A model generated the notes under the pieces. The model ran no database searches, had not been told where the DNA came from, and saw nothing but the letters and a program-made list of their open reading frames with translations. The position numbers and the translations under genes are program-made. Positions 1 to 64,000 of a stretch of DNA of 64,000 bases are shown here, piece after piece. Source of the stretch: Aphanizomenon flos-aquae FACHB-1287 (GTDB lineage: Bacteria; Cyanobacteriota; Cyanobacteriia; Cyanobacteriales; Nostocaceae); assembly GCF_014698755.1 (NCBI RefSeq), contig NZ_JACJTO010000002.1:124001-188000 (forward strand), given 5' to 3'. The number at the start of each line of letters is the position of its first letter. Position 1 is the first letter of the stretch.

Positions 1-2
1 CC

Positions 3-2096
3 TTTGTGGGGTTGTTACGTGCTGCGGAAATTATGCGCGGTGTGAGTACATTAAGTGATGCAACTTTTGCGGAAGTGGAAACCAGCGAGAGGTTATTTAA
101 GGAATTTGATCAGGCTGCGAAACCTTTTAAAAGGTTATTAGATATTTATGTTTCTCAATTTTTTGGTGTGAAACAAGCTAAGAATTTTTTAGAAAGATTT
201 GGTATAAATGCGATTAATGCTAACCCTGAAAATATGAATGCTGCTGATATTGCGGTATATGAGGAAGCGAGAAAGCTATTTGAAGAAAAGCGGTTTTTTC
301 ATTGGGATTTGGAATTTCCAGAGGTTTTTATTGATTTAGAAAGTGCTAGTTGGAAAGAAAATTCCGGTTTTCATGCTGTTATCGGAAATCCACCTTATAT
401 TAGAAGTATTAGATTAAAAGAAGTCGATATACAATCATGGAGTTATTATCCTTTAGTATATCAATCCGCAGCGAAAAGAGAATATGATATTTATTTATGT
501 TTTATTGAAAAAGGATTAGAGTTAATTAATAGTTATGGTTATTCAGGTTTAATTATTCCTAATAAATGGTTTACTACTAGAGTTGGGGAGTCAATTAGAA
601 ATTTACTTTTTCGTGAAAAAGCAATTAAATCTATTGTTGATTTTACATCGTTTCAAGTTTTTTCAGATGCTACTACTTATGTTTGCTTGTTATTCTTGAA
701 TAAGCGCTTAAATCATGACATTAATGTAGCTATTTTAAATGATTTTATTGATAATGAAAAACCTTTACCATATATTCAAGGTAATTGGAATATAGGAATA
801 TTAGCTTATAACGATTTGGGGTTAAATAGTTGGAATTTTGCTTTAGATGCTACACAATCTTTACTCAAAAAATTATTATCTTTACCTAAAATTGAAGATA
901 TTGCTAAAGTCTTTGCTGGTACAAGTACCAGTGCTGATTCTATATTTAGACTTGGGAAAATAAAAGATCAGGATAATATATTTTATTCCAAAATTTTAGA
1001 AAAATTAGTAAAAATTGAACCGCAATTAGTTAAATCATGTTTAACTGGACAAAATATTAATTCTTATGTGTATGATGATGATAGTTGTTTATTATTTCCT
1101 TATGATTCTCATCATAATTTATTAACTGCTAATCAGTTACAAGAAAATTATCCTATTGCATGGTCATATATTGATAATGAAATGATTAAAAATGGTCTTA
1201 AAAATAGAGAAAATGGTAGATTTCTAGATAAAGATGATTGGTATTGTTATGGTTATCCGCGAAATTTACAGTTACAGCAATTCCCGAAAATAGTATTTCC
1301 TGATGTTGCAAGTAAAGCCAGATTTACTGTTAATTTTTATGGACATTATCTTATTGATACTGTATATGGTATGCAATTAAAACCAGATGTGAAAATTTCT
1401 CTGTTAGCATTAACCGCTATTTTAAATAGTTCAGTGATGACTTGGTTTCTAAAAACTACTGGAACTAATTTAAGGGGTGGTTATTTTAGAATGAAAACGG
1501 CTTATATTAATCCTTTTCCTATTCCTAATATCAACTTTATCACAGAAAGCGATCGCCGTCAAACTTATCTAGAAAACACAATTAACCTTTACCAACAATA
1601 TCAAATCAATCATAACCCAAATATCCTACTTAGCCAAATTGATCACCACCTCAACCAACAACCAGAACAAGCAGACGTAATTCATGACTTACTCGCATAT
1701 TTAGCCGAACAAATGATAGAATTAAATAAACAAAAACAAACAGAAATCAAAGGCTTTTTAACATGGTTAGCAAGATTAATCGGTACTGACATTGATAATC
1801 TTACCAATAAATCTAAAATTCAAAATTATTTAGGTGATTATTATAAACAAAAACAAGCAGACAACCATTTAACCCTTGACGAATTAATTGATATTCTCAA
1901 GAAAAACAAGAAAAAACTAAAAATTGATATCAGCGGTAGAAAAGAACAAGAAACATTAGCAAAAGAATATCAAGCCAGTTTAAATACACTCCTACCCATC
2001 AAAAAACAACTAAAACAATGTGATTGGTTAATTGATGAAATCGTTTATAAACTATATAAATTAACTCCAGAAGAAAAAGCGATTATTGAGGGATAA
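3..2096 (+). CDS. Eco57I-type DNA methyltransferase / type IIG restriction-modification protein (5'-truncated by window)
   Basis: The reading frame is open to the left edge, so the true start and N-terminal part lie outside the window; the GTG at position 6 is not a convincing start. About 697 residues are visible. The adenine-methyltransferase motif NPPY is encoded at 387-398, followed by a region typical of Eco57I-like methylases and a C-terminal part resembling TaqI-like specificity domains. The extreme C-terminus (from about nt 1600) is Gln/Lys-rich. Such proteins methylate adenine in a target sequence and often carry a nuclease domain at the N-terminus, which cannot be checked here. One HIP1 octamer lies near 1550. 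Function as methylase is well supported; whether it also cuts DNA is unknown. Confidence 0.8.
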   Translation, partial: FVGLLRAAEIMRGVSTLSDATFAEVETSERLFKEFDQAAKPFKRLLDIYVSQFFGVKQAKNFLERFGINAINANPENMNAADIAVYEEARKLFEEKRFFHWDLEFPEVFIDLESASWKENSGFHAVIGNPPYIRSIRLKEVDIQSWSYYPLVYQSAAKREYDIYLCFIEKGLELINSYGYSGLIIPNKWFTTRVGESIRNLLFREKAIKSIVDFTSFQVFSDATTYVCLLFLNKRLNHDINVAILNDFIDNEKPLPYIQGNWNIGILAYNDLGLNSWNFALDATQSLLKKLLSLPKIEDIAKVFAGTSTSADSIFRLGKIKDQDNIFYSKILEKLVKIEPQLVKSCLTGQNINSYVYDDDSCLLFPYDSHHNLLTANQLQENYPIAWSYIDNEMIKNGLKNRENGRFLDKDDWYCYGYPRNLQLQQFPKIVFPDVASKARFTVNFYGHYLIDTVYGMQLKPDVKISLLALTAILNSSVMTWFLKTTGTNLRGGYFRMKTAYINPFPIPNINFITESDRRQTYLENTINLYQQYQINHNPNILLSQIDHHLNQQPEQADVIHDLLAYLAEQMIELNKQKQTEIKGFLTWLARLIGTDIDNLTNKSKIQNYLGDYYKQKQADNHLTLDELIDILKKNKKKLKIDISGRKEQETLAKEYQASLNTLLPIKKQLKQCDWLIDEIVYKLYKLTPEEKAIIEG

Positions 2097-2178
2097 AATA
2101 TCCCTTATTTGGTCAAAAATCATCAATTCTTGTCAGAAGTTGGGAATCTCAATGTACTACTGACAATTTGCAGAAAAC

Positions 2179-2382
2179 TTACAACATCATCATTAAATCT
2201 GCAAAACCGTAAATACTAATTCCTAATAAGAGTAATGCAGCAAATTGGGTAATACGTCCTTCAATTAAAAATGTGTAGTTTTCACCATTGGAAGACATTG
2301 CTTCCCTAACCAATATAGAAGTTGAAGCCCCAATTACAAAACTTAAACCCAGTATAATATAAGGCAGAAATGTTGAATGTCG
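2179..2382 (-). pseudogene. 3' fragment of a small membrane-protein gene
   Basis: Translating the minus strand gives an open stretch of about 67 codons ending at TAA (2179-2181), with two hydrophobic segments (one near LPYIILGLSFVIGAST, one near FAALLLLGISIYGFADLM). There is no start codon: the frame is closed by TAA at 2383-2385, right where the sequence changes character toward the IS scar at 2434-2905. I read it as the C-terminal end of a membrane-protein gene cut off by the insertion. The family is not recognised. Confidence 0.4.
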
Positions 2383-2433
2383 TTACAAAACTTTACATAT
2401 TTAAGTATAGTAGTATTATCAAGGGTAAAAATG

Positions 2434-2905
2434 TCAACATTTCATAATATCTTCCATCCAATGAACATAACTGATTTGTTGACACATACAAGCTTGAAGA
2501 TAGCGGAATTTATCTAACATCTTTTCACCCCATTTTTTCGGAACAGATACAAGTTGTAAAATCAGATAAGCGATGAGACTAGCATAAATTTGAATAGCAA
2601 TACCATTAACATTTTTAGTGATTAATCTATCCAGTTTTAGGTGCATCTTTAAAAATTTCCATAACAGTTCAACTCCCCATCGTAAACGATATTATCTGTA
2701 ACTGCTACCTCTCCATTGGCAGGTAAATTCGTGACTAACCTAAATTCAGTTTTCGTTTCTAAATCACAAAAATTAATCACTCTGTAAGCGGGAGTATCCT
2801 TCGATACTTCTGCATAAAAGCCTAAATTTTTAATTAATTGTCACCATTGAATATTTTTCTGGTTTTTGATTAATTCAACTAAAGGCCTTATTTGAGGGTC
2901 TAATT
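2434..2905 (-). pseudogene. IS4-family transposase remnant
   Basis: The only intact open frame (2434-2646) begins MHLKLDRLITKN and matches the C-terminal end of IS4-family DDE transposases. Upstream on the minus strand the same protein can be followed through an in-frame TGA (in NIQW-stop-QLIKNLGFYAE, about 2845), a segment reading RVINFCDLETKTEFRLVTNL, and then a frame change just before RWGVELLWKFLKMH (about 2660-2680). The N-terminal half, with most catalytic residues, is absent. The element is dead and probably caused the truncation of the neighbouring membrane-protein gene at 2179-2382. Exact ends and terminal repeats were not determined. Confidence 0.65.
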
Positions 2906-2920
2906 AGGAAATGCTATAGT

Positions 2921-5836
2921 TTACTTAGTTTCCATCCAATTATCTCCTGCATGAATATCAACAACTAAAGGAACAGATAAAGAAACAGCATTTTCCATTA
3001 CCGACTTAATTTGTAGTTGCAATTCTTCCCATTCTTGGGGAGGAACTTCAAAAACTAATTCATCATGAACTTGTAACAACAACCGCGCTTGATATTTCTT
3101 TAACACCTGATGCAATTGTACCATTGCTATTTTGATAATATCCGCACTAGAACCTTGAATTGGTGCATTAGCAGCAGAACGAAGTAACCCAGCATCATAT
3201 TGACCTAAATTTTTTAATTTCTGCAAATTAATATCTTCCAATTTACTCCCTTTTAGCTGAAGCAAACTATTATTAGTAAATTCAAAATAACGTCGTCTAC
3301 CCAAAATTGTTTCCACATAACCATAAGCAATTGCTTCCTTTTTTACTCGCTCCAAATATGCAAAAATATGAGCATATCTTTGATTAAATCTCTCAATAAA
3401 TAATTTCGCATCTACTAGATTTATTCCCGTTTCCCTAGCAAATTTTTGTGATCCCATACCATAAATTACCCCAAAATTAATCGTCTTTGCAAACCGTCTT
3501 TCATCAGCAGAAATATCTTCTTTCTCAAAAACTAATTTTGCAGTCAACCTATGAATATCTTCATTTTCATGATATGCTTGAATTAATACAGGTTCTTGAC
3601 TCAAATGCGCTAAAATCCTCAACTCAATTTGAGAATAATCAGCAGCTACCATTAACCAACCTGATTCCGGTAAAAACGCTTTTCTAATTTGTCTACTAAA
3701 AGCAGTCCGAATCGGGATATTTTGTAAATTGGGATGAGAAGAAGATAACCTCCCTGTAGAAGTTGCAGTTTGGTTAAAATCAGTATGTAATCTTTGGCTT
3801 TTGGGATGTACTAAAGCTGGTAAAGCATCTACATAGGTAGACTTTAATTTGGCTAAAGTTCGATTTTCAATAATCGCTTTTACAAATCCAGTATGATCAA
3901 CTTCTTGCAGTTTTTCTAAAGTTCCTGCGTCTGTAGAATAACCAGTTTGAATCTTGCGAGAATATTTGGTACTTAAACCTAACTTTTCAAACAAAATATG
4001 ACTCAATTGTTTAGGAGAACCTAAATTAAATTTTTCTCCAGCAATTTCAATAGCTGTTATTTCTAACTTGGCTAATTCTGTTTCTAACTGCTGTGAAAGT
4101 TCTTGCAAATAATCTGAATTAATGCGAACTCCCGTATATTCAACTTCCGCTAAAACTTCTTCTAACGGTTGTTCTACCTCATTTAAAAGTTTATATAAAG
4201 TTGGTGTTTCTGCTAACTTCTCCTGTAATTTTCCTACTAATCTAAACGTAGAATAAACATCCATTCCGCAATAATCAGCAACCGCAGAAATACTAATATC
4301 TGCAATGGTTTTACCTTTAGGAACTAAATCTCCATAACTTTTTGCACTTAATCCCAAATATCGTAAAGATAAATCAGTTAAATTATGACTACTATCTGGA
4401 TTAATTAAATAACTAGCTAACATAGTATCAAAGACCACCCCAGCTAAATTAATTCCTTGACACCGCAGAATTAAACGATCAAATTTAGCATTTTGTAAAG
4501 CCTTAGGATAATCAGCACTTTCTAAAATTGGCCGCAGTTTTGCTAATACTAAATCTCGATTTAAATTATTACCGTTTTTATGACCAATGGGAATATAAGC
4601 AAGTTCATTTGATTGCATTCCCCAACAGCAACCAATTCCTACTAAATCTGCATCTTGTGGTTCTAAAGCCGTAGTTTCTGTATCCCAAGCAACCGGGTTT
4701 TCTGGATTTTTTAGCGTCTGTAAAAGTTCCACTAAATCTATTAATTTAGCTTCCGTATTAATAATGCGTGGTTGAATTGGTAATTCCGTTTTCTTCATTA
4801 CTTGTGCTGTATCTTCCGCACTAAAAAACCACAAATCATCATTGGTTTCTGTAATTATTTCTGCTACCTGATTTTTTGCAACCTCTCCACCAAATTTTTC
4901 TTGTATCTCATTAATTGTATTTAAAAACCTTTTAAATTCTAATTTCTCTAAAATGGGAATCAGTCGATGATGATCAAAACCTGTTAATTGACAATCTTCT
5001 AAATCAATTTCCAAAGGAACATCACAAACTATTTTAGCTAAATAACGAGATTTTTCCGCGTCTTCCTTACCAGTAATTAGTTTTTTCTGAACTGCACCTT
5101 TAATTTCATCTAAAGCACCATAAATCTGGTCAAGAGAATTATAGGTATTTAATAATTGTACGGCTGTTTTTTCACCAATTCCCCGGACACCGGGAATATT
5201 ATCTGATTTATCACCACATAAAGCTTTAAAATCAACAACTTGCGTCGGTAATATTCCTAATTTTTCCTTAACTTCTTCTGCTCTAAATTCAGCAATACTA
5301 TTTGTAGAACGTTTTAAAGCCTCTGGAGTAAAATTTAAAATTGTAATTTCCTTATCAGCATCAATTAATTGAAACAAATCCCTATCACCAGAAAGAATCT
5401 TAACTTGATATCCAGAACCTGCGGCTTTTTCTGCTAATGTTCCTAATACATCATCTGCTTCATAACCAGGAGCAGTAATAATTGGTAAATTTAAACATTG
5501 CAATAACTCATAAAGGTTTTCTAAATCGGGAATAAAGTCTTCCGGTGTTTCTGCGCGTCCAGCTTTGTAAGTATCATCAGCTTCATGACGGAAAGTAGGT
5601 AAAGCCAAATCAAAAGCCACCGCTAAGGCTTGGGGTTGTTGGGTGGCCATTACTTCTAACAAACATTTCATAAAACCAAAGCAAACACTGGTAGGAATAC
5701 CAGATTTTGTGCGAAGTCCCCCATCTCTACCCTTAGCAAAAGCAAAGTAGGAACGAAAAGCTAGTGAGTGTCCATCAATGAGGATGAATGTAGGCTTGTT
5801 TATCACTGAAGAATCAAAAATCAACTGTTTAACCAA
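2921..5836 (-). CDS. polA: DNA polymerase I
   Basis: 971 residues, the usual length for a three-domain Pol I. Residues about 15-300 are the 5'-3' (FEN-like) exonuclease with YEADD, GDRDLFQLI and the helix-hairpin-helix NIPGVRGIGEKTA. The 3'-5' exonuclease domain follows, with an intact metal motif DTET (Asp385, Glu387), so proofreading is probably functional. The polymerase domain has motif A DYSQIELR (about 731), motif B RRFAKTINFGVIYG and motif C VHDEL (about 924). It fills gaps in repair and removes Okazaki primers in the cytoplasm. The start at 5836 is the most upstream ATG. It is transcribed alone, divergently from the dihydrouridine synthase at 5933. Confidence 0.97.
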   Translation of the reverse strand: MVKQLIFDSSVINKPTFILIDGHSLAFRSYFAFAKGRDGGLRTKSGIPTSVCFGFMKCLLEVMATQQPQALAVAFDLALPTFRHEADDTYKAGRAETPEDFIPDLENLYELLQCLNLPIITAPGYEADDVLGTLAEKAAGSGYQVKILSGDRDLFQLIDADKEITILNFTPEALKRSTNSIAEFRAEEVKEKLGILPTQVVDFKALCGDKSDNIPGVRGIGEKTAVQLLNTYNSLDQIYGALDEIKGAVQKKLITGKEDAEKSRYLAKIVCDVPLEIDLEDCQLTGFDHHRLIPILEKLEFKRFLNTINEIQEKFGGEVAKNQVAEIITETNDDLWFFSAEDTAQVMKKTELPIQPRIINTEAKLIDLVELLQTLKNPENPVAWDTETTALEPQDADLVGIGCCWGMQSNELAYIPIGHKNGNNLNRDLVLAKLRPILESADYPKALQNAKFDRLILRCQGINLAGVVFDTMLASYLINPDSSHNLTDLSLRYLGLSAKSYGDLVPKGKTIADISISAVADYCGMDVYSTFRLVGKLQEKLAETPTLYKLLNEVEQPLEEVLAEVEYTGVRINSDYLQELSQQLETELAKLEITAIEIAGEKFNLGSPKQLSHILFEKLGLSTKYSRKIQTGYSTDAGTLEKLQEVDHTGFVKAIIENRTLAKLKSTYVDALPALVHPKSQRLHTDFNQTATSTGRLSSSHPNLQNIPIRTAFSRQIRKAFLPESGWLMVAADYSQIELRILAHLSQEPVLIQAYHENEDIHRLTAKLVFEKEDISADERRFAKTINFGVIYGMGSQKFARETGINLVDAKLFIERFNQRYAHIFAYLERVKKEAIAYGYVETILGRRRYFEFTNNSLLQLKGSKLEDINLQKLKNLGQYDAGLLRSAANAPIQGSSADIIKIAMVQLHQVLKKYQARLLLQVHDELVFEVPPQEWEELQLQIKSVMENAVSLSVPLVVDIHAGDNWMETK

Positions 5837-5932
5837 ATTCAGAAAACCATTCTATTCTAATTTTTTTTATGGGTTATGTTAAAGAAACCCACTCACTATT
5901 TTTTAATCCAGTGATGCTTTATTTAACCCTCT

Positions 5933-6952
5933 ATGTCCCAGGTAGCACTCCCCCAATCTCTTGAGAAAGACTTACCATTCACCGCCCTTGCACCCATGCA
6001 GGACGTAACTAACCTCTGGTTTATGAAGGTCATTTCTCAATATGGCAGCCCTGATTACTTCTTTACCGAGTATTTCCGCGTCAATGATACCTCACGGCTC
6101 AACCGTGGCATTTTAGCAGCAATCACCGAAAACGATACTGGTCGCCCCGTTTTTGCCCAAATGATTGGCGAAAGCATCCCCGACCTAGTCAGAACAGCCA
6201 AAGAACTCTGTAAATATAATATCGCCGGAGTAGACTTAAACATGGGCTGTCCAGCGCCGAGAATCTATCGCAAAAACGTCGGAGGTGGATTACTGCGAGA
6301 ACCGGAAAAGGTAGATCGGATTTTAGGAGAACTGCGTGCCGCCGTAAATGATAGACCTTTAACCGTGAAAATGCGTCTAGGTTTTGAAAATACAGATAAC
6401 TTTTATCAAATTTTAGATATCATCAACCATCATAACATTGATTTGTTGAGTTTGCATGGTCGCACAGTTAAAGATATGTATCATGGGGCAGTGAAGTATG
6501 ATTTGATTGCGGAAGCAGTGAGACGGGTTCATTGTCCGGTTATGGCTAATGGTAATATCAACTCGGCTAAAACAGCCCTAAAAGTGCTTTCACAAACAGG
6601 GGCAGCAGGTGTAATGGTAGGGCGTTGGGCGATTGGGAATCCCTGGCTTTTTCATCAAATTCGTCAGGCTTTAGAAGGAAAAGAGATCACACCAGTTCCT
6701 TTAGTAGAAGTACGTAATTATATTGATTGTTTATGGAAAACTCCCACAGCCTCAACTATGCCAGAACGAGCACGGGTAGGCTACCTGAAAATGTTTCTTA
6801 ACTACATTGCTTTGAGTATTGATACTGAAGGTGATTTTCTGCGGTTGATGCGACGAGCCCAGAATGAGGTAGAATTGTTTAGTATTTGCGATCGCTTTTT
6901 GCTTGTAGATGTGACGCAAACCTTAGCCCTAGCACCTGTTTTGAATGTGTAA
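5933..6952 (+). CDS. tRNA-dihydrouridine synthase family protein
   Basis: 339-residue TIM-barrel flavoprotein of the Dus family, which reduces uridine to dihydrouridine in tRNA with NADPH and FMN. Seen: the N-terminal APMQDVTN (FMN site), the NMGCP motif with catalytic Cys106, KMRLGF, LHGRT and the phosphate-binding end GVMVGRWAIGNPWLF. The segment YFFTEYFRVNDTSRLNR is typical of a cyanobacterial branch and makes assignment to DusA, B or C unsafe. The start ATG sits 96 bp from the divergent polA start, leaving room for both promoters. It is convergent with the SLH protein gene, separated by the triple hairpin repeat. Confidence 0.9.
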   Translation: MSQVALPQSLEKDLPFTALAPMQDVTNLWFMKVISQYGSPDYFFTEYFRVNDTSRLNRGILAAITENDTGRPVFAQMIGESIPDLVRTAKELCKYNIAGVDLNMGCPAPRIYRKNVGGGLLREPEKVDRILGELRAAVNDRPLTVKMRLGFENTDNFYQILDIINHHNIDLLSLHGRTVKDMYHGAVKYDLIAEAVRRVHCPVMANGNINSAKTALKVLSQTGAAGVMVGRWAIGNPWLFHQIRQALEGKEITPVPLVEVRNYIDCLWKTPTASTMPERARVGYLKMFLNYIALSIDTEGDFLRLMRRAQNEVELFSICDRFLLVDVTQTLALAPVLNV

Positions 6953-6995
6953 TTACAGCAAATCACCACCAAACAAAGTACAAATATGAATAGTA

Positions 6996-7136
6996 AAACT
7001 CTTATGGGGTGGGCATCTTACCCGCCCATATATAATTAATTTAAACTCTTGTGGGTTGGGCATACTACCCGCCCATACTTAACTCATTTAAACTCTTATG
7101 GGGTGGGCATCTTACCCACCCATATTTAACTCATTT
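6996..7136. repeat. Three tandem 47-bp copies of a hairpin repeat
   Basis: Three direct copies begin at 6996, 7043 and 7090, each starting AAACTCTTRTGGG and containing an imperfect palindrome of the form GGGTGGGCATCTTACCCGCCC. The copies differ by a few bases. They occupy the gap between two convergent genes and could fold into three GC-rich hairpins. A related GCGGGC/GCCCGC core appears at 24326-24342 and near 33200. Confidence 0.9.
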
Positions 7137-7197
7137 AAATGAAATGTATTGTACAAGTATCCCTTCCAGAACAGAAGGGATAGGAAACAAAATATGA

Positions 7198-9321
7198 TCA
7201 AGTTACGGTAATCATCACGCCTTCACTTTCATATCCCAACCTGTCCACAGCACATATTGCATAATTTCCCGGTGAGACTGTCGCAAAGGTAGTACCAGCA
7301 GATAAAATCCGTTGAATTATCCAATTATTGCCATTTTGTAAATATAGAGTCCAAGAACGCACAGCTTGATTATCTCCGGGTTCCCAGTTTAATTTCCCAT
7401 CAACAAACTTGAGATTTTTCGGCGGCCGTAGCGTTATTGAAGTTTGCCATGACATACTAGGAATTAGAGCAGGACTGGGATAATAGGTTTTAAATTGGTC
7501 AGCAATACCCTGGCGATTTTCTTTAATGCCCGTCATACTGAAAAAGATATTACCCAAGGACAGATTAGCCGCTAAATTCCGAGAAATCTGAATTTGCTTG
7601 GCAATTTCGCTATTTTTCCACTCCTTACCATCTAATTGTCCCAGATTATTACCAGCATAGACATGACGCTGTTTAATATTAATTTCCGTCCACCATTTTA
7701 GCAAAGCTTGATAACTTTGTTTGGTTTGGTCAGTGCGCCAGTAAAGTTGGGGAGCAATATAATCTATCCAACCTTGTTGTAGCCATTTCTTAGAATCTGC
7801 ATAGAGGACACCATAGGCATCTAACCCCACAATTCCCGCAGGTTCTCCAGACCGATAAATCCCAAAGGGACTAATTCCAAATTTAACATGAGGCTTGGCC
7901 GCTTTAATTCCCTGAGAAAGTCGCAATACCATTTGATTGACGTTTTCTCGTCGCCAATCTTCTAGATTTAGTTTACCCCCACTGCGTTGATAAGCTGCGT
8001 AGGTTTTATTATCGGGAAAAGGCTTACCAGATATGGGATAGGGGTAAAAATAGTCATCTAAATGAATAGCATCTAAATCATAACGACTAACAACATCAAT
8101 AATGACATTGTATGCTCTATCTTGAACTATTTTTGCACCGGGGTCCATCCATTGTTGACTACCCCATTGATAAACCACCTCCGGGTTAGTAACTGCAATG
8201 TGAGGACGAACGGGAGAAACTTGACTATTTGCCCTAGCACGGTAAGGATTAAACCAAGCGTGTAATTCAATATTGCGTTTATGACATTCAGAAATCGCCA
8301 ACTCCAAAGGGTCATAAAATGGTGTTGGAGCTTTTCCCTGAGTTCCTGTTATCCAAGCACTCCAAGGTTCTAACTCAGAAGCATATAAAGCATCACCTTC
8401 TGGTCTTACCTGCAAAACTAAAGCATTGAAATTCAACGATTGTAATTGTTTAATAATCGCCACCAATTCCGCCTTCTGTTGTTCTACAGGCAGTCCCGGT
8501 TTAGAAGGCCAATCACTATTCCACACCGACGCAACCCAAGCCCCCCGAAACTCTCGATGATGGTTGACCTTGACGGTATTATTTGTAGGTGCAGGTTTCT
8601 GTTTATTTAGGGTTGGTGGAATCACAAGATAATCAGAAGGGATTTTTTCCGCCTTTCCCAAATATACTAAAGTCTGATAAACCATCACTGCCACATCCGC
8701 ACGAGTAGCATCTATTTTATAATTTAGTATTTTCCCAGTCGGATAACTTACTACCCAGCCAAGACGAGTCGCTAAAGCTATTTGATTAATTCCATAGTAA
8801 GGAATTAAAGACGCATCTTCATAAATTTCTGGAAGTTTACTAACTAAATCCGGGTCAACTTTACCAGCAAGGATTGGACTCAAACCATTGACTATTGCCA
8901 CTAAAGCATCACCTCTGGCAATGCTTTCATCTACACCAAAACGCTTGTTTGGATAACCAGTCAAAAATCCAGTTTCATAGACTTTTTTAATCGCGTTTAT
9001 CGCCCAATGAGCTTGGGGAACATCTACAAAAGGCACATATTCCCGTTTAACTGGTTGGGTAAAAACTGAAGCGATAATGGCCGCAAACTCAGCACGAGTC
9101 ACAGGGTTATCTGGGCGACAAGTTCCATCAGGATAACCGCTGAGAATGCGCCATCTTGCTAAGGCTTCAATAAATGGTCGAGACCAATGACTTTGAATAT
9201 CGGAGAATATCATAGGATTAGATACGATATTTATGTAGTTGTGAGCATCTTCTGTTAATTTAGCAATATTTAGGTTTTTGTAACTTAGTACCAACGTAGT
9301 CAGATATATAAGTTTTTTCAA
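7198..9321 (-). CDS. SLH-domain glycoside hydrolase-like protein (GHL10/DUF187 family)
   Basis: 707 residues. The first about 220 hold S-layer homology repeats (FSDIQSHWSRPFIEAL, GYPDGTCRPDNPVTRAEF, then FVDVPQAHWA and a third more divergent copy), which anchor proteins to the cell wall or outer membrane. From about 255 (REFRGAWVASVWNSDWPSKPG) a GHL10-type TIM barrel begins, with LQVRPEGDALY, HAWFNPYRA, IHLDDYFYP and YIAPQLYW; this family is related to enzymes acting on peptidoglycan or polysaccharide. The last about 75 residues look like a fibronectin-III-type domain. The start used is TTG; an ATG at 9213 (MIFSDIQ) begins exactly at the first SLH repeat and is a good alternative. No clear signal peptide is visible from either start, which is odd for a surface protein. 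Confidence 0.85.
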   Translation of the reverse strand: MKKLIYLTTLVLSYKNLNIAKLTEDAHNYINIVSNPMIFSDIQSHWSRPFIEALARWRILSGYPDGTCRPDNPVTRAEFAAIIASVFTQPVKREYVPFVDVPQAHWAINAIKKVYETGFLTGYPNKRFGVDESIARGDALVAIVNGLSPILAGKVDPDLVSKLPEIYEDASLIPYYGINQIALATRLGWVVSYPTGKILNYKIDATRADVAVMVYQTLVYLGKAEKIPSDYLVIPPTLNKQKPAPTNNTVKVNHHREFRGAWVASVWNSDWPSKPGLPVEQQKAELVAIIKQLQSLNFNALVLQVRPEGDALYASELEPWSAWITGTQGKAPTPFYDPLELAISECHKRNIELHAWFNPYRARANSQVSPVRPHIAVTNPEVVYQWGSQQWMDPGAKIVQDRAYNVIIDVVSRYDLDAIHLDDYFYPYPISGKPFPDNKTYAAYQRSGGKLNLEDWRRENVNQMVLRLSQGIKAAKPHVKFGISPFGIYRSGEPAGIVGLDAYGVLYADSKKWLQQGWIDYIAPQLYWRTDQTKQSYQALLKWWTEINIKQRHVYAGNNLGQLDGKEWKNSEIAKQIQISRNLAANLSLGNIFFSMTGIKENRQGIADQFKTYYPSPALIPSMSWQTSITLRPPKNLKFVDGKLNWEPGDNQAVRSWTLYLQNGNNWIIQRILSAGTTFATVSPGNYAICAVDRLGYESEGVMITVT

Positions 9322-9548
9322 TATCCCTTTTTCAAAAAAAGCGCGTTTATCACCCGATCATCACCTTATTGAGAATATACCCAGTTAATTCTCAAGATTA
9401 TTGAGAATAAAATCAATAAATTAACGAATTTACTAGGGTATTGACACCTTGACATTTTATGCTATTATTATAGTGTAGAATCTGGAGTCTGTTTTATCCA
9501 AAATTTGGATTTCTTAGTAATATATTTTCCTTATACGGAAATCAGCAG

Positions 9549-10547
9549 CTATTGATTTTGAGAACTTTTAGGCTCAAACTTTAGATATGTTCCTCCCAAT
9601 CCTTCTAGAATTATCCTTGTATTAGCAGCCATCATTTTTTGATAAGTTTCTCCGTCGGTTCCCGGTTTACCTAGTCCATCAATATAAAGTGACCTTTGAA
9701 AAACTTTCACTTTTGCCTGTGTGGCTATAGGTACAAGTAAATTAGAATTGGTGTTTGTGTCTGCAAAAATTGTTGGTACTTGAGCTTTTTGAATATCTCT
9801 AGCCAAAATTTTAACTTTTGTATCTGTCAGTTTTGGTGCATTTTTGACATTTGCTAAATTGATTAGATAGGGAATATTATAACTATTAACATAATAAATC
9901 ATTGCTGAATTGGTTGTAATTAATTTGAGATTTTTAGCGGGAATACTAGCTAATCTTACTTTAATCCAATTATTAATTTGATTGATTTCTCTAGTTACTT
10001 TTTCTGTGTTCTTATTATAAATATTTTTATTTTTTGGTGATAATTTAATTAAACTAGTATTAATTATTTCTACCATTTTGATAGTATTATTTGGATTATG
10101 CCAGACATGAGGTTCAATAATTTGTTTACGGTTTTTGATAATTTTGAGAGGATTTATAACAGCACGTTGAGCAACAGCAATTTTTAATTTAGAATTTTTA
10201 ATCACCTTAATGATTTTCATTAAACCTGGTTCAAATTCATAGCCATGATATAGCAACAAATCAGCATTTTTAATGGTTTGAATATCTTCTGGTATGGGTT
10301 GATAATTGATAGGATTAATACCAGGAGGAATTAGACAAATAAGATTAATTGTATCTTCAGCAACTTGTTTTGTTAAATCGCAAATTATGCTATTAGTGGC
10401 TACTACCAGGGGTAAATTCTGATTAATATTGCTATTTGTGGTATTATATGTGTTATTAATAGTTTTATTTTCACACCCAAATAAACCCACCATTAAACCT
10501 AAAATGATAGTCTTTAATAAATGTGTAGATAGTCTTTTTTCTAACAT
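9549..10547 (-). CDS. ZnuA/MntC-like metal ABC transporter substrate-binding lipoprotein with altered ligand residues
   Basis: 332 residues with a lipoprotein-type N-terminus (hydrophobic segment ending LFGC, Cys25) and a low-complexity Asn/Thr linker (30-44). The fold of cluster 9 metal-binding proteins is evident: VVATNSIICDL, PPGINPINYQPIPED, EPHVWHNP, TIFADTNTNSNL, SLYIDGLG. Of the four usual metal ligands, His147 and Asp290 are present, but the first His position is Ile80 and the third (His or Glu in relatives) is Asn213. No permease or ATPase gene is adjacent. The promoter region is made wholly of heptamer repeats (10553-10852). It may bind metal weakly, bind something else, or be decaying. 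Confidence 0.8.
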   Translation of the reverse strand: MLEKRLSTHLLKTIILGLMVGLFGCENKTINNTYNTTNSNINQNLPLVVATNSIICDLTKQVAEDTINLICLIPPGINPINYQPIPEDIQTIKNADLLLYHGYEFEPGLMKIIKVIKNSKLKIAVAQRAVINPLKIIKNRKQIIEPHVWHNPNNTIKMVEIINTSLIKLSPKNKNIYNKNTEKVTREINQINNWIKVRLASIPAKNLKLITTNSAMIYYVNSYNIPYLINLANVKNAPKLTDTKVKILARDIQKAQVPTIFADTNTNSNLLVPIATQAKVKVFQRSLYIDGLGKPGTDGETYQKMMAANTRIILEGLGGTYLKFEPKSSQNQ

Positions 10548-10552
10548 AAATT

Positions 10553-10636
10553 AGTTGTCAGTTGTCAGTTGTCAGTTGTCAGTTGTCAGTTGTCAGTTGT
10601 CAGTTGTCAGTTGTCAGTTGTCAGTTGTTAGTTGTC
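10553..10636. repeat. STRR array: 12 tandem AGTTGTC heptamers
   Basis: Twelve head-to-tail copies of the heptamer AGTTGTC; the eleventh is AGTTGTT. It starts 5 bp upstream of the lipoprotein start codon at 10547. Open frames across it encode only repeated VVSCQLS-type peptides and are not genes. Confidence 0.95.
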
Positions 10637-10852
10637 ATTACCAATTACCCATTACCAATTACCAATTACCCATTACCAATTACCCATTACCAATTACCAA
10701 TTACCCATTACCAATTACCCATTACCAATTACCCATTACCAATTACCCATTACCCATTACCAATTACCCATTACCAATTACCCATTACCAATTACCCATT
10801 ACCAATTACCCATTAACAATTACCAATTACCCATTAACAATTACCAATTCCT
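10637..10852. repeat. STRR array: about 30 tandem ATTACC(A/C) heptamers
   Basis: About 30 heptamers of alternating type ATTACCA and ATTACCC, with a few ATTAACA variants near the right end, follow the AGTTGTC array directly. Together the two arrays fill the 311-bp gap between murT and the lipoprotein gene; both genes are on the minus strand. Heptamer arrays of this kind (STRR) are known from Calothrix and Nostoc. I see no other element in this gap. Confidence 0.95.
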
Positions 10853-10858
10853 CAATTA

Positions 10859-12202
10859 TTAGAGAATTTTTCTACCAGTCAATACTTCTCGCACTTCTAG
10901 CATGGCTGAATAGGTGGGGAGAATGTGTAAAGTTTCATTTGCTGGTGTATGATCTAGAGCAGTAGCGATCGCTTGCTGTAAATTTGACTCTACAATTAGG
11001 TTAATGCCACTGTCCAGAGATTCCTGACTATAATAGAGACGTAAGGCCATATCATACACCCGATCACCACTCACAATCAAAGTTCCACCCCGGTCCACTA
11101 ACTTTTCTGTATCTACATCCCAAATCCATGATACATCAGTACCATCAGGAGTCCTATCATTCAACACCAATAAAGTAGTTTTATCGGTACTTTGAGTGAC
11201 GACACGAATAGTCTCATTTGTACCCACAGGATTTTTTGATAATAAAATCCGTACCCGTTTACCGTCAATAACTAAATCTTCTGCACGACCAAAAGCAGCT
11301 TGAAAATTATTAATTCCATCTCTGATAATTATTTCATCAATTCCTAATTCTTTCGCTGCTGTGGCTGCGGCCAAAGTATTGTATTTATTGTACAAACCCA
11401 CAAGAATTTGTGACCATTCCTGACTGAACAAAACGGGTTGACTTTTACTAAAACCACAACTAGGACAATTAAAATCTCCCAAATGGGATAAATAAACCCC
11501 TTGATAATCTAAAGCATGGCCACATCTGGGACAATAGATAGAATCAACCGCGTGAGGAATAGCTTCCAAATAATTTTCTGGTTCATTTAAACCAAAAAAT
11601 AAAACCTTTTGTGGTAACTGTTGACCTAGGTATGATAAAGTCGGATCATCAGCATTAGGAATAACCACCGTTGTTTCTGGTAAACTAGCAATAACCTTTG
11701 TCCACCGCTTACTAATACTATCTACTTCTCCATATCTATCCAGTTGGTCACGGAACAGATTTAAACAGAGAATAATTCGAGGTTTTAGCGGTTTTAAAAC
11801 CTTGGGAACTATATTTTCATCAACTTCCAAAATTGCATAATCTACATTTAAATTTCCTAGCAGACTAGCATTGTCTATTAAAGCCGTCGCTAACCCATTT
11901 TCCAGATTTGCACCTGTAGAATTATGAGCAACCCGAAAACCCTTTCGTTCTAAAATAGTGCATAATAATAAAGCGGTAGTCGTCTTCCCATTTGTTCCCG
12001 CAATGAGAATTACCCCATTCTTAACTTGCTGACTCAATAACTCCAAAATCCGGGGTTCTATCCGTCGTCCAATAGAACCTGGTAAGACACTAGCAGCACC
12101 AAGACGCAGTGACCTCACCAAAAAAGTCACACTTTTTGCCATTGATACCGCAAAACCTAAGCGGAGTCTATCTATAACTTTTATTTTTTTACCCACAGTC
12201 AT
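10859..12202 (-). CDS. murT: Lipid II isoglutaminyl synthase subunit MurT-like Mur ligase
   Basis: 447 residues. A Mur-ligase central domain has the ATP loop AGTNGKTTT (about 68-76) and the EVDE/NLFRDQLDRYGE region. An inserted zinc ribbon is given by CPRCG and CPSCG about 22 residues apart, the hallmark of the MurT/DUF1727 family. The C-terminal domain includes LVLNDRTPDGTDVSWIWD. In Gram-positive bacteria MurT works with the amidotransferase GatD to amidate the D-glutamate of lipid II. No gatD is adjacent in this window (the downstream gene is the metal-binding lipoprotein), so the partner must be elsewhere or the substrate may differ. The frame ends inside the edge of the heptamer array. 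Confidence 0.88.
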   Translation of the reverse strand: MTVGKKIKVIDRLRLGFAVSMAKSVTFLVRSLRLGAASVLPGSIGRRIEPRILELLSQQVKNGVILIAGTNGKTTTALLLCTILERKGFRVAHNSTGANLENGLATALIDNASLLGNLNVDYAILEVDENIVPKVLKPLKPRIILCLNLFRDQLDRYGEVDSISKRWTKVIASLPETTVVIPNADDPTLSYLGQQLPQKVLFFGLNEPENYLEAIPHAVDSIYCPRCGHALDYQGVYLSHLGDFNCPSCGFSKSQPVLFSQEWSQILVGLYNKYNTLAAATAAKELGIDEIIIRDGINNFQAAFGRAEDLVIDGKRVRILLSKNPVGTNETIRVVTQSTDKTTLLVLNDRTPDGTDVSWIWDVDTEKLVDRGGTLIVSGDRVYDMALRLYYSQESLDSGINLIVESNLQQAIATALDHTPANETLHILPTYSAMLEVREVLTGRKIL

Positions 12203-12433
12203 GATTTATTAATAACCTGTAATTGCCAGAAGAATTTTTGTTCGAGCAAGTTTAACTAATTAAAGAAGATAGCATCATTCATGAGTACAGTCTAACTGAC
12301 AAATAATTTTTTCTTGGAAAATACCATGTAAAGGTTATCTTAAAAAATAGTGCGTGTGATTATTATCCTAACCAGTTAACATCAGGTCAGCACAAACTCA
12401 GGAAAAATAGTAGCAAAAACAAGGTTTCTATTA

Positions 12434-13024
12434 ATGAATAGCATAAAGTGGCTTTTTTCACAAACTCAAATAATTACTAACGGTTTGCGGTTAGTGTCTA
12501 AATGCTTATTGCTTGGCTGCTTGTTATTCGTAATTAGTATGCAGCCAGCATTAGCAGGTATCAAAGATGATCGATATGATGGCAATATCTTTGTAATATA
12601 TGCTGGTAATGGTTCTCTAGTTCCTGCCAAAGAAACACTAGCTCAGACATTAGCAGAACACAAACCAGCCATATTGACATTTTACACTGATGATAGTAGT
12701 GATTGCAAAAAATATGCCCCGGTTGTTTCCGAGATGCAAGCATTCTATGGACGCGCTACAGAAATCATTCCTATCAGCGTTGATACAATAGCTGACAAGA
12801 CCTATCAACCCACAGAGCCAGGATATTACTATGGAGGAAGTGTTCCTCAAGTGGTAGTATTTAACCAATCTGGTCAGGTAATTTTGAATAAAAAAGGCCA
12901 AGTACCTTTTGAGGAAATAGATGACAAATTGAGAGAAATATTTGACTTATTACCCCGTACTGAGTCAGTTGAGTTAAAACGACGTTCACCTAAAGAATTT
13001 AGTAGTCAGTTAGAAGATCAATAG
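12434..13024 (+). CDS. Exported thioredoxin-fold protein
   Basis: 196 residues. Residues about 20-42 form a signal peptide (hydrophobic stretch then MQPALAG), so the mature protein is lumenal or periplasmic. The mature part has a thioredoxin-like fold: AILTFYTDDSSDCKKYAPVV, IIPISVDTI, and SVPQVVVFNQSGQVI with the cis-Pro. The usual CxxC is missing; only one Cys remains in SSDCKKY. A 19-residue insertion before the cis-Pro region contains PTEPGYYYGG. Proteins of this type in cyanobacteria and plastids have been linked to photosystem I accumulation; I cannot verify that link here. It is a single-gene unit with a 230-bp upstream region. Confidence 0.75.
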   Translation: MNSIKWLFSQTQIITNGLRLVSKCLLLGCLLFVISMQPALAGIKDDRYDGNIFVIYAGNGSLVPAKETLAQTLAEHKPAILTFYTDDSSDCKKYAPVVSEMQAFYGRATEIIPISVDTIADKTYQPTEPGYYYGGSVPQVVVFNQSGQVILNKKGQVPFEEIDDKLREIFDLLPRTESVELKRRSPKEFSSQLEDQ

Positions 13025-13076
13025 AATAGCACAAGTCAGGAGTTCTAACTCCTTTCCTTTCCCTCGCTTCCCCTCT

Positions 13077-13121
13077 TTCCCAGTCTGAGACTGGGAATGC
13101 TATCACAGAGGCTCTGCCTCT
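13077..13121. repeat. Pair of dispersed palindromes downstream of the thioredoxin-fold gene
   Basis: A perfect 10-bp-stem palindrome TTCCCAGTCT-G-AGACTGGGAA (13077-13097) is followed by AGAGGC-TCT-GCCTCT (13107-13121). Small palindromes of this style are scattered in Nostocales genomes. They lie between convergent genes and may end transcription of one or both. Confidence 0.7.
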
Positions 13122-13220
13122 ACTATTATCGAAAGCAGAACCTTCTGAATTCATTCCCATAAAGAACATGGAAACGAGAAATGAGAAATAGACCTTGAGA
13201 GATTTTAGCCCAGATTTTCT

Positions 13221-13892
13221 CTACACCACAGCCCCTACCCTCTCCAACAAACCCTGAAATAAGCGCAAACCATCGCTATTACCTAACGCTTTATCTGCTG
13301 CTCGTTCTGGATGTGGCATCATGCCCAAAACATTACCTTGAAGATTACAAATCCCCGCAATGTCATTAAGTGAACCATTGGGATTTTCTTGATAACGAAA
13401 TAAAACTTGTCCATTAGCTTCGATTTCTGCTAAAGTAGATTCGTCACTGTAGAATCGCCCTTCTCCGTGAGCAATAGGTAAAGTGATAACTTCACCTTCA
13501 GTATAACCATAAGTCCAGGGTAAATTATTCCGCTCAACTTTCAACGAAGAGCGATCGCAAATAAAGTGCAGATCTTGATTTCTCGCCAATGCCCCAGGTA
13601 ATAAGCCAGCCTCAGTTAATACCTGAAATCCGTTACAAATACCGATGACAAATTTACCTTTTAGTGCATGATCAATCACCTGCTGCATTACAGGAGAAAA
13701 GCGAGCAATCGCACCACAACGTAAATAATCCCCGTAACTAAAGCCACCAGGGATAATCACTACATCTATATCACTAATATCCGTCTCTTGATGCCAAATC
13801 ATGCGCGTTGCTTGTCCTAGCAAGTCTCTAGTAACATAGGCAACATCACGATCACAATTAGACCCTGGAAAAACTAAAATACCGAATTTCAT
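13221..13892 (-). CDS. purQ: Phosphoribosylformylglycinamidine synthase subunit PurQ
   Basis: 223 residues, class I glutamine amidotransferase subunit of FGAM synthase (purine synthesis, cytoplasm). It supplies ammonia to PurL with help from PurS. Seen: FPGSNCDRD at the N-terminus, IPGGFSYGDYLR, the nucleophile elbow GICNGFQ with the catalytic Cys, and the His/Glu pair in MPHPERA. It is downstream of purS on the same strand, but the two are separated by about 257 bp of heptamer repeats instead of the usual tight spacing. Confidence 0.96.
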   Translation of the reverse strand: MKFGILVFPGSNCDRDVAYVTRDLLGQATRMIWHQETDISDIDVVIIPGGFSYGDYLRCGAIARFSPVMQQVIDHALKGKFVIGICNGFQVLTEAGLLPGALARNQDLHFICDRSSLKVERNNLPWTYGYTEGEVITLPIAHGEGRFYSDESTLAEIEANGQVLFRYQENPNGSLNDIAGICNLQGNVLGMMPHPERAADKALGNSDGLRLFQGLLERVGAVV

Positions 13893-13897
13893 TGTTT

Positions 13898-14054
13898 GTC
13901 AGTTGTCAGTTGTTGGTGGTCAGTTGTTGGTGGTCAGTTGTTGGTGGTCAGTTGTTGGTGGTCAGTTGTTGGTGGTCAGTTGTTGGTGGTCAGTTGTTGG
14001 TGGTCAGTTGTTGGTGGTCAGTTGTTGGTTGTTGGTTGTCAGTTGTCAGTTGTT
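13898..14054. repeat. STRR array with eight perfect 14-bp units
   Basis: Eight exact copies of AGTTGTTGGTGGTC run from 13908 to 14019, flanked by single AGTTGTC and GGTTGTC variants. The 14-mer is a pair of diverged heptamers. The array begins six bases upstream of the purQ start codon (13892) and separates purQ from purS. Confidence 0.93.
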
Positions 14055-14095
14055 GGGTAGGTAAAAGGCAAAAGATGAAAAGATGATAATTTTCC

Positions 14096-14147
14096 CAATT
14101 ACCAATCACCAATCACCAATTACCAATCACCAATCACCAATTACCAG
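14096..14147. repeat. Short STRR array of CAATYAC heptamers
   Basis: About seven heptamers alternating CAATTAC and CAATCAC end at the 3' end of purS. With the 14-mer array to the left they make up nearly all of the purS-purQ spacer. Confidence 0.88.
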
Positions 14148-14149
14148 AT

Positions 14150-14428
14150 TCAAAATACTCCAGTTTGTGATTCTACCTCAATCAAATCAAAGCGATAATT
14201 TTCAATTACCGGATTTGATAACATTTGGTCACAGATTCGATTTAAGTCTCGACGGGCTTTCATTTCATCAGGTGCGACAATAGTTAACTCAATGTACTTA
14301 CCAATCCTTACCTGTTCCACATTTTCGTATCCCATTTGTTTGAGGCCAGATTGTACAGCCACACCAGCAGGATCTAAAACTGAAGTCCGAAGGGTCACGA
14401 AAATTTTAGCTAAATATTTGATTTGCAC
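14150..14428 (-). CDS. purS: Phosphoribosylformylglycinamidine synthase subunit PurS
   Basis: PurS is the small structural subunit that joins PurL and PurQ. The conserved protein begins at QIKYLAKIFVTLR and continues with SVLDPAGVAVQ, VRIGKYIEL and FDLIEVE. I chose the GTG at 14428 (92 residues) because family members are about 80-95 residues and start just before this point. The frame extends upstream to an ATG at 14509 (119 residues), but those extra 27 residues look like untranslated leader. A HIP1 octamer lies near 14448 in that leader. purQ follows downstream. Confidence 0.85.
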   Translation of the reverse strand: MQIKYLAKIFVTLRTSVLDPAGVAVQSGLKQMGYENVEQVRIGKYIELTIVAPDEMKARRDLNRICDQMLSNPVIENYRFDLIEVESQTGVF

Positions 14429-14564
14429 AGGCTTTTTGCTGAATGCTGCGATCGCTATACTATAACTTTTATGCTCCAACTGAGTGAAAATATAATTAGG
14501 ACTTAGCAATGTAGGGGTAGTTCATGAATTACCCCTACAATAGATACAAATTTAACAAACATTT

Positions 14565-14951
14565 ATGAGAGCGATACATACCCGTAGTCAAGAACGGATT
14601 TTAAACCTGTTACAAAATATTAAACAAGGCATTTCCGCTCAAGATATTTACGTAGAGCTACGTAATCTTAAACAAAGCATGGGTTTAGCAACAGTTTACC
14701 GTTCCTTGGATGCTCTCAAACTAGAAGGCTTAGTCCAGGTGCGAACTTTGGCTAATGGGGAAGCCCTGTATAGCTTGGTACAACAAGACAAACATCATTT
14801 AACCTGCCTACAATGCGGTATTTCCATACCCATTCATCAATGTCCCGTTCATGAACTGGAAAACCAATTACAAACCAAGCATGAATTTAAAGTTTTTTAT
14901 CACACCCTAGAGTTTTTTGGACTGTGTAAAAAATGTCAATCTAAGGCTTGA
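14565..14951 (+). CDS. Fur-family transcriptional regulator (FurB/Zur-like)
   Basis: 128 residues. The winged-helix part contains GLATVYRSLDALKLEGLVQ. The C-terminal dimer part has the structural zinc cysteines in CLQCG and CKKC, and a His-rich sensing segment (DKHHLTC, HQCPVHE). The short N-terminus starting MRAIHTRSQERIL is what I recall for Anabaena FurB (Zur), the zinc-responsive repressor, but I cannot exclude another Fur paralogue. It is divergent from purS and convergent with the SPFH gene, nearly touching it (4-bp gap). A ZnuA-like lipoprotein lies 4 kb away, which may be coincidence. Confidence 0.82.
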   Translation: MRAIHTRSQERILNLLQNIKQGISAQDIYVELRNLKQSMGLATVYRSLDALKLEGLVQVRTLANGEALYSLVQQDKHHLTCLQCGISIPIHQCPVHELENQLQTKHEFKVFYHTLEFFGLCKKCQSKA

Positions 14952-14954
14952 AGT

Positions 14955-15932
14955 TCAATTTTTGGGAAATAAAGGTTGGGAATCACCATTAGAATCAGAG
15001 ACAATAGCACGAATACCTTCCAAAGTGGCCGGAATAGTGCGAGGGTCCATAAACATCACCTTGCTACTATCGCTTTTACCAATAGTAGTCCCCATATCAA
15101 GATAGCCCAAAGCAAACAGAACTTCTAGAGCTTTCTCTGCATCAGGGTTAGCCTTGATTCTTTGGGCGATAATTTCCGCTGATTCAGCGATAGCTTGCGC
15201 CTTTAAAACCTGTTGTTGGCGTTCTGCTTGCGCCCTGAGAATGATTGATTTTTGTTCGGCTTCTGCCCGCATAATTACTGATTTTTGTTGAGCTTCAGCG
15301 TCCAAAATTTGAGCATCTGCCTTACCTCTAGCACTATTCACAGCGGATTCTCTATCACCTTCAGAAGTTAAAATAGATGCCCGTTTCCGTCTTTCCGCTG
15401 ACATTTGCAATTCCATTGCTTCCCGTACAGCCTGAGAAGGAATAATATCTCTCAATTCCACCCGCGTTACCTTCACACCCCAAGGATCAGTAGAAACATC
15501 TAAGTCCTGTAACAACAATTCATTAATTTGAGTACGGGCGGTAAATGTTTGATCTAACTCTAATTGTCCCATTTCCGAACGAATTTGAGTTAATACCAGA
15601 TTCACCATAGCCGACTGGAGATCCTCCACTTTATAGCGGGCTTTTTCCATATCCACAATTCGCCAGTAAACCACAGCATCCACCTCAATACCTACATTAT
15701 CACGGGTGATACACTTTTGGGGCGGAATGTCTAAAACCTTTTCCCGAATGGTTTCTTGATAGATAACTTGATCAACAAACGGCAGGACAAAATTTAGCCC
15801 CGGTTGCATTTTCTTGTTAAAACTACCCAATCTTTCCACCAAAGCTTCATTTCCCTGATTAACAACACGCACAGATCCAGCAACAGCAGAACCACCAAGT
15901 GCTAAAACGATTAGTAAAAACAACTGTTCCAT
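14955..15932 (-). CDS. SPFH/Band-7 (stomatin-prohibitin family) membrane protein
   Basis: 325 residues. One N-terminal membrane segment ([18 protein letters not shown]) is followed by the Band-7 domain ([49 protein letters not shown]) and a long Ala/Glu/Gln-rich coiled coil ([19 protein letters not shown]). The overall plan is that of paraslipin or QmcA. The NfeD-like gene 48 bp upstream on the same strand is its usual partner, so the two form a membrane-microdomain operon. Confidence 0.93.
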
Positions 15933-15980
15933 AAGTAGACATCTCCTCCTTTGTAGATACTGGCCAATACCAACTAATAA

Positions 15981-16412
15981 CTAACTCAAAAAATTATCAG
16001 GCATCACAATTAAAGTTGTTCCCTCCCTTCTCACTACATAAACTGTTTGTTGAGATGGTAAGGTAATTTTGTGATCATCACATTTTGCTCGCCAAGAGTT
16101 ACCTTCGTATAGTACCCTACCGACCTGCCCTGGTAAAATTTCTGTTAAAGTTTCCCCGATAGCAGCATCTTGAATTAGGGATTTCCTGCGTCGTGGTTGT
16201 AAAAATCGTCGGGAAAGGATGGTCAAGGTTGTGGACAATAACAGCCAAGCTGCAACTTGTATCCACAAATTACCTATACCCAGATAAGATAAAAGTCCCA
16301 CCATTAAGGCACTAGTTCCCATTATGAAGCAAACAAAAGCCGATGGTAAGAAAAGTTCCGTTAAACACAGAACCGACCCCCCTAACAGCCAAATTAAACT
16401 AGAACTTGGCAT
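15981..16412 (-). CDS. NfeD-family membrane protein (short form)
   Basis: 143 residues. Two to three hydrophobic helices (IWLLGGSVLCLTELFL, SALMVGLLSYLGI, AAWLLLSTTLTIL) are followed by an OB-fold domain (GQVGRVLYEGNSWRAK). This is the short NfeD form without a ClpP-like protease domain. It lies directly upstream of the SPFH gene and is very likely co-transcribed with it. NfeD proteins are thought to assemble with Band-7 proteins in the membrane. Confidence 0.88.
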   Translation of the reverse strand: MPSSSLIWLLGGSVLCLTELFLPSAFVCFIMGTSALMVGLLSYLGIGNLWIQVAAWLLLSTTLTILSRRFLQPRRRKSLIQDAAIGETLTEILPGQVGRVLYEGNSWRAKCDDHKITLPSQQTVYVVRREGTTLIVMPDNFLS

Positions 16413-16618
16413 AACGCTTTTCCCTCACAATCAGTTGACACATACCAATATTAAGGCTGAGCATAATCATGAAATCCATTAATTCATCCATCCTTAGCTA
16501 CGTTTATCTGCGGTCAAATATTCTTATGATCTTTTTCCATGCAGTGTCATCATAAGGTGATATTTAGATACAACGATACAATTAATATTTACAGAAAAAA
16601 CCTATCCTGATTTTAATT

Positions 16619-18556
16619 ATGTTTTCTAGTCAACGGGTGATTAATTGCCCAAATTCAGAATGTGACCAGCCTTTGAACGTAGTGGGGGATACTATTTGCC
16701 ATTACTGTCAAACGCCCCTAATTTACCACTATCTCTGGGCTACTGGCAACCAAGCCGCAGAAATTCCCCCAGGAACAAAGGTAGCAGACAGATATGAGGT
16801 AATCAAGCCGCAAATTTGGCTAGATACCCAACCGGGAATATTAGCACATATACCCGCAGAATTGCCAAATCTAGTTATTCCTTATTTGCGCTTGTATTCA
16901 AAACGGTTACATATTCCCCAAGCTTATGGGTTTACTTCTTTAGCAGAAATAGATGGTGATATTTTACTACTAGAAAATGCCCCCATAGATGAAACAGGCT
17001 GTATTTACCCGACTATTAGCGATTCCTGGGGACAAGCATCTCCTGTGAGGCAAGTTTACTGGTTATGGCAAATTCTCCAATTATGGACTCCTTTATCAGA
17101 ATTGGGAGTTAATCAAAGTTTGCTCTTAGCAGATAATTTATGTGTACAAGGTTGGTGTATTCGGTTATTAGAACTGCATCAAAATACGGAAAAACTAACT
17201 TTAAAAGATTTAGGTAATTTTTGGCGCAATTGGGTGACATCAGGAAAAACCAGAATTGCTGAAAAATTAGTAAGCATAGTTGAGTTAATGTGTCAACCTG
17301 AAAATGATTTAGAGGTTATTCATACTCAACTCAATGAGTTATTACTGACAAAAGCCGCAGAATTACCTTTGTATTTAACTATAACCGGAGCAACGGATAC
17401 AGGTCTTGTCATCAAACATAATGAAGATGCTTGTTATCCTAGTCATCCGAGAGACATAGAAAATCACGTACAACCACGACTAGCAATTATTTGTGATGGT
17501 ATTGGCGGCCATGAAGGCGGTGAAGTGGCAAGCAAATTGGCTTTAGAGTCTCTCAAGTTGCAAATGCGAGCTTTATTGCTAGAAATAGGAGAACAGACAG
17601 AACTATTAACACCAGATTTATTGTCTCAACAAATAGAATCTTGTTTGCGAGTTGTTAATAATGTTCTATGGTCACGCAATGATGAGCAAAAACGTCAGGG
17701 TAAAGAACGCATGGCTACAACTTTATTGATGTCATTACAGATACCTCAAAGAGTTGTAACATCTTCAGGTGTTGAGTTAGAAAATGCCCATGAACTTTAT
17801 TTAGCGCATATTGGTGATAGTCGTGCTTATTGGATAACCCAGAATTATTGTCAACTCCTGACTGTAGATGATGATCTGGTGAAACGGGAAGTTATTAAAG
17901 GGTTAAGTTTATACCGTCAAGCATTGCAAATACCTGAAGCTAAAGCCCTCACTCAAGCACTAGGCACAAAAGAAGCCGAATTTCTCAACTTTTCGATTCA
18001 ACGATTTATCATCGAAGAAGACGGGATTTTATTGCTTTGTTCTGATGGTTTAAGTGATAGCAATTTGGTAGAACAATCTTGGCAAGATTACGCAATTCCC
18101 GTACTTACAGGTGATTTAGATATAGAAGATGCTACCCAGGAATTAATTAAACTGGCTAATGACAAGAATGGACAAGATAATATATCTGTAGTTTTAACTC
18201 TCTGTCGTGTTACTAAACCATCCTCAATAGCAATTATACCAGCACCACCTGCGGAAATTATCCCCCCTCAACCTTTAGCTGTTGCAGACCCAGAAGCATT
18301 AATGACAATTCCACCCATAGAAATAGATTTAACAGCCAGTTCTCAAGCTCTCCTGAATTTAAATCTGACCCAAACAACCAGCATGAGGATAAAACCATCT
18401 AGGGTGGCTGTCGGTTTGTTAATTTTATTTTTGGGAACTTCTACCCTCGGTTTAGGTTTATTTGCTTGGTGGCAATTATTTCCTCAATCTTTCTCCCAAC
18501 TCTGCCGACAACTTCCCCAAAATGTGCGAGAATTTTGTCCAGGACGAGAAGAATAA
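16619..18556 (+). CDS. PP2C-family serine/threonine phosphatase with N-terminal zinc ribbon and C-terminal membrane anchor
   Basis: 645 residues. The N-terminus has a four-Cys ribbon (INCPNSECD, ICHYCQ), then about 200 residues that begin like a protein kinase (GTKVADRYEVI) but lack kinase catalytic motifs. The PP2C domain spans about 240-540: GLVIKHNEDA, CDGIGGHEGGEVAS with metal Asp residues, HIGDSRAYW, CSDGLSD and GQDNISVVL. A Pro/Ala-rich linker leads to a membrane helix near 600-622 (VAVGLLILFLGTSTLGLGLFAWW). The phosphatase is expected to be active; the N-terminal half is probably a pseudokinase-like sensor or scaffold. It is a single-gene unit. Confidence 0.87.
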   Translation: MFSSQRVINCPNSECDQPLNVVGDTICHYCQTPLIYHYLWATGNQAAEIPPGTKVADRYEVIKPQIWLDTQPGILAHIPAELPNLVIPYLRLYSKRLHIPQAYGFTSLAEIDGDILLLENAPIDETGCIYPTISDSWGQASPVRQVYWLWQILQLWTPLSELGVNQSLLLADNLCVQGWCIRLLELHQNTEKLTLKDLGNFWRNWVTSGKTRIAEKLVSIVELMCQPENDLEVIHTQLNELLLTKAAELPLYLTITGATDTGLVIKHNEDACYPSHPRDIENHVQPRLAIICDGIGGHEGGEVASKLALESLKLQMRALLLEIGEQTELLTPDLLSQQIESCLRVVNNVLWSRNDEQKRQGKERMATTLLMSLQIPQRVVTSSGVELENAHELYLAHIGDSRAYWITQNYCQLLTVDDDLVKREVIKGLSLYRQALQIPEAKALTQALGTKEAEFLNFSIQRFIIEEDGILLLCSDGLSDSNLVEQSWQDYAIPVLTGDLDIEDATQELIKLANDKNGQDNISVVLTLCRVTKPSSIAIIPAPPAEIIPPQPLAVADPEALMTIPPIEIDLTASSQALLNLNLTQTTSMRIKPSRVAVGLLILFLGTSTLGLGLFAWWQLFPQSFSQLCRQLPQNVREFCPGREE

Positions 18557-18667
18557 GACAATGTATTGTAAAATTGGAATTACCCTCAAATCATGCTGGA
18601 CTTTGATTTAAAAATAGCTGTAGAGATGGTTTTGGGAAAGCAAAATTTAGATAAATAATGGGATATT

Positions 18668-18889
18668 ATGAAAGTAGGCGATCACGTGCGTGTTAAAGAA
18701 TCAGTGGTAGTTTATCATCATCCTGAACATCGGGGTAATGGTTTTGACATCAAGGGTACAGAAGGGGAAGTAGTGGCTATTGTTACCCAGTGGCAGGGTA
18801 GACCCGTGAGTGCTAACTTTCCTTTTTTAGTTCAGTTTAGCAAAAAATTTAAAGCTCATTTACGCGATTTTGAACTAGAAAGCATCTAG
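18668..18889 (+). CDS. ftrV: Ferredoxin-thioredoxin reductase, variable chain
   Basis: 73 residues, a full-length FTR alpha (variable) subunit with the SH3-like barrel: VGDHVRVKESVVVYHHPEHRG, then GTEGEVVAIV and FLVQFSKKFKAHLRDFEL. It supports the catalytic FeS subunit, which transfers electrons from ferredoxin to thioredoxin in light regulation of metabolism. The catalytic-chain gene is not in this window. Confidence 0.93.
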   Translation: MKVGDHVRVKESVVVYHHPEHRGNGFDIKGTEGEVVAIVTQWQGRPVSANFPFLVQFSKKFKAHLRDFELESI

Positions 18890-18972
18890 AATAAAAATCA
18901 AAAGCATATAAGTGGAGGGAATGCGTCCATAAATATCCTAAATCAGGAATTCAGGAATTATTGAGTCTTGCT

Positions 18973-19695
18973 TTAGGTAATACCACATTCCCAACAATGT
19001 AAATTAATATTGCTACCTGCAACTACAACCGCAGCAGCAAAGTTTTCTACTGGTGTTAATTCCCTTAAAACCCAATCTCTTGATACAAGTAATTGACTTG
19101 GTTGATTTGGTATCAAATATATTTCGATGTCTTCTAACTGTACTAAACCATCTCCTGTCGCTTTTAGATAAGCCTCTTTACAAGTCCAGTAACGAAAAAA
19201 TATTTGTTGCTGTTCTTCTGGGGAAACTAGTCGTAAATGTGCATATTCTCTAGGAGAAAAAAACCGTTTCGCTAGACTTTCTACATCGGACATAGTGCGA
19301 ATATATTCTAAATCTACACCAATTTGATGTTGATAACTTACCCCACACAAAGCCAAATCTTGAGAATGAGATAAATTAAATAATAATCCCTGGTCAGCAA
19401 ATTTAGCCGCTAAGAAAGGCTTACCGCGAGGCTGATATTCAAATTCTACTTGTTTGGAATCAATACCCAAATATTGCCCTAAAATGGCGCGGAGAGTGCC
19501 ACGTCCAGCAATAAATCTTTGTCGATGTTCAGGAAAATAAAACCTGTCAGCGCGAGCAATTTCATCACTAGATAAAGTTGCCCAAAAAGCTTGTAATTGT
19601 GATTGTGATGGATTTAAATTAATGCGCCAAATATGCACATCATTTAATGACAAATTTAAGTTTTTAGGTGCAGGTAGCCAGTTATAATTAAACAC
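18973..19695 (-). CDS. hetI: 4'-phosphopantetheinyl transferase (HetI/Sfp type)
   Basis: 240 residues. Sfp-type motifs: GRGTLRAILGQYL, FNLSHSQDLALCGVS, GVDLEYIR with the metal Asp, and WTCKEAYLKATGDGL. It transfers phosphopantetheine from CoA to carrier proteins of fatty acid, polyketide and peptide synthases. In Anabaena the enzyme is called HetI and lies next to hetN; hetN is not seen here, so the symbol rests on sequence alone. It is followed upstream (12 bp) by the alpha/beta hydrolase gene on the same strand, perhaps as an operon. Confidence 0.88.
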   Translation of the reverse strand: MFNYNWLPAPKNLNLSLNDVHIWRINLNPSQSQLQAFWATLSSDEIARADRFYFPEHRQRFIAGRGTLRAILGQYLGIDSKQVEFEYQPRGKPFLAAKFADQGLLFNLSHSQDLALCGVSYQHQIGVDLEYIRTMSDVESLAKRFFSPREYAHLRLVSPEEQQQIFFRYWTCKEAYLKATGDGLVQLEDIEIYLIPNQPSQLLVSRDWVLRELTPVENFAAAVVVAGSNINLHCWECGIT

Positions 19696-19707
19696 ACTTG
19701 TTAATAA

Positions 19708-20781
19708 TTAAACTTTACTTTTTTCCAGAGAAACCTGTTCAACTTTTTGGTGACGTTTTATTTCTATCCACTGTAAAACGCGATTCCACGCCCACCACTG
19801 ATCAGGATCTTGGTATTGATTTTGACATCTTCTACTACTTACATAACCAACATGTCCACCGTAGCGAGTCAGTAATAAATCTATATCGGAATTTTTCCTA
19901 GCAGCGGTTTCTAAATCAGGAATAATAGCAGGATCAAATAAGGGGTCATCAGCAGCATATAGAATTAAAGTTGGTTTAGATAGTTTAGGTAACAATTCTA
20001 ACCCACTGCTGGCTTGATAATAATCAGCGACAGTAGCAAAACCCAAACGTTCAATCACCAGTTCTTCATCAAATCCCCAAATACTATTAGCCCTTTCAAT
20101 AGCTTCTGGATTAATAGATTCAGGGTAAGTAGCATGGATTTTCCTAGCTAGTTTTTTTAATTCCTTAGCAATGCGAGATTCAATATATTTACCGAATGGG
20201 TGCGTAACTAAATAAGTTAGTGATCGCCAGGAATCTAAACTCGGACAAATCACCGCCCCACCAGCAAGATCAATATCTTTGGGTGCTAAATCTGCTGCGG
20301 CTTTCACTCCCCACAAAGCCAATTGTCCGCCCAAAGAATAGCCTATAAACCAAAATTGCGGAGGACAACCCATTTTCGCAGACGTTTCCGCAATTCTGAC
20401 AAAATCTTCACCTTCATACAAACCGTCAGAAGTCAATGTTGGCGATAATTCTGCGGTTTTACCATGGGCTCGCCAGTCAAATAATACCACAGCATAGCCT
20501 TGGGCAAAAGCCTTACGTCCCAAAATTTGCAAAAACCATTGTTGGTCTAATTCTCCAGTAATACCATAAGTACCAATGATTGTACTATGGGCATTTGGGG
20601 GAACAGCAACTTTACCAAAAATTGGTACACCTTGCCCACCAGTGAAGATGACTTCGTGATACTCTGGTTCTGGATGAGTAGTTTTACTCTCCCAATCACG
20701 ACTAGCCCATAAAGCTGTATAAGTTGTCATGGTTACGCCACTTTGCAAAAAATATGGCGGTGAATATTCGTATTTATACAT
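19708..20781 (-). CDS. YheT-like alpha/beta-fold hydrolase
   Basis: 357 residues. Alpha/beta hydrolase features: oxyanion region GTYGITGELDQQ, the nucleophile elbow GYSLGGQLAL (Ser), the acid in LILYAADDPLFD, and the catalytic His in RYGGHVGYV. This fits the YheT branch of carboxyl-esterases with no agreed substrate. The gene ends 12 bp before hetI begins on the same strand. A start further in (MTTYTALW, about residue 18) is possible. Confidence 0.82.
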   Translation of the reverse strand: MYKYEYSPPYFLQSGVTMTTYTALWASRDWESKTTHPEPEYHEVIFTGGQGVPIFGKVAVPPNAHSTIIGTYGITGELDQQWFLQILGRKAFAQGYAVVLFDWRAHGKTAELSPTLTSDGLYEGEDFVRIAETSAKMGCPPQFWFIGYSLGGQLALWGVKAAADLAPKDIDLAGGAVICPSLDSWRSLTYLVTHPFGKYIESRIAKELKKLARKIHATYPESINPEAIERANSIWGFDEELVIERLGFATVADYYQASSGLELLPKLSKPTLILYAADDPLFDPAIIPDLETAARKNSDIDLLLTRYGGHVGYVSSRRCQNQYQDPDQWWAWNRVLQWIEIKRHQKVEQVSLEKSKV

Positions 20782-20917
20782 AAGAATGGGACAATGATTT
20801 TGATTGTAATATTTATATTAGATTTAACATATTTTTTATAATTAAGATGATAGTCTTTTTATATATCAAGGAAAACACAAGTTTACGGTTTGCTTGATAA
20901 TCTCAAAAATCCCTCAA

Positions 20918-20957
20918 CTTGCTCCTAGAATTAGCATAGCGAACTTTTAGGAGTCGG
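20918..20957. repeat. Imperfect palindrome upstream of rpaA
   Basis: The sequence CTCCTAGAATTAGC... ...CTTTTAGGAG forms an imperfect inverted repeat about 45-80 bp upstream of the rpaA start. It may be a dispersed repeat or a leader structure; no clear promoter element was recognised. Confidence 0.4.
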
Positions 20958-21001
20958 GGAGAGTCAATTACCCTTAAATAAAGTAGTTATAATTTTTAAG
21001 A

Positions 21002-21745
21002 ATGCCGAGGATTCTTGTCATAGATGATGACCTAGCGATTTCAGAACTTGTTGCCGTCAACTTGGAAATGGCTGGCTATGATGTTAGTCAAGCTGAAGAT
21101 GGTATCAAAGGTCAAGCCCTGGCTCTCCAGCTACAACCCGATTTGATTATGCTTGATCTCATGTTGCCCAAAGTAGATGGGTTTACAATTTGTCAACGCT
21201 TACGTCGGGATGAGCGAACTGCGGAGATTCCAGTATTAATGCTGACTGCTTTAAGCCAAACTCAAAATAAAGTAGAAGGGTTTAATGCTGGTGCGGATGA
21301 CTACCTTACTAAACCATTTGAGGTAGAGGAATTGTTAGCAAGAATACGGGCTTTGTTACGACGCACTGACAGGATTCCCCAAGCGGCAAAACATAGTGAA
21401 ATCCTTAATTATGGACCTATTACCCTCGTTCCCGAAAGATTTGAGGCTATCTGGTTCAACGCAACGGTGAAATTGACTCATTTAGAATTTGAGTTACTCC
21501 ACTGTTTGCTACAACGTCATGGACAAACCGTTTCCCCTAGCGAAATTCTTAGAGAAGTTTGGGGTTATGACCCTAATGATGATATTGAGACTATTCGGGT
21601 GCATATTCGTCACTTGAGGACTAAACTTGAACCCGAACCTCGTCATCCTCGCTACATTAAAACTGTCTATGGGGCTGGATATTGTCTAGAATTACCTAGT
21701 GTATCTTCTAGTAATGAAGAAGTTACCGCTACAATTTCTGAATAA
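21002..21745 (+). CDS. rpaA: OmpR-type response regulator RpaA
   Basis: 247 residues. The receiver domain has the acidic pocket DDD (8-10), phospho-acceptor Asp52 in LDLMLP and Lys in TKPFEVEE. The C-terminal winged helix has [13 protein letters not shown] and [17 protein letters not shown]. The whole sequence closely follows cyanobacterial RpaA ([42 protein letters not shown]), the master output regulator of the circadian clock, phosphorylated by SasA. It stands alone on the plus strand, upstream of der. Confidence 0.94.
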
Positions 21746-21915
21746 AATCTAGTTAAATATCCTTAGTCCTTGTTCACTCATAGACAACTTTTTCAGCAAA
21801 CTATAATTATCAAAAACTATGATATAATAAATAGTTCTCTAAAACAGTGCTGGGTGAAGAACGTAGAGACAAAACTCAGCACACCTACACACTCAGCACT
21901 AAAGAACTCTAGTTT

Positions 21916-23280
21916 ATGGCATTGCCAATTGTTGCAATTATCGGTCGCCCCAATGTGGGCAAATCTACCCTTGTGAATCGTCTTGCCGGAGATCAATCGG
22001 CAATAGTCCATGATGAACCAGGTGTAACACGCGATCGCACTTACCGTCCAGCTTTTTGGAATGATCGAGAATTTGTCGTAGTGGACACAGGTGGCTTAGT
22101 TTTTAACGATGACACCGAATTTCTACCTTTGATTCGCCAACAGGCTTTAACGGCTCTTGCAGAAGCCTGTGCTGCTATTTTTGTGGTGGATGGGCAAGCT
22201 GGTCTGATGCCCGCAGATGAAGAAATTTCTGAATGGTTACGTCAACAACCAGTCCCGGTGTTGTTGGCTGTAAATAAATGTGAATCTCCCGACCAAGGAT
22301 TGATTCAAGCTGCTGAATTTTGGGAATTGGGACTGGGTGAACCTTTCCCCATTTCCGCTATTCATGGTAGTGGTACGGGGGAAATTTTAGATGAGTTAAT
22401 CAATCACATTCCCCATACAACGGAAATAGAGGAAAACCCAGAAATTAAAGTTGCTATTATTGGGAGGCCAAATGTCGGAAAATCCAGTCTACTAAATGCT
22501 TTTGTCGGTGAAAATAGAGCTATTGTCAGTCCTATTTCTGGAACAACTAGAGATACAATTGATACGATAGTTGAACGAGGTGGACAAACCTACAGATTAA
22601 TTGATACCGCTGGTATTCGCAAAAAGAAACATATAGAATACGGTACGGAATTTTTCAGTATTAACCGCGCTTTTAAAGCTATTCGTCGTTCTGATGTGGT
22701 TTTATTAGTGATTGATGCCGTAGATGGTGTGACTGAACAAGATCAAAAATTAGCTGGACGGATTTTAGAAGAAGGTCGGGCTTGTGTTATTGTTGTTAAC
22801 AAGTGGGATGCTGTTGCCAAGGATTCTTATACCATCTATGATCATGAAAAAGAATTAGAATCACGCTTACATTTTACTGAATGGGCAGATACTATTTTTG
22901 TGAGTGCTGTTACGGGATTAAGAGTAGAAAAGATTTTAGAATTGGTTAATCAAGCTGCTGAATCCCATAAACGCCGTGTGAGTACATCAGTAATTAATGA
23001 AGTGCTAGAAGATGCTATTAGTTGGCATTCTCCACCGACTTCACGGGGCGGTCGTCAGGGTAAGATCTACTATGGCACTCAGGTGAGTAGTCAACCTCCT
23101 TCTATTGCTCTGTTTGTTAATGATAATACCCGTTTTAATGACAATTATCGCCGCTACATTGAACGCCAATTCCGTAAACAGTTAGGCTTTCAAGGGACAC
23201 CCATTCGCCTATTTTGGCGGAGTAAGAAAGTTCGAGAAATGGAAATTGGTGGTCCGAATCGTGCTACTCGTGTAAAATAA
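21916..23280 (+). CDS. der: Ribosome-associated GTPase Der (EngA)
   Basis: 454 residues with two tandem GTPase domains. Each has its own P-loop ([12 protein letters not shown] near 10; [12 protein letters not shown] near 178), DTGG/DTAG switch, and NKCE or NKWD specificity motif. A C-terminal KH-like domain ends the protein. Der acts in assembly of the 50S subunit. The EcfT-like gene follows 73 bp downstream, the spacer carrying a short CAACTGAC heptamer-like repeat, so co-transcription is plausible. Confidence 0.97.
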
Positions 23281-23353
23281 AGAACTATTGTCAGTTGGTC
23301 ATCTTCCTGGACTTGAGGCCGTTGACAACTGACAACTGACCAATGACAAAAAT

Positions 23354-24286
23354 ATGGATTTATTGCGATCGCTTCCCCTCGGACTTTACTTAGAAGAACC
23401 ACAAACTTGGTTACACAAACTAGATCCGCGAGTTAAGTTAATTTGGTTATTAAGCTTTCTCAGTAGCTATATTGTCGCTAATAATTATTGGCGACTATTG
23501 TTAGTATTACTACTAATTACTTTTACGGTATTTGCCAGAATTCCTCTGCGAGTATGGCGACAACAAATGGGCTGGTTGTTGATACTATCATTTATGGTAT
23601 TAGTTATTGGCTCAATTAGTCCTGATGGATTAGGAGTAAGTTATCAGTCCCGTTTACCCACAAGTGAACAAATTCTCACTCAACCAATAACTGATAAAAA
23701 AACCCAAATTACTCCAAAAATAGCAGATAGTAAAAAACAATATAGCTATGTACTATTTCAGAAAGGATTTGTGAAAGTAAATCGCCGTTCTTGGGATTTG
23801 GCAATTAGCTTGAGTACAATAGTTTTTACATTAATCTACAGCACTAATTTATATTTACTCACAACCGCACCAGAAGAAATTACTTCAGGTATGGAAAGTT
23901 TAATGCAACCCCTAAGCAGGTTCAATATTCCCATTACAGAACTGACGCTGACTTTAACTTTATCCTTGCGATTTATTCCCCTAGTTTTAGAAGAAATTCA
24001 AAATCTGGTGCGTTCGGTAATGACTAGAGCAATTAATTGGAAAAAGCTAGGATTAAAAGGAGGGGCAAAAGTTTGGTTAATTGTGACTGAAAGATTATTA
24101 GAAAATCTACTTTTGCGGTCTGAACAAATGGCAAATGCGATGATAGTCAGGGGTTTTACCAGTCCTAATGAACATCAAGTTAAATGGCTTGAGTTAAAAT
24201 TAAAAATAGGTGATTGGTTAGCGATCGCCACTTTAATGATATTTTGGGTAATTAGGATTGCTTTTGGTGCTGATAGCACAGCTTAA
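23354..24286 (+). CDS. EcfT/CbiQ-type energy-coupling factor transporter transmembrane protein
   Basis: 310 residues with five or more hydrophobic segments. The N-terminus PLGLYLEEPQTWLHKLDPRVKL is the pattern seen in cyanobacterial CbiQ/EcfT-like proteins, and the cytoplasmic coupling region near the end includes ENLLLRSEQMANAMIVRGF, equivalent to the Ala-Arg-Gly motif that docks the ATPases. A hydrophilic insert lies at about 98-130 (SEQILTQPITDKKT...). No S-component or ATPase gene is adjacent, so the transported substrate is unknown. Confidence 0.82.
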   Translation: MDLLRSLPLGLYLEEPQTWLHKLDPRVKLIWLLSFLSSYIVANNYWRLLLVLLLITFTVFARIPLRVWRQQMGWLLILSFMVLVIGSISPDGLGVSYQSRLPTSEQILTQPITDKKTQITPKIADSKKQYSYVLFQKGFVKVNRRSWDLAISLSTIVFTLIYSTNLYLLTTAPEEITSGMESLMQPLSRFNIPITELTLTLTLSLRFIPLVLEEIQNLVRSVMTRAINWKKLGLKGGAKVWLIVTERLLENLLLRSEQMANAMIVRGFTSPNEHQVKWLELKLKIGDWLAIATLMIFWVIRIAFGADSTA

Positions 24287-24311
24287 AAGTTACAGCACTT
24301 CCCGGTGTTAG

Positions 24312-24376
24312 GAGGTACATATCTAGCGGGCAAGATGCCCGCACCACAAGAGTTTCATGATTCAATTTTGTACCTC
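24312..24376. repeat. Dispersed hairpin element, copy A
   Basis: Bounded by GAGGTACA on the left and TGTACCTC on the right (8-bp terminal inverted repeat). It contains the palindrome GCGGGC-AAGAT-GCCCGC (24326-24342) followed by ACCACAA. A second copy with the same core and nearly the same ends is at about 33186-33257. Confidence 0.75.
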
Positions 24377-24441
24377 ATCAGTGCGGAAAACTCTCTAGTT
24401 ATGCTAGTAACCGCACCATTATCCTCAGTTCCGGTAGAAGT

Positions 24442-24882
24442 TTATATTCCTTGACATTTAACCGCAGTAATTTCCGCTAGACGGTGGACATCTTCAGTAT
24501 AATTTAAACATATCTTTAAATAACTATCTGGTAAATAGGGCATCCGTTCAGCCCACTCAATTGCTACAATTCCTGGTGTTACTTCTATACCTTCCCAGTA
24601 ACTTTCTAAATTCAAGCCTGTAACCTCTGGAGATTCCAAGCGGTATAAATCCAAGTGATAAAGAGGAAAACGTCCCTCTGTGTACTCATTAATGAGAGTA
24701 AAAGTAGGACTGACAATAGATTCAATTATCCCCAGCCCCTTGCCAATACCTTGCACTAAAGTAGTTTTACCAGCGCCCAAATCACCTTCTAGTAAAATCA
24801 CACTACCAGCATTCAAAGTTTCCCCAAGGGTAATACCTAATTGCTGTGTTGCTTCCATGTCAGGAAGGAAAATTTTAGTCAT
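24442..24882 (-). CDS. tsaE: tRNA threonylcarbamoyladenosine biosynthesis ATPase TsaE
   Basis: 146 residues. The P-loop GDLGAGKTTLVQ, SPTFTLINEY and the DLYRLE motif identify the TsaE ATPase, which helps TsaB and TsaD form the universal t6A37 modification on ANN-decoding tRNAs. Length is normal. It is 24 bp downstream of the YvcK-like gene on the same strand, so the two may be co-transcribed. Confidence 0.95.
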   Translation of the reverse strand: MTKIFLPDMEATQQLGITLGETLNAGSVILLEGDLGAGKTTLVQGIGKGLGIIESIVSPTFTLINEYTEGRFPLYHLDLYRLESPEVTGLNLESYWEGIEVTPGIVAIEWAERMPYLPDSYLKICLNYTEDVHRLAEITAVKCQGI

Positions 24883-24906
24883 TAGTCATTAATCCTCAGG
24901 AAACAT

Positions 24907-26304
24907 CTACTTCCCGTGATGGGCTCCACTGTACCACTTTAATAAAACCTTGGCTAGTTTTTGTGGGTCATGGCGAACAGCACCACTTTCATCTTCAAAT
25001 ATAATATTAGCAGGAACTAATCGCCGTCCTGATTGAATCACAGCTTCCCTGTCTAAAAATACAGGATGGGCATTTTGTTGAGCATAACGGATTAGTGCTT
25101 GGGCTGAGGGTGTTTTTTTATGGACTAATACAGCATCAAATAACCTGCGGTTACCACAGGCATTATCTATGGCTTGAATATGTTCAGAAACGCTATATCC
25201 ATCAGTTTCTCCTGGTTGGGTCATAATATTGCAAATGTAAATGCGGGGTGCATTGGTAGCAGCAATCGCATCAGCAATTTCTTGAACCAATAAATTAGGA
25301 ATTAAACTAGTGTAAAGACTTCCTGGACCAATAATAATGTAATCAGCTTCTTTAATTGCTTTAATTGCGGCGGGTAATGCCGGAGGATTTTCAGGAATAC
25401 AGCCAATTTTCACAATTTTTCCCGCAGCTTTGGGAATATTAGACTCACCCTCAATGCGGCGGCCATCTGTCAATTCTGCCCAGAGACGGACATCGCTAAG
25501 GGTAGCAGGTAAAACTTGTCCTCTTACTGCTAATACCTTAGAACTAGCAGCGATCGCTTGTTCCAAATCCCCAGTAATATCAGTCATGGCTGTTAAAAAC
25601 AAATTACCAAAACTGTGGCCTGTTAACCCATCTCCAGCCCGAAAGCGATATTGAAATAATTCTGTCAGTAATTTTTCCTCATCTGCTAATGCTGCTAAAC
25701 AATTGCGGATATCTCCAGGTGGTAAAACGCCAAACTCTTCGCGCAATCTACCAGAAGAACCGCCATCATCTGCTACGGTAACAATAGCGGTAATATTAGC
25801 ACTGTAAGTTTTTAAACCTCTGAGTAAAGTTGAAAGTCCAGTTCCACCACCAACAACAACGATTTTCGGACCTCGATATAAGCGACGATGGGCTAAGAGG
25901 ACATCTATCAATTCCTCTTCATTAACTCCAGGTCTGAGAACTTCTGTAATTGAACCAACAGTGCGGGATTGCCCCCATAACACCAGTAGAATACCACATA
26001 TTAACAGTAATGGACCGCTGATGTAGTTAGGTAAAATGTCCGCTAGGAATCCTAAAAGACCTTTCAGTAATTCTAGTATCCAAAAAATGGGGGTTAACTT
26101 TACCCAAATAGCTAACCCCAAACTTGCCAACACCACACCCCCAACACTGATAAGTAACCAGCGTTTTACCGATAATCCAGGGGACAACCATTTGAACCAT
26201 TGGTGAACCCGATAGGAGGTGCGACTGTGGGACTGTAATTGTAGCGAATTAATAGCTTGCTTCAAAAAACCGATGAACATACCTAATAAGGAAAGTTTGT
26301 ACAA
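24907..26304 (-). CDS. YvcK/CofD-like gluconeogenesis factor family protein with N-terminal membrane segments
   Basis: 465 residues. The N-terminal about 130 contain two hydrophobic segments ([36 protein letters not shown]). The YvcK-like domain starts near 147: [54 protein letters not shown] and [16 protein letters not shown]. YvcK proteins bind UDP-sugars and influence carbon flux and cell-wall synthesis. The extra membrane-bound N-terminus is typical of cyanobacterial members. tsaE lies immediately downstream. Confidence 0.9.
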
Positions 26305-26476
26305 ACAATAACAGAAACTTTACATCACCTGCTTTCAGGACTCAGGGAAAACCAGAAGATTTATTCAATTATATTTTGGAGAAGATAGGGTATCAGAAGA
26401 AAGGAGGACAAAAAAGGACAAAAAGAAAAATTACCCAATCATCAATTTTGTAACCAGTACCAATATAGAGAATTTT

Positions 26477-26968
26477 ATGAAAAAGCGAATTTTAGGAATA
26501 GACCCAGGACTGGCAATTGTCGGATTTGGGGCAATTAATTGGCAACAAAGCCTAACTAAAGGACAAGAGACAACGGTACAGATGGTTGATTTTGGCGTAA
26601 TTCGCACCAGTGCTGATATGGAAATGAGTCAACGACTATGTATTTTATTTGAGGATTTACACACCTTAATGGAGGAGTTACAACCGGATTTAGTGGCAAT
26701 TGAAAAATTATTTTTCTATCGGATGGCAAATACGATTATTGTAGCACAGGCTAGAGGTGTACTGATGTTGGTTTTAGGACAGCGTCAACTTCCTTATGTA
26801 GAATTTGCACCCCCCCAAATCAAGCAAGCTTTAACGAATTATGGTAAGGCAGATAAGTCAGAAGTGCAAGAGGCTGTAATGCGGGAGTTAGATTTAGATG
26901 AAATTCCTCGTCCAGATGATGCTGCAGATGCTTTAGCTGTAGCTTTAACGGCTTCGTTTCAATTGTGA
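26477..26968 (+). CDS. ruvC: Crossover junction endodeoxyribonuclease RuvC
   Basis: 163 residues, normal length. Catalytic acids are seen in [12 protein letters not shown], in [13 protein letters not shown] (Glu), and in [12 protein letters not shown] (two Asp). RuvC cuts Holliday junctions with RuvAB in recombinational repair. It is divergent from the YvcK-like gene with a 172-bp intergenic region. Confidence 0.96.
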
Positions 26969-27329
26969 GATATAAAGCAATCACTCAACCAATAATGACC
27001 AGCAGTACCTTTGTCAAGTTACCACTAGTTCTGAGAAGAAAATCCTAGACAAAACAATCTTAATTATGTCCGCAATTTCTTATATTCTCTACCTCTTCCA
27101 GTTAGGGAAGATATGCACCTATAACAATAATCATCAATAAATCCCTTTTTCTCCAGACATAAATATAGGAATTATGTCCTAACTCTTAAATCAAAGCACT
27201 TGATTTTCTCAAATTAGTTAGTAAAAATGTAAATAAGTCTAACATCTTGTAGGCTCTCTTGGTGACAACTTAACCTTATCCAATGTCCAAAGTCCGCTAA
27301 CACGGACTTTTTATTTATCTTGATATTCT
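26969..27329. other. Intergenic region between ruvC and the TPR protein gene
   Basis: 361 bp between convergent genes. Apart from the terminator hairpin at 27290-27309, I see no open frame, repeat or RNA gene. Confidence 0.6.
27290..27309. terminator. Intrinsic terminator between ruvC and the TPR gene
   Basis: Perfect 7-bp stem AAGTCCG / CGGACTT with loop CTAACA, followed on the plus strand by TTATTTAT. It sits 20 bp beyond the end of the convergent TPR gene and could serve both directions. Confidence 0.7.
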
Positions 27330-28556
27330 CTACATTTTCTGCTCGGTTTTTAACTTTTCAATCTGTTGAGTAAAATATGCTTCTTGGTATTTAAGTTGTT
27401 TGGCCATTGCTAATCCTTTCTCAAATGCTGTTAATGCTTGGGCATATTCTTGACGTTCTAAATATAAATTTCCAATTTCGTCATAAGCTAACATTAAACC
27501 ATAAAAATTGTTAGCTAATGTTTGTGTTTCTATGAGAATTTTACCAGTTTGTAAAGCCGCATCTATTTGTTTTTCTGAACGGTAGAAAGCAATTAATTTT
27601 TCTAGTGCTTCTCCTGCTCTAGCGTACTGCTCTAATTGCCATGCACTAGTATAAGCTTCTTGATAATTATCAAAAGCCTGTTGTTTTAAGTTAGTATTTT
27701 CCTTAGCTAGAGATTCATAATTTGTAGCTATGGCTAATTTTAAAGCAGGAATTTGATTTAGATTTTGTTGGTTAGTGTAAATTTGGACTAATTGATTTAA
27801 TATATCTATTGCTGCTTGGGGTTGTTTAGCTTGGGCATAAATATAATTTAACTGTTCTAAATATTCTAATTCATTGTTTTTATCACCCTGATTAATCGCC
27901 AAATTTAACAGTTTTTGGTAAGTATTAGCAGCTTGAGAATAATCAAACCAACTTAAATGTAATTCTCCAATATTTTTTAAAGTTTCTATTTCCATAGATA
28001 CATCTTTTTGTGCTTTTACTAAAATCAAAATCTGTTCATAAACCAATACTCCCAATTTAGGAATACGGATTTTTTGATACGCAGTTCCAAGGGATTTCCA
28101 TAACTGTAAATCAGTATTTTTTTGTTTTTCCATCTCGCTTTGAATTACTTGTAATCGTTTGCTAATATATCGCACCTCTTCCCGTTCATTTTGATTCCAA
28201 GCAATTTCTCCCACTCTTGATAAAGCTTCCACCTCAGACAATGTGCCTAAAAAGCGTCTTAACCTTAATTCACGATTCCAAATCTCAAAGGCCTTCTTTT
28301 TATCTTCTCTTTGCATTGTCATCTGTGCTTCTTGATTTAATCCATCTAAGTCTGTTCTTAATTTTTGTAATTCTGTTGCTGTTAATTCCCGTTTATTTGG
28401 CAAATTTGGCAATATTGGATCATTTATAGTTATTTCTAGAGGATTGGGAGGAAACTTATCCAAATCTTCAATTTTTTTTTCTGCGGCCAGAGTGGTAAAA
28501 ATACATAAATGCCAGACAATAATGGTAGTAATGATGAAAATGAAACGCTGTAGCAT
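27330..28556 (-). CDS. Exported tetratricopeptide-repeat protein
   Basis: 408 residues. A signal peptide is clear (FIFIITTIIVWHLCIFTTLAAE). After a Pro-rich linker, residues about 60-405 are helical TPR-like repeats (for example LKNIGELHLSWFDYSQAANTYQKLL; YDEIGNLYLERQEYAQALTAFEKGL). It is presumably periplasmic and acts in protein binding; no partner is evident from the neighbours. It is a single gene, convergent with ruvC and divergent from the PstB-like ATPase gene. Confidence 0.82.
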   Translation of the reverse strand: MLQRFIFIITTIIVWHLCIFTTLAAEKKIEDLDKFPPNPLEITINDPILPNLPNKRELTATELQKLRTDLDGLNQEAQMTMQREDKKKAFEIWNRELRLRRFLGTLSEVEALSRVGEIAWNQNEREEVRYISKRLQVIQSEMEKQKNTDLQLWKSLGTAYQKIRIPKLGVLVYEQILILVKAQKDVSMEIETLKNIGELHLSWFDYSQAANTYQKLLNLAINQGDKNNELEYLEQLNYIYAQAKQPQAAIDILNQLVQIYTNQQNLNQIPALKLAIATNYESLAKENTNLKQQAFDNYQEAYTSAWQLEQYARAGEALEKLIAFYRSEKQIDAALQTGKILIETQTLANNFYGLMLAYDEIGNLYLERQEYAQALTAFEKGLAMAKQLKYQEAYFTQQIEKLKTEQKM

Positions 28557-28696
28557 AGTGGATTTACTTTCCTTGTATTAATTTAAATGCAGAATTATCA
28601 ATACTTATGGTGAGAGCAACTATCATGAAATGAACTAATGGTTACAAGCAAACATCAACTGTTACAAGTATTCTTTCCCTAATTCCTAACTCCTTA

Positions 28697-29488
28697 TTGC
28701 GTAATATGAACAAGATAATTCCGGCCATTAGTGTCAAAAACTTTAGTTTTTACCATAACAATCGGAAAATCCTACAAAATATCTCCATGGATATTCCCCA
28801 AAATAAGATTATTGCTATTATGGGGCCTAGTGGTTGTGGAAAGTCCATCTTTTTAAAATCTCTTAACCGTATGAGTGATTTAGAGGGAAATGTCCAAACT
28901 GAAGGAAAAATAGAATTTTTTGGGCAAAATATTTACGAACGACGGATTAACCTCAATCGTCTCCGTCGTCAAATTAGCACAATTTACTCCACACCTAATC
29001 TTTTTCCCATGAGCATCTATGATAACGTTGCTTACGGCATAAAATTAATTGGTTGGCGGCCAAAACCAGAATTAGATGAAATTGTTGAATTAGCCCTTAA
29101 AGCTGCGGATATTTGGGAAGAAGTCAAAAATAAGCTCTATAAACCCGCTTTAGAACTATCTTATGGACAACAACAACGACTATGTATTGCTCGCGCTTTA
29201 GCAGTTAAACCCCAAGTTATTCTCATGGATGAAATTTATGGTGGACTTGACCCTATTACGACTAGAAAGATTGAAGAACTAATTGAGTGTTTGCGTTCTG
29301 AACTGACAATCATATTTATTTCTCACAATATCTCACAAGTCTCTCGACTCTCAGATTTTACAGCTTTATTTCAGTACAATCAAAATCATGTTGGACAATT
29401 ACAAGAATTTGCATCAACTAAAAAAGTTGTAACTCAATTCATAGATTATCGTGCCCGTAATTATGTTACCAGTTATTCTAGACAATGA
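28697..29488 (+). CDS. PstB-like ABC transporter ATPase with degenerate motifs (orphan)
   Basis: 263 residues that align throughout with phosphate-transporter ATPase PstB (GPSGCGKS, SLNRMSDL, FPMSIYDNVAYGIKL, QQQRLCIARALAVKPQ, GLDPITTRKIEEL). Several normally fixed residues differ: the Q-loop Gln is Ser98, the signature LSGGQ reads LSYGQ (Tyr156), and the segment after Walker B is DEIYGGLD instead of DEPCSALD. Walker A (43-50), the catalytic Glu179 and switch His210 remain. No pstS, pstC or pstA gene is next to it. It may be a regulator, a partner of a distant permease, or a decaying paralogue. Start is GTA ATATG region; an internal Met4 is also possible. Confidence 0.8.
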   Translation: MRNMNKIIPAISVKNFSFYHNNRKILQNISMDIPQNKIIAIMGPSGCGKSIFLKSLNRMSDLEGNVQTEGKIEFFGQNIYERRINLNRLRRQISTIYSTPNLFPMSIYDNVAYGIKLIGWRPKPELDEIVELALKAADIWEEVKNKLYKPALELSYGQQQRLCIARALAVKPQVILMDEIYGGLDPITTRKIEELIECLRSELTIIFISHNISQVSRLSDFTALFQYNQNHVGQLQEFASTKKVVTQFIDYRARNYVTSYSRQ

Positions 29489-29499
29489 CAGAAAAGACG

Positions 29500-29672
29500 G
29501 GACACAAGCCCCTTCCCGGACGGCTTTATGTTAAAATTTGGTCATAGTCGCCTTATGGCATTGGGAGACTTTAAATGGACATGGAGGGACGATAAGACCA
29601 CTTGTGGCGTGTTCTGTGCGAAGTGTCAAGAATCACCGCACCTTCAGGTCGGTGAGTATGTCAACTCAGAAG
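29500..29672 (+). mobile_element. Right-end remnant of an IS200/IS605-family (tnpB) element
   Basis: A short frame (codons from 29538) reads LNGHGGTIRPLVACSVRSVK, which resembles the extreme C-terminus of cyanobacterial TnpB, and is followed by a palindrome TCACCG...CGGTGA (about 29632-29654) ending GAGTATGTCAA, the layout of an IS605-type right end. The rest of tnpB is missing and the left boundary is set by the PstB-like gene. This 3' region would also have encoded the guide (omega) RNA scaffold. Evidence is by pattern only. Confidence 0.45.
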
Positions 29673-29745
29673 TCATGGAGTCAGGAAATATTCCCCTATT
29701 TCCCGACCTTCTACCCCCGCTACCTTATTCCCTGTTCCCAGTTAC

Positions 29746-30294
29746 CTACTTTAAAAATGAACGCAACAGGAAAAAACTGGCAATAGATTTAGCATCTACC
29801 GCTTCTCCTGTCAGAATCGCTTTTTCTAATTCTTCGGGAGTCAGTAATACTGTTTCTATATCTTCATCTTCGTCTTGTGCTGGTAGTGTTTCCAACTTGT
29901 CTAAATCTCTAGCAATAAAAGCATAGATGATTTCATCGGAATAACCAGGAGCAAGAAAAAACTCTCCTAATTTATCCCACCTGTGAGCATGATAGCCAGT
30001 TTCTTCTTCGATTTCCCTTTTAACTGTCTCTAAAGGACTTTCATTGGGTTCTACAGTACCGGCAGGAAATTCTAACAATCTTCCCTGGACTGCGAACCGA
30101 TATTGACGCACAAGTACAAGCTTACCTTCTGCGGTTATGGGTATAGCCAAAGCACCTCCGGGATGACGAATACATTCCCATTCTCCTTCGGCTTTGTTGG
30201 GTAAACGCAAGCGGTTAACTTCAAAGTTAAATTTGCGTCCTTGATAAAACAAGCGTTGCTTGAGCAACTGTGGTAATTCTCTACCTAATGGCAT
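29746..30294 (-). CDS. NUDIX hydrolase (ADP-ribose pyrophosphatase type)
   Basis: 182 residues. The Nudix box is complete: G at the start of GTVEPNESPLETVKREIEEE, ending EETGY. Upstream features GGALAIPI, LVRQYRFAV and EFPAGTVE are as in ADP-sugar pyrophosphatases. It probably hydrolyses ADP-ribose or a related nucleoside diphosphate sugar. The frame ends 75 bp from the tnpB scar. Confidence 0.9.
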   Translation of the reverse strand: MPLGRELPQLLKQRLFYQGRKFNFEVNRLRLPNKAEGEWECIRHPGGALAIPITAEGKLVLVRQYRFAVQGRLLEFPAGTVEPNESPLETVKREIEEETGYHAHRWDKLGEFFLAPGYSDEIIYAFIARDLDKLETLPAQDEDEDIETVLLTPEELEKAILTGEAVDAKSIASFFLLRSFLK

Positions 30295-30691
30295 AGTAAA
30301 ATTCTGCTGTCTGTCAATATAGAGAAAATATACGGGGGGTTTTTGTTGTTATCCGTTCTTTTTCGGTGGCAAAAATAGTAATTTTTTTACCCACTACCAT
30401 AAACGTACATTATTCCTGTTTTCTTTGAGAATTGTTATAGTTAATTGTTGAACTCAAGAGAGCAGGGGGGGGACACAGGAAGGAAAATTGATTTTGATTC
30501 TATGATTTTTGTAGTTATCTCATGCAAGAATTACATGATTTTGTTGTCATATATGATATGACCATCAATCCTATAGGTCTATAAAAAACACATATTAGCG
30601 CTGAATTAAGTTAATAATTTATGGGGTACTTTATGCGATATGATATTAGAGTTAACATTTCCGCACTCAAACCAATTAGAAGAAACTGCTA
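30295..30691. other. Intergenic region upstream of the class A PBP gene
   Basis: 397 bp between divergent genes, so it should hold both promoters. An 8-base G run lies at 30465-30472. I see no open frame, RNA gene or convincing named operator. Confidence 0.5.
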
Positions 30692-33157
30692 TTGCCATTA
30701 GGTAATCATCAACAAAATGACAAGTCCACTAATGAAAACTTACTACCGAGAATGCAGGTGAATGCAAAGCAGTTGATAACCCAGATGACAACTCTATCAT
30801 CTGGAATCTTAGGCAAAATTGCCAGCAGCGATAAACCCTTTTATCGTCGTTTTTGGTTTTGGGCAGGGTTAGGTCTTGGTAGTGGGATCATTGTTTGCCA
30901 ATATACAATCTCAAAAGTAGACAAAAATTTACCAGGCCAGTCCGCACTTAGAGCATTGGTACGAGAACAAACACTAACGATTAAAGCTGCTGATGGTAGT
31001 GTTCTACAACAGCAAGGGGAAGCAACCAGAGAAGTGTTGAAAATCGAGCAAATACCAGATACTTTAAAGAAAGCTTTTATTGCTTCAGAAGATCGAAGAT
31101 TTAATCAACATGATGGGGTTGATACCCAAGGAATTATTAGAGCAGTTATTAGTAATTTGCGATCGCAAAATGTGGTAGAAGGTGGTAGCACCATTACCCA
31201 ACAGGTAGCAAGAATTCTCTTCCTCAAACAGGAAAAAACCTTTTGGCGTAAACTCAAAGAAGTCCGGTTAGCTCAAAAAATAGAGCGAGAATTGACTAAA
31301 GATCAAATTCTAGAACGGTATCTAAATCTGGTGTATTTAGGCTCTGGTGCTTACGGTGTGGGTGATGCTGCTTGGGTATATTTTAGTAAATCCGTAGATC
31401 AACTTAGCTTATCAGAAATGGCTACCTTGGCGGGATTAGCTCCTGCACCTAATTTCTACGCCCCAGATAAAAACCCCAAAATAGCGACGGAACGGCGAAA
31501 TCTGGTGTTGCAGCGGATGGAAGAGGATGGGATCATTACCGCAGCCGAAAAACAAACCGCTAGTCAAGAAGCATTAACAATTAACAGTAATTTACCCAAA
31601 CGGTTACAAGTAGATTTCCCCTATTTTACTAGTTACATTCAAAAAGAACTACCAAAGCACGTTTCCGCCGATGTCTTAGCTAGTGGTGGTTTAGTAGTAG
31701 AAACAACCTTAAACCCAACTTGGCAACAAGCAGCAGAAGCCGCAGTTACTAAAACATTAAAAAATGAAGGACGTTGGCAAAATTTTCGAGAAGCAGCGAT
31801 GGTGGCCATAGATCCTCGAAATGGTGAAATTCAGGCCATGGTGGGGGGTAAAGACTTTGCCAAAAACCAGTTTAATCGGGTAACACAAGCTCAAAGACAA
31901 CCAGGATCAACTTTTAAAGGTTTTGTCTATGCTACAGCGATCGCTACTGGCAAAAGTCCCTACGATAGCTATTTAGATGAACCTTTATCAGTAGATGGTT
32001 ATAAGCCAAAAAACTTCCATGAAAAATTCTCTGGCTCGTTGAATATCAGGGATGCTCTCACCCAATCTATAAATACAATTGCGGTAAAAATATTAATAGA
32101 CGTAGGCTTTGAGCCAATTATTAAACTTTCCCATGATCTGGGAATTAAATCAGAACTCAAACCCACCTATTCTTTAGCCCTTGGTTCTAATGAAGTCAAC
32201 TTGCTAGAATTAACCAGCGCCTATGGTACATTCGCCACCCAAGGAAATCATATAGAAGCCCATGGTATCCGCCGCATTCTCAACCGAGAAGGGAATGTAA
32301 TTTGGTCAGCTAAATATGAATCTAAGCAAGTTTTAGATGCTGATAGTAGCGCTATTATGACTTGGATGTTAAAAAATGTCGTCACCGATGGAACTGGTGC
32401 GGCGGCTCAATTAGATGATAGATCAGTGGCGGGAAAAACAGGTACTACTGATGAAGCTCGTGATTTATGGTTTATTGGTTATATTCCTCAATTAGTGGCT
32501 GGGGTGTGGTTAGGAAATGATAATAATACGCCTACTTATGGTAGCAGTGGGACTGCGGCTTATGCCTGGCGTAGATTTATGAGAAAAGCAGTGGAGGGAA
32601 TGCCTGTAGAAAAATTTCCTCCCCTGCCTAAATTAGAAAGTCGGAAAGGTAGTATTAAAGCCGAACCAGTCAAACCGAAAAGACTTGTCTATATACCTAT
32701 TGCTAATGATAATCAAAAATCAGATGAGGATAATAGCAATAATTCTGATTCATCAACTAGACAGAGACGAAGAAGAAACTATGATCAATCGGTAGATTCT
32801 TCAGAAAGTACACCAAGACGGAGACGAAGAAGAAACTATGATCAATCGGTAGATTCTTCAGAAAGTACACCAAGACGGAGACGAAGAAGAAACTATAATC
32901 AATCGACAGATTCTTCAGAAAATACACCAAGACGGAGACGACGTGATTATCAGGAGGAAAGTAGGACCTACTCTTCCCCTAGTAGAAGACGAAACCGCAA
33001 AGAATCTAATAGTGATGCCTCTCAATCATCTCGTTCACAAGAAAGCAGCGGCGAAAAATCAAATTCTTCCAGGTCATCTTCAGAGAATAACAGTTCTGAA
33101 GGGTCTTCACGACCTTCTTGGCGGGAAAGACTTAAACCAAAATCTTCACCGGAATAA
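30692..33157 (+). CDS. Class A penicillin-binding protein (PBP1A family) with basic repeat tail
   Basis: 821 residues from a TTG start; ATG at 30752 (residue 21) is an alternative. One membrane helix (FWFWAGLGLGSGIIVCQYTI) precedes the GT51 transglycosylase domain (EDRRFNQHDGVD, GGSTITQQVARILF). The transpeptidase domain has SxxK in GSTFKG, SxN in SINTI and KTG in GKTGTTDEARD. It polymerises and cross-links peptidoglycan at the inner membrane. After about residue 660 the tail is Ser/Arg/Asn-rich with three near-identical 23-residue units (RRRRRNYDQSVDSSES type; nt about 32764-32940). That tail is exposed in the periplasm and highly basic, an unusual extension. Confidence 0.93.
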   Translation: MPLGNHQQNDKSTNENLLPRMQVNAKQLITQMTTLSSGILGKIASSDKPFYRRFWFWAGLGLGSGIIVCQYTISKVDKNLPGQSALRALVREQTLTIKAADGSVLQQQGEATREVLKIEQIPDTLKKAFIASEDRRFNQHDGVDTQGIIRAVISNLRSQNVVEGGSTITQQVARILFLKQEKTFWRKLKEVRLAQKIERELTKDQILERYLNLVYLGSGAYGVGDAAWVYFSKSVDQLSLSEMATLAGLAPAPNFYAPDKNPKIATERRNLVLQRMEEDGIITAAEKQTASQEALTINSNLPKRLQVDFPYFTSYIQKELPKHVSADVLASGGLVVETTLNPTWQQAAEAAVTKTLKNEGRWQNFREAAMVAIDPRNGEIQAMVGGKDFAKNQFNRVTQAQRQPGSTFKGFVYATAIATGKSPYDSYLDEPLSVDGYKPKNFHEKFSGSLNIRDALTQSINTIAVKILIDVGFEPIIKLSHDLGIKSELKPTYSLALGSNEVNLLELTSAYGTFATQGNHIEAHGIRRILNREGNVIWSAKYESKQVLDADSSAIMTWMLKNVVTDGTGAAAQLDDRSVAGKTGTTDEARDLWFIGYIPQLVAGVWLGNDNNTPTYGSSGTAAYAWRRFMRKAVEGMPVEKFPPLPKLESRKGSIKAEPVKPKRLVYIPIANDNQKSDEDNSNNSDSSTRQRRRRNYDQSVDSSESTPRRRRRRNYDQSVDSSESTPRRRRRRNYNQSTDSSENTPRRRRRDYQEESRTYSSPSRRRNRKESNSDASQSSRSQESSGEKSNSSRSSSENNSSEGSSRPSWRERLKPKSSPE
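32762..32944 (+). repeat. In-frame 69-bp tandem repeats in the PBP tail
   Basis: Almost three copies of a 69-bp unit (starting AGACGGAGACGAAGAAG) encode the RRRRRNYDQSVDSSESTP motif. Copies 1 and 2 are identical over nearly their whole length, and copy 3 has a few substitutions (N for D, T for V, N for S), which points to recent expansion. Confidence 0.85.
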
Positions 33158-33185
33158 TTAATCTTACAGAGAATTTCATTTGAGT

Positions 33186-33257
33186 GAGGTACACAAGTAG
33201 CGGGCAAGATGCCCGCACCACAACAGCTTATTGTTTTATTATTTATGGCTGTACCTG
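33186..33257. repeat. Dispersed hairpin element, copy B
   Basis: Same architecture as 24312-24376: GAGGTACA at the left, the palindrome GCGGGC-AAGAT-GCCCGC and ACCACAA in the centre, and TGTACCT at the right. The inner right half differs in sequence and length from copy A. Confidence 0.72.
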
Positions 33258-33297
33258 ATTTACTGGTAATATGCTATATGCCTGTGAATACAACGGT

Positions 33298-33388
33298 CAA
33301 TTACCAATTACCAATTACCAATTACCAATTACCAATTACCAATTACCAATTACCAATTACCAATTACCAATTACCAATTACCAATTAC
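33298..33388. repeat. STRR array: 13 perfect CAATTAC heptamers
   Basis: Thirteen exact head-to-tail copies with no variant, just downstream of the hairpin element. The 319-bp gap between the PBP gene and the small membrane-protein gene holds these two repeats and a short unique stretch (33389-33476) that must contain the promoter of the latter. Confidence 0.96.
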
Positions 33389-33476
33389 CCAAAAGATTTG
33401 TCCTGGGGCGGATGTAGGTGAGTCGCTTAGTTTATACTTTATGAAGAAGTGTAATCTACATTAGACGAATATAATC

Positions 33477-33671
33477 ATGAGTTATTTATTGCTCCAAGTT
33501 CCAGTCCAAGATACTGGTAATCATTTTCCCCTTGCTTTTACTTTGGTGTATGTAGTGGGTTTTATCGCTGCTGTCACCATTGGTTCAATTGCCTGGTACA
33601 ATTCCAAACGCCCTCCCGGTTGGGAAAATAAAGAGCGTCCCAACGTTGTCCCCAAGGTTGAGAAAGAGTAG
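33477..33671 (+). CDS. Small single-helix membrane protein (Psb35-like?)
   Basis: 64 residues with one membrane helix (PLAFTLVYVVGFIAAVTIGSIAWY) and a basic, Pro-rich C-terminus (NSKRPPGWENKERP). The layout is that of small thylakoid proteins. It reminds me of Psb35 (Ssl2148 of Synechocystis), reported to stabilise the CP47 module, but this is from memory and not proven. It is followed by a hairpin at 33685-33708. Confidence 0.7.
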   Translation: MSYLLLQVPVQDTGNHFPLAFTLVYVVGFIAAVTIGSIAWYNSKRPPGWENKERPNVVPKVEKE

Positions 33672-33684
33672 ACAATAGACAATA

Positions 33685-33708
33685 GGCAGGTAGTAAGCAA
33701 TACCTGCC
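33685..33708. terminator. Hairpin after the small membrane-protein gene
   Basis: Perfect 8-bp stem GGCAGGTA / TACCTGCC with an 8-nt loop, 14 bp after the stop codon and between convergent genes. There is no immediate T run, so it may be a weak or Rho-assisted terminator. Confidence 0.5.
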
Positions 33709-33715
33709 TCCTACT

Positions 33716-34138
33716 CTAATTTTGGATATCAACCCACCGACGATAGAGCTTTTGAATTTGTTTAAGGAGTGTAGTGGGGGCTGCTGGATTAGCTCTACTA
33801 GACTTACTTAACTCTTCTAATTGGGAGAGGAGTCTTGCCTCCTCAACAGCTACATCACCGTCACTATAAATTAAGCCACTGATAGCTTCAATTAAATTTC
33901 CGTAATCTTCCGGGGTTGGGTGGTCGCCTAAATACTCTTTCACCCATTCATAACAGTCCTTTGGTTTTACTGGTACTAACTCATACAACCAAGGTTTAAT
34001 TTCTGGATCACTAGCTAAACCTTTAGCTTGGGCTATTTCCCGCAGATATTGTCGTTCTTCCGGCTGGATTCTGCCATCAATCCAAGCTGCTCCAATTAGG
34101 ATTTTGACTAGCTTTTTTACATGAGAATGATTAACCAT
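33716..34138 (-). CDS. TerB-like (tellurite-resistance TerB family) protein
   Basis: 140 residues from the ATG at 34138. That start is chosen because GAGGAGG lies five bases upstream of it, a strong ribosome-binding site; the frame opens 16 codons earlier (34186). The helical fold with acidic metal-binding pairs (AAWIDGRIQPEERQYL; GLIYSDGDVAVEEARLL) matches the TerB family. The cellular role in cyanobacteria is unknown. rsmB is upstream on the same strand, so the two may be co-transcribed. Confidence 0.82.
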   Translation of the reverse strand: MVNHSHVKKLVKILIGAAWIDGRIQPEERQYLREIAQAKGLASDPEIKPWLYELVPVKPKDCYEWVKEYLGDHPTPEDYGNLIEAISGLIYSDGDVAVEEARLLSQLEELSKSSRANPAAPTTLLKQIQKLYRRWVDIQN

Positions 34139-34198
34139 CACTGCCTCCTCTGATAGATTCCGGCTTCGATTAGATTTTACAATCACTATTGGTGTTCA

Positions 34199-35536
34199 CT
34201 AGGAATCCTTAGTTTTTCTTAAGCACACCATGAAAAATCCATCCATATTTTGACGGTGAGGCCAGACTTTTAACCAACCAGAATCAGAACTATTAAGTAT
34301 AATAAAAGGGTGAGGTTCAATTTGCCAATGGGGATTTGCGGCTAAAAACTCGGAAATTACCTGTTCATTCTCCGCTGGATGTAGTGTACAAGTGGCATAA
34401 ACTAAAACGCCACCAGTCTTGACAAAACTGGCATTGTGTGATATTAATTGCCTTTGGAGTTGGGAAAGTTCTTGAACAGATGCGGGTGTTTGCCGCCAAC
34501 GCGCATCAGCGTGACGGTGCATAGTTCCTAAGCCAGAGCAAGGAGCATCAAGTAATACACGGTCAGCGATCTGGTAGAATTGCGGTAAATTGCGACTATC
34601 ACCTGTATAAATTTCGATAGATTGTAAATGCAGTCGGTGGGCATTTTCCTTTAATTTACGTAACCGGGAAGCAGTTTGATCACAAGCCCATATTTTGCCC
34701 TGGTCTCTCATTAACTCAGTAATATGGGTTGTTTTTCCTCCCGGTGCGGCACAAACATCAATTACCACGTCACCTGGTTGAGGGTCAAGTAAATGACTAA
34801 CTAATTGGGCGCTACTATCTTGAACAGTCCACCAACCTTCATAAAAACCGGGTAAATTTTGAATTGGGCCGTTATTACCAATTAATCGCAGAGCTTGGGG
34901 TAAATGGGGAATAGATTTCACTAAAACACCAGCAGAAGCAAAAGCTAATTCCACCTCTTCTAAGGAACTGCGAAGGATATTTACTCGTAAATCAATTGTC
35001 GGGGTTTGATTCATCCATGCACAGAGTTTTTCTGTTTCTTCAAAACCTAATTCTGCTAACCAAACTTCAATTATCCAATTAGGGAAACTGTGTAAAATTC
35101 CCAATTTTTCTACTGGATTTTCTGGTAAATATAAGGATTCTGAGGATTTTTCTGCAAGTCGAAGATATTGACGTAATAAACCATTTACGAAACCAGTTAA
35201 ACCAGGAAAACCATTTTCTTTTGCTAATTCGACGGTAGTATTTACAGCCGCAGAAACGGGGATTTTTTCTTGATAACGCAGTTGGTAAAAACCCAGATGT
35301 AAAATTGTTCGCAGGTCTTTTGGTTGTTGCTGTATTTTCTTGGTAGCAAATTGGTCAATGAGAGCGTCTAGGGTGCGTTGTCTTCTGACACTTCCATAGA
35401 CTAATTCTGTCATTAAACGACGGTCGTTATCGGGTAACTTAAACTTTTGTAGCACTCGGTCTAGGGCGACATCAGCATAAGCTCCTTTATGAACTTCTTT
35501 GAGGGCTATAAAAGCTACTTGACGGGGGTTGGTCAT
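34199..35536 (-). CDS. rsmB: 16S rRNA (cytosine-5) methyltransferase RsmB
   Basis: 445 residues. The N-terminal NusB-like helical domain (to about 140) is followed by a Rossmann methyltransferase domain with VIDVCAAPGGKTTHI (SAM site), LLDAPCSGLGTMHRH (motif IV, Pro-Cys) and VYATCTLHPAENE (motif VI with the catalytic Cys). It methylates C967 of 16S rRNA. The start is at 35536, after a stretch of TCAGTGG repeats. Confidence 0.94.
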   Translation of the reverse strand: MTNPRQVAFIALKEVHKGAYADVALDRVLQKFKLPDNDRRLMTELVYGSVRRQRTLDALIDQFATKKIQQQPKDLRTILHLGFYQLRYQEKIPVSAAVNTTVELAKENGFPGLTGFVNGLLRQYLRLAEKSSESLYLPENPVEKLGILHSFPNWIIEVWLAELGFEETEKLCAWMNQTPTIDLRVNILRSSLEEVELAFASAGVLVKSIPHLPQALRLIGNNGPIQNLPGFYEGWWTVQDSSAQLVSHLLDPQPGDVVIDVCAAPGGKTTHITELMRDQGKIWACDQTASRLRKLKENAHRLHLQSIEIYTGDSRNLPQFYQIADRVLLDAPCSGLGTMHRHADARWRQTPASVQELSQLQRQLISHNASFVKTGGVLVYATCTLHPAENEQVISEFLAANPHWQIEPHPFIILNSSDSGWLKVWPHRQNMDGFFMVCLRKTKDS

Positions 35537-36032
35537 GAAAATCAGTGGTCAGTGGTCAGTGGTTTAGTTGTCAATTACCAATTAGCAAATATTTCGGTTT
35601 TTAAAATTACAAAGTAATAATTTTTTATTGTACATCAATAAACATAAAAATAGTTGGTTTTGATTTAAAAATATTGTAGTAGAGCCAAGATCAAAACCTG
35701 TTGTTGACTCTCTCATTAATTCTAGAAGTTTTGCTTTTAGTTTTTTGACAATTCATAAAAATTTACGTAACCTAAAAATTAGGTCTAGTAAATTCAACCT
35801 CTAACAGTGATTTAGTTTAGCTACATCCATAATTACTGTTGTCATATTTCCCCATTTTTGAGAGGGGATGAAAGAGGGTAATCACTTGACCAAAAGTAAT
35901 TGGCTATTTGGTGATACATTGCGGTAAACTCACACCAGATTTATCAAATAATTTATTGATATCAGTGATTGAGTATCTAGCAATTATTTAAGTTTAGCTG
36001 GGCGGGGTAGTAAATAAGTCTAGGAGATTGTA
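35537..36032. other. Intergenic region upstream of the DUF2231/oxidase cluster
   Basis: 496 bp between divergent genes. The left end holds a short tandem CAGTGGT run (about 35547-35570). The rest is AT-rich with no open frame. It must contain the promoter for the oxidase cluster; I looked for GTA-N8-TAC (NtcA) and found no convincing match by eye. Confidence 0.5.
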
Positions 36033-36533
36033 ATGCTGGATTTTTTCACTTCATTGAATGAGCATAATTTACCATATCCAGATCCCTTACATCCTATCGT
36101 GGTTCACTTTGTAATTGCGATGGTTTTATTTTCTGTTTTCTGTGATATTGCTGGTTATTTAACTGGCAAAAATACTCTATTTGAGGTGAGTTGGTGGAAT
36201 ATGTGTATTGCCACAGTTGCTATTTTTGTGGCAATTATTTTTGGTCAATTTGAAGCTGGTTTAGCTAAACCCTATGAACTGGCTAAATCAGTATTAAATG
36301 TTCATACTCTCATCGGTTGGTCACTTTCAGGAATTATTGCTGCTGTAACAGCTTGGCGTTATGTTTTGCGGAGTCGTAACCCGAAAAAACTCCCTTTTCA
36401 TTATATATTTGTGGCAGTTTTATTAACAGCCCTTGTTGGATTTCAAGTATATCTTGGTGATGAACTTGTATGGGTGTATGGCTTACATACTGTACCTGTT
36501 GTAGAAGCGGTAAAGGATGGAATCTTGCCATGA
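36033..36533 (+). CDS. DUF2231-family membrane protein 1
   Basis: 166 residues with four hydrophobic segments and paired His residues in PLHPIVVHFVIAMVLF and NVHTLIGWS, suggesting heme or metal binding, as in DUF2231 proteins. AGGAG six bases upstream of ATG supports the start. Its stop overlaps the next gene (ATGA at 36530-36533), so the two are translationally coupled. Location directly upstream of the oxidase genes implies a role with that complex. Confidence 0.85.
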   Translation: MLDFFTSLNEHNLPYPDPLHPIVVHFVIAMVLFSVFCDIAGYLTGKNTLFEVSWWNMCIATVAIFVAIIFGQFEAGLAKPYELAKSVLNVHTLIGWSLSGIIAAVTAWRYVLRSRNPKKLPFHYIFVAVLLTALVGFQVYLGDELVWVYGLHTVPVVEAVKDGILP

Positions 36534-37141
36534 ATTCAGAATTACTAGACCAAATTAGTCACCAAATGGGTGCAAATGGTTTACCTTATGCCATTCCTAT
36601 TCATCCTAATTTAGTTCATCTTACATTAGGTTTATTCATCATTGCCATCATTTTTGATCTTTTAGGTGTGTTCTTCCCTTTGGAAAAATGGCTATTCAAA
36701 TTTTTGGGAATTAAAGTTGAACGTTCTCGATTATTTGATGTGGGTTGGTACAACATTTTTGCTGCTGCTGTGATTACATTCTTCACCGTTGGGGCAGGTT
36801 TTTATGAAATGTTATTGGCCGCACCACCAGCAGATATTAAAAGTCCTTGGGGAATGTTAGCAATGCCTACAATGATGTGGCATGGTGTCGGTGGTGTATT
36901 ACTACTAGCTCTCATTGTTGGTATGACTTTTTGGCGAGGTTGGCAACGTTATGTTATCGGCAAATATGAAGAGCGAGAAGTACAAATTTCTTATCTGGTT
37001 GTGGGTGTAATTATTATGTTGCTAATGTATTTTCACGGTACATTAGGAGCGCATCTAGCAGCAGATTTTGGTGTTCACAATACAGCAGATAAATTACTGC
37101 GAGCAGGACAAGACCTTAATCAAATATTTGGTAATAGATAA
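36530..37141 (+). CDS. DUF2231-family membrane protein 2
   Basis: 203 residues from the ATG at 36530; the frame opens upstream at 36470, but the ATGA overlap with the preceding gene and the family alignment favour 36530. Four hydrophobic segments and His motifs (IPIHPNLVHLTLGLF, MWHGVGGVLLL, YFHGTLGAHLA) mirror the first protein and a paralogous pair is likely. The spacer to the subunit II gene (37142-37217) contains degenerate GGTAATT heptamers. Confidence 0.85.
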   Translation: MNSELLDQISHQMGANGLPYAIPIHPNLVHLTLGLFIIAIIFDLLGVFFPLEKWLFKFLGIKVERSRLFDVGWYNIFAAAVITFFTVGAGFYEMLLAAPPADIKSPWGMLAMPTMMWHGVGGVLLLALIVGMTFWRGWQRYVIGKYEEREVQISYLVVGVIIMLLMYFHGTLGAHLAADFGVHNTADKLLRAGQDLNQIFGNR

Positions 37142-37217
37142 TTGGTAATGGGTAATGGGTAATTGGTAATTGGTAATTAAAAACCAACTAACAACTGATA
37201 ACTAACAACTGACCATT

Positions 37218-38141
37218 ATGAAAATTCGGCACTTTCTCAACTTTTTAACCATTGTTACTGGGGCAGTTGCAGTAACTCTTACTAGTCTATGGATTGGTAA
37301 ACAGTCTTATTCTTGGCTTCCTCCCCAAGGGGCTGCTGAATCTCATCTGATTGATGATTTATTTAGCTTTTTGGTAACATTAGGATCTTTAATTTTCCTG
37401 GGAGTAACTGCTACTCTTTTCTATTCCATTTGTTTCCATCGTGCTAAAGCTACAGATTTAGGTGATGGTCCCCATATTGAAGGTAACATTACTTTGGAAG
37501 TCGTTTGGACAGCAATTCCGATTATGTTGGTATTATGGATTGCTGGTTATAGTTACCAAGTTTACGAACAAATGGGTATCCAGGGACCATCTCACCAGAT
37601 ACATCTACATAATCCCATGAAGATGAAATCAGCTTCTGCTACAATAGATAAACCTCCAGTAGCAGTATTTGAAAATATAGAACATATTGATGTATCTGCT
37701 AAACAATGGGCTTGGGTTTTTCATTACCCAGAAAGTAACGTTACTAGTACAGAGTTGCATTTACCACAGAATAGTCGTGTCCGTCTTAATCTACATTCGG
37801 AAGATGTACTTCACGGCTTTTATATACCCGCTTTCCGCCTCAAACAAGACATTATTCCTGGTAACGACCTCGACTTTGAATTTACTCCCATTCGCCCCGG
37901 CGCGTATGATTTAACTGATTCCCAATATAGCGGTACATATTTTGCTACTATGCGAGCAAAAGTAATTGTGGAATCACTTAGTCAATATCAGCAGTGGTTA
38001 AGCAAAGCTGCAAGTCAAGAACTCACCCCAGCAACTAACCAAGCGGCTTCTGAATACGCTCAAAAACTCGAAAACGGGATTAATAGCGGTTGGAAAACCG
38101 TCGAACCCGCTACACCTCCATTAGTCAATTTCCCTGGTTAA
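37218..38141 (+). CDS. Terminal oxidase subunit II lacking the CuA site (Cox3/ARTO type)
   Basis: 307 residues: two N-terminal membrane helices and a periplasmic or lumenal cupredoxin domain. The first CuA ligand is present (His199 in VLHGFYIP), but the Cys-x3-Cys loop reads LTDSQYSGTYFATM: Asp234 and Ser238 replace both cysteines, Gln236 the Glu, and Phe242 the second His. Only Met245 remains. CuA receives electrons from cytochrome c, so this subunit cannot do so in the normal way. The same loss marks the cyanobacterial ARTO/Cox3 oxidases, thought to use quinol. It is followed by subunits I and III. Confidence 0.92.
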   Translation: MKIRHFLNFLTIVTGAVAVTLTSLWIGKQSYSWLPPQGAAESHLIDDLFSFLVTLGSLIFLGVTATLFYSICFHRAKATDLGDGPHIEGNITLEVVWTAIPIMLVLWIAGYSYQVYEQMGIQGPSHQIHLHNPMKMKSASATIDKPPVAVFENIEHIDVSAKQWAWVFHYPESNVTSTELHLPQNSRVRLNLHSEDVLHGFYIPAFRLKQDIIPGNDLDFEFTPIRPGAYDLTDSQYSGTYFATMRAKVIVESLSQYQQWLSKAASQELTPATNQAASEYAQKLENGINSGWKTVEPATPPLVNFPG

Positions 38142-38183
38142 CCCTGTAATTTTTCTTTCCTACTGACAACTAACAACTGACAA

Positions 38184-39836
38184 ATGACTAACATTCCCAT
38201 TCATATCAGTGGTGAATCAAATCACCACGAACCCCCCCAAACCTGGAGAACATACTTCAGTTTTAGTACAGACCATAAGGTTATTGGTATTCAATACCTC
38301 GTTACCTCTTTTATTTTCTTCCTGGTTGGTGGTATCTTCGCTATGATTTTGCGCGGAGAACTCATTACCCCAGAAGCTGATTTAATCGACCGCACAGTAT
38401 ACAACGGAATGTTTACCATGCACGGAACAGTGATGCTGTTTCTATGGACATTTCCCTCCCTTGTTGGTATGGCTAACTACCTCGTTCCTTTAATGATTGG
38501 GGCGCGAGATATGGCTTTCCCCCGCTTAAACGCTGTCGCTTTTTGGATGGTGCCGGTGGTGGGTATTCTGCTCATGTCCAGCTTCTTTGTTCCCGGTGGA
38601 CCAGCTCAATCTGGTTGGTGGGCATATCCCCCAGTTAGTACCCAAAACCCCACGGGAAACTTGATTAACGGTCAAGTTCTCTGGTTATTAGCAGTGGCTA
38701 TTTCCGGTGTCTCTTCCATTATGGGTGCGGTAAATTTTGTCACTACTATTGTGAAAATGCGATCGCCGGGAATGGGTTATTTTAGAATGCCCCTCTTTGT
38801 TTGGGCAGTATTTAGCGCCCAAATTATCCAATTATTTGGACTTCCAGCTTTGACTGCAGGGGCTGTAATGTTACTCCTTGATATCACAGTAGGAACTGCC
38901 TTTTTTGACCCCTCTAAGGGCGGAAACCCGGTCATGTTCCAGCATTATTTCTGGTTCTATTCTCACCCCGCAGTTTATGTAATCATTTTGCCTATTTTCG
39001 GGATTTTCTCGGAAATATTCCCGGTTTATTCCCGCAAACCTTTATTCGGTTATAAAGTCGTTGCTATTTCCTCCATGTTAATTGCTGTAGTTAGCGGCAT
39101 TGTTTGGGTACACCATATGTATGTCAGCGGTACTCCCGGTTGGCTACGGTTGTTTTTCATGGTGACAACCATGTTTGTATCTATTCCTACAGGGATTAAG
39201 GTATTTGCTTGGGTGGCAACTATTTGGGGTGGTAAAATTCGCCTCACTACACCCATGTTATTTGCTTTGGGTGGTTTGGTAATGTTTGTTTTTGCCGGCA
39301 TTACAGGAATTATGCTTTCTTCTGTTCCTGTAGATGTTCATGTTAATAATACCTATTTTGTTGTCGGCCATTTCCATTATGTTCTCTATGGAACTGTAAC
39401 TATGGGAATGTATGCCGCTATCTATCATTGGTTTCCTAAAATGACGGGGAGAATGTTCCACGAAGGTTGGGGAAAAATTCATTTTTGGTTAGCATTTATC
39501 GGCACAAATTTGAATTTCTTACCTATGCACCCTTTAGGTTTGCAAGGAATGTTACGCCGCGCTGCTTCCTACGCACCTGAATTAATTGGTTGGAATATTG
39601 TCGCTAGTTTGGGTTCTTTCCTATTAGGAATGTCTACTCTTCCTTTCATTTTCAATATGTTGATTTCTTGGATGGATGGAGAAAAAGCTCCTGCTAATCC
39701 TTGGCGGGCTATTGGTTTGGAATGGACTGTTTCTTCTCCTCCTCCTGTTGAGAATTTTGAGGAAATTCCGATTGTTACTTGCGAACCTTATGGTTATGGT
39801 AAGTCTGAATTAATGACATTTTCTGAACATGAGTAA
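38184..39836 (+). CDS. Heme-copper terminal oxidase subunit I
   Basis: 550 residues with about 12 membrane helices. Heme and copper ligands are present: the low-spin heme His in MFTMHGTV, CuB His261 in YSHPAVY (with cross-link Tyr265), the His310-His311 pair, and His396/His398 in GHFHYV. The helix VI motif is YSHPAVY where type A1 oxidases have GHPEVY, so the acidic residue of the D channel is replaced and the enzyme looks like type A2. It reduces oxygen to water in the cytoplasmic or thylakoid membrane. It lies 42 bp downstream of subunit II. Confidence 0.96.
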   Translation: MTNIPIHISGESNHHEPPQTWRTYFSFSTDHKVIGIQYLVTSFIFFLVGGIFAMILRGELITPEADLIDRTVYNGMFTMHGTVMLFLWTFPSLVGMANYLVPLMIGARDMAFPRLNAVAFWMVPVVGILLMSSFFVPGGPAQSGWWAYPPVSTQNPTGNLINGQVLWLLAVAISGVSSIMGAVNFVTTIVKMRSPGMGYFRMPLFVWAVFSAQIIQLFGLPALTAGAVMLLLDITVGTAFFDPSKGGNPVMFQHYFWFYSHPAVYVIILPIFGIFSEIFPVYSRKPLFGYKVVAISSMLIAVVSGIVWVHHMYVSGTPGWLRLFFMVTTMFVSIPTGIKVFAWVATIWGGKIRLTTPMLFALGGLVMFVFAGITGIMLSSVPVDVHVNNTYFVVGHFHYVLYGTVTMGMYAAIYHWFPKMTGRMFHEGWGKIHFWLAFIGTNLNFLPMHPLGLQGMLRRAASYAPELIGWNIVASLGSFLLGMSTLPFIFNMLISWMDGEKAPANPWRAIGLEWTVSSPPPVENFEEIPIVTCEPYGYGKSELMTFSEHE

Positions 39837-40008
<172 letters not shown>

Positions 40009-40611
40009 ATGGATAGTTCTGTTTCTCCTGATGATTTAGATCATGTTAGTCATGAGCATGGACATGATGAAGAAGGCAGTAAAATGTTTGGTTTTATTGT
40101 TTTTCTGTTGTCTGAAAGTGTGATTTTCTTGAGTTTCTTTGCTGGTTATATTATCTACAAAACTTCTACTATTAATTGGTTGCCGGCTGGTGTTTCTGGT
40201 TTGGAAATAAAAGAACCTAGCATTAATACTGTGGTTTTAGTTGCTAGTAGTTTTGTGATTTATTTTGCAGAAAAAGCCCTAGAAAGACATGATTTAAAGA
40301 GTTATCGGCTTTTGTTGTTTTTAACAATGGCTATGGGTGGTTATTTCCTTTTTGGACAAGCTGTGGAATGGAGTCAACTGGAGTTTGGTTTTACTTCTGG
40401 TACGTTTGGAGGAATGTTTTATCTATTAACTGGTTTTCACGGGTTGCACGTTTTTACGGGTATTCTGTTGCAGTTAATTGTCTTATTGCGTTCTTTTATT
40501 CCTGGTAATTTTGATCATGGCCATTTTGGGATAAATGCCACTTCTTTATTTTGGCACTTTGTTGACGTTATCTGGATTGTTTTGTTTATCCTTATCTACG
40601 TTTGGCAGTAG
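40009..40611 (+). CDS. Heme-copper terminal oxidase subunit III
   Basis: 200 residues with five hydrophobic helices, the short form usual in cyanobacteria. FGFIVFLLSESVIFLSFFAGY, TGFHGLHVFTGILLQ and FWHFVDVIWIVLFI are diagnostic. The N-terminus is His/Asp/Glu-rich (HVSHEHGHDEEG). It completes the subunit II-I-III set. The MITE begins four bases after its stop codon. Confidence 0.95.
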   Translation: MDSSVSPDDLDHVSHEHGHDEEGSKMFGFIVFLLSESVIFLSFFAGYIIYKTSTINWLPAGVSGLEIKEPSINTVVLVASSFVIYFAEKALERHDLKSYRLLLFLTMAMGGYFLFGQAVEWSQLEFGFTSGTFGGMFYLLTGFHGLHVFTGILLQLIVLLRSFIPGNFDHGHFGINATSLFWHFVDVIWIVLFILIYVWQ

Positions 40612-40614
40612 ATC

Positions 40615-40738
40615 AGGACTTACGCAACTGGCACATTGGTAAGGTGCATGACTACCGCAAAAATCAGGTAAATAAATGGATTGTTGATATCTGATGCACC
40701 CTACAATACATTTTTGGTGTGACACTTGCGTAAGTCCT
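40615..40738. mobile_element. MITE with about 20-bp terminal inverted repeats
   Basis: Left end AGGACTTACGCAACTGGCAC and right end (reverse complement) AGGACTTACGCAAGTGTCAC match at 18 of 20 positions. The 124-bp element has no coding capacity. The AGGACTTACGCAA terminus is familiar from non-autonomous elements in Nostocales. No clear target duplication was found. Confidence 0.85.
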
Positions 40739-40879
40739 ATAGATATATTGCAATTTTGTTGTATAATTTACAGGGTGGGTTTTACTCACCCTATTATTTT
40801 TGTATTAAATAATGTTTAATACTAATTAATGTAGTACAATGTTAAAAACATTTTCCATTTACTAAGTGAGTACAAATGT

Positions 40880-41749
40880 ATGGAGCTTAATACTTTTAAA
40901 TCTTTTTTGGGAACTCCAGTCTATGAAGATAAAGATGTATTAATTTATCAAGGAGATTCATTATTATTAATGAATAAGTTACCAGCAGAATGCTTACCTT
41001 TAACTGTGACATCTCCTCCCTATAATATAGGAAAGGAATATGAATCTATATTGTCATTAGAAGATTATATTAAATGGACAGCTAAATGGATTAATCAAGT
41101 CTATCATTGCACTTCATCTCATGGTGCATTTTGGCTAAATCTTGGTTATCTTTCTATTCCCAACAGTGCTAAAGCAATTCCTATTCCTTATTTAATTTGG
41201 GATAAAGTTCCTTTTTATTTAATTCAAGAAATTGTTTGGAATTATGGTGCAGGAGTCGCAGGAAAATTGTTTTTTTCTCCTCGAAATGAGAAATTTCTTT
41301 GGTATGTTAAAGATTCTCAAAAATATTTATTTAATTTAGATGATATTCGTGATCCTAATGTTAAATATCCTAATCAAAAGAAAAATGGCAAATTAAAATG
41401 TAATGTCAACGGAAAAAACCCTACTGATGTTTGGCAAATTCCTAAAGTTACCTCTGGTCAAAATCGTAGTTCTAAAGAAAGAACTCCTCATCCAGCACAG
41501 TTTCCAATTCAGTTAATTAGTCGGATTATTTTAGCTAGTAGCAACCATGGAGATATCATATTTGATCCTTTTTTTGGATCTGGTTCAATAGCAGAAGCAG
41601 CTATTAAAACAGGACGTAAAGCAATAGGTATTGAAATTAATCCAGATTATGTCAATATTGCAGTGGAAAGAGTTAAAAAAATTCGCTGTGATGAAGAAAA
41701 TCAAGTTAAACAAGGTACTTTATTTGATTTAGTTACTGATACATTTTGA
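40880..41749 (+). CDS. Type II DNA methyltransferase (beta class, probably N4-cytosine), ScaI-type system
   Basis: 289 residues. The catalytic motif is TSPPYN (about 44-49), where SPPY is typical of N4-cytosine and some N6-adenine enzymes; the SAM site DPFFGSGS (about 234) comes after it, giving the beta order. The 3' end overlaps the convergent restriction enzyme gene by 17 bp. M.ScaI itself is an N4-cytosine enzyme (AGTACT), which agrees with the neighbour's family, so protection of the same site is likely. No HIP1 octamer is visible in this stretch. Confidence 0.9.
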   Translation: MELNTFKSFLGTPVYEDKDVLIYQGDSLLLMNKLPAECLPLTVTSPPYNIGKEYESILSLEDYIKWTAKWINQVYHCTSSHGAFWLNLGYLSIPNSAKAIPIPYLIWDKVPFYLIQEIVWNYGAGVAGKLFFSPRNEKFLWYVKDSQKYLFNLDDIRDPNVKYPNQKKNGKLKCNVNGKNPTDVWQIPKVTSGQNRSSKERTPHPAQFPIQLISRIILASSNHGDIIFDPFFGSGSIAEAAIKTGRKAIGIEINPDYVNIAVERVKKIRCDEENQVKQGTLFDLVTDTF

Positions 41750-42326
41750 GCGTTATTAACTTTAATTCTGCTAACTTTTTTCCTATAGATGCTTGTTGTC
41801 CACTTGCTTCTTTTTGACCAATCCAATCTTCATCATCTATCCAACCAAAACGAATTTTCCATAATTGGTGACTTAAATCATCTTCTTTAGGCAATTTGTA
41901 GTTAATAACTAAGTAATATCCTGTCCTATACTTTGTTCGATTATCTGATCTATGACCTGTACTTCTATTACCAAACAATCCACTTTTACTGGAAGATGTT
42001 TTAATTTCAAATGAATAGCGATCATTAGTGGTGTAAACAATATCTTTTTCCTGTTTAGTTTTACCTCCTCTCCATTCTGAATATTGGTTAGCAAGATGAA
42101 CCGCTATTAATTTTTCTAAAATAACACCTGTAGCTTGAGCCGGTAAAAAAATATCTTGACCTATTTTAAGTCCAGAATTTGCAAAACTAGAATTATAAAG
42201 ATCCTCCCATGCAGATTCTACAATTGAAATTAAAACTTCACTTGATAGCGGAAATTCCTGAATCAGTTTTTTGGTTATTTCTAACCATTCACTTTCTGGA
42301 TGATTTATGTAGGGAGATACTAACAT
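41733..42326 (-). CDS. ScaI-family type II restriction endonuclease
   Basis: 197 residues. The nuclease core is of PD-(D/E)XK type: EWRGGKTKQEKDIVY followed by YSFEIKTSSSKSG (Glu-x-Lys). The rest (FGNRS, GYYLVINY, FGWIDDEDWIGQ, ASGQQA) fits what I know of the ScaI family. It is expected to cut unmethylated DNA at the site protected by the convergent methyltransferase. Its start is 4 bp after the controller gene on the same strand, so both are transcribed together. Confidence 0.85.
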   Translation of the reverse strand: MLVSPYINHPESEWLEITKKLIQEFPLSSEVLISIVESAWEDLYNSSFANSGLKIGQDIFLPAQATGVILEKLIAVHLANQYSEWRGGKTKQEKDIVYTTNDRYSFEIKTSSSKSGLFGNRSTGHRSDNRTKYRTGYYLVINYKLPKEDDLSHQLWKIRFGWIDDEDWIGQKEASGQQASIGKKLAELKLITLKMYQ

Positions 42327-42329
42327 TAT

Positions 42330-42548
42330 TTATTCAACTCCCTCCAATAATTCACTTGCAGAAATTTCTAATGCGCGAGCTATTGCTAAAATATTATCTA
42401 AACTAATATTGCGCTCACCTCTTTCAACAGCACCAACATAAGTACGGTGCAAATCCGCTTTTTCTGCTAGTTGCTCTTGTGAGAGTTCTAACTTTGTCCT
42501 AAGTTGTTTAATATTGCTACCCAATTTTTTTCTTGCCTGATTGTCCAT
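42330..42548 (-). CDS. XRE-type controller (C) protein of the restriction-modification system
   Basis: 72 residues, a single HTH_3 domain: GSNIKQLRTKLELSQEQLAEKADLHRTYVGAVERGERNISLDNILAIA. Small C proteins delay restriction enzyme expression until methylation is established. It precedes the restriction gene by only 3 bp. A palindrome at 42626-42641, about 80 bp upstream, could be its operator. Confidence 0.9.
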   Translation of the reverse strand: MDNQARKKLGSNIKQLRTKLELSQEQLAEKADLHRTYVGAVERGERNISLDNILAIARALEISASELLEGVE

Positions 42549-42625
42549 AAATCAAACAATCTGTTTTCAATCATCAAAAATCTACAGCCGATAAGTAGCA
42601 TCTAGCGGTAAAATGGTAGTAGAGC

Positions 42626-42641
42626 AACTATAACAATAGTT
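42626..42641. promoter_or_regulatory. Possible C-protein operator
   Basis: Perfect inverted repeat AACTAT-AACA-ATAGTT in the 215-bp gap upstream of the controller gene and between it and the cytosine methyltransferase. Spacing differs from classical C boxes, so this is only a candidate. Confidence 0.3.
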
Positions 42642-42763
42642 ACTTACGATTAACTGTATTTATTAGGTACTAGTAAATTTAAATTCTCTTGACTTCCAAG
42701 GGGATGTTTGAAAACCTGGAAAAGGTATAATTTGTCATATAGTAATAACTTTCAAAAACAATA

Positions 42764-43957
42764 ATGATCAATAATCAACCTATTTGCATTTCCCTATTCA
42801 CAGGTGCTTATGGCTTAGATTTAGGACTAGAACAAGCAGGATTTCATACTGTTAGTGTAGTTGAAAAAGATAAAGATACAGTTAAAACAATTGCGCTTAA
42901 TAGACCTCATCTCCAAGAAAGTGCTATTCCCAGAGAATTAGAAAAAGTTTCTTCCCAAGAATTACTAGAAGAAGGAGGAAGAGTTTTAAATTTAGGTCGT
43001 GCTTTACTTCCAGGAGAAATAGATTTAGTCACGGGTAGTCCCCCTTATCAGCCATTTAGCACCGCAGGAAAACGGGGTTCAGTTATGGACCCACGGGGGA
43101 GTTTATTTATGGATTTTATTCGCATTGTGAAAGAAGTCCAACCCCGATTTTTCTTAATGGAAAATGTCAGAGGGTTACTTTCTGCTTCTTTGCGTCATCG
43201 TCCTATTAATCAAAGAGGAAAAAATTACCCAGCTTTAGAACTTGATGAAATGAATGGTGCAGCTTTAAAAGTAGTTTTAGCGGAAATGAATGAATTAGGC
43301 TATAACGTAGTTTATAACCTATTAGAAGCCGCAGATTATGGTGTTCCTCAAAATAGATCCCGTGTAGTTTTTATTGGTTCTAGAGATGGTGAAGCTGCTA
43401 CATTTCCTCTCGCTAAATATAGTAAAGATGGGAAAATTTTACCAAAGTGGAGAACTTTAAAAGATGCGTTAACAGATTTTGTTGATATCCAACCAGAATT
43501 TATTAGTTATTCAGAAAATAGGCTCAAGTTTTTAAGATTATTACAAGCGGGACAAAATTGGCGAAATTTACCAGAAGAATTACAAAGAGAAGCAATGGGA
43601 GGTGCTTATAATTCCGGTGGGGGAAAAGTCGGTTTTTACAGAAGATTATCTTGGGATAAACCTTCACCAACAATCACAACCAGTCCCCAACAAAAAGCTA
43701 CAGATATGTGTCACCCTGTAGAATTACGTCCTTTAACTGTGCGCGAGTCTGCGAAAATTCAAACTTTTCCTGATGATTGGATTTTTCATGGTTCAATAAG
43801 TTCTAAATACAAACAAATTGGTAATGCAGTTCCAGTATTACTCGCTAAAGAACTTGGTGAATATCTGATTTATTTAATGCAGGGAAATAAACCAAAAGGA
43901 AAAAAAGTTACTGAACAACTCTCTCTATTTTCTTTAGAGAATTTACTTTGCAGCTAA
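42764..43957 (+). CDS. DNA cytosine-5 methyltransferase with catalytic Cys replaced by Tyr
   Basis: 397 residues. Motifs of C5 methyltransferases are present in order: I (ISLFTGAYGLDLG), VI (MENVRGLL), VIII (QNRSRVVFIGSR), the recognition region, IX (about RPLTVRESAKIQTFPDDW) and X (GNAVPVLLA). Motif IV reads GSPPYQPFS where the catalytic PCQ is invariant: residue 95 is Tyr, codon TAT at 43046-43048, one G-to-A change from TGT. Without the nucleophile it should be unable to methylate. It may still bind and flip its site. A convergent tail (43943-44085) may be the residue of its restriction partner. Confidence 0.9.
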   Translation: MINNQPICISLFTGAYGLDLGLEQAGFHTVSVVEKDKDTVKTIALNRPHLQESAIPRELEKVSSQELLEEGGRVLNLGRALLPGEIDLVTGSPPYQPFSTAGKRGSVMDPRGSLFMDFIRIVKEVQPRFFLMENVRGLLSASLRHRPINQRGKNYPALELDEMNGAALKVVLAEMNELGYNVVYNLLEAADYGVPQNRSRVVFIGSRDGEAATFPLAKYSKDGKILPKWRTLKDALTDFVDIQPEFISYSENRLKFLRLLQAGQNWRNLPEELQREAMGGAYNSGGGKVGFYRRLSWDKPSPTITTSPQQKATDMCHPVELRPLTVRESAKIQTFPDDWIFHGSISSKYKQIGNAVPVLLAKELGEYLIYLMQGNKPKGKKVTEQLSLFSLENLLCS

Positions 43958-44085
43958 CTCAGCCAATTTATGATCATATTCAAGATGAATCATATCCCAA
44001 AATTTTTTACCAGCTATGGGAGGAATTTTATAATTGTCATATCCATCACAAGCTATACTAGAATTTAATCCCTTATTTGTGTTTC
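43943..44085 (-). pseudogene. Possible 3' remnant of the partner restriction endonuclease
   Basis: The minus-strand frame reads NSSIACDGYDNYKIPPIAGKKFWDMIHLEYDHKLAELAAK and stops inside the last codons of the methyltransferase gene. The IPPIAGKKFWD phrase looks like genuine protein, and convergent overlap is the common arrangement of methylase and restriction genes. The upstream portion of the frame runs into the Uma2 gene and looks like shadow. I did not recognise the family, so the identification is by position and composition only. Confidence 0.35.
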
Positions 44086-44087
44086 CT

Positions 44088-44936
44088 ATGGTTGTAAGTG
44101 CTTCGACCACCAAAATCACTTGGGAACTCTTACCCGAAGACTTCGTTTTAGACGATGAACCTGTGGATAATGTCAATCAACCCAGTCTAGCAGCCGCGCT
44201 CACGGAAAGCCTAGAACTGGCTGGTAAACTTCCAGAAACTGCCCTCGCTACTACCAATTACGGCATCTGTGCCACCGTAAATGGTAAATTTGTCATCAAA
44301 GCCCCTGACTGGGCTTACGTGCCGCAAATTACAGTATCTAGAGAACAAATCCAACGCAGTTACACCCCCCATAAACAGGGACAAATTCCTGCGGTGGTTA
44401 TGGAATTTCTTTCCGATAGCGATGGTAGTGAATATTCTAATAAACACACTTATCCCCCCGGAAAATGGTTTTATTATGAACAAGTTTTACAAGTTCCTAA
44501 CTACATCATTTTTCAACCAGATATCGGTGAATTAGAAATATATCACTTGCATGAAAATGGACACTATAAATTGCGTTTCTCAGATGAAAATAACCGTTAC
44601 TGGTTAACTGAAATGAAATTATTTATTGGTGTTTGGCCCGGAAAACGCGAAAACCGTCAAGGTTACTGGTTACGTTGGTGGGATCAAGATGGTAATTTGC
44701 TACTTTGGGGTTCTGAGTTAGTGCAGCAAGAACGATTTGCTAAGGAACAAGAACGACTTGCTAAGGAACAAGAACGACTTGCTAAGGAGCAAGAACGACT
44801 TGCTAAGGAACAAGAACGACTTGCAAAAGAAACTGCCCAACAAGAAGCGAATCAAGAACGACTTGCAAAAGAAACTGCCTTAAAACGCTTGGAAGAGTTA
44901 GAAAAACGCCTTCGAGATGCAGGTATTTCCGACTAA
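44088..44936 (+). CDS. Uma2-family (DUF820) protein with C-terminal heptad repeat tail
   Basis: 282 residues from ATG 44088; the frame opens earlier at 44034 but that part overlaps the restriction remnant. The Uma2 nuclease-like core shows PDWAYV, AVVMEFLSDSDGS and YIIFQPDIGELEIY. The tail from about 230 has five heptads of the ERLAKEQ type and then a longer coiled coil (EEANQERLAKETALKRLEELEKRL). Uma2 proteins are abundant in cyanobacteria; their substrate is unknown. A terminator hairpin follows. Confidence 0.85.
   Translation: MVVSASTTKITWELLPEDFVLDDEPVDNVNQPSLAAALTESLELAGKLPETALATTNYGICATVNGKFVIKAPDWAYVPQITVSREQIQRSYTPHKQGQIPAVVMEFLSDSDGSEYSNKHTYPPGKWFYYEQVLQVPNYIIFQPDIGELEIYHLHENGHYKLRFSDENNRYWLTEMKLFIGVWPGKRENRQGYWLRWWDQDGNLLLWGSELVQQERFAKEQERLAKEQERLAKEQERLAKEQERLAKETAQQEANQERLAKETALKRLEELEKRLRDAGISD
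44733..44839 (+). repeat. 21-bp in-frame repeats encoding the Uma2 tail heptads
   Basis: Five nearly exact copies of GAACGACTTGCTAAGGAACAA, each coding ERLAKEQ; one carries GAG for GAA and the first codes F for L. They indicate slippage-type expansion. Confidence 0.85.
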
Positions 44937-44945
44937 CTTCCATTG

Positions 44946-44978
44946 AGATCCCCGACTTATTAAAGAAGTCAGGGATCT
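44946..44978 (+). terminator. Terminator after the Uma2 gene
   Basis: A 13-position stem with one mismatch (AGATCCCCGACTT / AAGTCAGGGATCT), 7-nt loop, then TT. It lies ten bases after the stop codon. Confidence 0.65.
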
Positions 44979-45046
44979 TTGATCGCTCAACTTGTACAAT
45001 AGAAAATAGATTGTTGCGAATTGTATAGTTAAGGATTATAGCTGTC

Positions 45047-46066
45047 ATGGCTGCCGCCGTTCTCATCGAAAATCTAAAAAAATCCTACGGTAATGTAGTC
45101 GCAGTCCAGGATGTCTCCTTTCAAGTGCAACCAGGAGAAATATTTGGACTCCTAGGACCAAACGGAGCGGGAAAAACAACCACTCTCCGGGCTTTGTGTA
45201 CCCTGACAACCCCTGATACTGGCAAAATTGAAATTTCAGGCATTTCTGTACTAGATCACCCCAAATTAGCCCGTCAAAGGCTGGGTTATGTAGCCCAGGA
45301 AGTAGCTTTAGATAAAGTCCTGACTGGTCGGGAGTTACTACAATTACAGGCCGCTCTGTATCATCTTCCAGGTGCGCTAATCAAACAGCGAATTAATACT
45401 ATTCTCGATTTACTGGGTTTACAAGAATACGCAGATAAAAAAACTGGCACTTATTCCGGTGGTTTACGTAAACGCTTAGACTTAGCCGCAGGTTTACTCC
45501 ATGCACCGGATGTGTTAGTATTAGACGAACCCACCGTAGGCTTAGATATTGAAAGTCGAGTGATAGTCTGGAATTTCCTGCGTCAATTGCGGGCTGCGGG
45601 AACTACTGTGGTAATTACCAGCCATTATTTAGAAGAAGTTGACGCTTTAGCTGATAGAGTGGCAATCATTGATAGAGGTTTGGTTATTGCTAATGGTACA
45701 CCTTCTCAGTTAAAAGATCAAGTAGGTGGCGATCGCATCACTTTAAGAATCCGCGAATTTTCACCTCCAGAAGAAGCCGAAACCGCTAAAAACCTCTTAG
45801 CAGCTTTACCTTTTGTGCAAGAAATTATCATCAATAGCGCCCAGGGTAACTCCCTAAATTTGGTAGTTACACCGCAAAATGATGCTTTAATCACGATTCA
45901 GCAAGTATTAAATAATGCCAATTTACCAATTTTTGGTATCGCCCAATCTCGTCCAAGTTTAGATGATGTTTACCTAGCAGCAACCGGAAAAACCCTAATG
46001 GACGCGGAATTAGCTGCTGTAGCCAATCGTGATCCTAAAACTGAGAAAAAGCAGAATATGAGATAG
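45047..46066 (+). CDS. ABC transporter ATP-binding protein (DrrA/CcmA type)
   Basis: 339 residues. Walker A GPNGAGKTTT, Q-loop in GYVAQEVALD, signature YSGGLRKRLDLA, Walker B VLVLDEPTVGLD and switch His in TSHYLEE are all intact. The C-terminal 100 residues are the extension seen in daunorubicin-resistance-type ATPases. No permease gene follows; it may pair with an unlinked ABC-2 permease. The signature SGGLRKR deviates slightly from SGGQ, which is common in this branch. Confidence 0.93.
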   Translation: MAAAVLIENLKKSYGNVVAVQDVSFQVQPGEIFGLLGPNGAGKTTTLRALCTLTTPDTGKIEISGISVLDHPKLARQRLGYVAQEVALDKVLTGRELLQLQAALYHLPGALIKQRINTILDLLGLQEYADKKTGTYSGGLRKRLDLAAGLLHAPDVLVLDEPTVGLDIESRVIVWNFLRQLRAAGTTVVITSHYLEEVDALADRVAIIDRGLVIANGTPSQLKDQVGGDRITLRIREFSPPEEAETAKNLLAALPFVQEIIINSAQGNSLNLVVTPQNDALITIQQVLNNANLPIFGIAQSRPSLDDVYLAATGKTLMDAELAAVANRDPKTEKKQNMR

Positions 46067-46107
46067 CAATAAACAGGGAATAGTATAATGTAGGGTGCAT
46101 TTTCCCG

Positions 46108-46128
46108 TTCCCATACTCCGTATGGGAA
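46108..46128. terminator. Hairpin downstream of the ABC ATPase gene
   Basis: Perfect 9-bp stem TTCCCATAC / GTATGGGAA with loop TCC, followed by AATTCT. It lies 42 bp after the stop codon and may end transcription or be a dispersed palindrome. Confidence 0.5.
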
Positions 46129-46325
46129 AATTCTAGAAGGTTTGTACTAATTTTAATTCTAGAGGCAAAATTAACTTTTTCTTATTTAAACCTTAACTTC
46201 TTTAGTCCTCACTAAGTATTATATTCACTTTTTCCTGCAAAATCAAAACTCTCCCCAAGGGCCTGAGAATTAAAAGGTTTGGGGGGATTACTTTTTATAA
46301 ATTCCTGAACTTACGAGTAAATCCT

Positions 46326-47051
46326 GTGATTAGTCAACCCCTCTCATATTCAAGTAATATACATTACTCTCGCGCCGTTCATCTCAGTCATCTAATTGAT
46401 ACAGATATACCCAGATGGATAGGTGATCCTCCCGTAGAATTTACCAGTGTTGCAGAACTTAAAAATGATGGTTATTACTTACGACGCTTTTCTTTAGGAG
46501 AACATAGCGCCACTCATATTAATGCTCCCAATAGTTTTTACGCAGACTGTGCAAGTGTTGATCAGTACCCAGCGGCATCATTAATATTACCTGCTATAGT
46601 TATCAATATTTGCGAACAAGCTGCAGCCAATTCCGATTATGTTTTGACAATTAGTGATATCCAAGCTTGGGAAAATGAATTTGGGGAAATTACCGCAGGT
46701 AGTTTAGTAATACTATATACTGGTTGGCAAGAAAAATGGTTAAATCACAAGGCCTTCTTTGGACAAGACACAGCCGGAAAAATGCACTTTCCCGGTTTTG
46801 GCTCTCAGGTAACTGAGTTTTTAATTACACATAGACATATTGCTGGCTTGGGTATTGATACTCATGGTGTAGATTCGGGACAGGACAGCAATTTTACCAT
46901 TAATCGTTTGCTGTTAGAGCGAGGGCTAATTGTTCTAGAAAATCTCACCAATTTAGATCAATTACCACCCCAACATACTACTGTAATCATAGGAGTTATC
47001 AGATTAAAGGGTGGTTCTGGTTCTCCCGCTGCGGTAATGGCATTGTTTTAA
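46326..47051 (+). CDS. Cyclase-family (kynurenine formamidase-like) metal hydrolase
   Basis: 241 residues from a GTG start. The metal site of this family, usually HxGTHxDxP, reads HSATHINAP here, with Ala and Asn in place of Gly and Asp; I believe the cyanobacterial subfamily shares this form. Further motifs: LLYTGWQEKW, GLGIDTHGVDSGQD, LENLTNL. It may hydrolyse an amide or ester ring, but the substrate is unknown. It is a single-gene unit. Confidence 0.8.
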   Translation: MISQPLSYSSNIHYSRAVHLSHLIDTDIPRWIGDPPVEFTSVAELKNDGYYLRRFSLGEHSATHINAPNSFYADCASVDQYPAASLILPAIVINICEQAAANSDYVLTISDIQAWENEFGEITAGSLVILYTGWQEKWLNHKAFFGQDTAGKMHFPGFGSQVTEFLITHRHIAGLGIDTHGVDSGQDSNFTINRLLLERGLIVLENLTNLDQLPPQHTTVIIGVIRLKGGSGSPAAVMALF

Positions 47052-47166
47052 ATTTTTACTTTTCCGCGATTTTCATCAACCCCCTTAACTGATCATCAAT
47101 AATACCAAATATCAAGAGTCAGAAGACTTTTAAAATCGGAATTCACAGAAATAATTGAGATATTAA

Positions 47167-47215
47167 AGCCTTATAACCAGAGTATACAAAATTACTCAAA
47201 AATGGTTATAAGGCT
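47167..47215. other. Strong nested hairpin (13-bp perfect stem)
   Basis: AGCCTTATAACCA pairs perfectly with TGGTTATAAGGCT; inside lies a second stem GAGTA / TACTC. No T run follows on the plus strand, so it is more like a transposon end, a small-RNA domain or a DNA-binding site than a terminator. Confidence 0.7.
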
Positions 47216-47249
47216 AAAATATTTTACCAATGGTAATAACTGACTAATT

Positions 47250-47314
47250 TTCCAAAAACAGCACCGAAACTCAATAAAACTCTCACGATATCCATAGAGT
47301 TTCAGCTTTTTGGG
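47250..47314. other. Imperfect long hairpin
   Basis: TTCCAAAAACAGCACCGAAACTC on the left and GAGTTTCAGCTTTTTGGGAA on the right pair over about 20 positions with a few mismatches or bulges; GAAACTC / GAGTTTC (47266-47272 and 47297-47303) form the perfect inner part. Function unknown. Confidence 0.6.
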
Positions 47315-47742
47315 AAGGGAAGTCAATTAGCAATGATGTTTTAGTTAATTTCCCAAAAATAAGCAGAGGTATTCCGCAAAATTTGCTGGAAATTGCCACT
47401 ATCAAACCCAATATTGCTGATTTGCATTACTGTAAATCAGCAGAAATAAAACCCTATCCAGCACAGTTTTCTGAACTTTCACTGAGTTATTTATTAAATT
47501 TTTCACAGATGAAGAGGATCTAAAAACTAGATCCCTTCGCTGCTTTTAACTCAACGGAGCTTGTTCCTGTGAATTAACAAGAATGTTGGTTAAGTTTGGA
47601 CTTGAACGAGAACTATTTTATGGGAAATTCCTACGGTTTTAGTCAAAAGTAGAGATTTTATCAAATATACTACTACTTTTGCTATTTTTTAAACCATGAA
47701 CTGAAGGACAGAGACTTAGAATTTAGACTCTTACCAGCAGTT

Positions 47743-47937
47743 TTAGATTTCACCATTGACCTGCATTTGATGAACCTGATCTGCCAATTCTTGACAATTC
47801 TGATCATCTAACTTATCAATTGCCAACATTCCCATGAGAATAACCTCTTTTAAGGTTAAGCGAGTTGAATGTGCCTGTTTTTGCACAATCTCCTTGATGA
47901 TGGGACTAACACCGATTGCTGTACTAGCTCTAGCCAC
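47743..47937 (-). CDS. Small hypothetical protein
   Basis: 64 residues from a GTG start, with no clear ribosome-binding site. Predicted helical, with SPIIKEIVQKQAHSTRLTLKEVILMGMLAID resembling a DNA-binding or antitoxin-like helix pair, but no family is recognised. It stands alone in a 1.7-kb gene-poor stretch. It could be real or spurious. Confidence 0.45.
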   Translation of the reverse strand: MARASTAIGVSPIIKEIVQKQAHSTRLTLKEVILMGMLAIDKLDDQNCQELADQVHQMQVNGEI

Positions 47938-48727
47938 GGGATAAAAAGAAACACTAATGACTTCCGATAAATAGTAGCACTTTTTGCGAAGTTATTCTAT
48001 ATCCCTGGAACTGATCTACTTTAGTTTCGATAAATCTTTATATGTCTAATCCAGACTTTAGACAACAAACAGACTTAATAATTCTGCAAATCTAACTTTC
48101 TGACGACGGGTATAACTCTTCTGTAGCAAGCATTTCCACGATTTACTTATTGTTATTATTTGCGGTTATGTTATTCAAAATACACAATAAAATTACATAT
48201 TTTTACTTATATTAATAGTAAAATTTTTTAAGTAGTAAGTATGAATAAACATATATATCTAAAAGATAGAATATGCCGTATAACCCTTATAAATAAGGGA
48301 TTATAACTTTTTATCCTCCAATATCTTACCAATAAATATTAATGCTGACATAATTATTTATTAGTCTTTCTTATGATTCAGATCATAATCAATTGGTAAT
48401 TGTCATCTACCAAAAGTATGAGGTTCAGAAATTAGTAAATATTTAAGCTCTAAGTGGTGGAAAAAAGATGGTGATAGATAGACAGACAAAAGCTTAAAAT
48501 GATTATACAGCAACACTTTTAAGCTTATAAATTCCAAAATCTAGCATTCTTTAATCATAACTATAGAGGGTAGCTGATAGGTCAGGGAATCCGATATAGT
48601 TATATTGTTTAAGAATGTTAAATATTGTGAACTAGGAAAATAAACAGAAATCCAAATCTTCCTGAATTCACCTATTTATGTCCGTCATAAGAAAAATTAG
48701 TGAATACTCACAAGGAACAAAATAAAC
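47938..48727. other. 790-bp gene-free region upstream of the SGNH hydrolase
   Basis: Very AT-rich, with no open frame of note. It contains a terminator-like hairpin at 48278-48307 with no assigned gene ahead of it. The right end must hold the promoter of the SGNH gene. Confidence 0.5.
48278..48312 (+). terminator. Terminator-like hairpin without an assigned upstream gene
   Basis: Stem CCCTTAT / ATAAGGG extended by TATAA / TTATA (one bulge), then ACTTTTTAT. It has the form of an intrinsic terminator on the plus strand, which suggests a short unannotated transcript to its left. Confidence 0.45.
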
Positions 48728-49789
48728 ATGAGCGAACCTTATCTGTTAGCTGCGAGTTTATTAACAGGGCTAATAATACAGACATCAATAATTCCCCAGC
48801 AACCTAACCTTCCTCAAAATTCCCCACCCTTAGTAGATTTAGTGCAGGGTTTCCAGTCTAACCACAGCCAAAAAACCGCTCCCGGCCAAATTGCTGCACC
48901 TGAATTTAGTTATCAAACCTTGTTACCCATGCAAGAATTATCAGCTATTGAAATGAATATCCCCAGTTTAAGGATTCTGTTATCAGAATTTAGACCCCAG
49001 GAGTTATTCACACCGGTAAAATCATCATTTAACTTCGATTTCCCTACAACTAAGACTAAATTACCTATTTCCAGTAATCAACTTTACCGACAAAGGTTAG
49101 CATCACTTAAGAGTGGTCAAATTTATACACGAAATGATAATGAAGAGAATTTAGAATCATCTGGGCAGTTAAGGAAAGCATTTAAACCAACTTATGAAGA
49201 TTGGAAAAATTTATTAGCCATGGAAGCTAAAGCTATTACCAAGGGACAAGGTGCAAATCGTTTAAGCATCTTAGTGGGTGATTCTTTAAGTCTGTGGTTT
49301 CCCAAGGACAAATTACCGACGGGGAAATTATGGCTAAATCAAGGCATATCTGGAGATACCACCGAGGGCGTTTCTAAAAGATTGTCGGCATTTTCCGCAA
49401 CCAAACCAGATGTAATTTACTTAATGGTGGGAATTAACGATTTACGTAAGGGTGCTACTGACAAAGTAATTCTAGTAAATTCCTCACGAATTATTTATAA
49501 CTTGCGTCGGAAGCATCCCACCAGTAAAATAATTGTCCAATCGATTTTACCTGTACGCTCTCAGAAAATTCTCAATAGTCGTATTCGTCATATTAACGCC
49601 CAACTTGCTATAATTGCCGAAAAACAAGGGGTTAATTATCTGAATATTCATAATTGGTTTACGGACACTGATAGTAACTTGCGCCCTGAATTAACTACAG
49701 ATGGGTTACATTTATCTCTAGCAGGGTATCAAATATGGCAATTTGCACTTGAGCAAATAGAATATAGAGTAGCTCAAATTTACAATTGA
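48728..49789 (+). CDS. SGNH/GDSL-type hydrolase
   Basis: 353 residues. The first about 25 are hydrophobic enough for a signal or anchor (LLAASLLTGLIIQTSII). A long linker leads to the SGNH domain from about 177: VGDSLSLW (nucleophile Ser), NQGISGDTT (Gly), MVGINDLRKG (Asn) and DGLHLSLAGY (Asp, His). All four catalytic blocks are intact. It is probably a cell-envelope esterase; substrate not inferable. Confidence 0.87.
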   Translation: MSEPYLLAASLLTGLIIQTSIIPQQPNLPQNSPPLVDLVQGFQSNHSQKTAPGQIAAPEFSYQTLLPMQELSAIEMNIPSLRILLSEFRPQELFTPVKSSFNFDFPTTKTKLPISSNQLYRQRLASLKSGQIYTRNDNEENLESSGQLRKAFKPTYEDWKNLLAMEAKAITKGQGANRLSILVGDSLSLWFPKDKLPTGKLWLNQGISGDTTEGVSKRLSAFSATKPDVIYLMVGINDLRKGATDKVILVNSSRIIYNLRRKHPTSKIIVQSILPVRSQKILNSRIRHINAQLAIIAEKQGVNYLNIHNWFTDTDSNLRPELTTDGLHLSLAGYQIWQFALEQIEYRVAQIYN

Positions 49790-49948
49790 TATATACAAAT
49801 TGAAGGTATATTAGCGTAAGTTGCTAGTAGGAAAAAGGCAAGAGGCAAGAGGTAAGAGGCACAAGAAAAAAGTGCTGACCAATTACCAATTACCAGCCTA
49901 AATATAGATAACTGGTAACTTTAGTTATTTTATTTAACAGGTCAGGGT

Positions 49949-50812
49949 GTGAGAGCTATCACTAAACATAAAATGTTAGATCGGATAAATGATATCGCTT
50001 GGCAAGCCCACCAGGGCAGCGTTGCGGCAATTATTCAAGTTTTGAATGAAAGACTAATTATCTCCGGTGTGAGAGCCAGAGCAGTCTTTGCAGGTGGTGT
50101 TTTACAGCTTTTGTGTGAAGCGGCCACGGTGGAGCGACTTGAGCAACCTTCCTTAGTACCAAAAATTAAAGAAATTTTGGAGTCAATTGCACCACGTCAT
50201 ATTCGCAGAGTTAATATTAATACTCGAATTGTTCAAGAAGACCAATTATTATGGTTGGTAGAAATGAACAGTGATACTGATAGTCAACTGCTGTGGTCAC
50301 AGGAAATTATCCTATCTCAACCAAATTTATTTCAGCAGTTAATTCCCAATTTCACTGAAGTTTATACCAAATCCAGAAAACCGATTTTAGTTCAACCCCA
50401 GTCTTTACTAAAGAATCAGAACCAAGGGAAAATTTCCATTAAAACTTTAATTATGGGGGTTTCCGGTTTATCTTCAGTAATTGTACTAGCTTGGCTGTTG
50501 GGTTCTCAATCTTCCCAAACAACTAACCCAAGACCAGGAGAATTATCACGTCCTCCTGTCCAAGGTTTTTCTATTCTAGCTGATGATCCCTTTGTTGTCT
50601 CTGTGCGACTTGCTAACCAAGCTACTGCTACTACTAAAATGGCTATAACTTCAACTCAGTGGTTAGAACTAGCTGCTACTTGGCAACGGGCTTCTGATTT
50701 AATGGGTCAGGTTTCCCCCAGTCACAGCCGCTATCAAGAATCACAAATTAGAACTAAGCTGTATAAAAAGTATAGTGAGGCAGCGCAGAAGGAAGCTCAA
50801 AAGAGGAAATAG
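49949..50812 (+). CDS. Conserved cyanobacterial membrane protein of unknown function
   Basis: 287 residues from GTG; ATG at residue 9 (MLDRINDIAW) is possible. The N-terminal about 130 form an alpha/beta domain (GSVAAIIQVLNERLIISGVRARAVF...). One membrane helix lies near 168-187 (TLIMGVSGLSSVIVLAWLLGS). The C-terminal part is probably outside and ends with a basic coiled stretch (KKYSEAAQKEAQKRK). I do not recognise the family. It may be co-transcribed with nothing; nadA is convergent and 22 bp away. Confidence 0.7.
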   Translation: MRAITKHKMLDRINDIAWQAHQGSVAAIIQVLNERLIISGVRARAVFAGGVLQLLCEAATVERLEQPSLVPKIKEILESIAPRHIRRVNINTRIVQEDQLLWLVEMNSDTDSQLLWSQEIILSQPNLFQQLIPNFTEVYTKSRKPILVQPQSLLKNQNQGKISIKTLIMGVSGLSSVIVLAWLLGSQSSQTTNPRPGELSRPPVQGFSILADDPFVVSVRLANQATATTKMAITSTQWLELAATWQRASDLMGQVSPSHSRYQESQIRTKLYKKYSEAAQKEAQKRK

Positions 50813-50834
50813 CAAGTTAAATTTTTAACTTTAA

Positions 50835-51800
50835 CTAGACACTCATTTCTAACATTCGTTGCATTGGTTGCAGTGCGGCTATCCGAATTTCTTCTGATAA
50901 AGTAATTTCTGGAGTGCGGTTTTTCATGGCTAAATACAGTTTTTCTAGGGTATTTAGCCGCATAAATGGACATTCGTTACAGTTGCAATCACTTTGGGGG
51001 GGTGCGGGAATAAAGTGTTTGTTTGGTGATAGTTTTTGCATCTGGTGAATGATTCCTGGCTCTGTAGCCACGATGAATTCTTGACTAGGGCTGGTTTGAC
51101 AATAATTGAGTAAGGCGGCTGTAGAGCCAATATAACTGGCATGGCGTAAAATGCTGGTTTCACATTCGGGGTGAGCGATCGCTTCCGCGTTAGGATGTGT
51201 AATTTTTAACTGGACTATTTTCTTTTCGGAAAAGGTTTCATGGACAATACAGCTACCTTGCCATAATAGCATTTCCCGTCCTGTTTGTTCGATTACATAC
51301 CTTCCTAGATTCCGATCTGGGGCGAAAATAATCGGCTGTTCTTTGGGTATTTGCTGGACAATTTTCACAGCGTTGGAACTGGTGCAGATAATATCGCTCA
51401 TGGCTTTGATTTCTGCTGAACAGTTAATATAAGAAATAACTAAATGGTCTGGATATGCGTTTTTGAACTCCGCAAACTCTTGGGGAGGACAACTATCTGC
51501 TAAAGAACATCCTGCATTGATATCTGGTAATAAGACCAATTTATCAGGATTGAGGATTTTCGCTGTTTCAGCCATGAAGTGAACACCGGCAAAAACAATA
51601 ACATCGGCTTTGGTATTGGCTGCGGCTCTGGCTAATTGTAAGGAATCGCCAATAAAGTCGGCAATATCTTGAATATCAGGATCTTGGTAGTAGTGGGCTA
51701 ATATTACCGCGTTGAGTTCTGTTTTTAGCTCCGCAATGGCAGTAAATAGATCTAATGGTAAAATGGCTGATTTTGGTTGAGTAAGTGTAGTTGTAAACAC
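50835..51800 (-). CDS. nadA: Quinolinate synthase NadA
   Basis: 321 residues. It condenses iminoaspartate and dihydroxyacetone phosphate to quinolinate in NAD synthesis. The three Cys that hold its 4Fe-4S cluster are in [18 protein letters not shown] and CNECPFM; substrate motifs [11 protein letters not shown] and FVATEPGI-type segment [12 protein letters not shown] are present. The start is at 51800, with a 150-bp upstream region to the divergent metallophosphoesterase. Confidence 0.96.
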
Positions 51801-51952
51801 AATTAAAAACTGCTTTTTTGTACAATTAAGATTACCTTGTAAATTCTATTATAGTAGTTTTTACCAAAAATAGGAGGGTATTGATCTTAGTAATTTATGT
51901 CCAAATCCGGTGGAGTTTCATATCCTGGAAATATACGGTTTTTTAAAGTGGC

Positions 51953-52882
51953 ATGACCAGTCAGAAAAATCAATCAAAATCTGTCAAAATTGCTGTAATT
52001 GGCGATGTTCACGACCAATGGGAAGCAGAAGACGGTATAGCACTCCAGCATCTCGGTGTTGACTTGGCGCTATTTGTCGGTGATTTTGGGAATGAGTCGG
52101 TGGAGGTGGTAAAAGCGATCGCTTCCCTGGATCTTCCCAAAGCAGCGGTAATGGGCAATCATGATGCCTGGTACTCGGCAACTGAATGGGGACGCAAAAA
52201 ATGTCCTTATGACCGCACCAAGGAAGACTGGGTACAGGAACAGCTAGATTTATTAGGATCGGCCCAAGTCGGTTATGGTAAGTTAGATTTTCCGCAGTGG
52301 AATTTAACAGTAGTGGGTGGTCGTCCTTTTACCTGGGGAGGATCTGAATGGCGATTTGCCCAAATGTGCCAAGAACGTTATGGTGTCTCTAGTTTGGAGG
52401 AGTCCGCAGATAAAATTGTTAAGGTAGTAAAAAGTGTTACTTGTGATCATATTATTTTTCTGGGACACAATGGACCGAGTGGTTTAGGCGATCGCCCGGA
52501 TGACCCTTGTGGCAAGGATTGGCATCCTATTGGTGGTGATTTTGGTGATCCTGATTTTGCAGAAGCAATTTCTCAAAGTCTCAATATGAATAAAAGGGTT
52601 TCTCTAGTCGCTTTTGGTCATATGCACCGGACTCTGCGCTATACTAAGAAGCTGCAACGGAAGGCTGTGTTTAGAAATCCAGAAGGAACTATTTACCTAA
52701 ATGCTGCTACTGTCCCCCGGATTATTCAACAAGACGGGATGAAGTTACGGAATTTTTCTCTGGTTTCTTTGGAGGATGGTTTGGTAACAAAAGCTTCTCT
52801 GGTATGGGTGGATCAGGGGTACCAAATCGCTGCTGAGGAAGTTTTTTATAATTCTTCAATTTCAGTAGTGCCAATTCTGTAA
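51953..52882 (+). CDS. Calcineurin-like metallophosphoesterase (TIGR04168 family)
   Basis: 309 residues. Metal motifs: GDVHDQW, FVGDFGNE, GNHDAWY, LGHNGPSGLGD, and GHMHRTL. The segment GDRPDDPCGKDWHP is characteristic of the TIGR04168 cyanobacterial and plant family, whose substrate is not settled. tRNA-Ser is 58 bp downstream. Confidence 0.92.
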   Translation: MTSQKNQSKSVKIAVIGDVHDQWEAEDGIALQHLGVDLALFVGDFGNESVEVVKAIASLDLPKAAVMGNHDAWYSATEWGRKKCPYDRTKEDWVQEQLDLLGSAQVGYGKLDFPQWNLTVVGGRPFTWGGSEWRFAQMCQERYGVSSLEESADKIVKVVKSVTCDHIIFLGHNGPSGLGDRPDDPCGKDWHPIGGDFGDPDFAEAISQSLNMNKRVSLVAFGHMHRTLRYTKKLQRKAVFRNPEGTIYLNAATVPRIIQQDGMKLRNFSLVSLEDGLVTKASLVWVDQGYQIAAEEVFYNSSISVVPIL

Positions 52883-52940
52883 TTATATGTTATGATCTTA
52901 TTTGTCAGTTTTTGTATTGCACAATTCTGGCAAATACTCT

Positions 52941-53025
52941 GGAGAGGTGGCAGAGTGGTCGAATGCGTCCGACTTGAAATCGGATGAGGTGAAAGCTTCC
53001 GGGAGTTCGAATCTCCCCTTCTCCG
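52941..53025 (+). tRNA. tRNA-Ser (anticodon UGA)
   Basis: 85 nt. Acceptor stem GGAGAGG pairs with CTTCTCC (one G-U), discriminator G; D-arm region TGGCAGAGTGGTCGAATG; anticodon loop CTTGAAA with TGA; long variable arm typical of class II tRNA-Ser; T-loop GTTCGAATC. CCA is not encoded. A T run follows the gene, probably a terminator. The AAA ATPase island begins 229 bp downstream. Confidence 0.97.
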
Positions 53026-53253
53026 TTTTTTTAGTTTTTATCTCACGCAGAGGCGCGGAGTCTCAGAGAAGAGCATAAGAGTTTGATTTGGAAATATTAA
53101 ATTTGCTGTAAGGTAAGAGTTAGTTTTGCTATTATTCCAGATATAAACTTTTAAATATGTAATTCAGCAATAGGTATGATTTGCTGAATTTACGAATAAT
53201 GGTAGGGTGTAGTCAATTGGAGATTTCTAACCCTAATTAAAATTAAATGTGTC

Positions 53254-54666
53254 ATGAAAATAGAAATTGCTAACTTAGGTGTTATTGAAAAGGCAGAAAT
53301 TGATTTAAAGCCTTTAACTGTCTTTATTGGTGGTAATGGAACAGGGAAAACTTGGACAGCTTATACTTTAGCCTCTATATTAGGTGAATATGGATGTGAG
53401 AGATATTGGCAAGCTTATCTGGATAAAAAGACTCAACAGAGATATCCCATTATAGATAATGCGGTTGAAGAATTTTTACAAGAAGGAACTGTTCGGATTG
53501 ATTTAATTGAATTTGCTGAAGAGTTTATTGAAACATATATCAATGATGTTTCTGATTTAGCACATAGCTGGATGAATAAATTTCTAGCCACAGATCGTGT
53601 TGATTTTAAAAAGATGAAAGTGAGCTTTGATTTAGCAGTAGCTAAACCAGCAATATTAAATAATCTTAAAAAAGATTTTATAGATCAACAGTTATCTTTT
53701 GGTACTCAAAGTAAAGATACTTTACATATTCTCAAGGAATTAGGTGACAGTAAGATTTATTTATATATACTTTCAAGTTCCGAAGAAAATATTTTGAAAA
53801 AATTACCTAAAAGAGCCTTTGAGCAGATTTTACTTAAATTAATTTTTAGAACAATTCACAGGTTTTTTCATTTGGAAACTTATATATTTCCTACAGAAAG
53901 AACAGGAATTTTACCGCTCTTTTCTTCAGCTATAAAAATTAAAAATTACATAAATATTGAAGATATTTATGATGATGATCTTGATGAGAATGTAAAAAGT
54001 CTTTCATCTATGAAACTAAGCATACCAGTACAAGATTTAAAATTGACACTAGAAAGCATATACATAAAAACATCATCACAAAGAGAAAAAGAAATACAAC
54101 TTTACCCAGAAGTTTTGGAATATCTTAAATTAGCAGAAATTTTAGAACATGATATTTTGGGAGGAAAAGTCAATATTGAAAATTCTAGCTTTGATCAAGA
54201 AATTCTTTATCAACTATCAGAAAATATTAAGTTAGAAATGACAGTTTCTTCTTCAATGGTAAAAGAATTAGCTCCGTTAGTTTTGTGTTTACGTTATTTC
54301 GCTGTACCAAATGAATTACTAATTATTGATGAACCAGAAGTGAATTTACATCCAGCAGCGCAAGTACAAATGATCGAATTTTTAGCAATGTTAGTTCAAG
54401 CAGGTTTGAAAGTGTTAATTACAACTCACAGCCCTTATATAATTGATCATCTAGCTAATTTAATGAAAGCTGCTAAATATGAAGATAAAGAAAGTCTCAA
54501 AGAACGATTTTATTTAGAGCGAACAGAAGCTTTTATTCCTCAAGAAAAAGTTTCTGTTTATCTATTTGAAGATGGTACAGCTAAAAATATATTACATGAA
54601 GACGGTAGGATAGATTGGGGAACATTTGGGAATGTTTCAGATGACATTTCCCATATTTTTCCATAA
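53254..54666 (+). CDS. AAA family ATPase (OLD/AAA_21-like), first gene of a candidate defence pair
   Basis: 470 residues of SMC/OLD-like ABC ATPase type: Walker A GGNGTGKT (26-33), a long divergent middle (about 60-320, lid or coiled arms), a signature-like SSSMVKELAPL, Walker B LLIIDEPEVNLHP (about 360) and switch His in TTHSPYI. Such ATPases pair with nucleases in several anti-phage systems. The nuclease-like gene starts 37 bp downstream. Codon use is strongly AT-biased, no HIP1 octamer is seen, and IS scars follow, all pointing to an acquired module next to tRNA-Ser. Confidence 0.85.
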   Translation: MKIEIANLGVIEKAEIDLKPLTVFIGGNGTGKTWTAYTLASILGEYGCERYWQAYLDKKTQQRYPIIDNAVEEFLQEGTVRIDLIEFAEEFIETYINDVSDLAHSWMNKFLATDRVDFKKMKVSFDLAVAKPAILNNLKKDFIDQQLSFGTQSKDTLHILKELGDSKIYLYILSSSEENILKKLPKRAFEQILLKLIFRTIHRFFHLETYIFPTERTGILPLFSSAIKIKNYINIEDIYDDDLDENVKSLSSMKLSIPVQDLKLTLESIYIKTSSQREKEIQLYPEVLEYLKLAEILEHDILGGKVNIENSSFDQEILYQLSENIKLEMTVSSSMVKELAPLVLCLRYFAVPNELLIIDEPEVNLHPAAQVQMIEFLAMLVQAGLKVLITTHSPYIIDHLANLMKAAKYEDKESLKERFYLERTEAFIPQEKVSVYLFEDGTAKNILHEDGRIDWGTFGNVSDDISHIFP

Positions 54667-54703
54667 TCACTCTTATAATCTTAAGTTCAGGAGTGATTTT
54701 AAA

Positions 54704-55231
54704 ATGCCTTTCGATCATTTATTGTTATCATGTTGTTTACTACCAGGAAAAACAAGTCATAAAGAATATGGTGTGGAAGTAAGTTTACAACCAGCAAGTG
54801 GTGAAACAGTTTTATTTTTTCATATAGACGAGAAATCGAACCCTAATTGTAAATTTCGTAAATTATTAGGATTAGATAGAGAAGGAATGAAAATTTGTGA
54901 TCTCATTGTATTTTATGCAAAAGACAATGAAAGGATTATCTGCTTTGTAGAATTGAAGGGTGGTGACATAAAAAGAGCTACAGAGCAAGTTAAAACTACA
55001 TATTACTACTTTAACGAATTTCTCAAAAAGTTTAATTCATCATTAAAGTTTACTGCAAAAACCTATATTGTATATGATGGTTCTGCACCACAAGAATTTG
55101 ATAGATACAAAGAAGAATTAAAGGCTAAGTTTGGTGAAGGGAACTATAGAATTTATAGAGATTCAGATTTAGGTAATTTTTTGCGAGGTGCGAAGTATCA
55201 ACCGAAAGGAAAACCAAAGAAGGGTAAATAA
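54704..55231 (+). CDS. Small PD-(D/E)XK-like nuclease, second gene of the candidate pair
   Basis: 175 residues from ATG 54704, chosen because AGGAG lies 10 bases upstream; the open frame itself begins at 54626 inside the ATPase gene. A likely nuclease core is CDLIVFY (Asp66) followed by ICFVELKGGDIKRATEQ (Glu83, Lys85), the D...ExK spacing of PD-(D/E)XK enzymes. The C-terminus is basic (KYQPKGKPKKGK). I know no named family for it. Its stop lies 2 bp from the IS630 remnant, so the last residues could be altered by the insertion. Confidence 0.72.
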   Translation: MPFDHLLLSCCLLPGKTSHKEYGVEVSLQPASGETVLFFHIDEKSNPNCKFRKLLGLDREGMKICDLIVFYAKDNERIICFVELKGGDIKRATEQVKTTYYYFNEFLKKFNSSLKFTAKTYIVYDGSAPQEFDRYKEELKAKFGEGNYRIYRDSDLGNFLRGAKYQPKGKPKKGK

Positions 55232-55233
55232 TT

Positions 55234-55664
55234 TTACCACTTTAGTAATTGCCTTATCAAATCAAAACGCATTTCTTGTACTCTTTGTGTTTTTTGCTCA
55301 CTGGCTACTAAAGTTTTTTTACGTCTTAAATCTAAGCGTTTTAGAGTTCGGGATAAACTGGATATACTTACCTCTATTTTTGTTTGCTCCTTTATTGCTG
55401 CTTGAATTTCCCGTAAATATATATCATTCTGCTCTATCACTATTTTTTCAATAATTCTTCCTCTTTACCTTTAATTAAAGAACGGCGGTCTCCACCTTTA
55501 GGTTTGGGTTCTATTTTCCCCGTTTCTCTATATTGGCGGAAAAATTCACTGATAAATGATAGGCTCACTTTAAATCTCGCTGCTAACTCTCTTTGCGTGC
55601 CTTCTTTATTTTGGCAAGCACTTAATATTTTTTGTCTTATATCAGTCGAATATTTCAATCTCAT
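55234..55664 (-). pseudogene. Truncated IS630-family transposase (N-terminal part)
   Basis: Two frames on the minus strand join by a -1 shift at six As (55443-55448): MRLKYSTDIRQKILSACQN...KGKEEELLKK and then IVIEQNDIYLREIQAAIKEQ...RFDLIRQLLKW. The HTH part (TQRELAARFKVSLSFISEFFRQYRETG) and the second HTH match IS630 transposases. The DDE catalytic domain that should follow VQEMRFD is gone. The shift may be the programmed frameshift used by some IS630 elements, so it need not be a decay mutation. Confidence 0.75.
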
Positions 55665-55683
55665 GTGAAAATTTACGAGAATT

Positions 55684-55890
55684 GAAGCGGAACGCCATTC
55701 CAGTCCATCAGAAGCCATAATCGATAGTCAAAGTGTAAAAAGTGCGGCGATGGTGAGTCGGAAAATAGGATATGATGCGGATAAACAAATCAAAGGGCGA
55801 AAGCGGTTTATGACCGTTGGGGTGGATTCTGCGGATGTTAGTCGCCGCCGCCAATGTACCAGAGCGATGCTATGATCCGGATCATGGTGA
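55684..55890 (+). pseudogene. IS5-family transposase fragment
   Basis: The plus strand reads PSEAIIDSQSVKSAAM...IGYDADKQIKGRKRFMTV and, after a frame change near 55815, GWILRMLVAAANVPER. IDSQSVK, GRKRF and VLV-type segments are the DDE region of IS5-family transposases. Both ends are missing and it abuts the IS630 remnant. Confidence 0.72.
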
Positions 55891-56043
55891 GGTAATTAGC
55901 ATAAAATCTTACCCCTCAAAACTTTTTAAACACCCTCTAAGACATATCCATAAATCTCTGCGTATAAATTCCTATCCAAAAATTAGCAGCAACGGGAAAA
56001 GTATTTTTTCCTATTATCTATTACTAATTACTAAATTAACCTC
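55891..56043. other. Spacer between IS debris and the GDYXXLXY-like gene
   Basis: No gene or strong repeat is seen; it should contain the promoter of the gene at 56044 unless transcription comes through the IS remnants. Confidence 0.4.
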
Positions 56044-56799
56044 ATGAAAAATGACTTCCCTGAACGCAAAAAAGCCTTAACTCCAGAAATGGAATTTTCG
56101 GAAAAGTTAACTTTTCGAGATTATCTAATTGCTACAGAACAAAAGGCTAATAAACCTTTACCGATTTGGCGATTAATTGCCCCTTTATTCTTTCAATTAG
56201 GTTTAATTTTGGCTGTACCTTCTCAAGCAATGTTTATAGACATGACTGGGAAAACAGTAATTTTGCAAACCGTATCTGTAAATTCTAATGATGTTATTCG
56301 GGGTTCTTCATTGAATTTAGATTATAATATTTCCCGTCCCGATACTTTAAGGAGGTTACCGGGTTGGAATGATTGGTTACGAAGAAATTCCCGTAGAGAT
56401 AAGCAAATTTCCCAAGGAAGTATCTTATATCTAATTTTGCAAGAACAACAATCTTTTAATAGCGAAGCGCGACCTAGAAATCGAAATCAATTCCAGTCTT
56501 GGAAACCTGTCCGGGTAAGTAGTAATCGTCCTGGTTCTTTATCTAATAATCAGGCAGTTTTAAAGGGTAATTATGAAGACGGGTTAATTAATTATGGGTT
56601 GGAAAACTATTTCATTTCTCAAAAACAAAGACAGCAAATTAATGAGGATATTTCACAACTTCAAGAAAACGGAAATGGTAGAGAACAACCCATATTAGTT
56701 AAAATCAAAGTAGATTCTCAAGGTAATGCTGTGCTAACGGGTTTATCTATCAAAAATGCTTCTGGTAGAGGTAACTATCGCAATTATCGGTTTCAGTAA
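56044..56799 (+). CDS. GDYXXLXY-domain-like membrane-anchored protein
   Basis: 251 residues. One membrane helix (IAPLFFQLGLILAVPSQAMF, about 62-81) precedes TGKTVILQTVSVNSNDVIRGSSLNLDYNIS, which occupies the place of the GDYXXLXY motif; here the Asp and Tyr are replaced by Ser. The C-terminal KIKVDSQGNAVLTGLSI fits the same family. Relatives are often next to a DUF2157 membrane-protein gene, which is missing here; IS debris lies in its place. Function unknown. Confidence 0.7.
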   Translation: MKNDFPERKKALTPEMEFSEKLTFRDYLIATEQKANKPLPIWRLIAPLFFQLGLILAVPSQAMFIDMTGKTVILQTVSVNSNDVIRGSSLNLDYNISRPDTLRRLPGWNDWLRRNSRRDKQISQGSILYLILQEQQSFNSEARPRNRNQFQSWKPVRVSSNRPGSLSNNQAVLKGNYEDGLINYGLENYFISQKQRQQINEDISQLQENGNGREQPILVKIKVDSQGNAVLTGLSIKNASGRGNYRNYRFQ

Positions 56800-57030
56800 G
56801 TAAATATATCGTTTTCCAGTCTCATGAAGTACACAGCAATTTATTCCCTGTTCCCTGTTCTCTAAAACTAAAAAACTTTGTACCTCACAAGTATGGGAAC
56901 TGCTATAAATAATCAGTAGTATTCTAGATTAGAAGCCATTAGTCTTGAGTTAATTTAGCCTAACTTTTGGTTTTTGGCTTCTTTATCTTCTTAGGAATAA
57001 ATTGCCCTTTCGGTTTTTCTGTCTACTTAC

Positions 57031-58848
57031 TTATTCAATTTTAAAGTTAATAGGTAAGCGAGTATAAAGCCCCTGAGGATCATTCATTGTTTGTAAAGTA
57101 TTGATTTCCTGCTGGAATTTTGCCAACTCCTTTATTAAGAGATTGTGGTTTTTTATTTCAGCTTTTTCTATTCCTAATTTAGCTTTTACTTCATCTAATT
57201 TTTTACCCAATAACCTTTCCATAAAAGTACCAACTTGGGGATATTCTTCTAATTCCCAATTAGTGCCTAATTTTGCTTGTTTAGCTGCATATTCAATGGC
57301 TACATTTAAACCACCAATTTCATCAACTAAACCGATTTGTTTGGCTGCTATTCCTGACCAAACTCGTCCTTGAGCAATTTCTGCTACTTTTGCAGTTGGT
57401 AATTTTCTTCCTTGAGAAACTTTCTCTAAAAATAGATTATAAATGCGGTCAACACTGCGTTGGTAAACTGCTAATTCTTGGGGTGATTTGGGACGAGAAA
57501 TGGTTTTTTGATCTGCATATTGGGACGTTTTTACTGTATCCCATGTTATGCCATTATTATTGCCTAACTTTTGACCATTAAATAATACACCAAAGACACC
57601 AATAGAACCTGTAATTGTATTAGATTGAGCAAAAATGCGCTGAGAGTCACTAGCAATCCAATAACCACCGGAAGCAGCCATATCACCCATAGAAACGATT
57701 ACTGGTTTAACTTGATGAGTTAATTTAATTTCTCTTTGCATGACTTCGGCTGCAGTAGCACTACCACCAGGGCTATTAATTCGTAAAACTACGGCTTTAA
57801 TTTGATCATTTTGCCTAATTTTTGAGAACATTTTGGCAAATTCATCGCTACCAATTGTTCCTTGATCACCGCTACCATTGACTATTTCTCCTTCTGCATA
57901 AACAATAGCAATTTTATTGTCTGATTTTGAAGATTTCCCAGGAACTTCTGCATAATCACCCAAACTGATTTTTGTGAATGTTTTATCTTTTTCATTCTTA
58001 CCAGTTAATTTTTTTAAGTCGGTAAATACTTGATCTTCGTAAGCAATCATATCTACTAAACCATTAGATTTAGCTACCGTAGCTTCTAAAATTCCTTGAC
58101 TATTAGCGATCGCTTGTAATTTTTGTGGTAGAATATTTCGGCTTGTACCCACAGATTTTTGCCATTCCCCCCAGACATCATCTAATAATTTTTGGGTTTG
58201 TTCTCGGTTCTCTGGGCTAAGTTTATCAAGAATTAATGGTTCTACTGCTCCCTTAAATTTACCCACCCGCACAATCTGCACACCAATACCGTATTTTTTA
58301 AATGCTCCTGCTAAAAACATTGGTTGTGAACTTAAACCGTTTATTTCCATTGTCCCCATAGGATTAACCACGATTTGATTAGCTACGGAACTTAAATAAT
58401 ATTCTCTTTTACTCCAATCTGAACTATAAGCAATAATTTTCTTACCAGTTTTGCGAAATTTTTCTAATGCTTGGCGAATTTCTTTTAAAGAAGCATAACC
58501 AACGGTACTATTAGTATTATTTCCATCTATATAAATACCAACAATTTTTGGATCATGTTCCGCTTTATCTAAGGTTTCCACAACTTTACGAAGTGTGATA
58601 CTATTTTCCTGAACGCCAGTAAAAGTTTTTTCTACCAATTGACTGGATTCAGGTTCATTATCAGTGATTTTCATAGACAAGTCAAAAACTAACACCGACT
58701 TATCTTTAACTGTTGGAGAGGAATTTTGGGAACTAGCAATTGCAATCAACAGCAATAAGAATCCCAGTGTACTAACTCCAGAAAAAATTGTTAGTCCCAG
58801 TAAACTACCAAGTAAACTTGCCAAGGTTTGTTTAAGAAAATTAGTCAT
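57031..58848 (-). CDS. sppA: Signal peptide peptidase SppA (protease IV, long form)
   Basis: 605 residues, the long 67K type with two ClpP-like halves. An N-terminal membrane helix (LGLTIFSGVSTLGFLLLLIAIA) anchors it. The Lys of the catalytic dyad is in VRVGKFKGAVEPL in the first half and the nucleophile Ser in GDMAASGGYWIAS in the second; RINSPGGSATAAE is also conserved. It degrades cleaved signal peptides and, in cyanobacteria, is linked to light acclimation. Confidence 0.94.
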   Translation of the reverse strand: MTNFLKQTLASLLGSLLGLTIFSGVSTLGFLLLLIAIASSQNSSPTVKDKSVLVFDLSMKITDNEPESSQLVEKTFTGVQENSITLRKVVETLDKAEHDPKIVGIYIDGNNTNSTVGYASLKEIRQALEKFRKTGKKIIAYSSDWSKREYYLSSVANQIVVNPMGTMEINGLSSQPMFLAGAFKKYGIGVQIVRVGKFKGAVEPLILDKLSPENREQTQKLLDDVWGEWQKSVGTSRNILPQKLQAIANSQGILEATVAKSNGLVDMIAYEDQVFTDLKKLTGKNEKDKTFTKISLGDYAEVPGKSSKSDNKIAIVYAEGEIVNGSGDQGTIGSDEFAKMFSKIRQNDQIKAVVLRINSPGGSATAAEVMQREIKLTHQVKPVIVSMGDMAASGGYWIASDSQRIFAQSNTITGSIGVFGVLFNGQKLGNNNGITWDTVKTSQYADQKTISRPKSPQELAVYQRSVDRIYNLFLEKVSQGRKLPTAKVAEIAQGRVWSGIAAKQIGLVDEIGGLNVAIEYAAKQAKLGTNWELEEYPQVGTFMERLLGKKLDEVKAKLGIEKAEIKNHNLLIKELAKFQQEINTLQTMNDPQGLYTRLPINFKIE

Positions 58849-58915
58849 TTTTTATTAGCTATTAGTTATTGGTAATTAGTCATTATAAAACCAATGACTA
58901 ACACATATTCTACTT

Positions 58916-60004
58916 CTATTCTACGCGCTGTAAACTCTTAGATTGCTTTAATTCGTACAAATTGCTGTTAGCAGTGCAAAATAAGACAGTAGTGATTTCA
59001 GCAATTAATACCTCTGTTAATTCTACCACAGCCGCTTCTGATACTGCTGCCGCCTTCAAGTAAGGCATTGCTAAACCAGCGATATCAGCCCCCAGTGCAA
59101 TAGCTTTCGCTACATCTAAACCATGACGTAAACCTCCGGAGGCAATTAAAGGAATATGGGGATGATAATTGCGAATACTGGTAATACAATCTGCTGTAGG
59201 TATACCCCAATCTGCGAATGTCTGCCCCAAACGGCGCTGTAATGAGGTTTCTGCTCGTTCGCTTTCCACTAAAGCCCAAGACGTTCCCCCAGCACCAGCC
59301 ACATCAATGGCTTGAACTCCAGCAGCTATGAGTTTTTCTGCTATAATTGCCGAAATCCCATTACCTACTTCTTTGACAATGATAGGGACTGGTAACTTAC
59401 TGCATAAATCAGATATTTTGTCAAGTAGTCCACTAAAATTAGTATCACCTCTAGGTTGAATAAATTCTTGTAAAGGGTTAATATGTAAAATCAGGGCATC
59501 TGCAGCGATTAGATCAATAATTCGCAAACATTCATCAATGCCATATTTATAATTAAGCTGGACTGCACCTAAATTAGCAAACAGGAGAATATCAGGTGCA
59601 TACTTGCGAACCACAAAAGTATCAGCAACTTGAGGTTTTTCAACCGCTACCCTAACAGATCCTACTCCCATGGCTAATTTGTATTCTTGGGCAACTTCAG
59701 CCAGACGACGGTTAATTATTCCCGCTTGTTCTGTGCCTCCAGTCATAGAGGAAATTAACAAAGGTGCATTGAGATATTTTCCTAGAAAGGTCGTACTCAC
59801 ATCAATATCTTGACCATTAAGTTCTGGTAAACAAGTATGAGTAAAGCGATATTTTTCTAACCCTGTGGTAATTGCTGGTGATTGGACATTATTTTCTAAA
59901 CAGATACGGATATGATCTGCTTTACGATTTTGGGTTTGGGCCGGGGTGTTAATGGCAAGGTTCACAGCTAAATATGTAATTATGTGAATATTTATATTTT
60001 GCAC
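58916..60004 (-). CDS. fni: Isopentenyl-diphosphate delta-isomerase, type 2 (FMN-dependent)
   Basis: 362 residues. Converts IPP to DMAPP in isoprenoid synthesis with FMN and NADPH. Seen: [11 protein letters not shown] near the N-terminus, [47 protein letters not shown] and [24 protein letters not shown]. The start used is the most upstream; GTG at 59965 (residue 14) fits the family length better. It follows purE at some distance on the same strand. Confidence 0.94.
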
Positions 60005-60071
60005 TAGGACTTGGTAAATATAAATCTTGGCTAAATAAACAAAGCCCTATTCAGGGAATAAAGATGTATTA

Positions 60072-60581
60072 TTATTGCCCATACTTTTTATATCCAAGCT
60101 GATCTAATTTTGCTTGCTTGTCCATGACCATATTATAAAGACCTTGGCGATAGGTTTGAACTTTTTCTAGTAATTCTGGTTGGTGAGTAGCGAGAATTTG
60201 TATAGCCAAAAGTCCAGCGTTTTGAGAATTACCAATCGCAACAGTAGCGACAGGTATTCCTGCTGGCATTTGTAATATAGAATATAAAGAATCTACTCCT
60301 TGTAAATTCTGAGTAGCGACGGGAACACCAATAACAGGTAAAGGAGTTAAAGATGCTACCATACCGGGGAGATGAGCCGCACCTCCAGCACCAGCGATAA
60401 TTACCTTAATCCCGCGTTGATGTGCAGTTTTAGCATATTCAATCATCCGTTCTGGGGTACGATGGGCAGAGACAATGGCTACTTCAACCATAATACCAAA
60501 TTCTTCGCAAATGGCGATCGCCTCCTTCATGGTAGGTAAATCAGAATCGCTACCCATGATAATACCAACTTCGAGACTCAT
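60072..60581 (-). CDS. purE: N5-carboxyaminoimidazole ribonucleotide mutase PurE
   Basis: 169 residues from ATG 60581 ([14 protein letters not shown]), the standard start; the longer frame from 60638 would overlap the divergent nagA start. Motifs: [29 protein letters not shown] and a nearby TPLPVIGVP. It moves the carboxylate to C4 in purine synthesis. A HIP1 octamer lies near 60511. It belongs to the same pathway as purS and purQ at 13-14 kb. Confidence 0.95.
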
Positions 60582-60628
60582 ATAATTAGGGAATAGGGAA
60601 CAACTGAAAACTAACAAAATTAATACCC

Positions 60629-61801
60629 ATGCTGGCAAATGTAGATATTATCAATGCAAAAATACCCGGTTATCAAGATCTACAAAGAATCTTGGTTAAC
60701 CACAAAGGCATAATTGAGAAAATTATGCCCATGAATACAGCATGGGAACAAGTTACACCGCACAACTTACAAATTGTAGATGTAGCTAGGGACTGGATTT
60801 CTTTAGGTGGTGTGGATTTACAAATTAATGGTGGACTGGGTTTAGCCTTTCCTGAACTAACATCAGAAAATGCTGATATGCTGGCAAAAATTTCCTCATT
60901 TCTATGGAAAACAGGAGTTGATGGTTATTTACCAACTCTAGTTACAACCTCTATCGAGAATATTCAGCGATCGCTGGCCATCATCGCTAATTATACCTCC
61001 AGTTCACAAACTTCGGCAAAAATTCTGGGAGTGCATTTAGAGGGACCTTTTTTAAATTACTATAAACGCGGTGCACATCCAGCCGAGTATCTTCTACCTC
61101 TCACCATTAATCAAGTTAAACGAGTATTAGGTGATTATGCCCCTATAGTCAAACTCATCACCATTGCACCAGAATTAGATATTACAGGTGAAGTTATCCC
61201 CTATTTACGTTCGCTAGGAATTACTGTGAGTTTAGGACATTCACAAGCAACAGCCATAGAAGCTCAACAAGCCTTTGCTCAAGGTGCTACAATGATAACT
61301 CATGCTTTTAATGCCATGCCACCCCTACACCACCGTGAACCAGGGTTATTAGGCGCGGCCATGAATGATCCTGAGGTGTTTTGTGGTTTTATAGCTGATG
61401 GCCAGCACGTTGATCCAATGATCTTAAAAATTCTTTTGCGTGCCAGTGCTGGATTATTTATTGTTAGTGATGCTCTTGCACCATTGGGATTACCTGATGG
61501 TATTTATCCATGGGATACCCGACAAATTGAAATTATCAAAGGTACAGCCAGATTACAAGATGGTACTTTAACAGGAACAACTTTACCCTTATTAGTTGGG
61601 GTTCAAAATTTGATAAAATGGGGAATTTGTGAGGAGGAAACTGCCATTAACCTCGCTACAAATGCACCCAGACAAGCCATTAATTTATCAACTTTTGCTA
61701 TCAATCAACCAGCGAATTTATTGCGCTGGAAATGGAATGAAGTTGCTAAAGAAATGGTTTGGAATCGGTTAACTGTCTCAACTATATTCTATGGAATTTG
61801 A
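60629..61801 (+). CDS. nagA: N-acetylglucosamine-6-phosphate deacetylase NagA
   Basis: 390 residues, amidohydrolase fold. Seen: [22 protein letters not shown] with the metal Glu, [31 protein letters not shown] and the catalytic Asp in [10 protein letters not shown]. It removes acetate from GlcNAc-6-P in amino-sugar recycling. It is divergent from purE with about 47 bp between starts and ends in a hairpin terminator at 61904-61921. Confidence 0.94.
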
Positions 61802-61903
61802 GGATTTTTAAGAGATTGGGGACTTGATTAATAATATTTCTATGAATAGAAAGAAAGTTTTATCAAAGTCCACATTCGTAGACTACAAAAAGCAAGATTT
61901 TTG

Positions 61904-61921
61904 AACCCGCAAAGGCGGGTT
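61904..61921 (+). terminator. Intrinsic terminator after nagA
   Basis: Perfect 7-bp stem AACCCGC / GCGGGTT, loop AAAG, followed by TTATC. A second small hairpin, GCGAAT / ATTCGC, follows at about 61934-61950. Confidence 0.75.
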
Positions 61922-62020
61922 TTATCTATGTAGATGCGAATTAGATTCGCCATTTTTTCAAAAGATTCTTTTATCTTAGATTAAAATTAATTATATTATC
62001 TAATTTGGAGTTTTCTGGCT

Positions 62021-62620
62021 GTGCTAAGTTCACCTTTACCCACAATCAACGCCCTCAAACAACCCACCAGTGATATTTGGGTAGAGCAAGCGATCGCCAA
62101 CCTTGATATTATCTTACTAGATCACTCCCACTGTGAACGCAAAGCCGCAGGAGTAGCCCTAAATATGATGTTTCGCTATCCATCTCATGCTAAAATGGTC
62201 AGGGAGTTAACAGCGATTGCTCGTGAAGAACTAGAACACTTTGAACTCGTCAATCAATGGCTAGAACGTCGTAATATCAAACTTGCACCCCTATCCGCAC
62301 CCCCCTACGGTGCAGGGTTAAAATCCCAGGTAAGGGGACAAGAACCCCAGCGATTTTTAGATTCCTTACTTGTTACCGGTTTAATAGAAGCCCGTAGTCA
62401 TGAACGCTTAGGACTTCTAGCTGCTAACTGTCCAGAACCAGAATTAGCTCAATTTTACCGCAGTTTAATGGCATCAGAAGCCCGACATTTTGGCACATAT
62501 TGGGTTTTAGCTGATACTTATTTTGACAGACAAACCGTCATGGATAGACTAGATGAATTAGCAGAAGTAGAAAGTCAATTATTATCAACCTTACACCCAG
62601 AACCGAGAATACATAGTTAG
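62021..62620 (+). CDS. miaE: tRNA 2-methylthio-N6-isopentenyladenosine hydroxylase MiaE
   Basis: 199 residues from GTG 62021, with TTGGAG about ten bases upstream. Ferritin-like di-iron helices carry the ligands: DHSHCERKAAG, REELEHFELV (Glu and His), LIEARSHERL and SEARHFGTYW. It hydroxylates ms2i6A37 in tRNA. It precedes recR by 76 bp. Confidence 0.93.
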   Translation: MLSSPLPTINALKQPTSDIWVEQAIANLDIILLDHSHCERKAAGVALNMMFRYPSHAKMVRELTAIAREELEHFELVNQWLERRNIKLAPLSAPPYGAGLKSQVRGQEPQRFLDSLLVTGLIEARSHERLGLLAANCPEPELAQFYRSLMASEARHFGTYWVLADTYFDRQTVMDRLDELAEVESQLLSTLHPEPRIHS

Positions 62621-62687
62621 TCAGTTTTTCACAGATTCGCGGTAGACAAAACATAACTCATTTTAACTGTAAAATAGAAAAAACCCC

Positions 62688-62692
62688 GGAGG
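62688..62692 (+). promoter_or_regulatory. Ribosome-binding site GGAGG of recR
   Basis: GGAGG lies four bases upstream of ATT (62697-62699). No ATG, GTG or TTG occurs in this frame between the upstream stop (62670-62672) and TTG at 62739, so this site marks ATT as the likely start. Confidence 0.7.
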
Positions 62693-62696
62693 TAAA

Positions 62697-63296
62697 ATTA
62701 CGGTTTACGCACGTCCCCTAGCCAAATTAATCGAACAATTGCAACGGCTCCCTGGAGTTGGTCCCAAAAGTGCCCAACGTTTAGCTTTGCACATCTTAAA
62801 AAGACCAGAAGCAGAGGTAGAAGCCTTAGCCCAAGCACTGGTTGACGCAAAAAAACAAGTAGGTTTATGTCAAGTTTGCTTTCATTTATCATCAGACCCA
62901 GTATGCGAAATTTGTCGTCACCCTCAGCGAGATAATACAACTATTTGCGTAGTTGCAGATTCCCGTGATGTAATTGCCTTAGAAAAAACCCGCGAATATA
63001 AAGGTAAATATCATGTTTTAGGTGGCGTAATTTCCCCAATGGATGGTATAGGACCTGAACAGTTAACCATTCAAGCTTTAGTGAGACGGGTCAGCGAACA
63101 AAAACCCCAAGAGGTGATTTTAGCTATTAGTCCCAGTATCGAAGGGGAAACGACAACATTATATATAGGTCAATTACTAAAACCATTTACTAAAGTTACT
63201 CGTATTGCTTTTGGTTTACCCGTTGGTGGTGATTTAGAATATGCTGATGAATTAACTTTAGCAAGGGCATTAGAAGGACGAAGAGAGTTAGATTAA
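62697..63296 (+). CDS. recR: Recombination protein RecR (probable ATT start)
   Basis: 199 residues if read from ATT at 62697: (M)[21 protein letters not shown]. The conserved [13 protein letters not shown]-terminus lies entirely upstream of the first conventional start (TTG, 62739), and GGAGG is four bases before ATT, so an ATT start is the simplest reading. Motifs: the helix-hairpin-helix [13 protein letters not shown], the zinc finger CQVC/CEIC, and a Toprim domain with [10 protein letters not shown]. RecR loads RecA with RecFO at gaps. ATT starts are rare (known for infC); this may limit expression. Confidence 0.9.
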
Positions 63297-63313
63297 AAGT
63301 AGCAAATATCAAA

Positions 63314-63931
63314 ATGTTTTTTAATTCCCTAGAAAATCAACTACAACACTGGCAAAATACAATTAACATTCAACCCAATAATGTTAATGCTTATGTTCAT
63401 CGAGGTATGGTTTATTTTAAATTAGGAAAAATTGCCGAATCAATTCAAGATTTTGATCATGCAGAAAAGTTAGATATTCAAATTACTCCTTATCTTTGGC
63501 AACGGGGGTTAAGTTATTATTATGCAGAACGATTTGCTGAAGGTGCAAAACAGTTTGAAATTGATTTAACTGTTAATGCTCAAGATGTAGAGGAAACAGT
63601 CTGGAGATATCTTTGTATAGCTAGATTATCCGGTGTGACAGAAGCTCGTAATTCTTTATTACCTGTGAAAAATGATCCGCGAAAAATCATGAAATCTATC
63701 TATGATTTATTTGCAGGTAATTGTACAATAGATGATGTTTTAAATGTAGGAAAATTAACAGGATTAAAAGGTAAATTTTACAGCCATCTTTATTTGGGTT
63801 TATATTATGAAGCTGAGAATAATTTAGAGTTAGCGCAGGAATATATAGTTAAGGCTGCTGATGAGTATAAAATTGATGATTATATGTGGTATTTAGCCGT
63901 AGTGCATAAGCAGTTACGGAAATGGGAGTAA
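63314..63931 (+). CDS. TPR-repeat protein
   Basis: 205 residues, no signal peptide. Two TPR units (NAYVHRGMVYFKLGKIAESIQDFDHAEKL; YLWQRGLSYYYAERFAEGAKQFEIDL) are followed by WRYLCIARLSGV and a helical C-terminus (YLGLYYEAENNLELAQEYIVKA). It fits the TPR proteins seen in plants and cyanobacteria with a region like NlpI. It lies 17 bp after recR on the same strand and may be co-transcribed. Role unknown. Confidence 0.82.
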   Translation: MFFNSLENQLQHWQNTINIQPNNVNAYVHRGMVYFKLGKIAESIQDFDHAEKLDIQITPYLWQRGLSYYYAERFAEGAKQFEIDLTVNAQDVEETVWRYLCIARLSGVTEARNSLLPVKNDPRKIMKSIYDLFAGNCTIDDVLNVGKLTGLKGKFYSHLYLGLYYEAENNLELAQEYIVKAADEYKIDDYMWYLAVVHKQLRKWE

Positions 63932-64000
63932 TATATGAAATACAGTAGGGCTGATTCCTAGTAAAGAAAGCTGCTAAACAAGCTGAATCTGCTCTCAAAG
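63932..64000. other. Window end
   Basis: 69 bp after the TPR gene with nothing recognisable; any downstream gene lies outside the window. Confidence 0.5.

Follow-up and report, generated by a model that had tools for sequence, protein, structure and literature searches.

The window analysed here (a stretch of 64,000 nucleotides from contig C12 of a cyanobacterial genome of 4.35 Mb) contains two adjoining genes that raise a question: Do an ATPase and a small protein with nuclease-like residues constitute a defence module and, if so, has its design been described before? A preliminary description of the sequence had proposed such a two-gene module, placing it between a tRNA-Ser gene and the wreckage of an insertion sequence. 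The features of this region are as follows.

52940..53026, + strand: tRNA-Ser(TGA), bounding on its left the variable site in which the pair lies
53254..54666, + strand: gene A, OLD/ABC-type ATPase, PD-T4-4_A-like, 470 residues (ORF, Pfam, PADLOC)
54667..54703, + strand: intergenic gap between A and B, 37 bp
54704..55231, + strand: gene B, PD-(D/E)XK-like partner, 175 residues from its ATG (ORF, orthologue alignment, hhalign)
55234..55718, - strand: IS630-like transposase fragments, two short ORFs directly behind B (Pfam)

The arrangement first described is thus borne out: both frames are open, the short gap and the flanking elements are present, and Asp66, Glu83 and Lys85 occupy the positions given for them in B, for which an alternative reading of 201 residues starting at TTG is also available. 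Presumably the two genes form one transcript; promoter-like sites (13 in the region, against 11.3 +/- 3.4 in shuffled sequences) and terminator-like sites (2 against 1.0 +/- 1.3) show little or no excess. No ORF of the window next to the pair encodes a methyltransferase. Among the matches of the IS630-like fragments, HTH_33 (9.7e-7) passes the Pfam cut-off, while HTH_28 (7.2e-5) and HTH_Tnp_IS630 (0.0065) fall short of it. These fragments are absent from the relatives compared, in which similarity to the window stops where B ends.

Linkage of the two genes across genomes

The preliminary description depended on the two genes being linked in other organisms, and the pairing is real. Gene B is present in 19 of the 388 genomes searched in the order, and 18 of these have a same-strand homologue of A immediately before it. 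The 18 comprise 15 full pairs, one genome whose A is cut and followed by a remnant of B (G261), one with A and a largely deleted B (G181) and one with a distant pair (G155). The exception, G282, has a lone remnant of B of 65-75 residues. Seen from the side of the ATPase, close homologues of A (at least 47% identity, partial ones included) occur in 15 of 376 genomes, 12 of which have B directly behind; the others are G261 with its remnant, G181 with its deletion, and G375, the contig of which stops 62 bp past A. By rough arithmetic, a random site would lie just behind a match of the A profile with a chance of about 1 in 700, this profile matching 12 places in the 4.35-Mb genome of the window.

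A profile of B alone, containing no information on A, matched 19 of 339 genomes of the phylum. Eight of the matches are distant small proteins, one of them belonging to the G155 pair already counted, and seven of the eight sit behind a homologue of A (L182, L183, L185, L186, L188, L189 and L197); those behind kin of A also match PDC-M29B. The eighth match, in genome G083 (L187/L198), is a B-like small ExK protein with no recognisable A homologue near it and with a 622-codon open frame of unknown kind downstream on the same strand. Behind more distant homologues of A, a D...ExK protein was found in 14 of 15 loci, two of these proteins being broken (L048, L059); at L052 there is no ORF of at least 80 residues within 500 bp behind A.

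The damaged pair of G181 (L101) has an intact A, 92% identical, followed by a B from which codons 4 to about 149 are gone. The deletion is the counterpart of window positions 54713-55149, leaving the start and the last 26 or so codons of B. Loss of B with retention of A would fit a costly effector, in this one case.

The site behind tRNA-Ser(TGA)

In eight of the 15 intact pairs, A and B immediately follow the tRNA-Ser(TGA) seen in the window, which itself comes after nadA and a metallophosphoesterase gene (mpp), and the damaged pair of G181 is placed likewise; six pairs lie elsewhere (L096-L100, L103) and one is on a contig too short to tell (L018). The site was compared in 49 loci, comprising the window, eight loci chosen for carrying A and 40 loci without A that were hand-picked from 141 genomes with mpp, a selection for which 9 of 49 is not a frequency. 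All 49 loci keep mpp and the tRNA gene, and what follows downstream varies. Similarity to the window ends at 53027-53131, that is 1-105 bp past the tRNA, in 40 of 40 loci without A (the first alignments ending at 53027-53028 in 22 of them), and it extends beyond 53300 in all eight carriers of A. Ordinary intergenic divergence in distant genomes explains part of these ends on the left side. On the right side, similarity ends at 55221-55234 in the four of four carriers compared, B itself ending at 55231.

In two carriers (L091, L094) the pair is located between the tRNA and genes of clusters c8, c1, c6, c0 and c16. Genes of these clusters stand elsewhere behind other cargo, and L161, L163 and L171 have them almost next to the tRNA; these three are near-empty examples of the site among the loci compared (L089-L095, L101, L134-L173). 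A search of the 64-kb window for an att repeat, defined as a copy of the 14-20 nucleotides at the 3' end of tRNA-Ser with at most two mismatches, returned only the tRNA itself, and no integrase gene could be recognised next to the two genes.

The other cargo of the site, judged from 61 scanned ORFs, includes at least two C5 methyltransferases, at least two TnpB/Cas12f-like proteins, at least three GTPases and at least four TPR proteins, and the matches listed also take in ordinary genes, for instance one for a cyclophilin. A pure defence island is therefore rejected on account of mixed cargo. The outcome of the earlier proposal to look for the pair in defence islands is a variable site behind tRNA-Ser in Nostocaceae, rather than a demonstrated island of defence genes.

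Kinship of the ATPase and its small partner

Gene A matches the Pfam families AAA_15 (4.2e-23) and AAA_21 (5.6e-13), and no TOPRIM family appears among its Pfam matches at E<=1; by its domain content the protein is thus predicted to lie outside the TOPRIM-bearing classes of OLD nucleases. Its top PADLOC model is PD-T4-4_A (8.9e-60, residues 1-442 of 470 on profile positions 1-416 of 460), followed by PDC-M47A (4.2e-52), a second PD-T4-4_A model (3.9e-45) and then AriA (6.2e-26). Both PD-T4-4_A models and PDC-M47A are matched at <=1e-30 by all 14 aligned orthologues of A. We take the stretch from residue 26 (GGNGTGKT) to be the Walker A motif, that from residue 332 to be signature-like, that from residue 355 (LLIIDEPEVNLHP) to be the Walker B/D-loop and that from residue 391 (THSPYI) to be the H-loop; the invariant residues of the orthologue alignment take in the Walker A, Walker B/D-loop and H-loop stretches. 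Sequence comparison with solved structures places A nearest to an AAA family ATPase (22bu, 7.9e-7), an OLD-family protein (6p74, 1.6e-6) and chains of retron PtuA. The AlphaFold2 (AF2) model of A, with a pLDDT of 50.6, is too weak to argue from.

Neither Pfam nor NCBIfam contains a family that the small protein B matches at E<=1. As a single sequence it matches only weakly the PADLOC models PD-T4-4_B (2.9e-4, 18.7 bits over 94 residues), PDC-M29B (0.0013), HEC-02B (0.002) and PDC-M47B (0.0099-0.011), all of which are small partners of defence ATPases. PDC-M29B is matched by 14 of 15 orthologues of B, the best at 8e-7, and the PD-T4-4_B model PDLC04034 by only 4 of 15 at <=0.01; a search of 148 genomes with PDLC04034 did not find the B of the window at E<=0.001. 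Across these 15 orthologues, made up of the B of the window and 14 more that share 49-83% identity with it, 35 columns are invariant, including G33-E34, C65-D66, E83-L84-K85 and Q95. We assume that the layout E34/D66/E83-x-K85/Q95 represents a PD-(D/E)XK active site. Comparison of the window gene with its orthologues gave NG86 dN/dS values of 0.21-0.38 for B over 14 orthologues, in the most distant of which dS approaches saturation, and of 0.20-0.41 for A over 13 pairs, hence purifying selection on both genes. On the basis of the invariant columns and dN/dS, the D...ExK motif of B is more than a chance occurrence.

The AF2 model of B, built from three sequences, is of low confidence (pLDDT 55.9, pTM 0.50). 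Its order of elements (H3-12, E24-31, E34-40, H50-54, E65-73, E77-84, H89-110, E119-123) fits the PD-(D/E)XK core and places D66 and E83/K85 on neighbouring strands. A Foldseek search of this model against PDB found nothing at E<=1e-3, the best E being 0.10 and the highest probability, among the best 50 rows, 0.60 for the nickase N.BspD6I; a search of solved structures with the B profile returned nothing at E<=10. Given the low confidence of the model and the lack of significant Foldseek matches, the designation of B as a predicted PD-(D/E)XK nuclease is founded upon its motif and its profile kinship.

This kinship was evaluated by aligning the B profile, using hhalign, with partner proteins of kin ATPases from other genomes. 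The partner types take their names from PADLOC, which assigns PDC-M47B to L053 (8.3e-79) and L060 (1.4e-40) and PD-T4-4_B to L054 and L051 (about 1e-19); a further type of about 308 residues is without a name, its member L046 having no Pfam or PADLOC match at 0.01. The scores were 30.2 for the PDC-M47B type (7 sequences, E 5.6e-4, probability 29.9%), 32.1 for the PD-T4-4_B type (2 sequences only, E 2.8e-4, probability 40.7%) and 49.0 for the 308-residue type (4 sequences, E 8.3e-7, probability 91.6%). In the controls, the best of 200 column shuffles each reached 23.7, 22.9 and 23.1, respectively, and the reversed B profile scored 13-15. Window residues D66 and E83-x-K85 align with the D and ExK of all three partner types; the hhalign probabilities are modest. 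The preliminary description had found no family to name for B and hinted at an undescribed design; this does not hold, B being related to partners of the PD-T4-4_B and PDC-M47B types.

Are the types of nuclease associated with particular lineages of the ATPase? A tree of 36 ATPases was examined, comprising 14 of window type, 7 with M47B partners, 5 with 308-residue partners, 5 with PD-T4-4_B partners, 3 PDC-M29-like and 2 viral; it excludes L020, which is missing from alignment A2, L048 and L059, whose partners are broken, L052, behind which no partner was seen, L188 and L197, where the homologue of A is partial, and 20 viral loci out of 22. The partner label changes five times on this tree, the minimum for six labels, while shuffled labels changed 20.2 times on average and in 0 of 200 shuffles so few times; in this sample, therefore, ATPase and nuclease types travel together. 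ATPases of window type form a single clade (100/99), found only in one cyanobacterial order among the genomes searched, and those with PD-T4-4_B partners are not one clade, having the M47B clade among them. The tree does not fix how its three large branches are ordered (89/81), and it came with a warning of long branches. The genome of the window holds two further pairs of this kind: one on contig C1 (L087:4929-7245), with an A of 477 residues and a 307-residue D...ExK partner lacking a family name that overlap by 41 bp, and one on contig C2 (L088:4354-6305), with an A of 463 residues and a 186-residue partner of PDC-M47B type that overlap by one base.

How does the pair compare with systems already known? 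According to Vassallo et al. (2022, PMC9519451), PD-T4-4 protects E. coli; it came to light with T4 as the selecting phage and is carried by an ICE-like element. A review files it under PF13175 and the PD(D/E)XK family (PMC10952713). PD-T4-4, compared here via its PADLOC models (PDLC04032-04037), shares with our pair two genes on the same strand, a PF13175 ATPase first and a PD-(D/E)XK-like protein second, and PD-T4-4_B partners occur behind kin of A in the same cyanobacterial order. It differs in that the B of the window matches PD-T4-4_B only at the weak level given above and A falls in a separate clade. With the phage-defence candidate PDC-M47 of PADLOC the pair shares the strong match of A to PDC-M47A and the presence of a PDC-M47-type pair in the same genome, whereas its B is far from the score of a true member such as L053 and its ATPase belongs to another clade. 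For the candidate PDC-M29 the situation is the reverse: nearly all orthologues of B match PDC-M29B, while the A of the window matches PDC-M29A only at 7.2e-16.

Another close precedent is WonAB of V. cholerae, with which we group the ABC-ATPase survey of Krishnan et al. cited in the same paper (PMC12137116). That paper describes WonAB as similar to PD-T4-4, from which WonA differs in inserts and a C-terminal extension, and as related to an operon given as 'OLD-ABC ATPase + Novel REase'. Compared by description only, WonAB and our pair have in common their organisation, an OLD-like ATPase without TOPRIM and a small PD-(D/E)xK effector, predicted as such in the case of B; WonB differs in being a protein of 16.1 kDa. 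Both genes and the active-site residues of ATPase and nuclease are reported to be required, infection being aborted after the onset of DNA replication with phage and host DNA intact; over-produced WonB halts translation only with an active WonA ATPase, the target proposed for it being rRNA or tRNA (PMC12137116; account repeated in PMC12409358). Literature searches combining 'cyanobacteria' with 'PD-T4-4' or with 'PDC-M47' found no paper, which is no proof of absence since preprints and most subscription journals lay outside the search.

PARIS, Gabija and Septu likewise combine an OLD/AAA_21-type ATPase with a nuclease. The match of A to AriA (6.2e-26) ranks well below that to PD-T4-4_A (8.9e-60), as do those to PtuA (3.2e-12) and GajA (2.1e-11). 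Septu is ruled out also by the lack of an HNH match in B, Gabija by the lack of TOPRIM in A and of a UvrD-like partner, PARIS by the ranking of AriA, and a TOPRIM-bearing OLD nuclease by HMM ranking and domain content of A. The earlier judgement that the partner resembles neither PtuB nor AriB nor GajB is accordingly upheld by the Pfam and PADLOC rankings; the broader suggestion of an undescribed system survives in part, the kind being already described and tested and the sub-lineage being new.

Mobile elements offer some further observations. Viral contigs L062-L072 carry homologues of A followed by a 205-residue partner with D...ExK-like residues, for which in L063, the one tested, neither Pfam nor PADLOC gives a match at 0.01. 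In viral contigs L074-L079 and L081 the A homologues are followed by a protein of about 190 residues with a conserved SVDYF...LEFSDL that is unlike ExK, perhaps another type of effector. A search for B itself in viral contigs confirmed none of 134 pattern stretches, and plasmid or phage records gave no match to B at E<=0.01. A Klebsiella plasmid of 4.26 kb that is classed as non-mobilizable (CP067514.1:2340-2837) encodes, as do two sister plasmids, an ATPase sharing 32% identity with A across 36% of its length.

Proposed mode of action and its alternatives

The favoured interpretation, which we regard as probable, is that A and B would together make up an anti-phage module of two genes, of the PD-T4-4/WonAB kind, in which an ATPase gates a PD-(D/E)XK nuclease. 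By analogy with WonA, the ATPase, which has no nuclease domain of its own, would dimerise on ATP, sense a consequence of infection and then hold or release B. The latter would be a metal-dependent nuclease using E34, D66, E83, K85 and Q95; once licensed by A it would cut nucleic acid, and infection would be stopped. The outcome would most likely be abortive, an uncertain step because Vassallo et al. (PMC9519451) report direct immunity for 7 of 11 systems of the DNA binding or cleavage type, a figure not specific to PD-T4-4. That the abortive outcome might arise from an RNA target and a halt of translation, as proposed for WonB, can be put forward only tentatively.

The main rival is direct restriction, in which an ATPase-gated B would cut phage DNA without death of the cell; its substrates could be DNA ends, replication intermediates or modified bases. 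PD-(D/E)XK enzymes are mostly DNases and the pair has no accompanying methyltransferase, so that self would be spared by sensing; the proportion of direct immunity among systems of the cleavage type also points this way. Against it stands WonAB, the best-studied relative, which reportedly spares DNA, acts after the onset of replication and inhibits translation (PMC12137116), and we consider direct restriction unlikely, if still the most serious competitor. Alternatively, B could be a catalytically dead PD-(D/E)XK-like adaptor, with A working via another effector. The low-confidence fold of B would leave room for such a case, which becomes very improbable in view of the five putative catalytic residues being invariant in 15 of 15 orthologues and of D and ExK being kept in other partner types too.

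A role unrelated to phages would be exclusion of plasmids or other mobile elements, DNA repair, or addiction as a toxin-antitoxin module. OLD/RecF-like ATPases serve repair too, and the retention of an intact A in G181, with most of B deleted, implies that A can persist without B. This role looks rather improbable to us given the patchy presence of B (19 of 388 and 19 of 339 genomes), the variable site and the kinship with tested defence pairs; moreover, WonAB as reported is unlike a sequestering toxin-antitoxin pair, since WonB needs WonA for toxicity (PMC12137116). Returning to the ATPase-gated module of the PD-T4-4/WonAB kind, the pair is real, conserved and most likely defensive, and of a kind already described.

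In evolutionary terms, what is new is a sub-lineage with a nuclease that the libraries searched (Pfam, NCBIfam, PADLOC) do not name. A more ambitious proposal, somewhat doubtful at present, is that the pair could represent a third type of the PD-T4-4/WonAB kind, confined to Cyanobacteriales, in which ATPase and nuclease would be inherited as a unit with no exchange of partners and both sensor and target would differ from those of PD-T4-4 and WonAB; one genome would then layer the window, 308-residue and PDC-M47 types as a set with different triggers. The finding extends the experimentally founded PD-T4-4 and WonAB to a distinct cyanobacterial lineage, of which the libraries searched recognise only the ATPase. 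The three types present in one genome provide a natural series for relating the sensing of the ATPase to the target of the nuclease, and the tRNA-Ser(TGA) site behind nadA and mpp in Nostocaceae is a place to seek variable genes.
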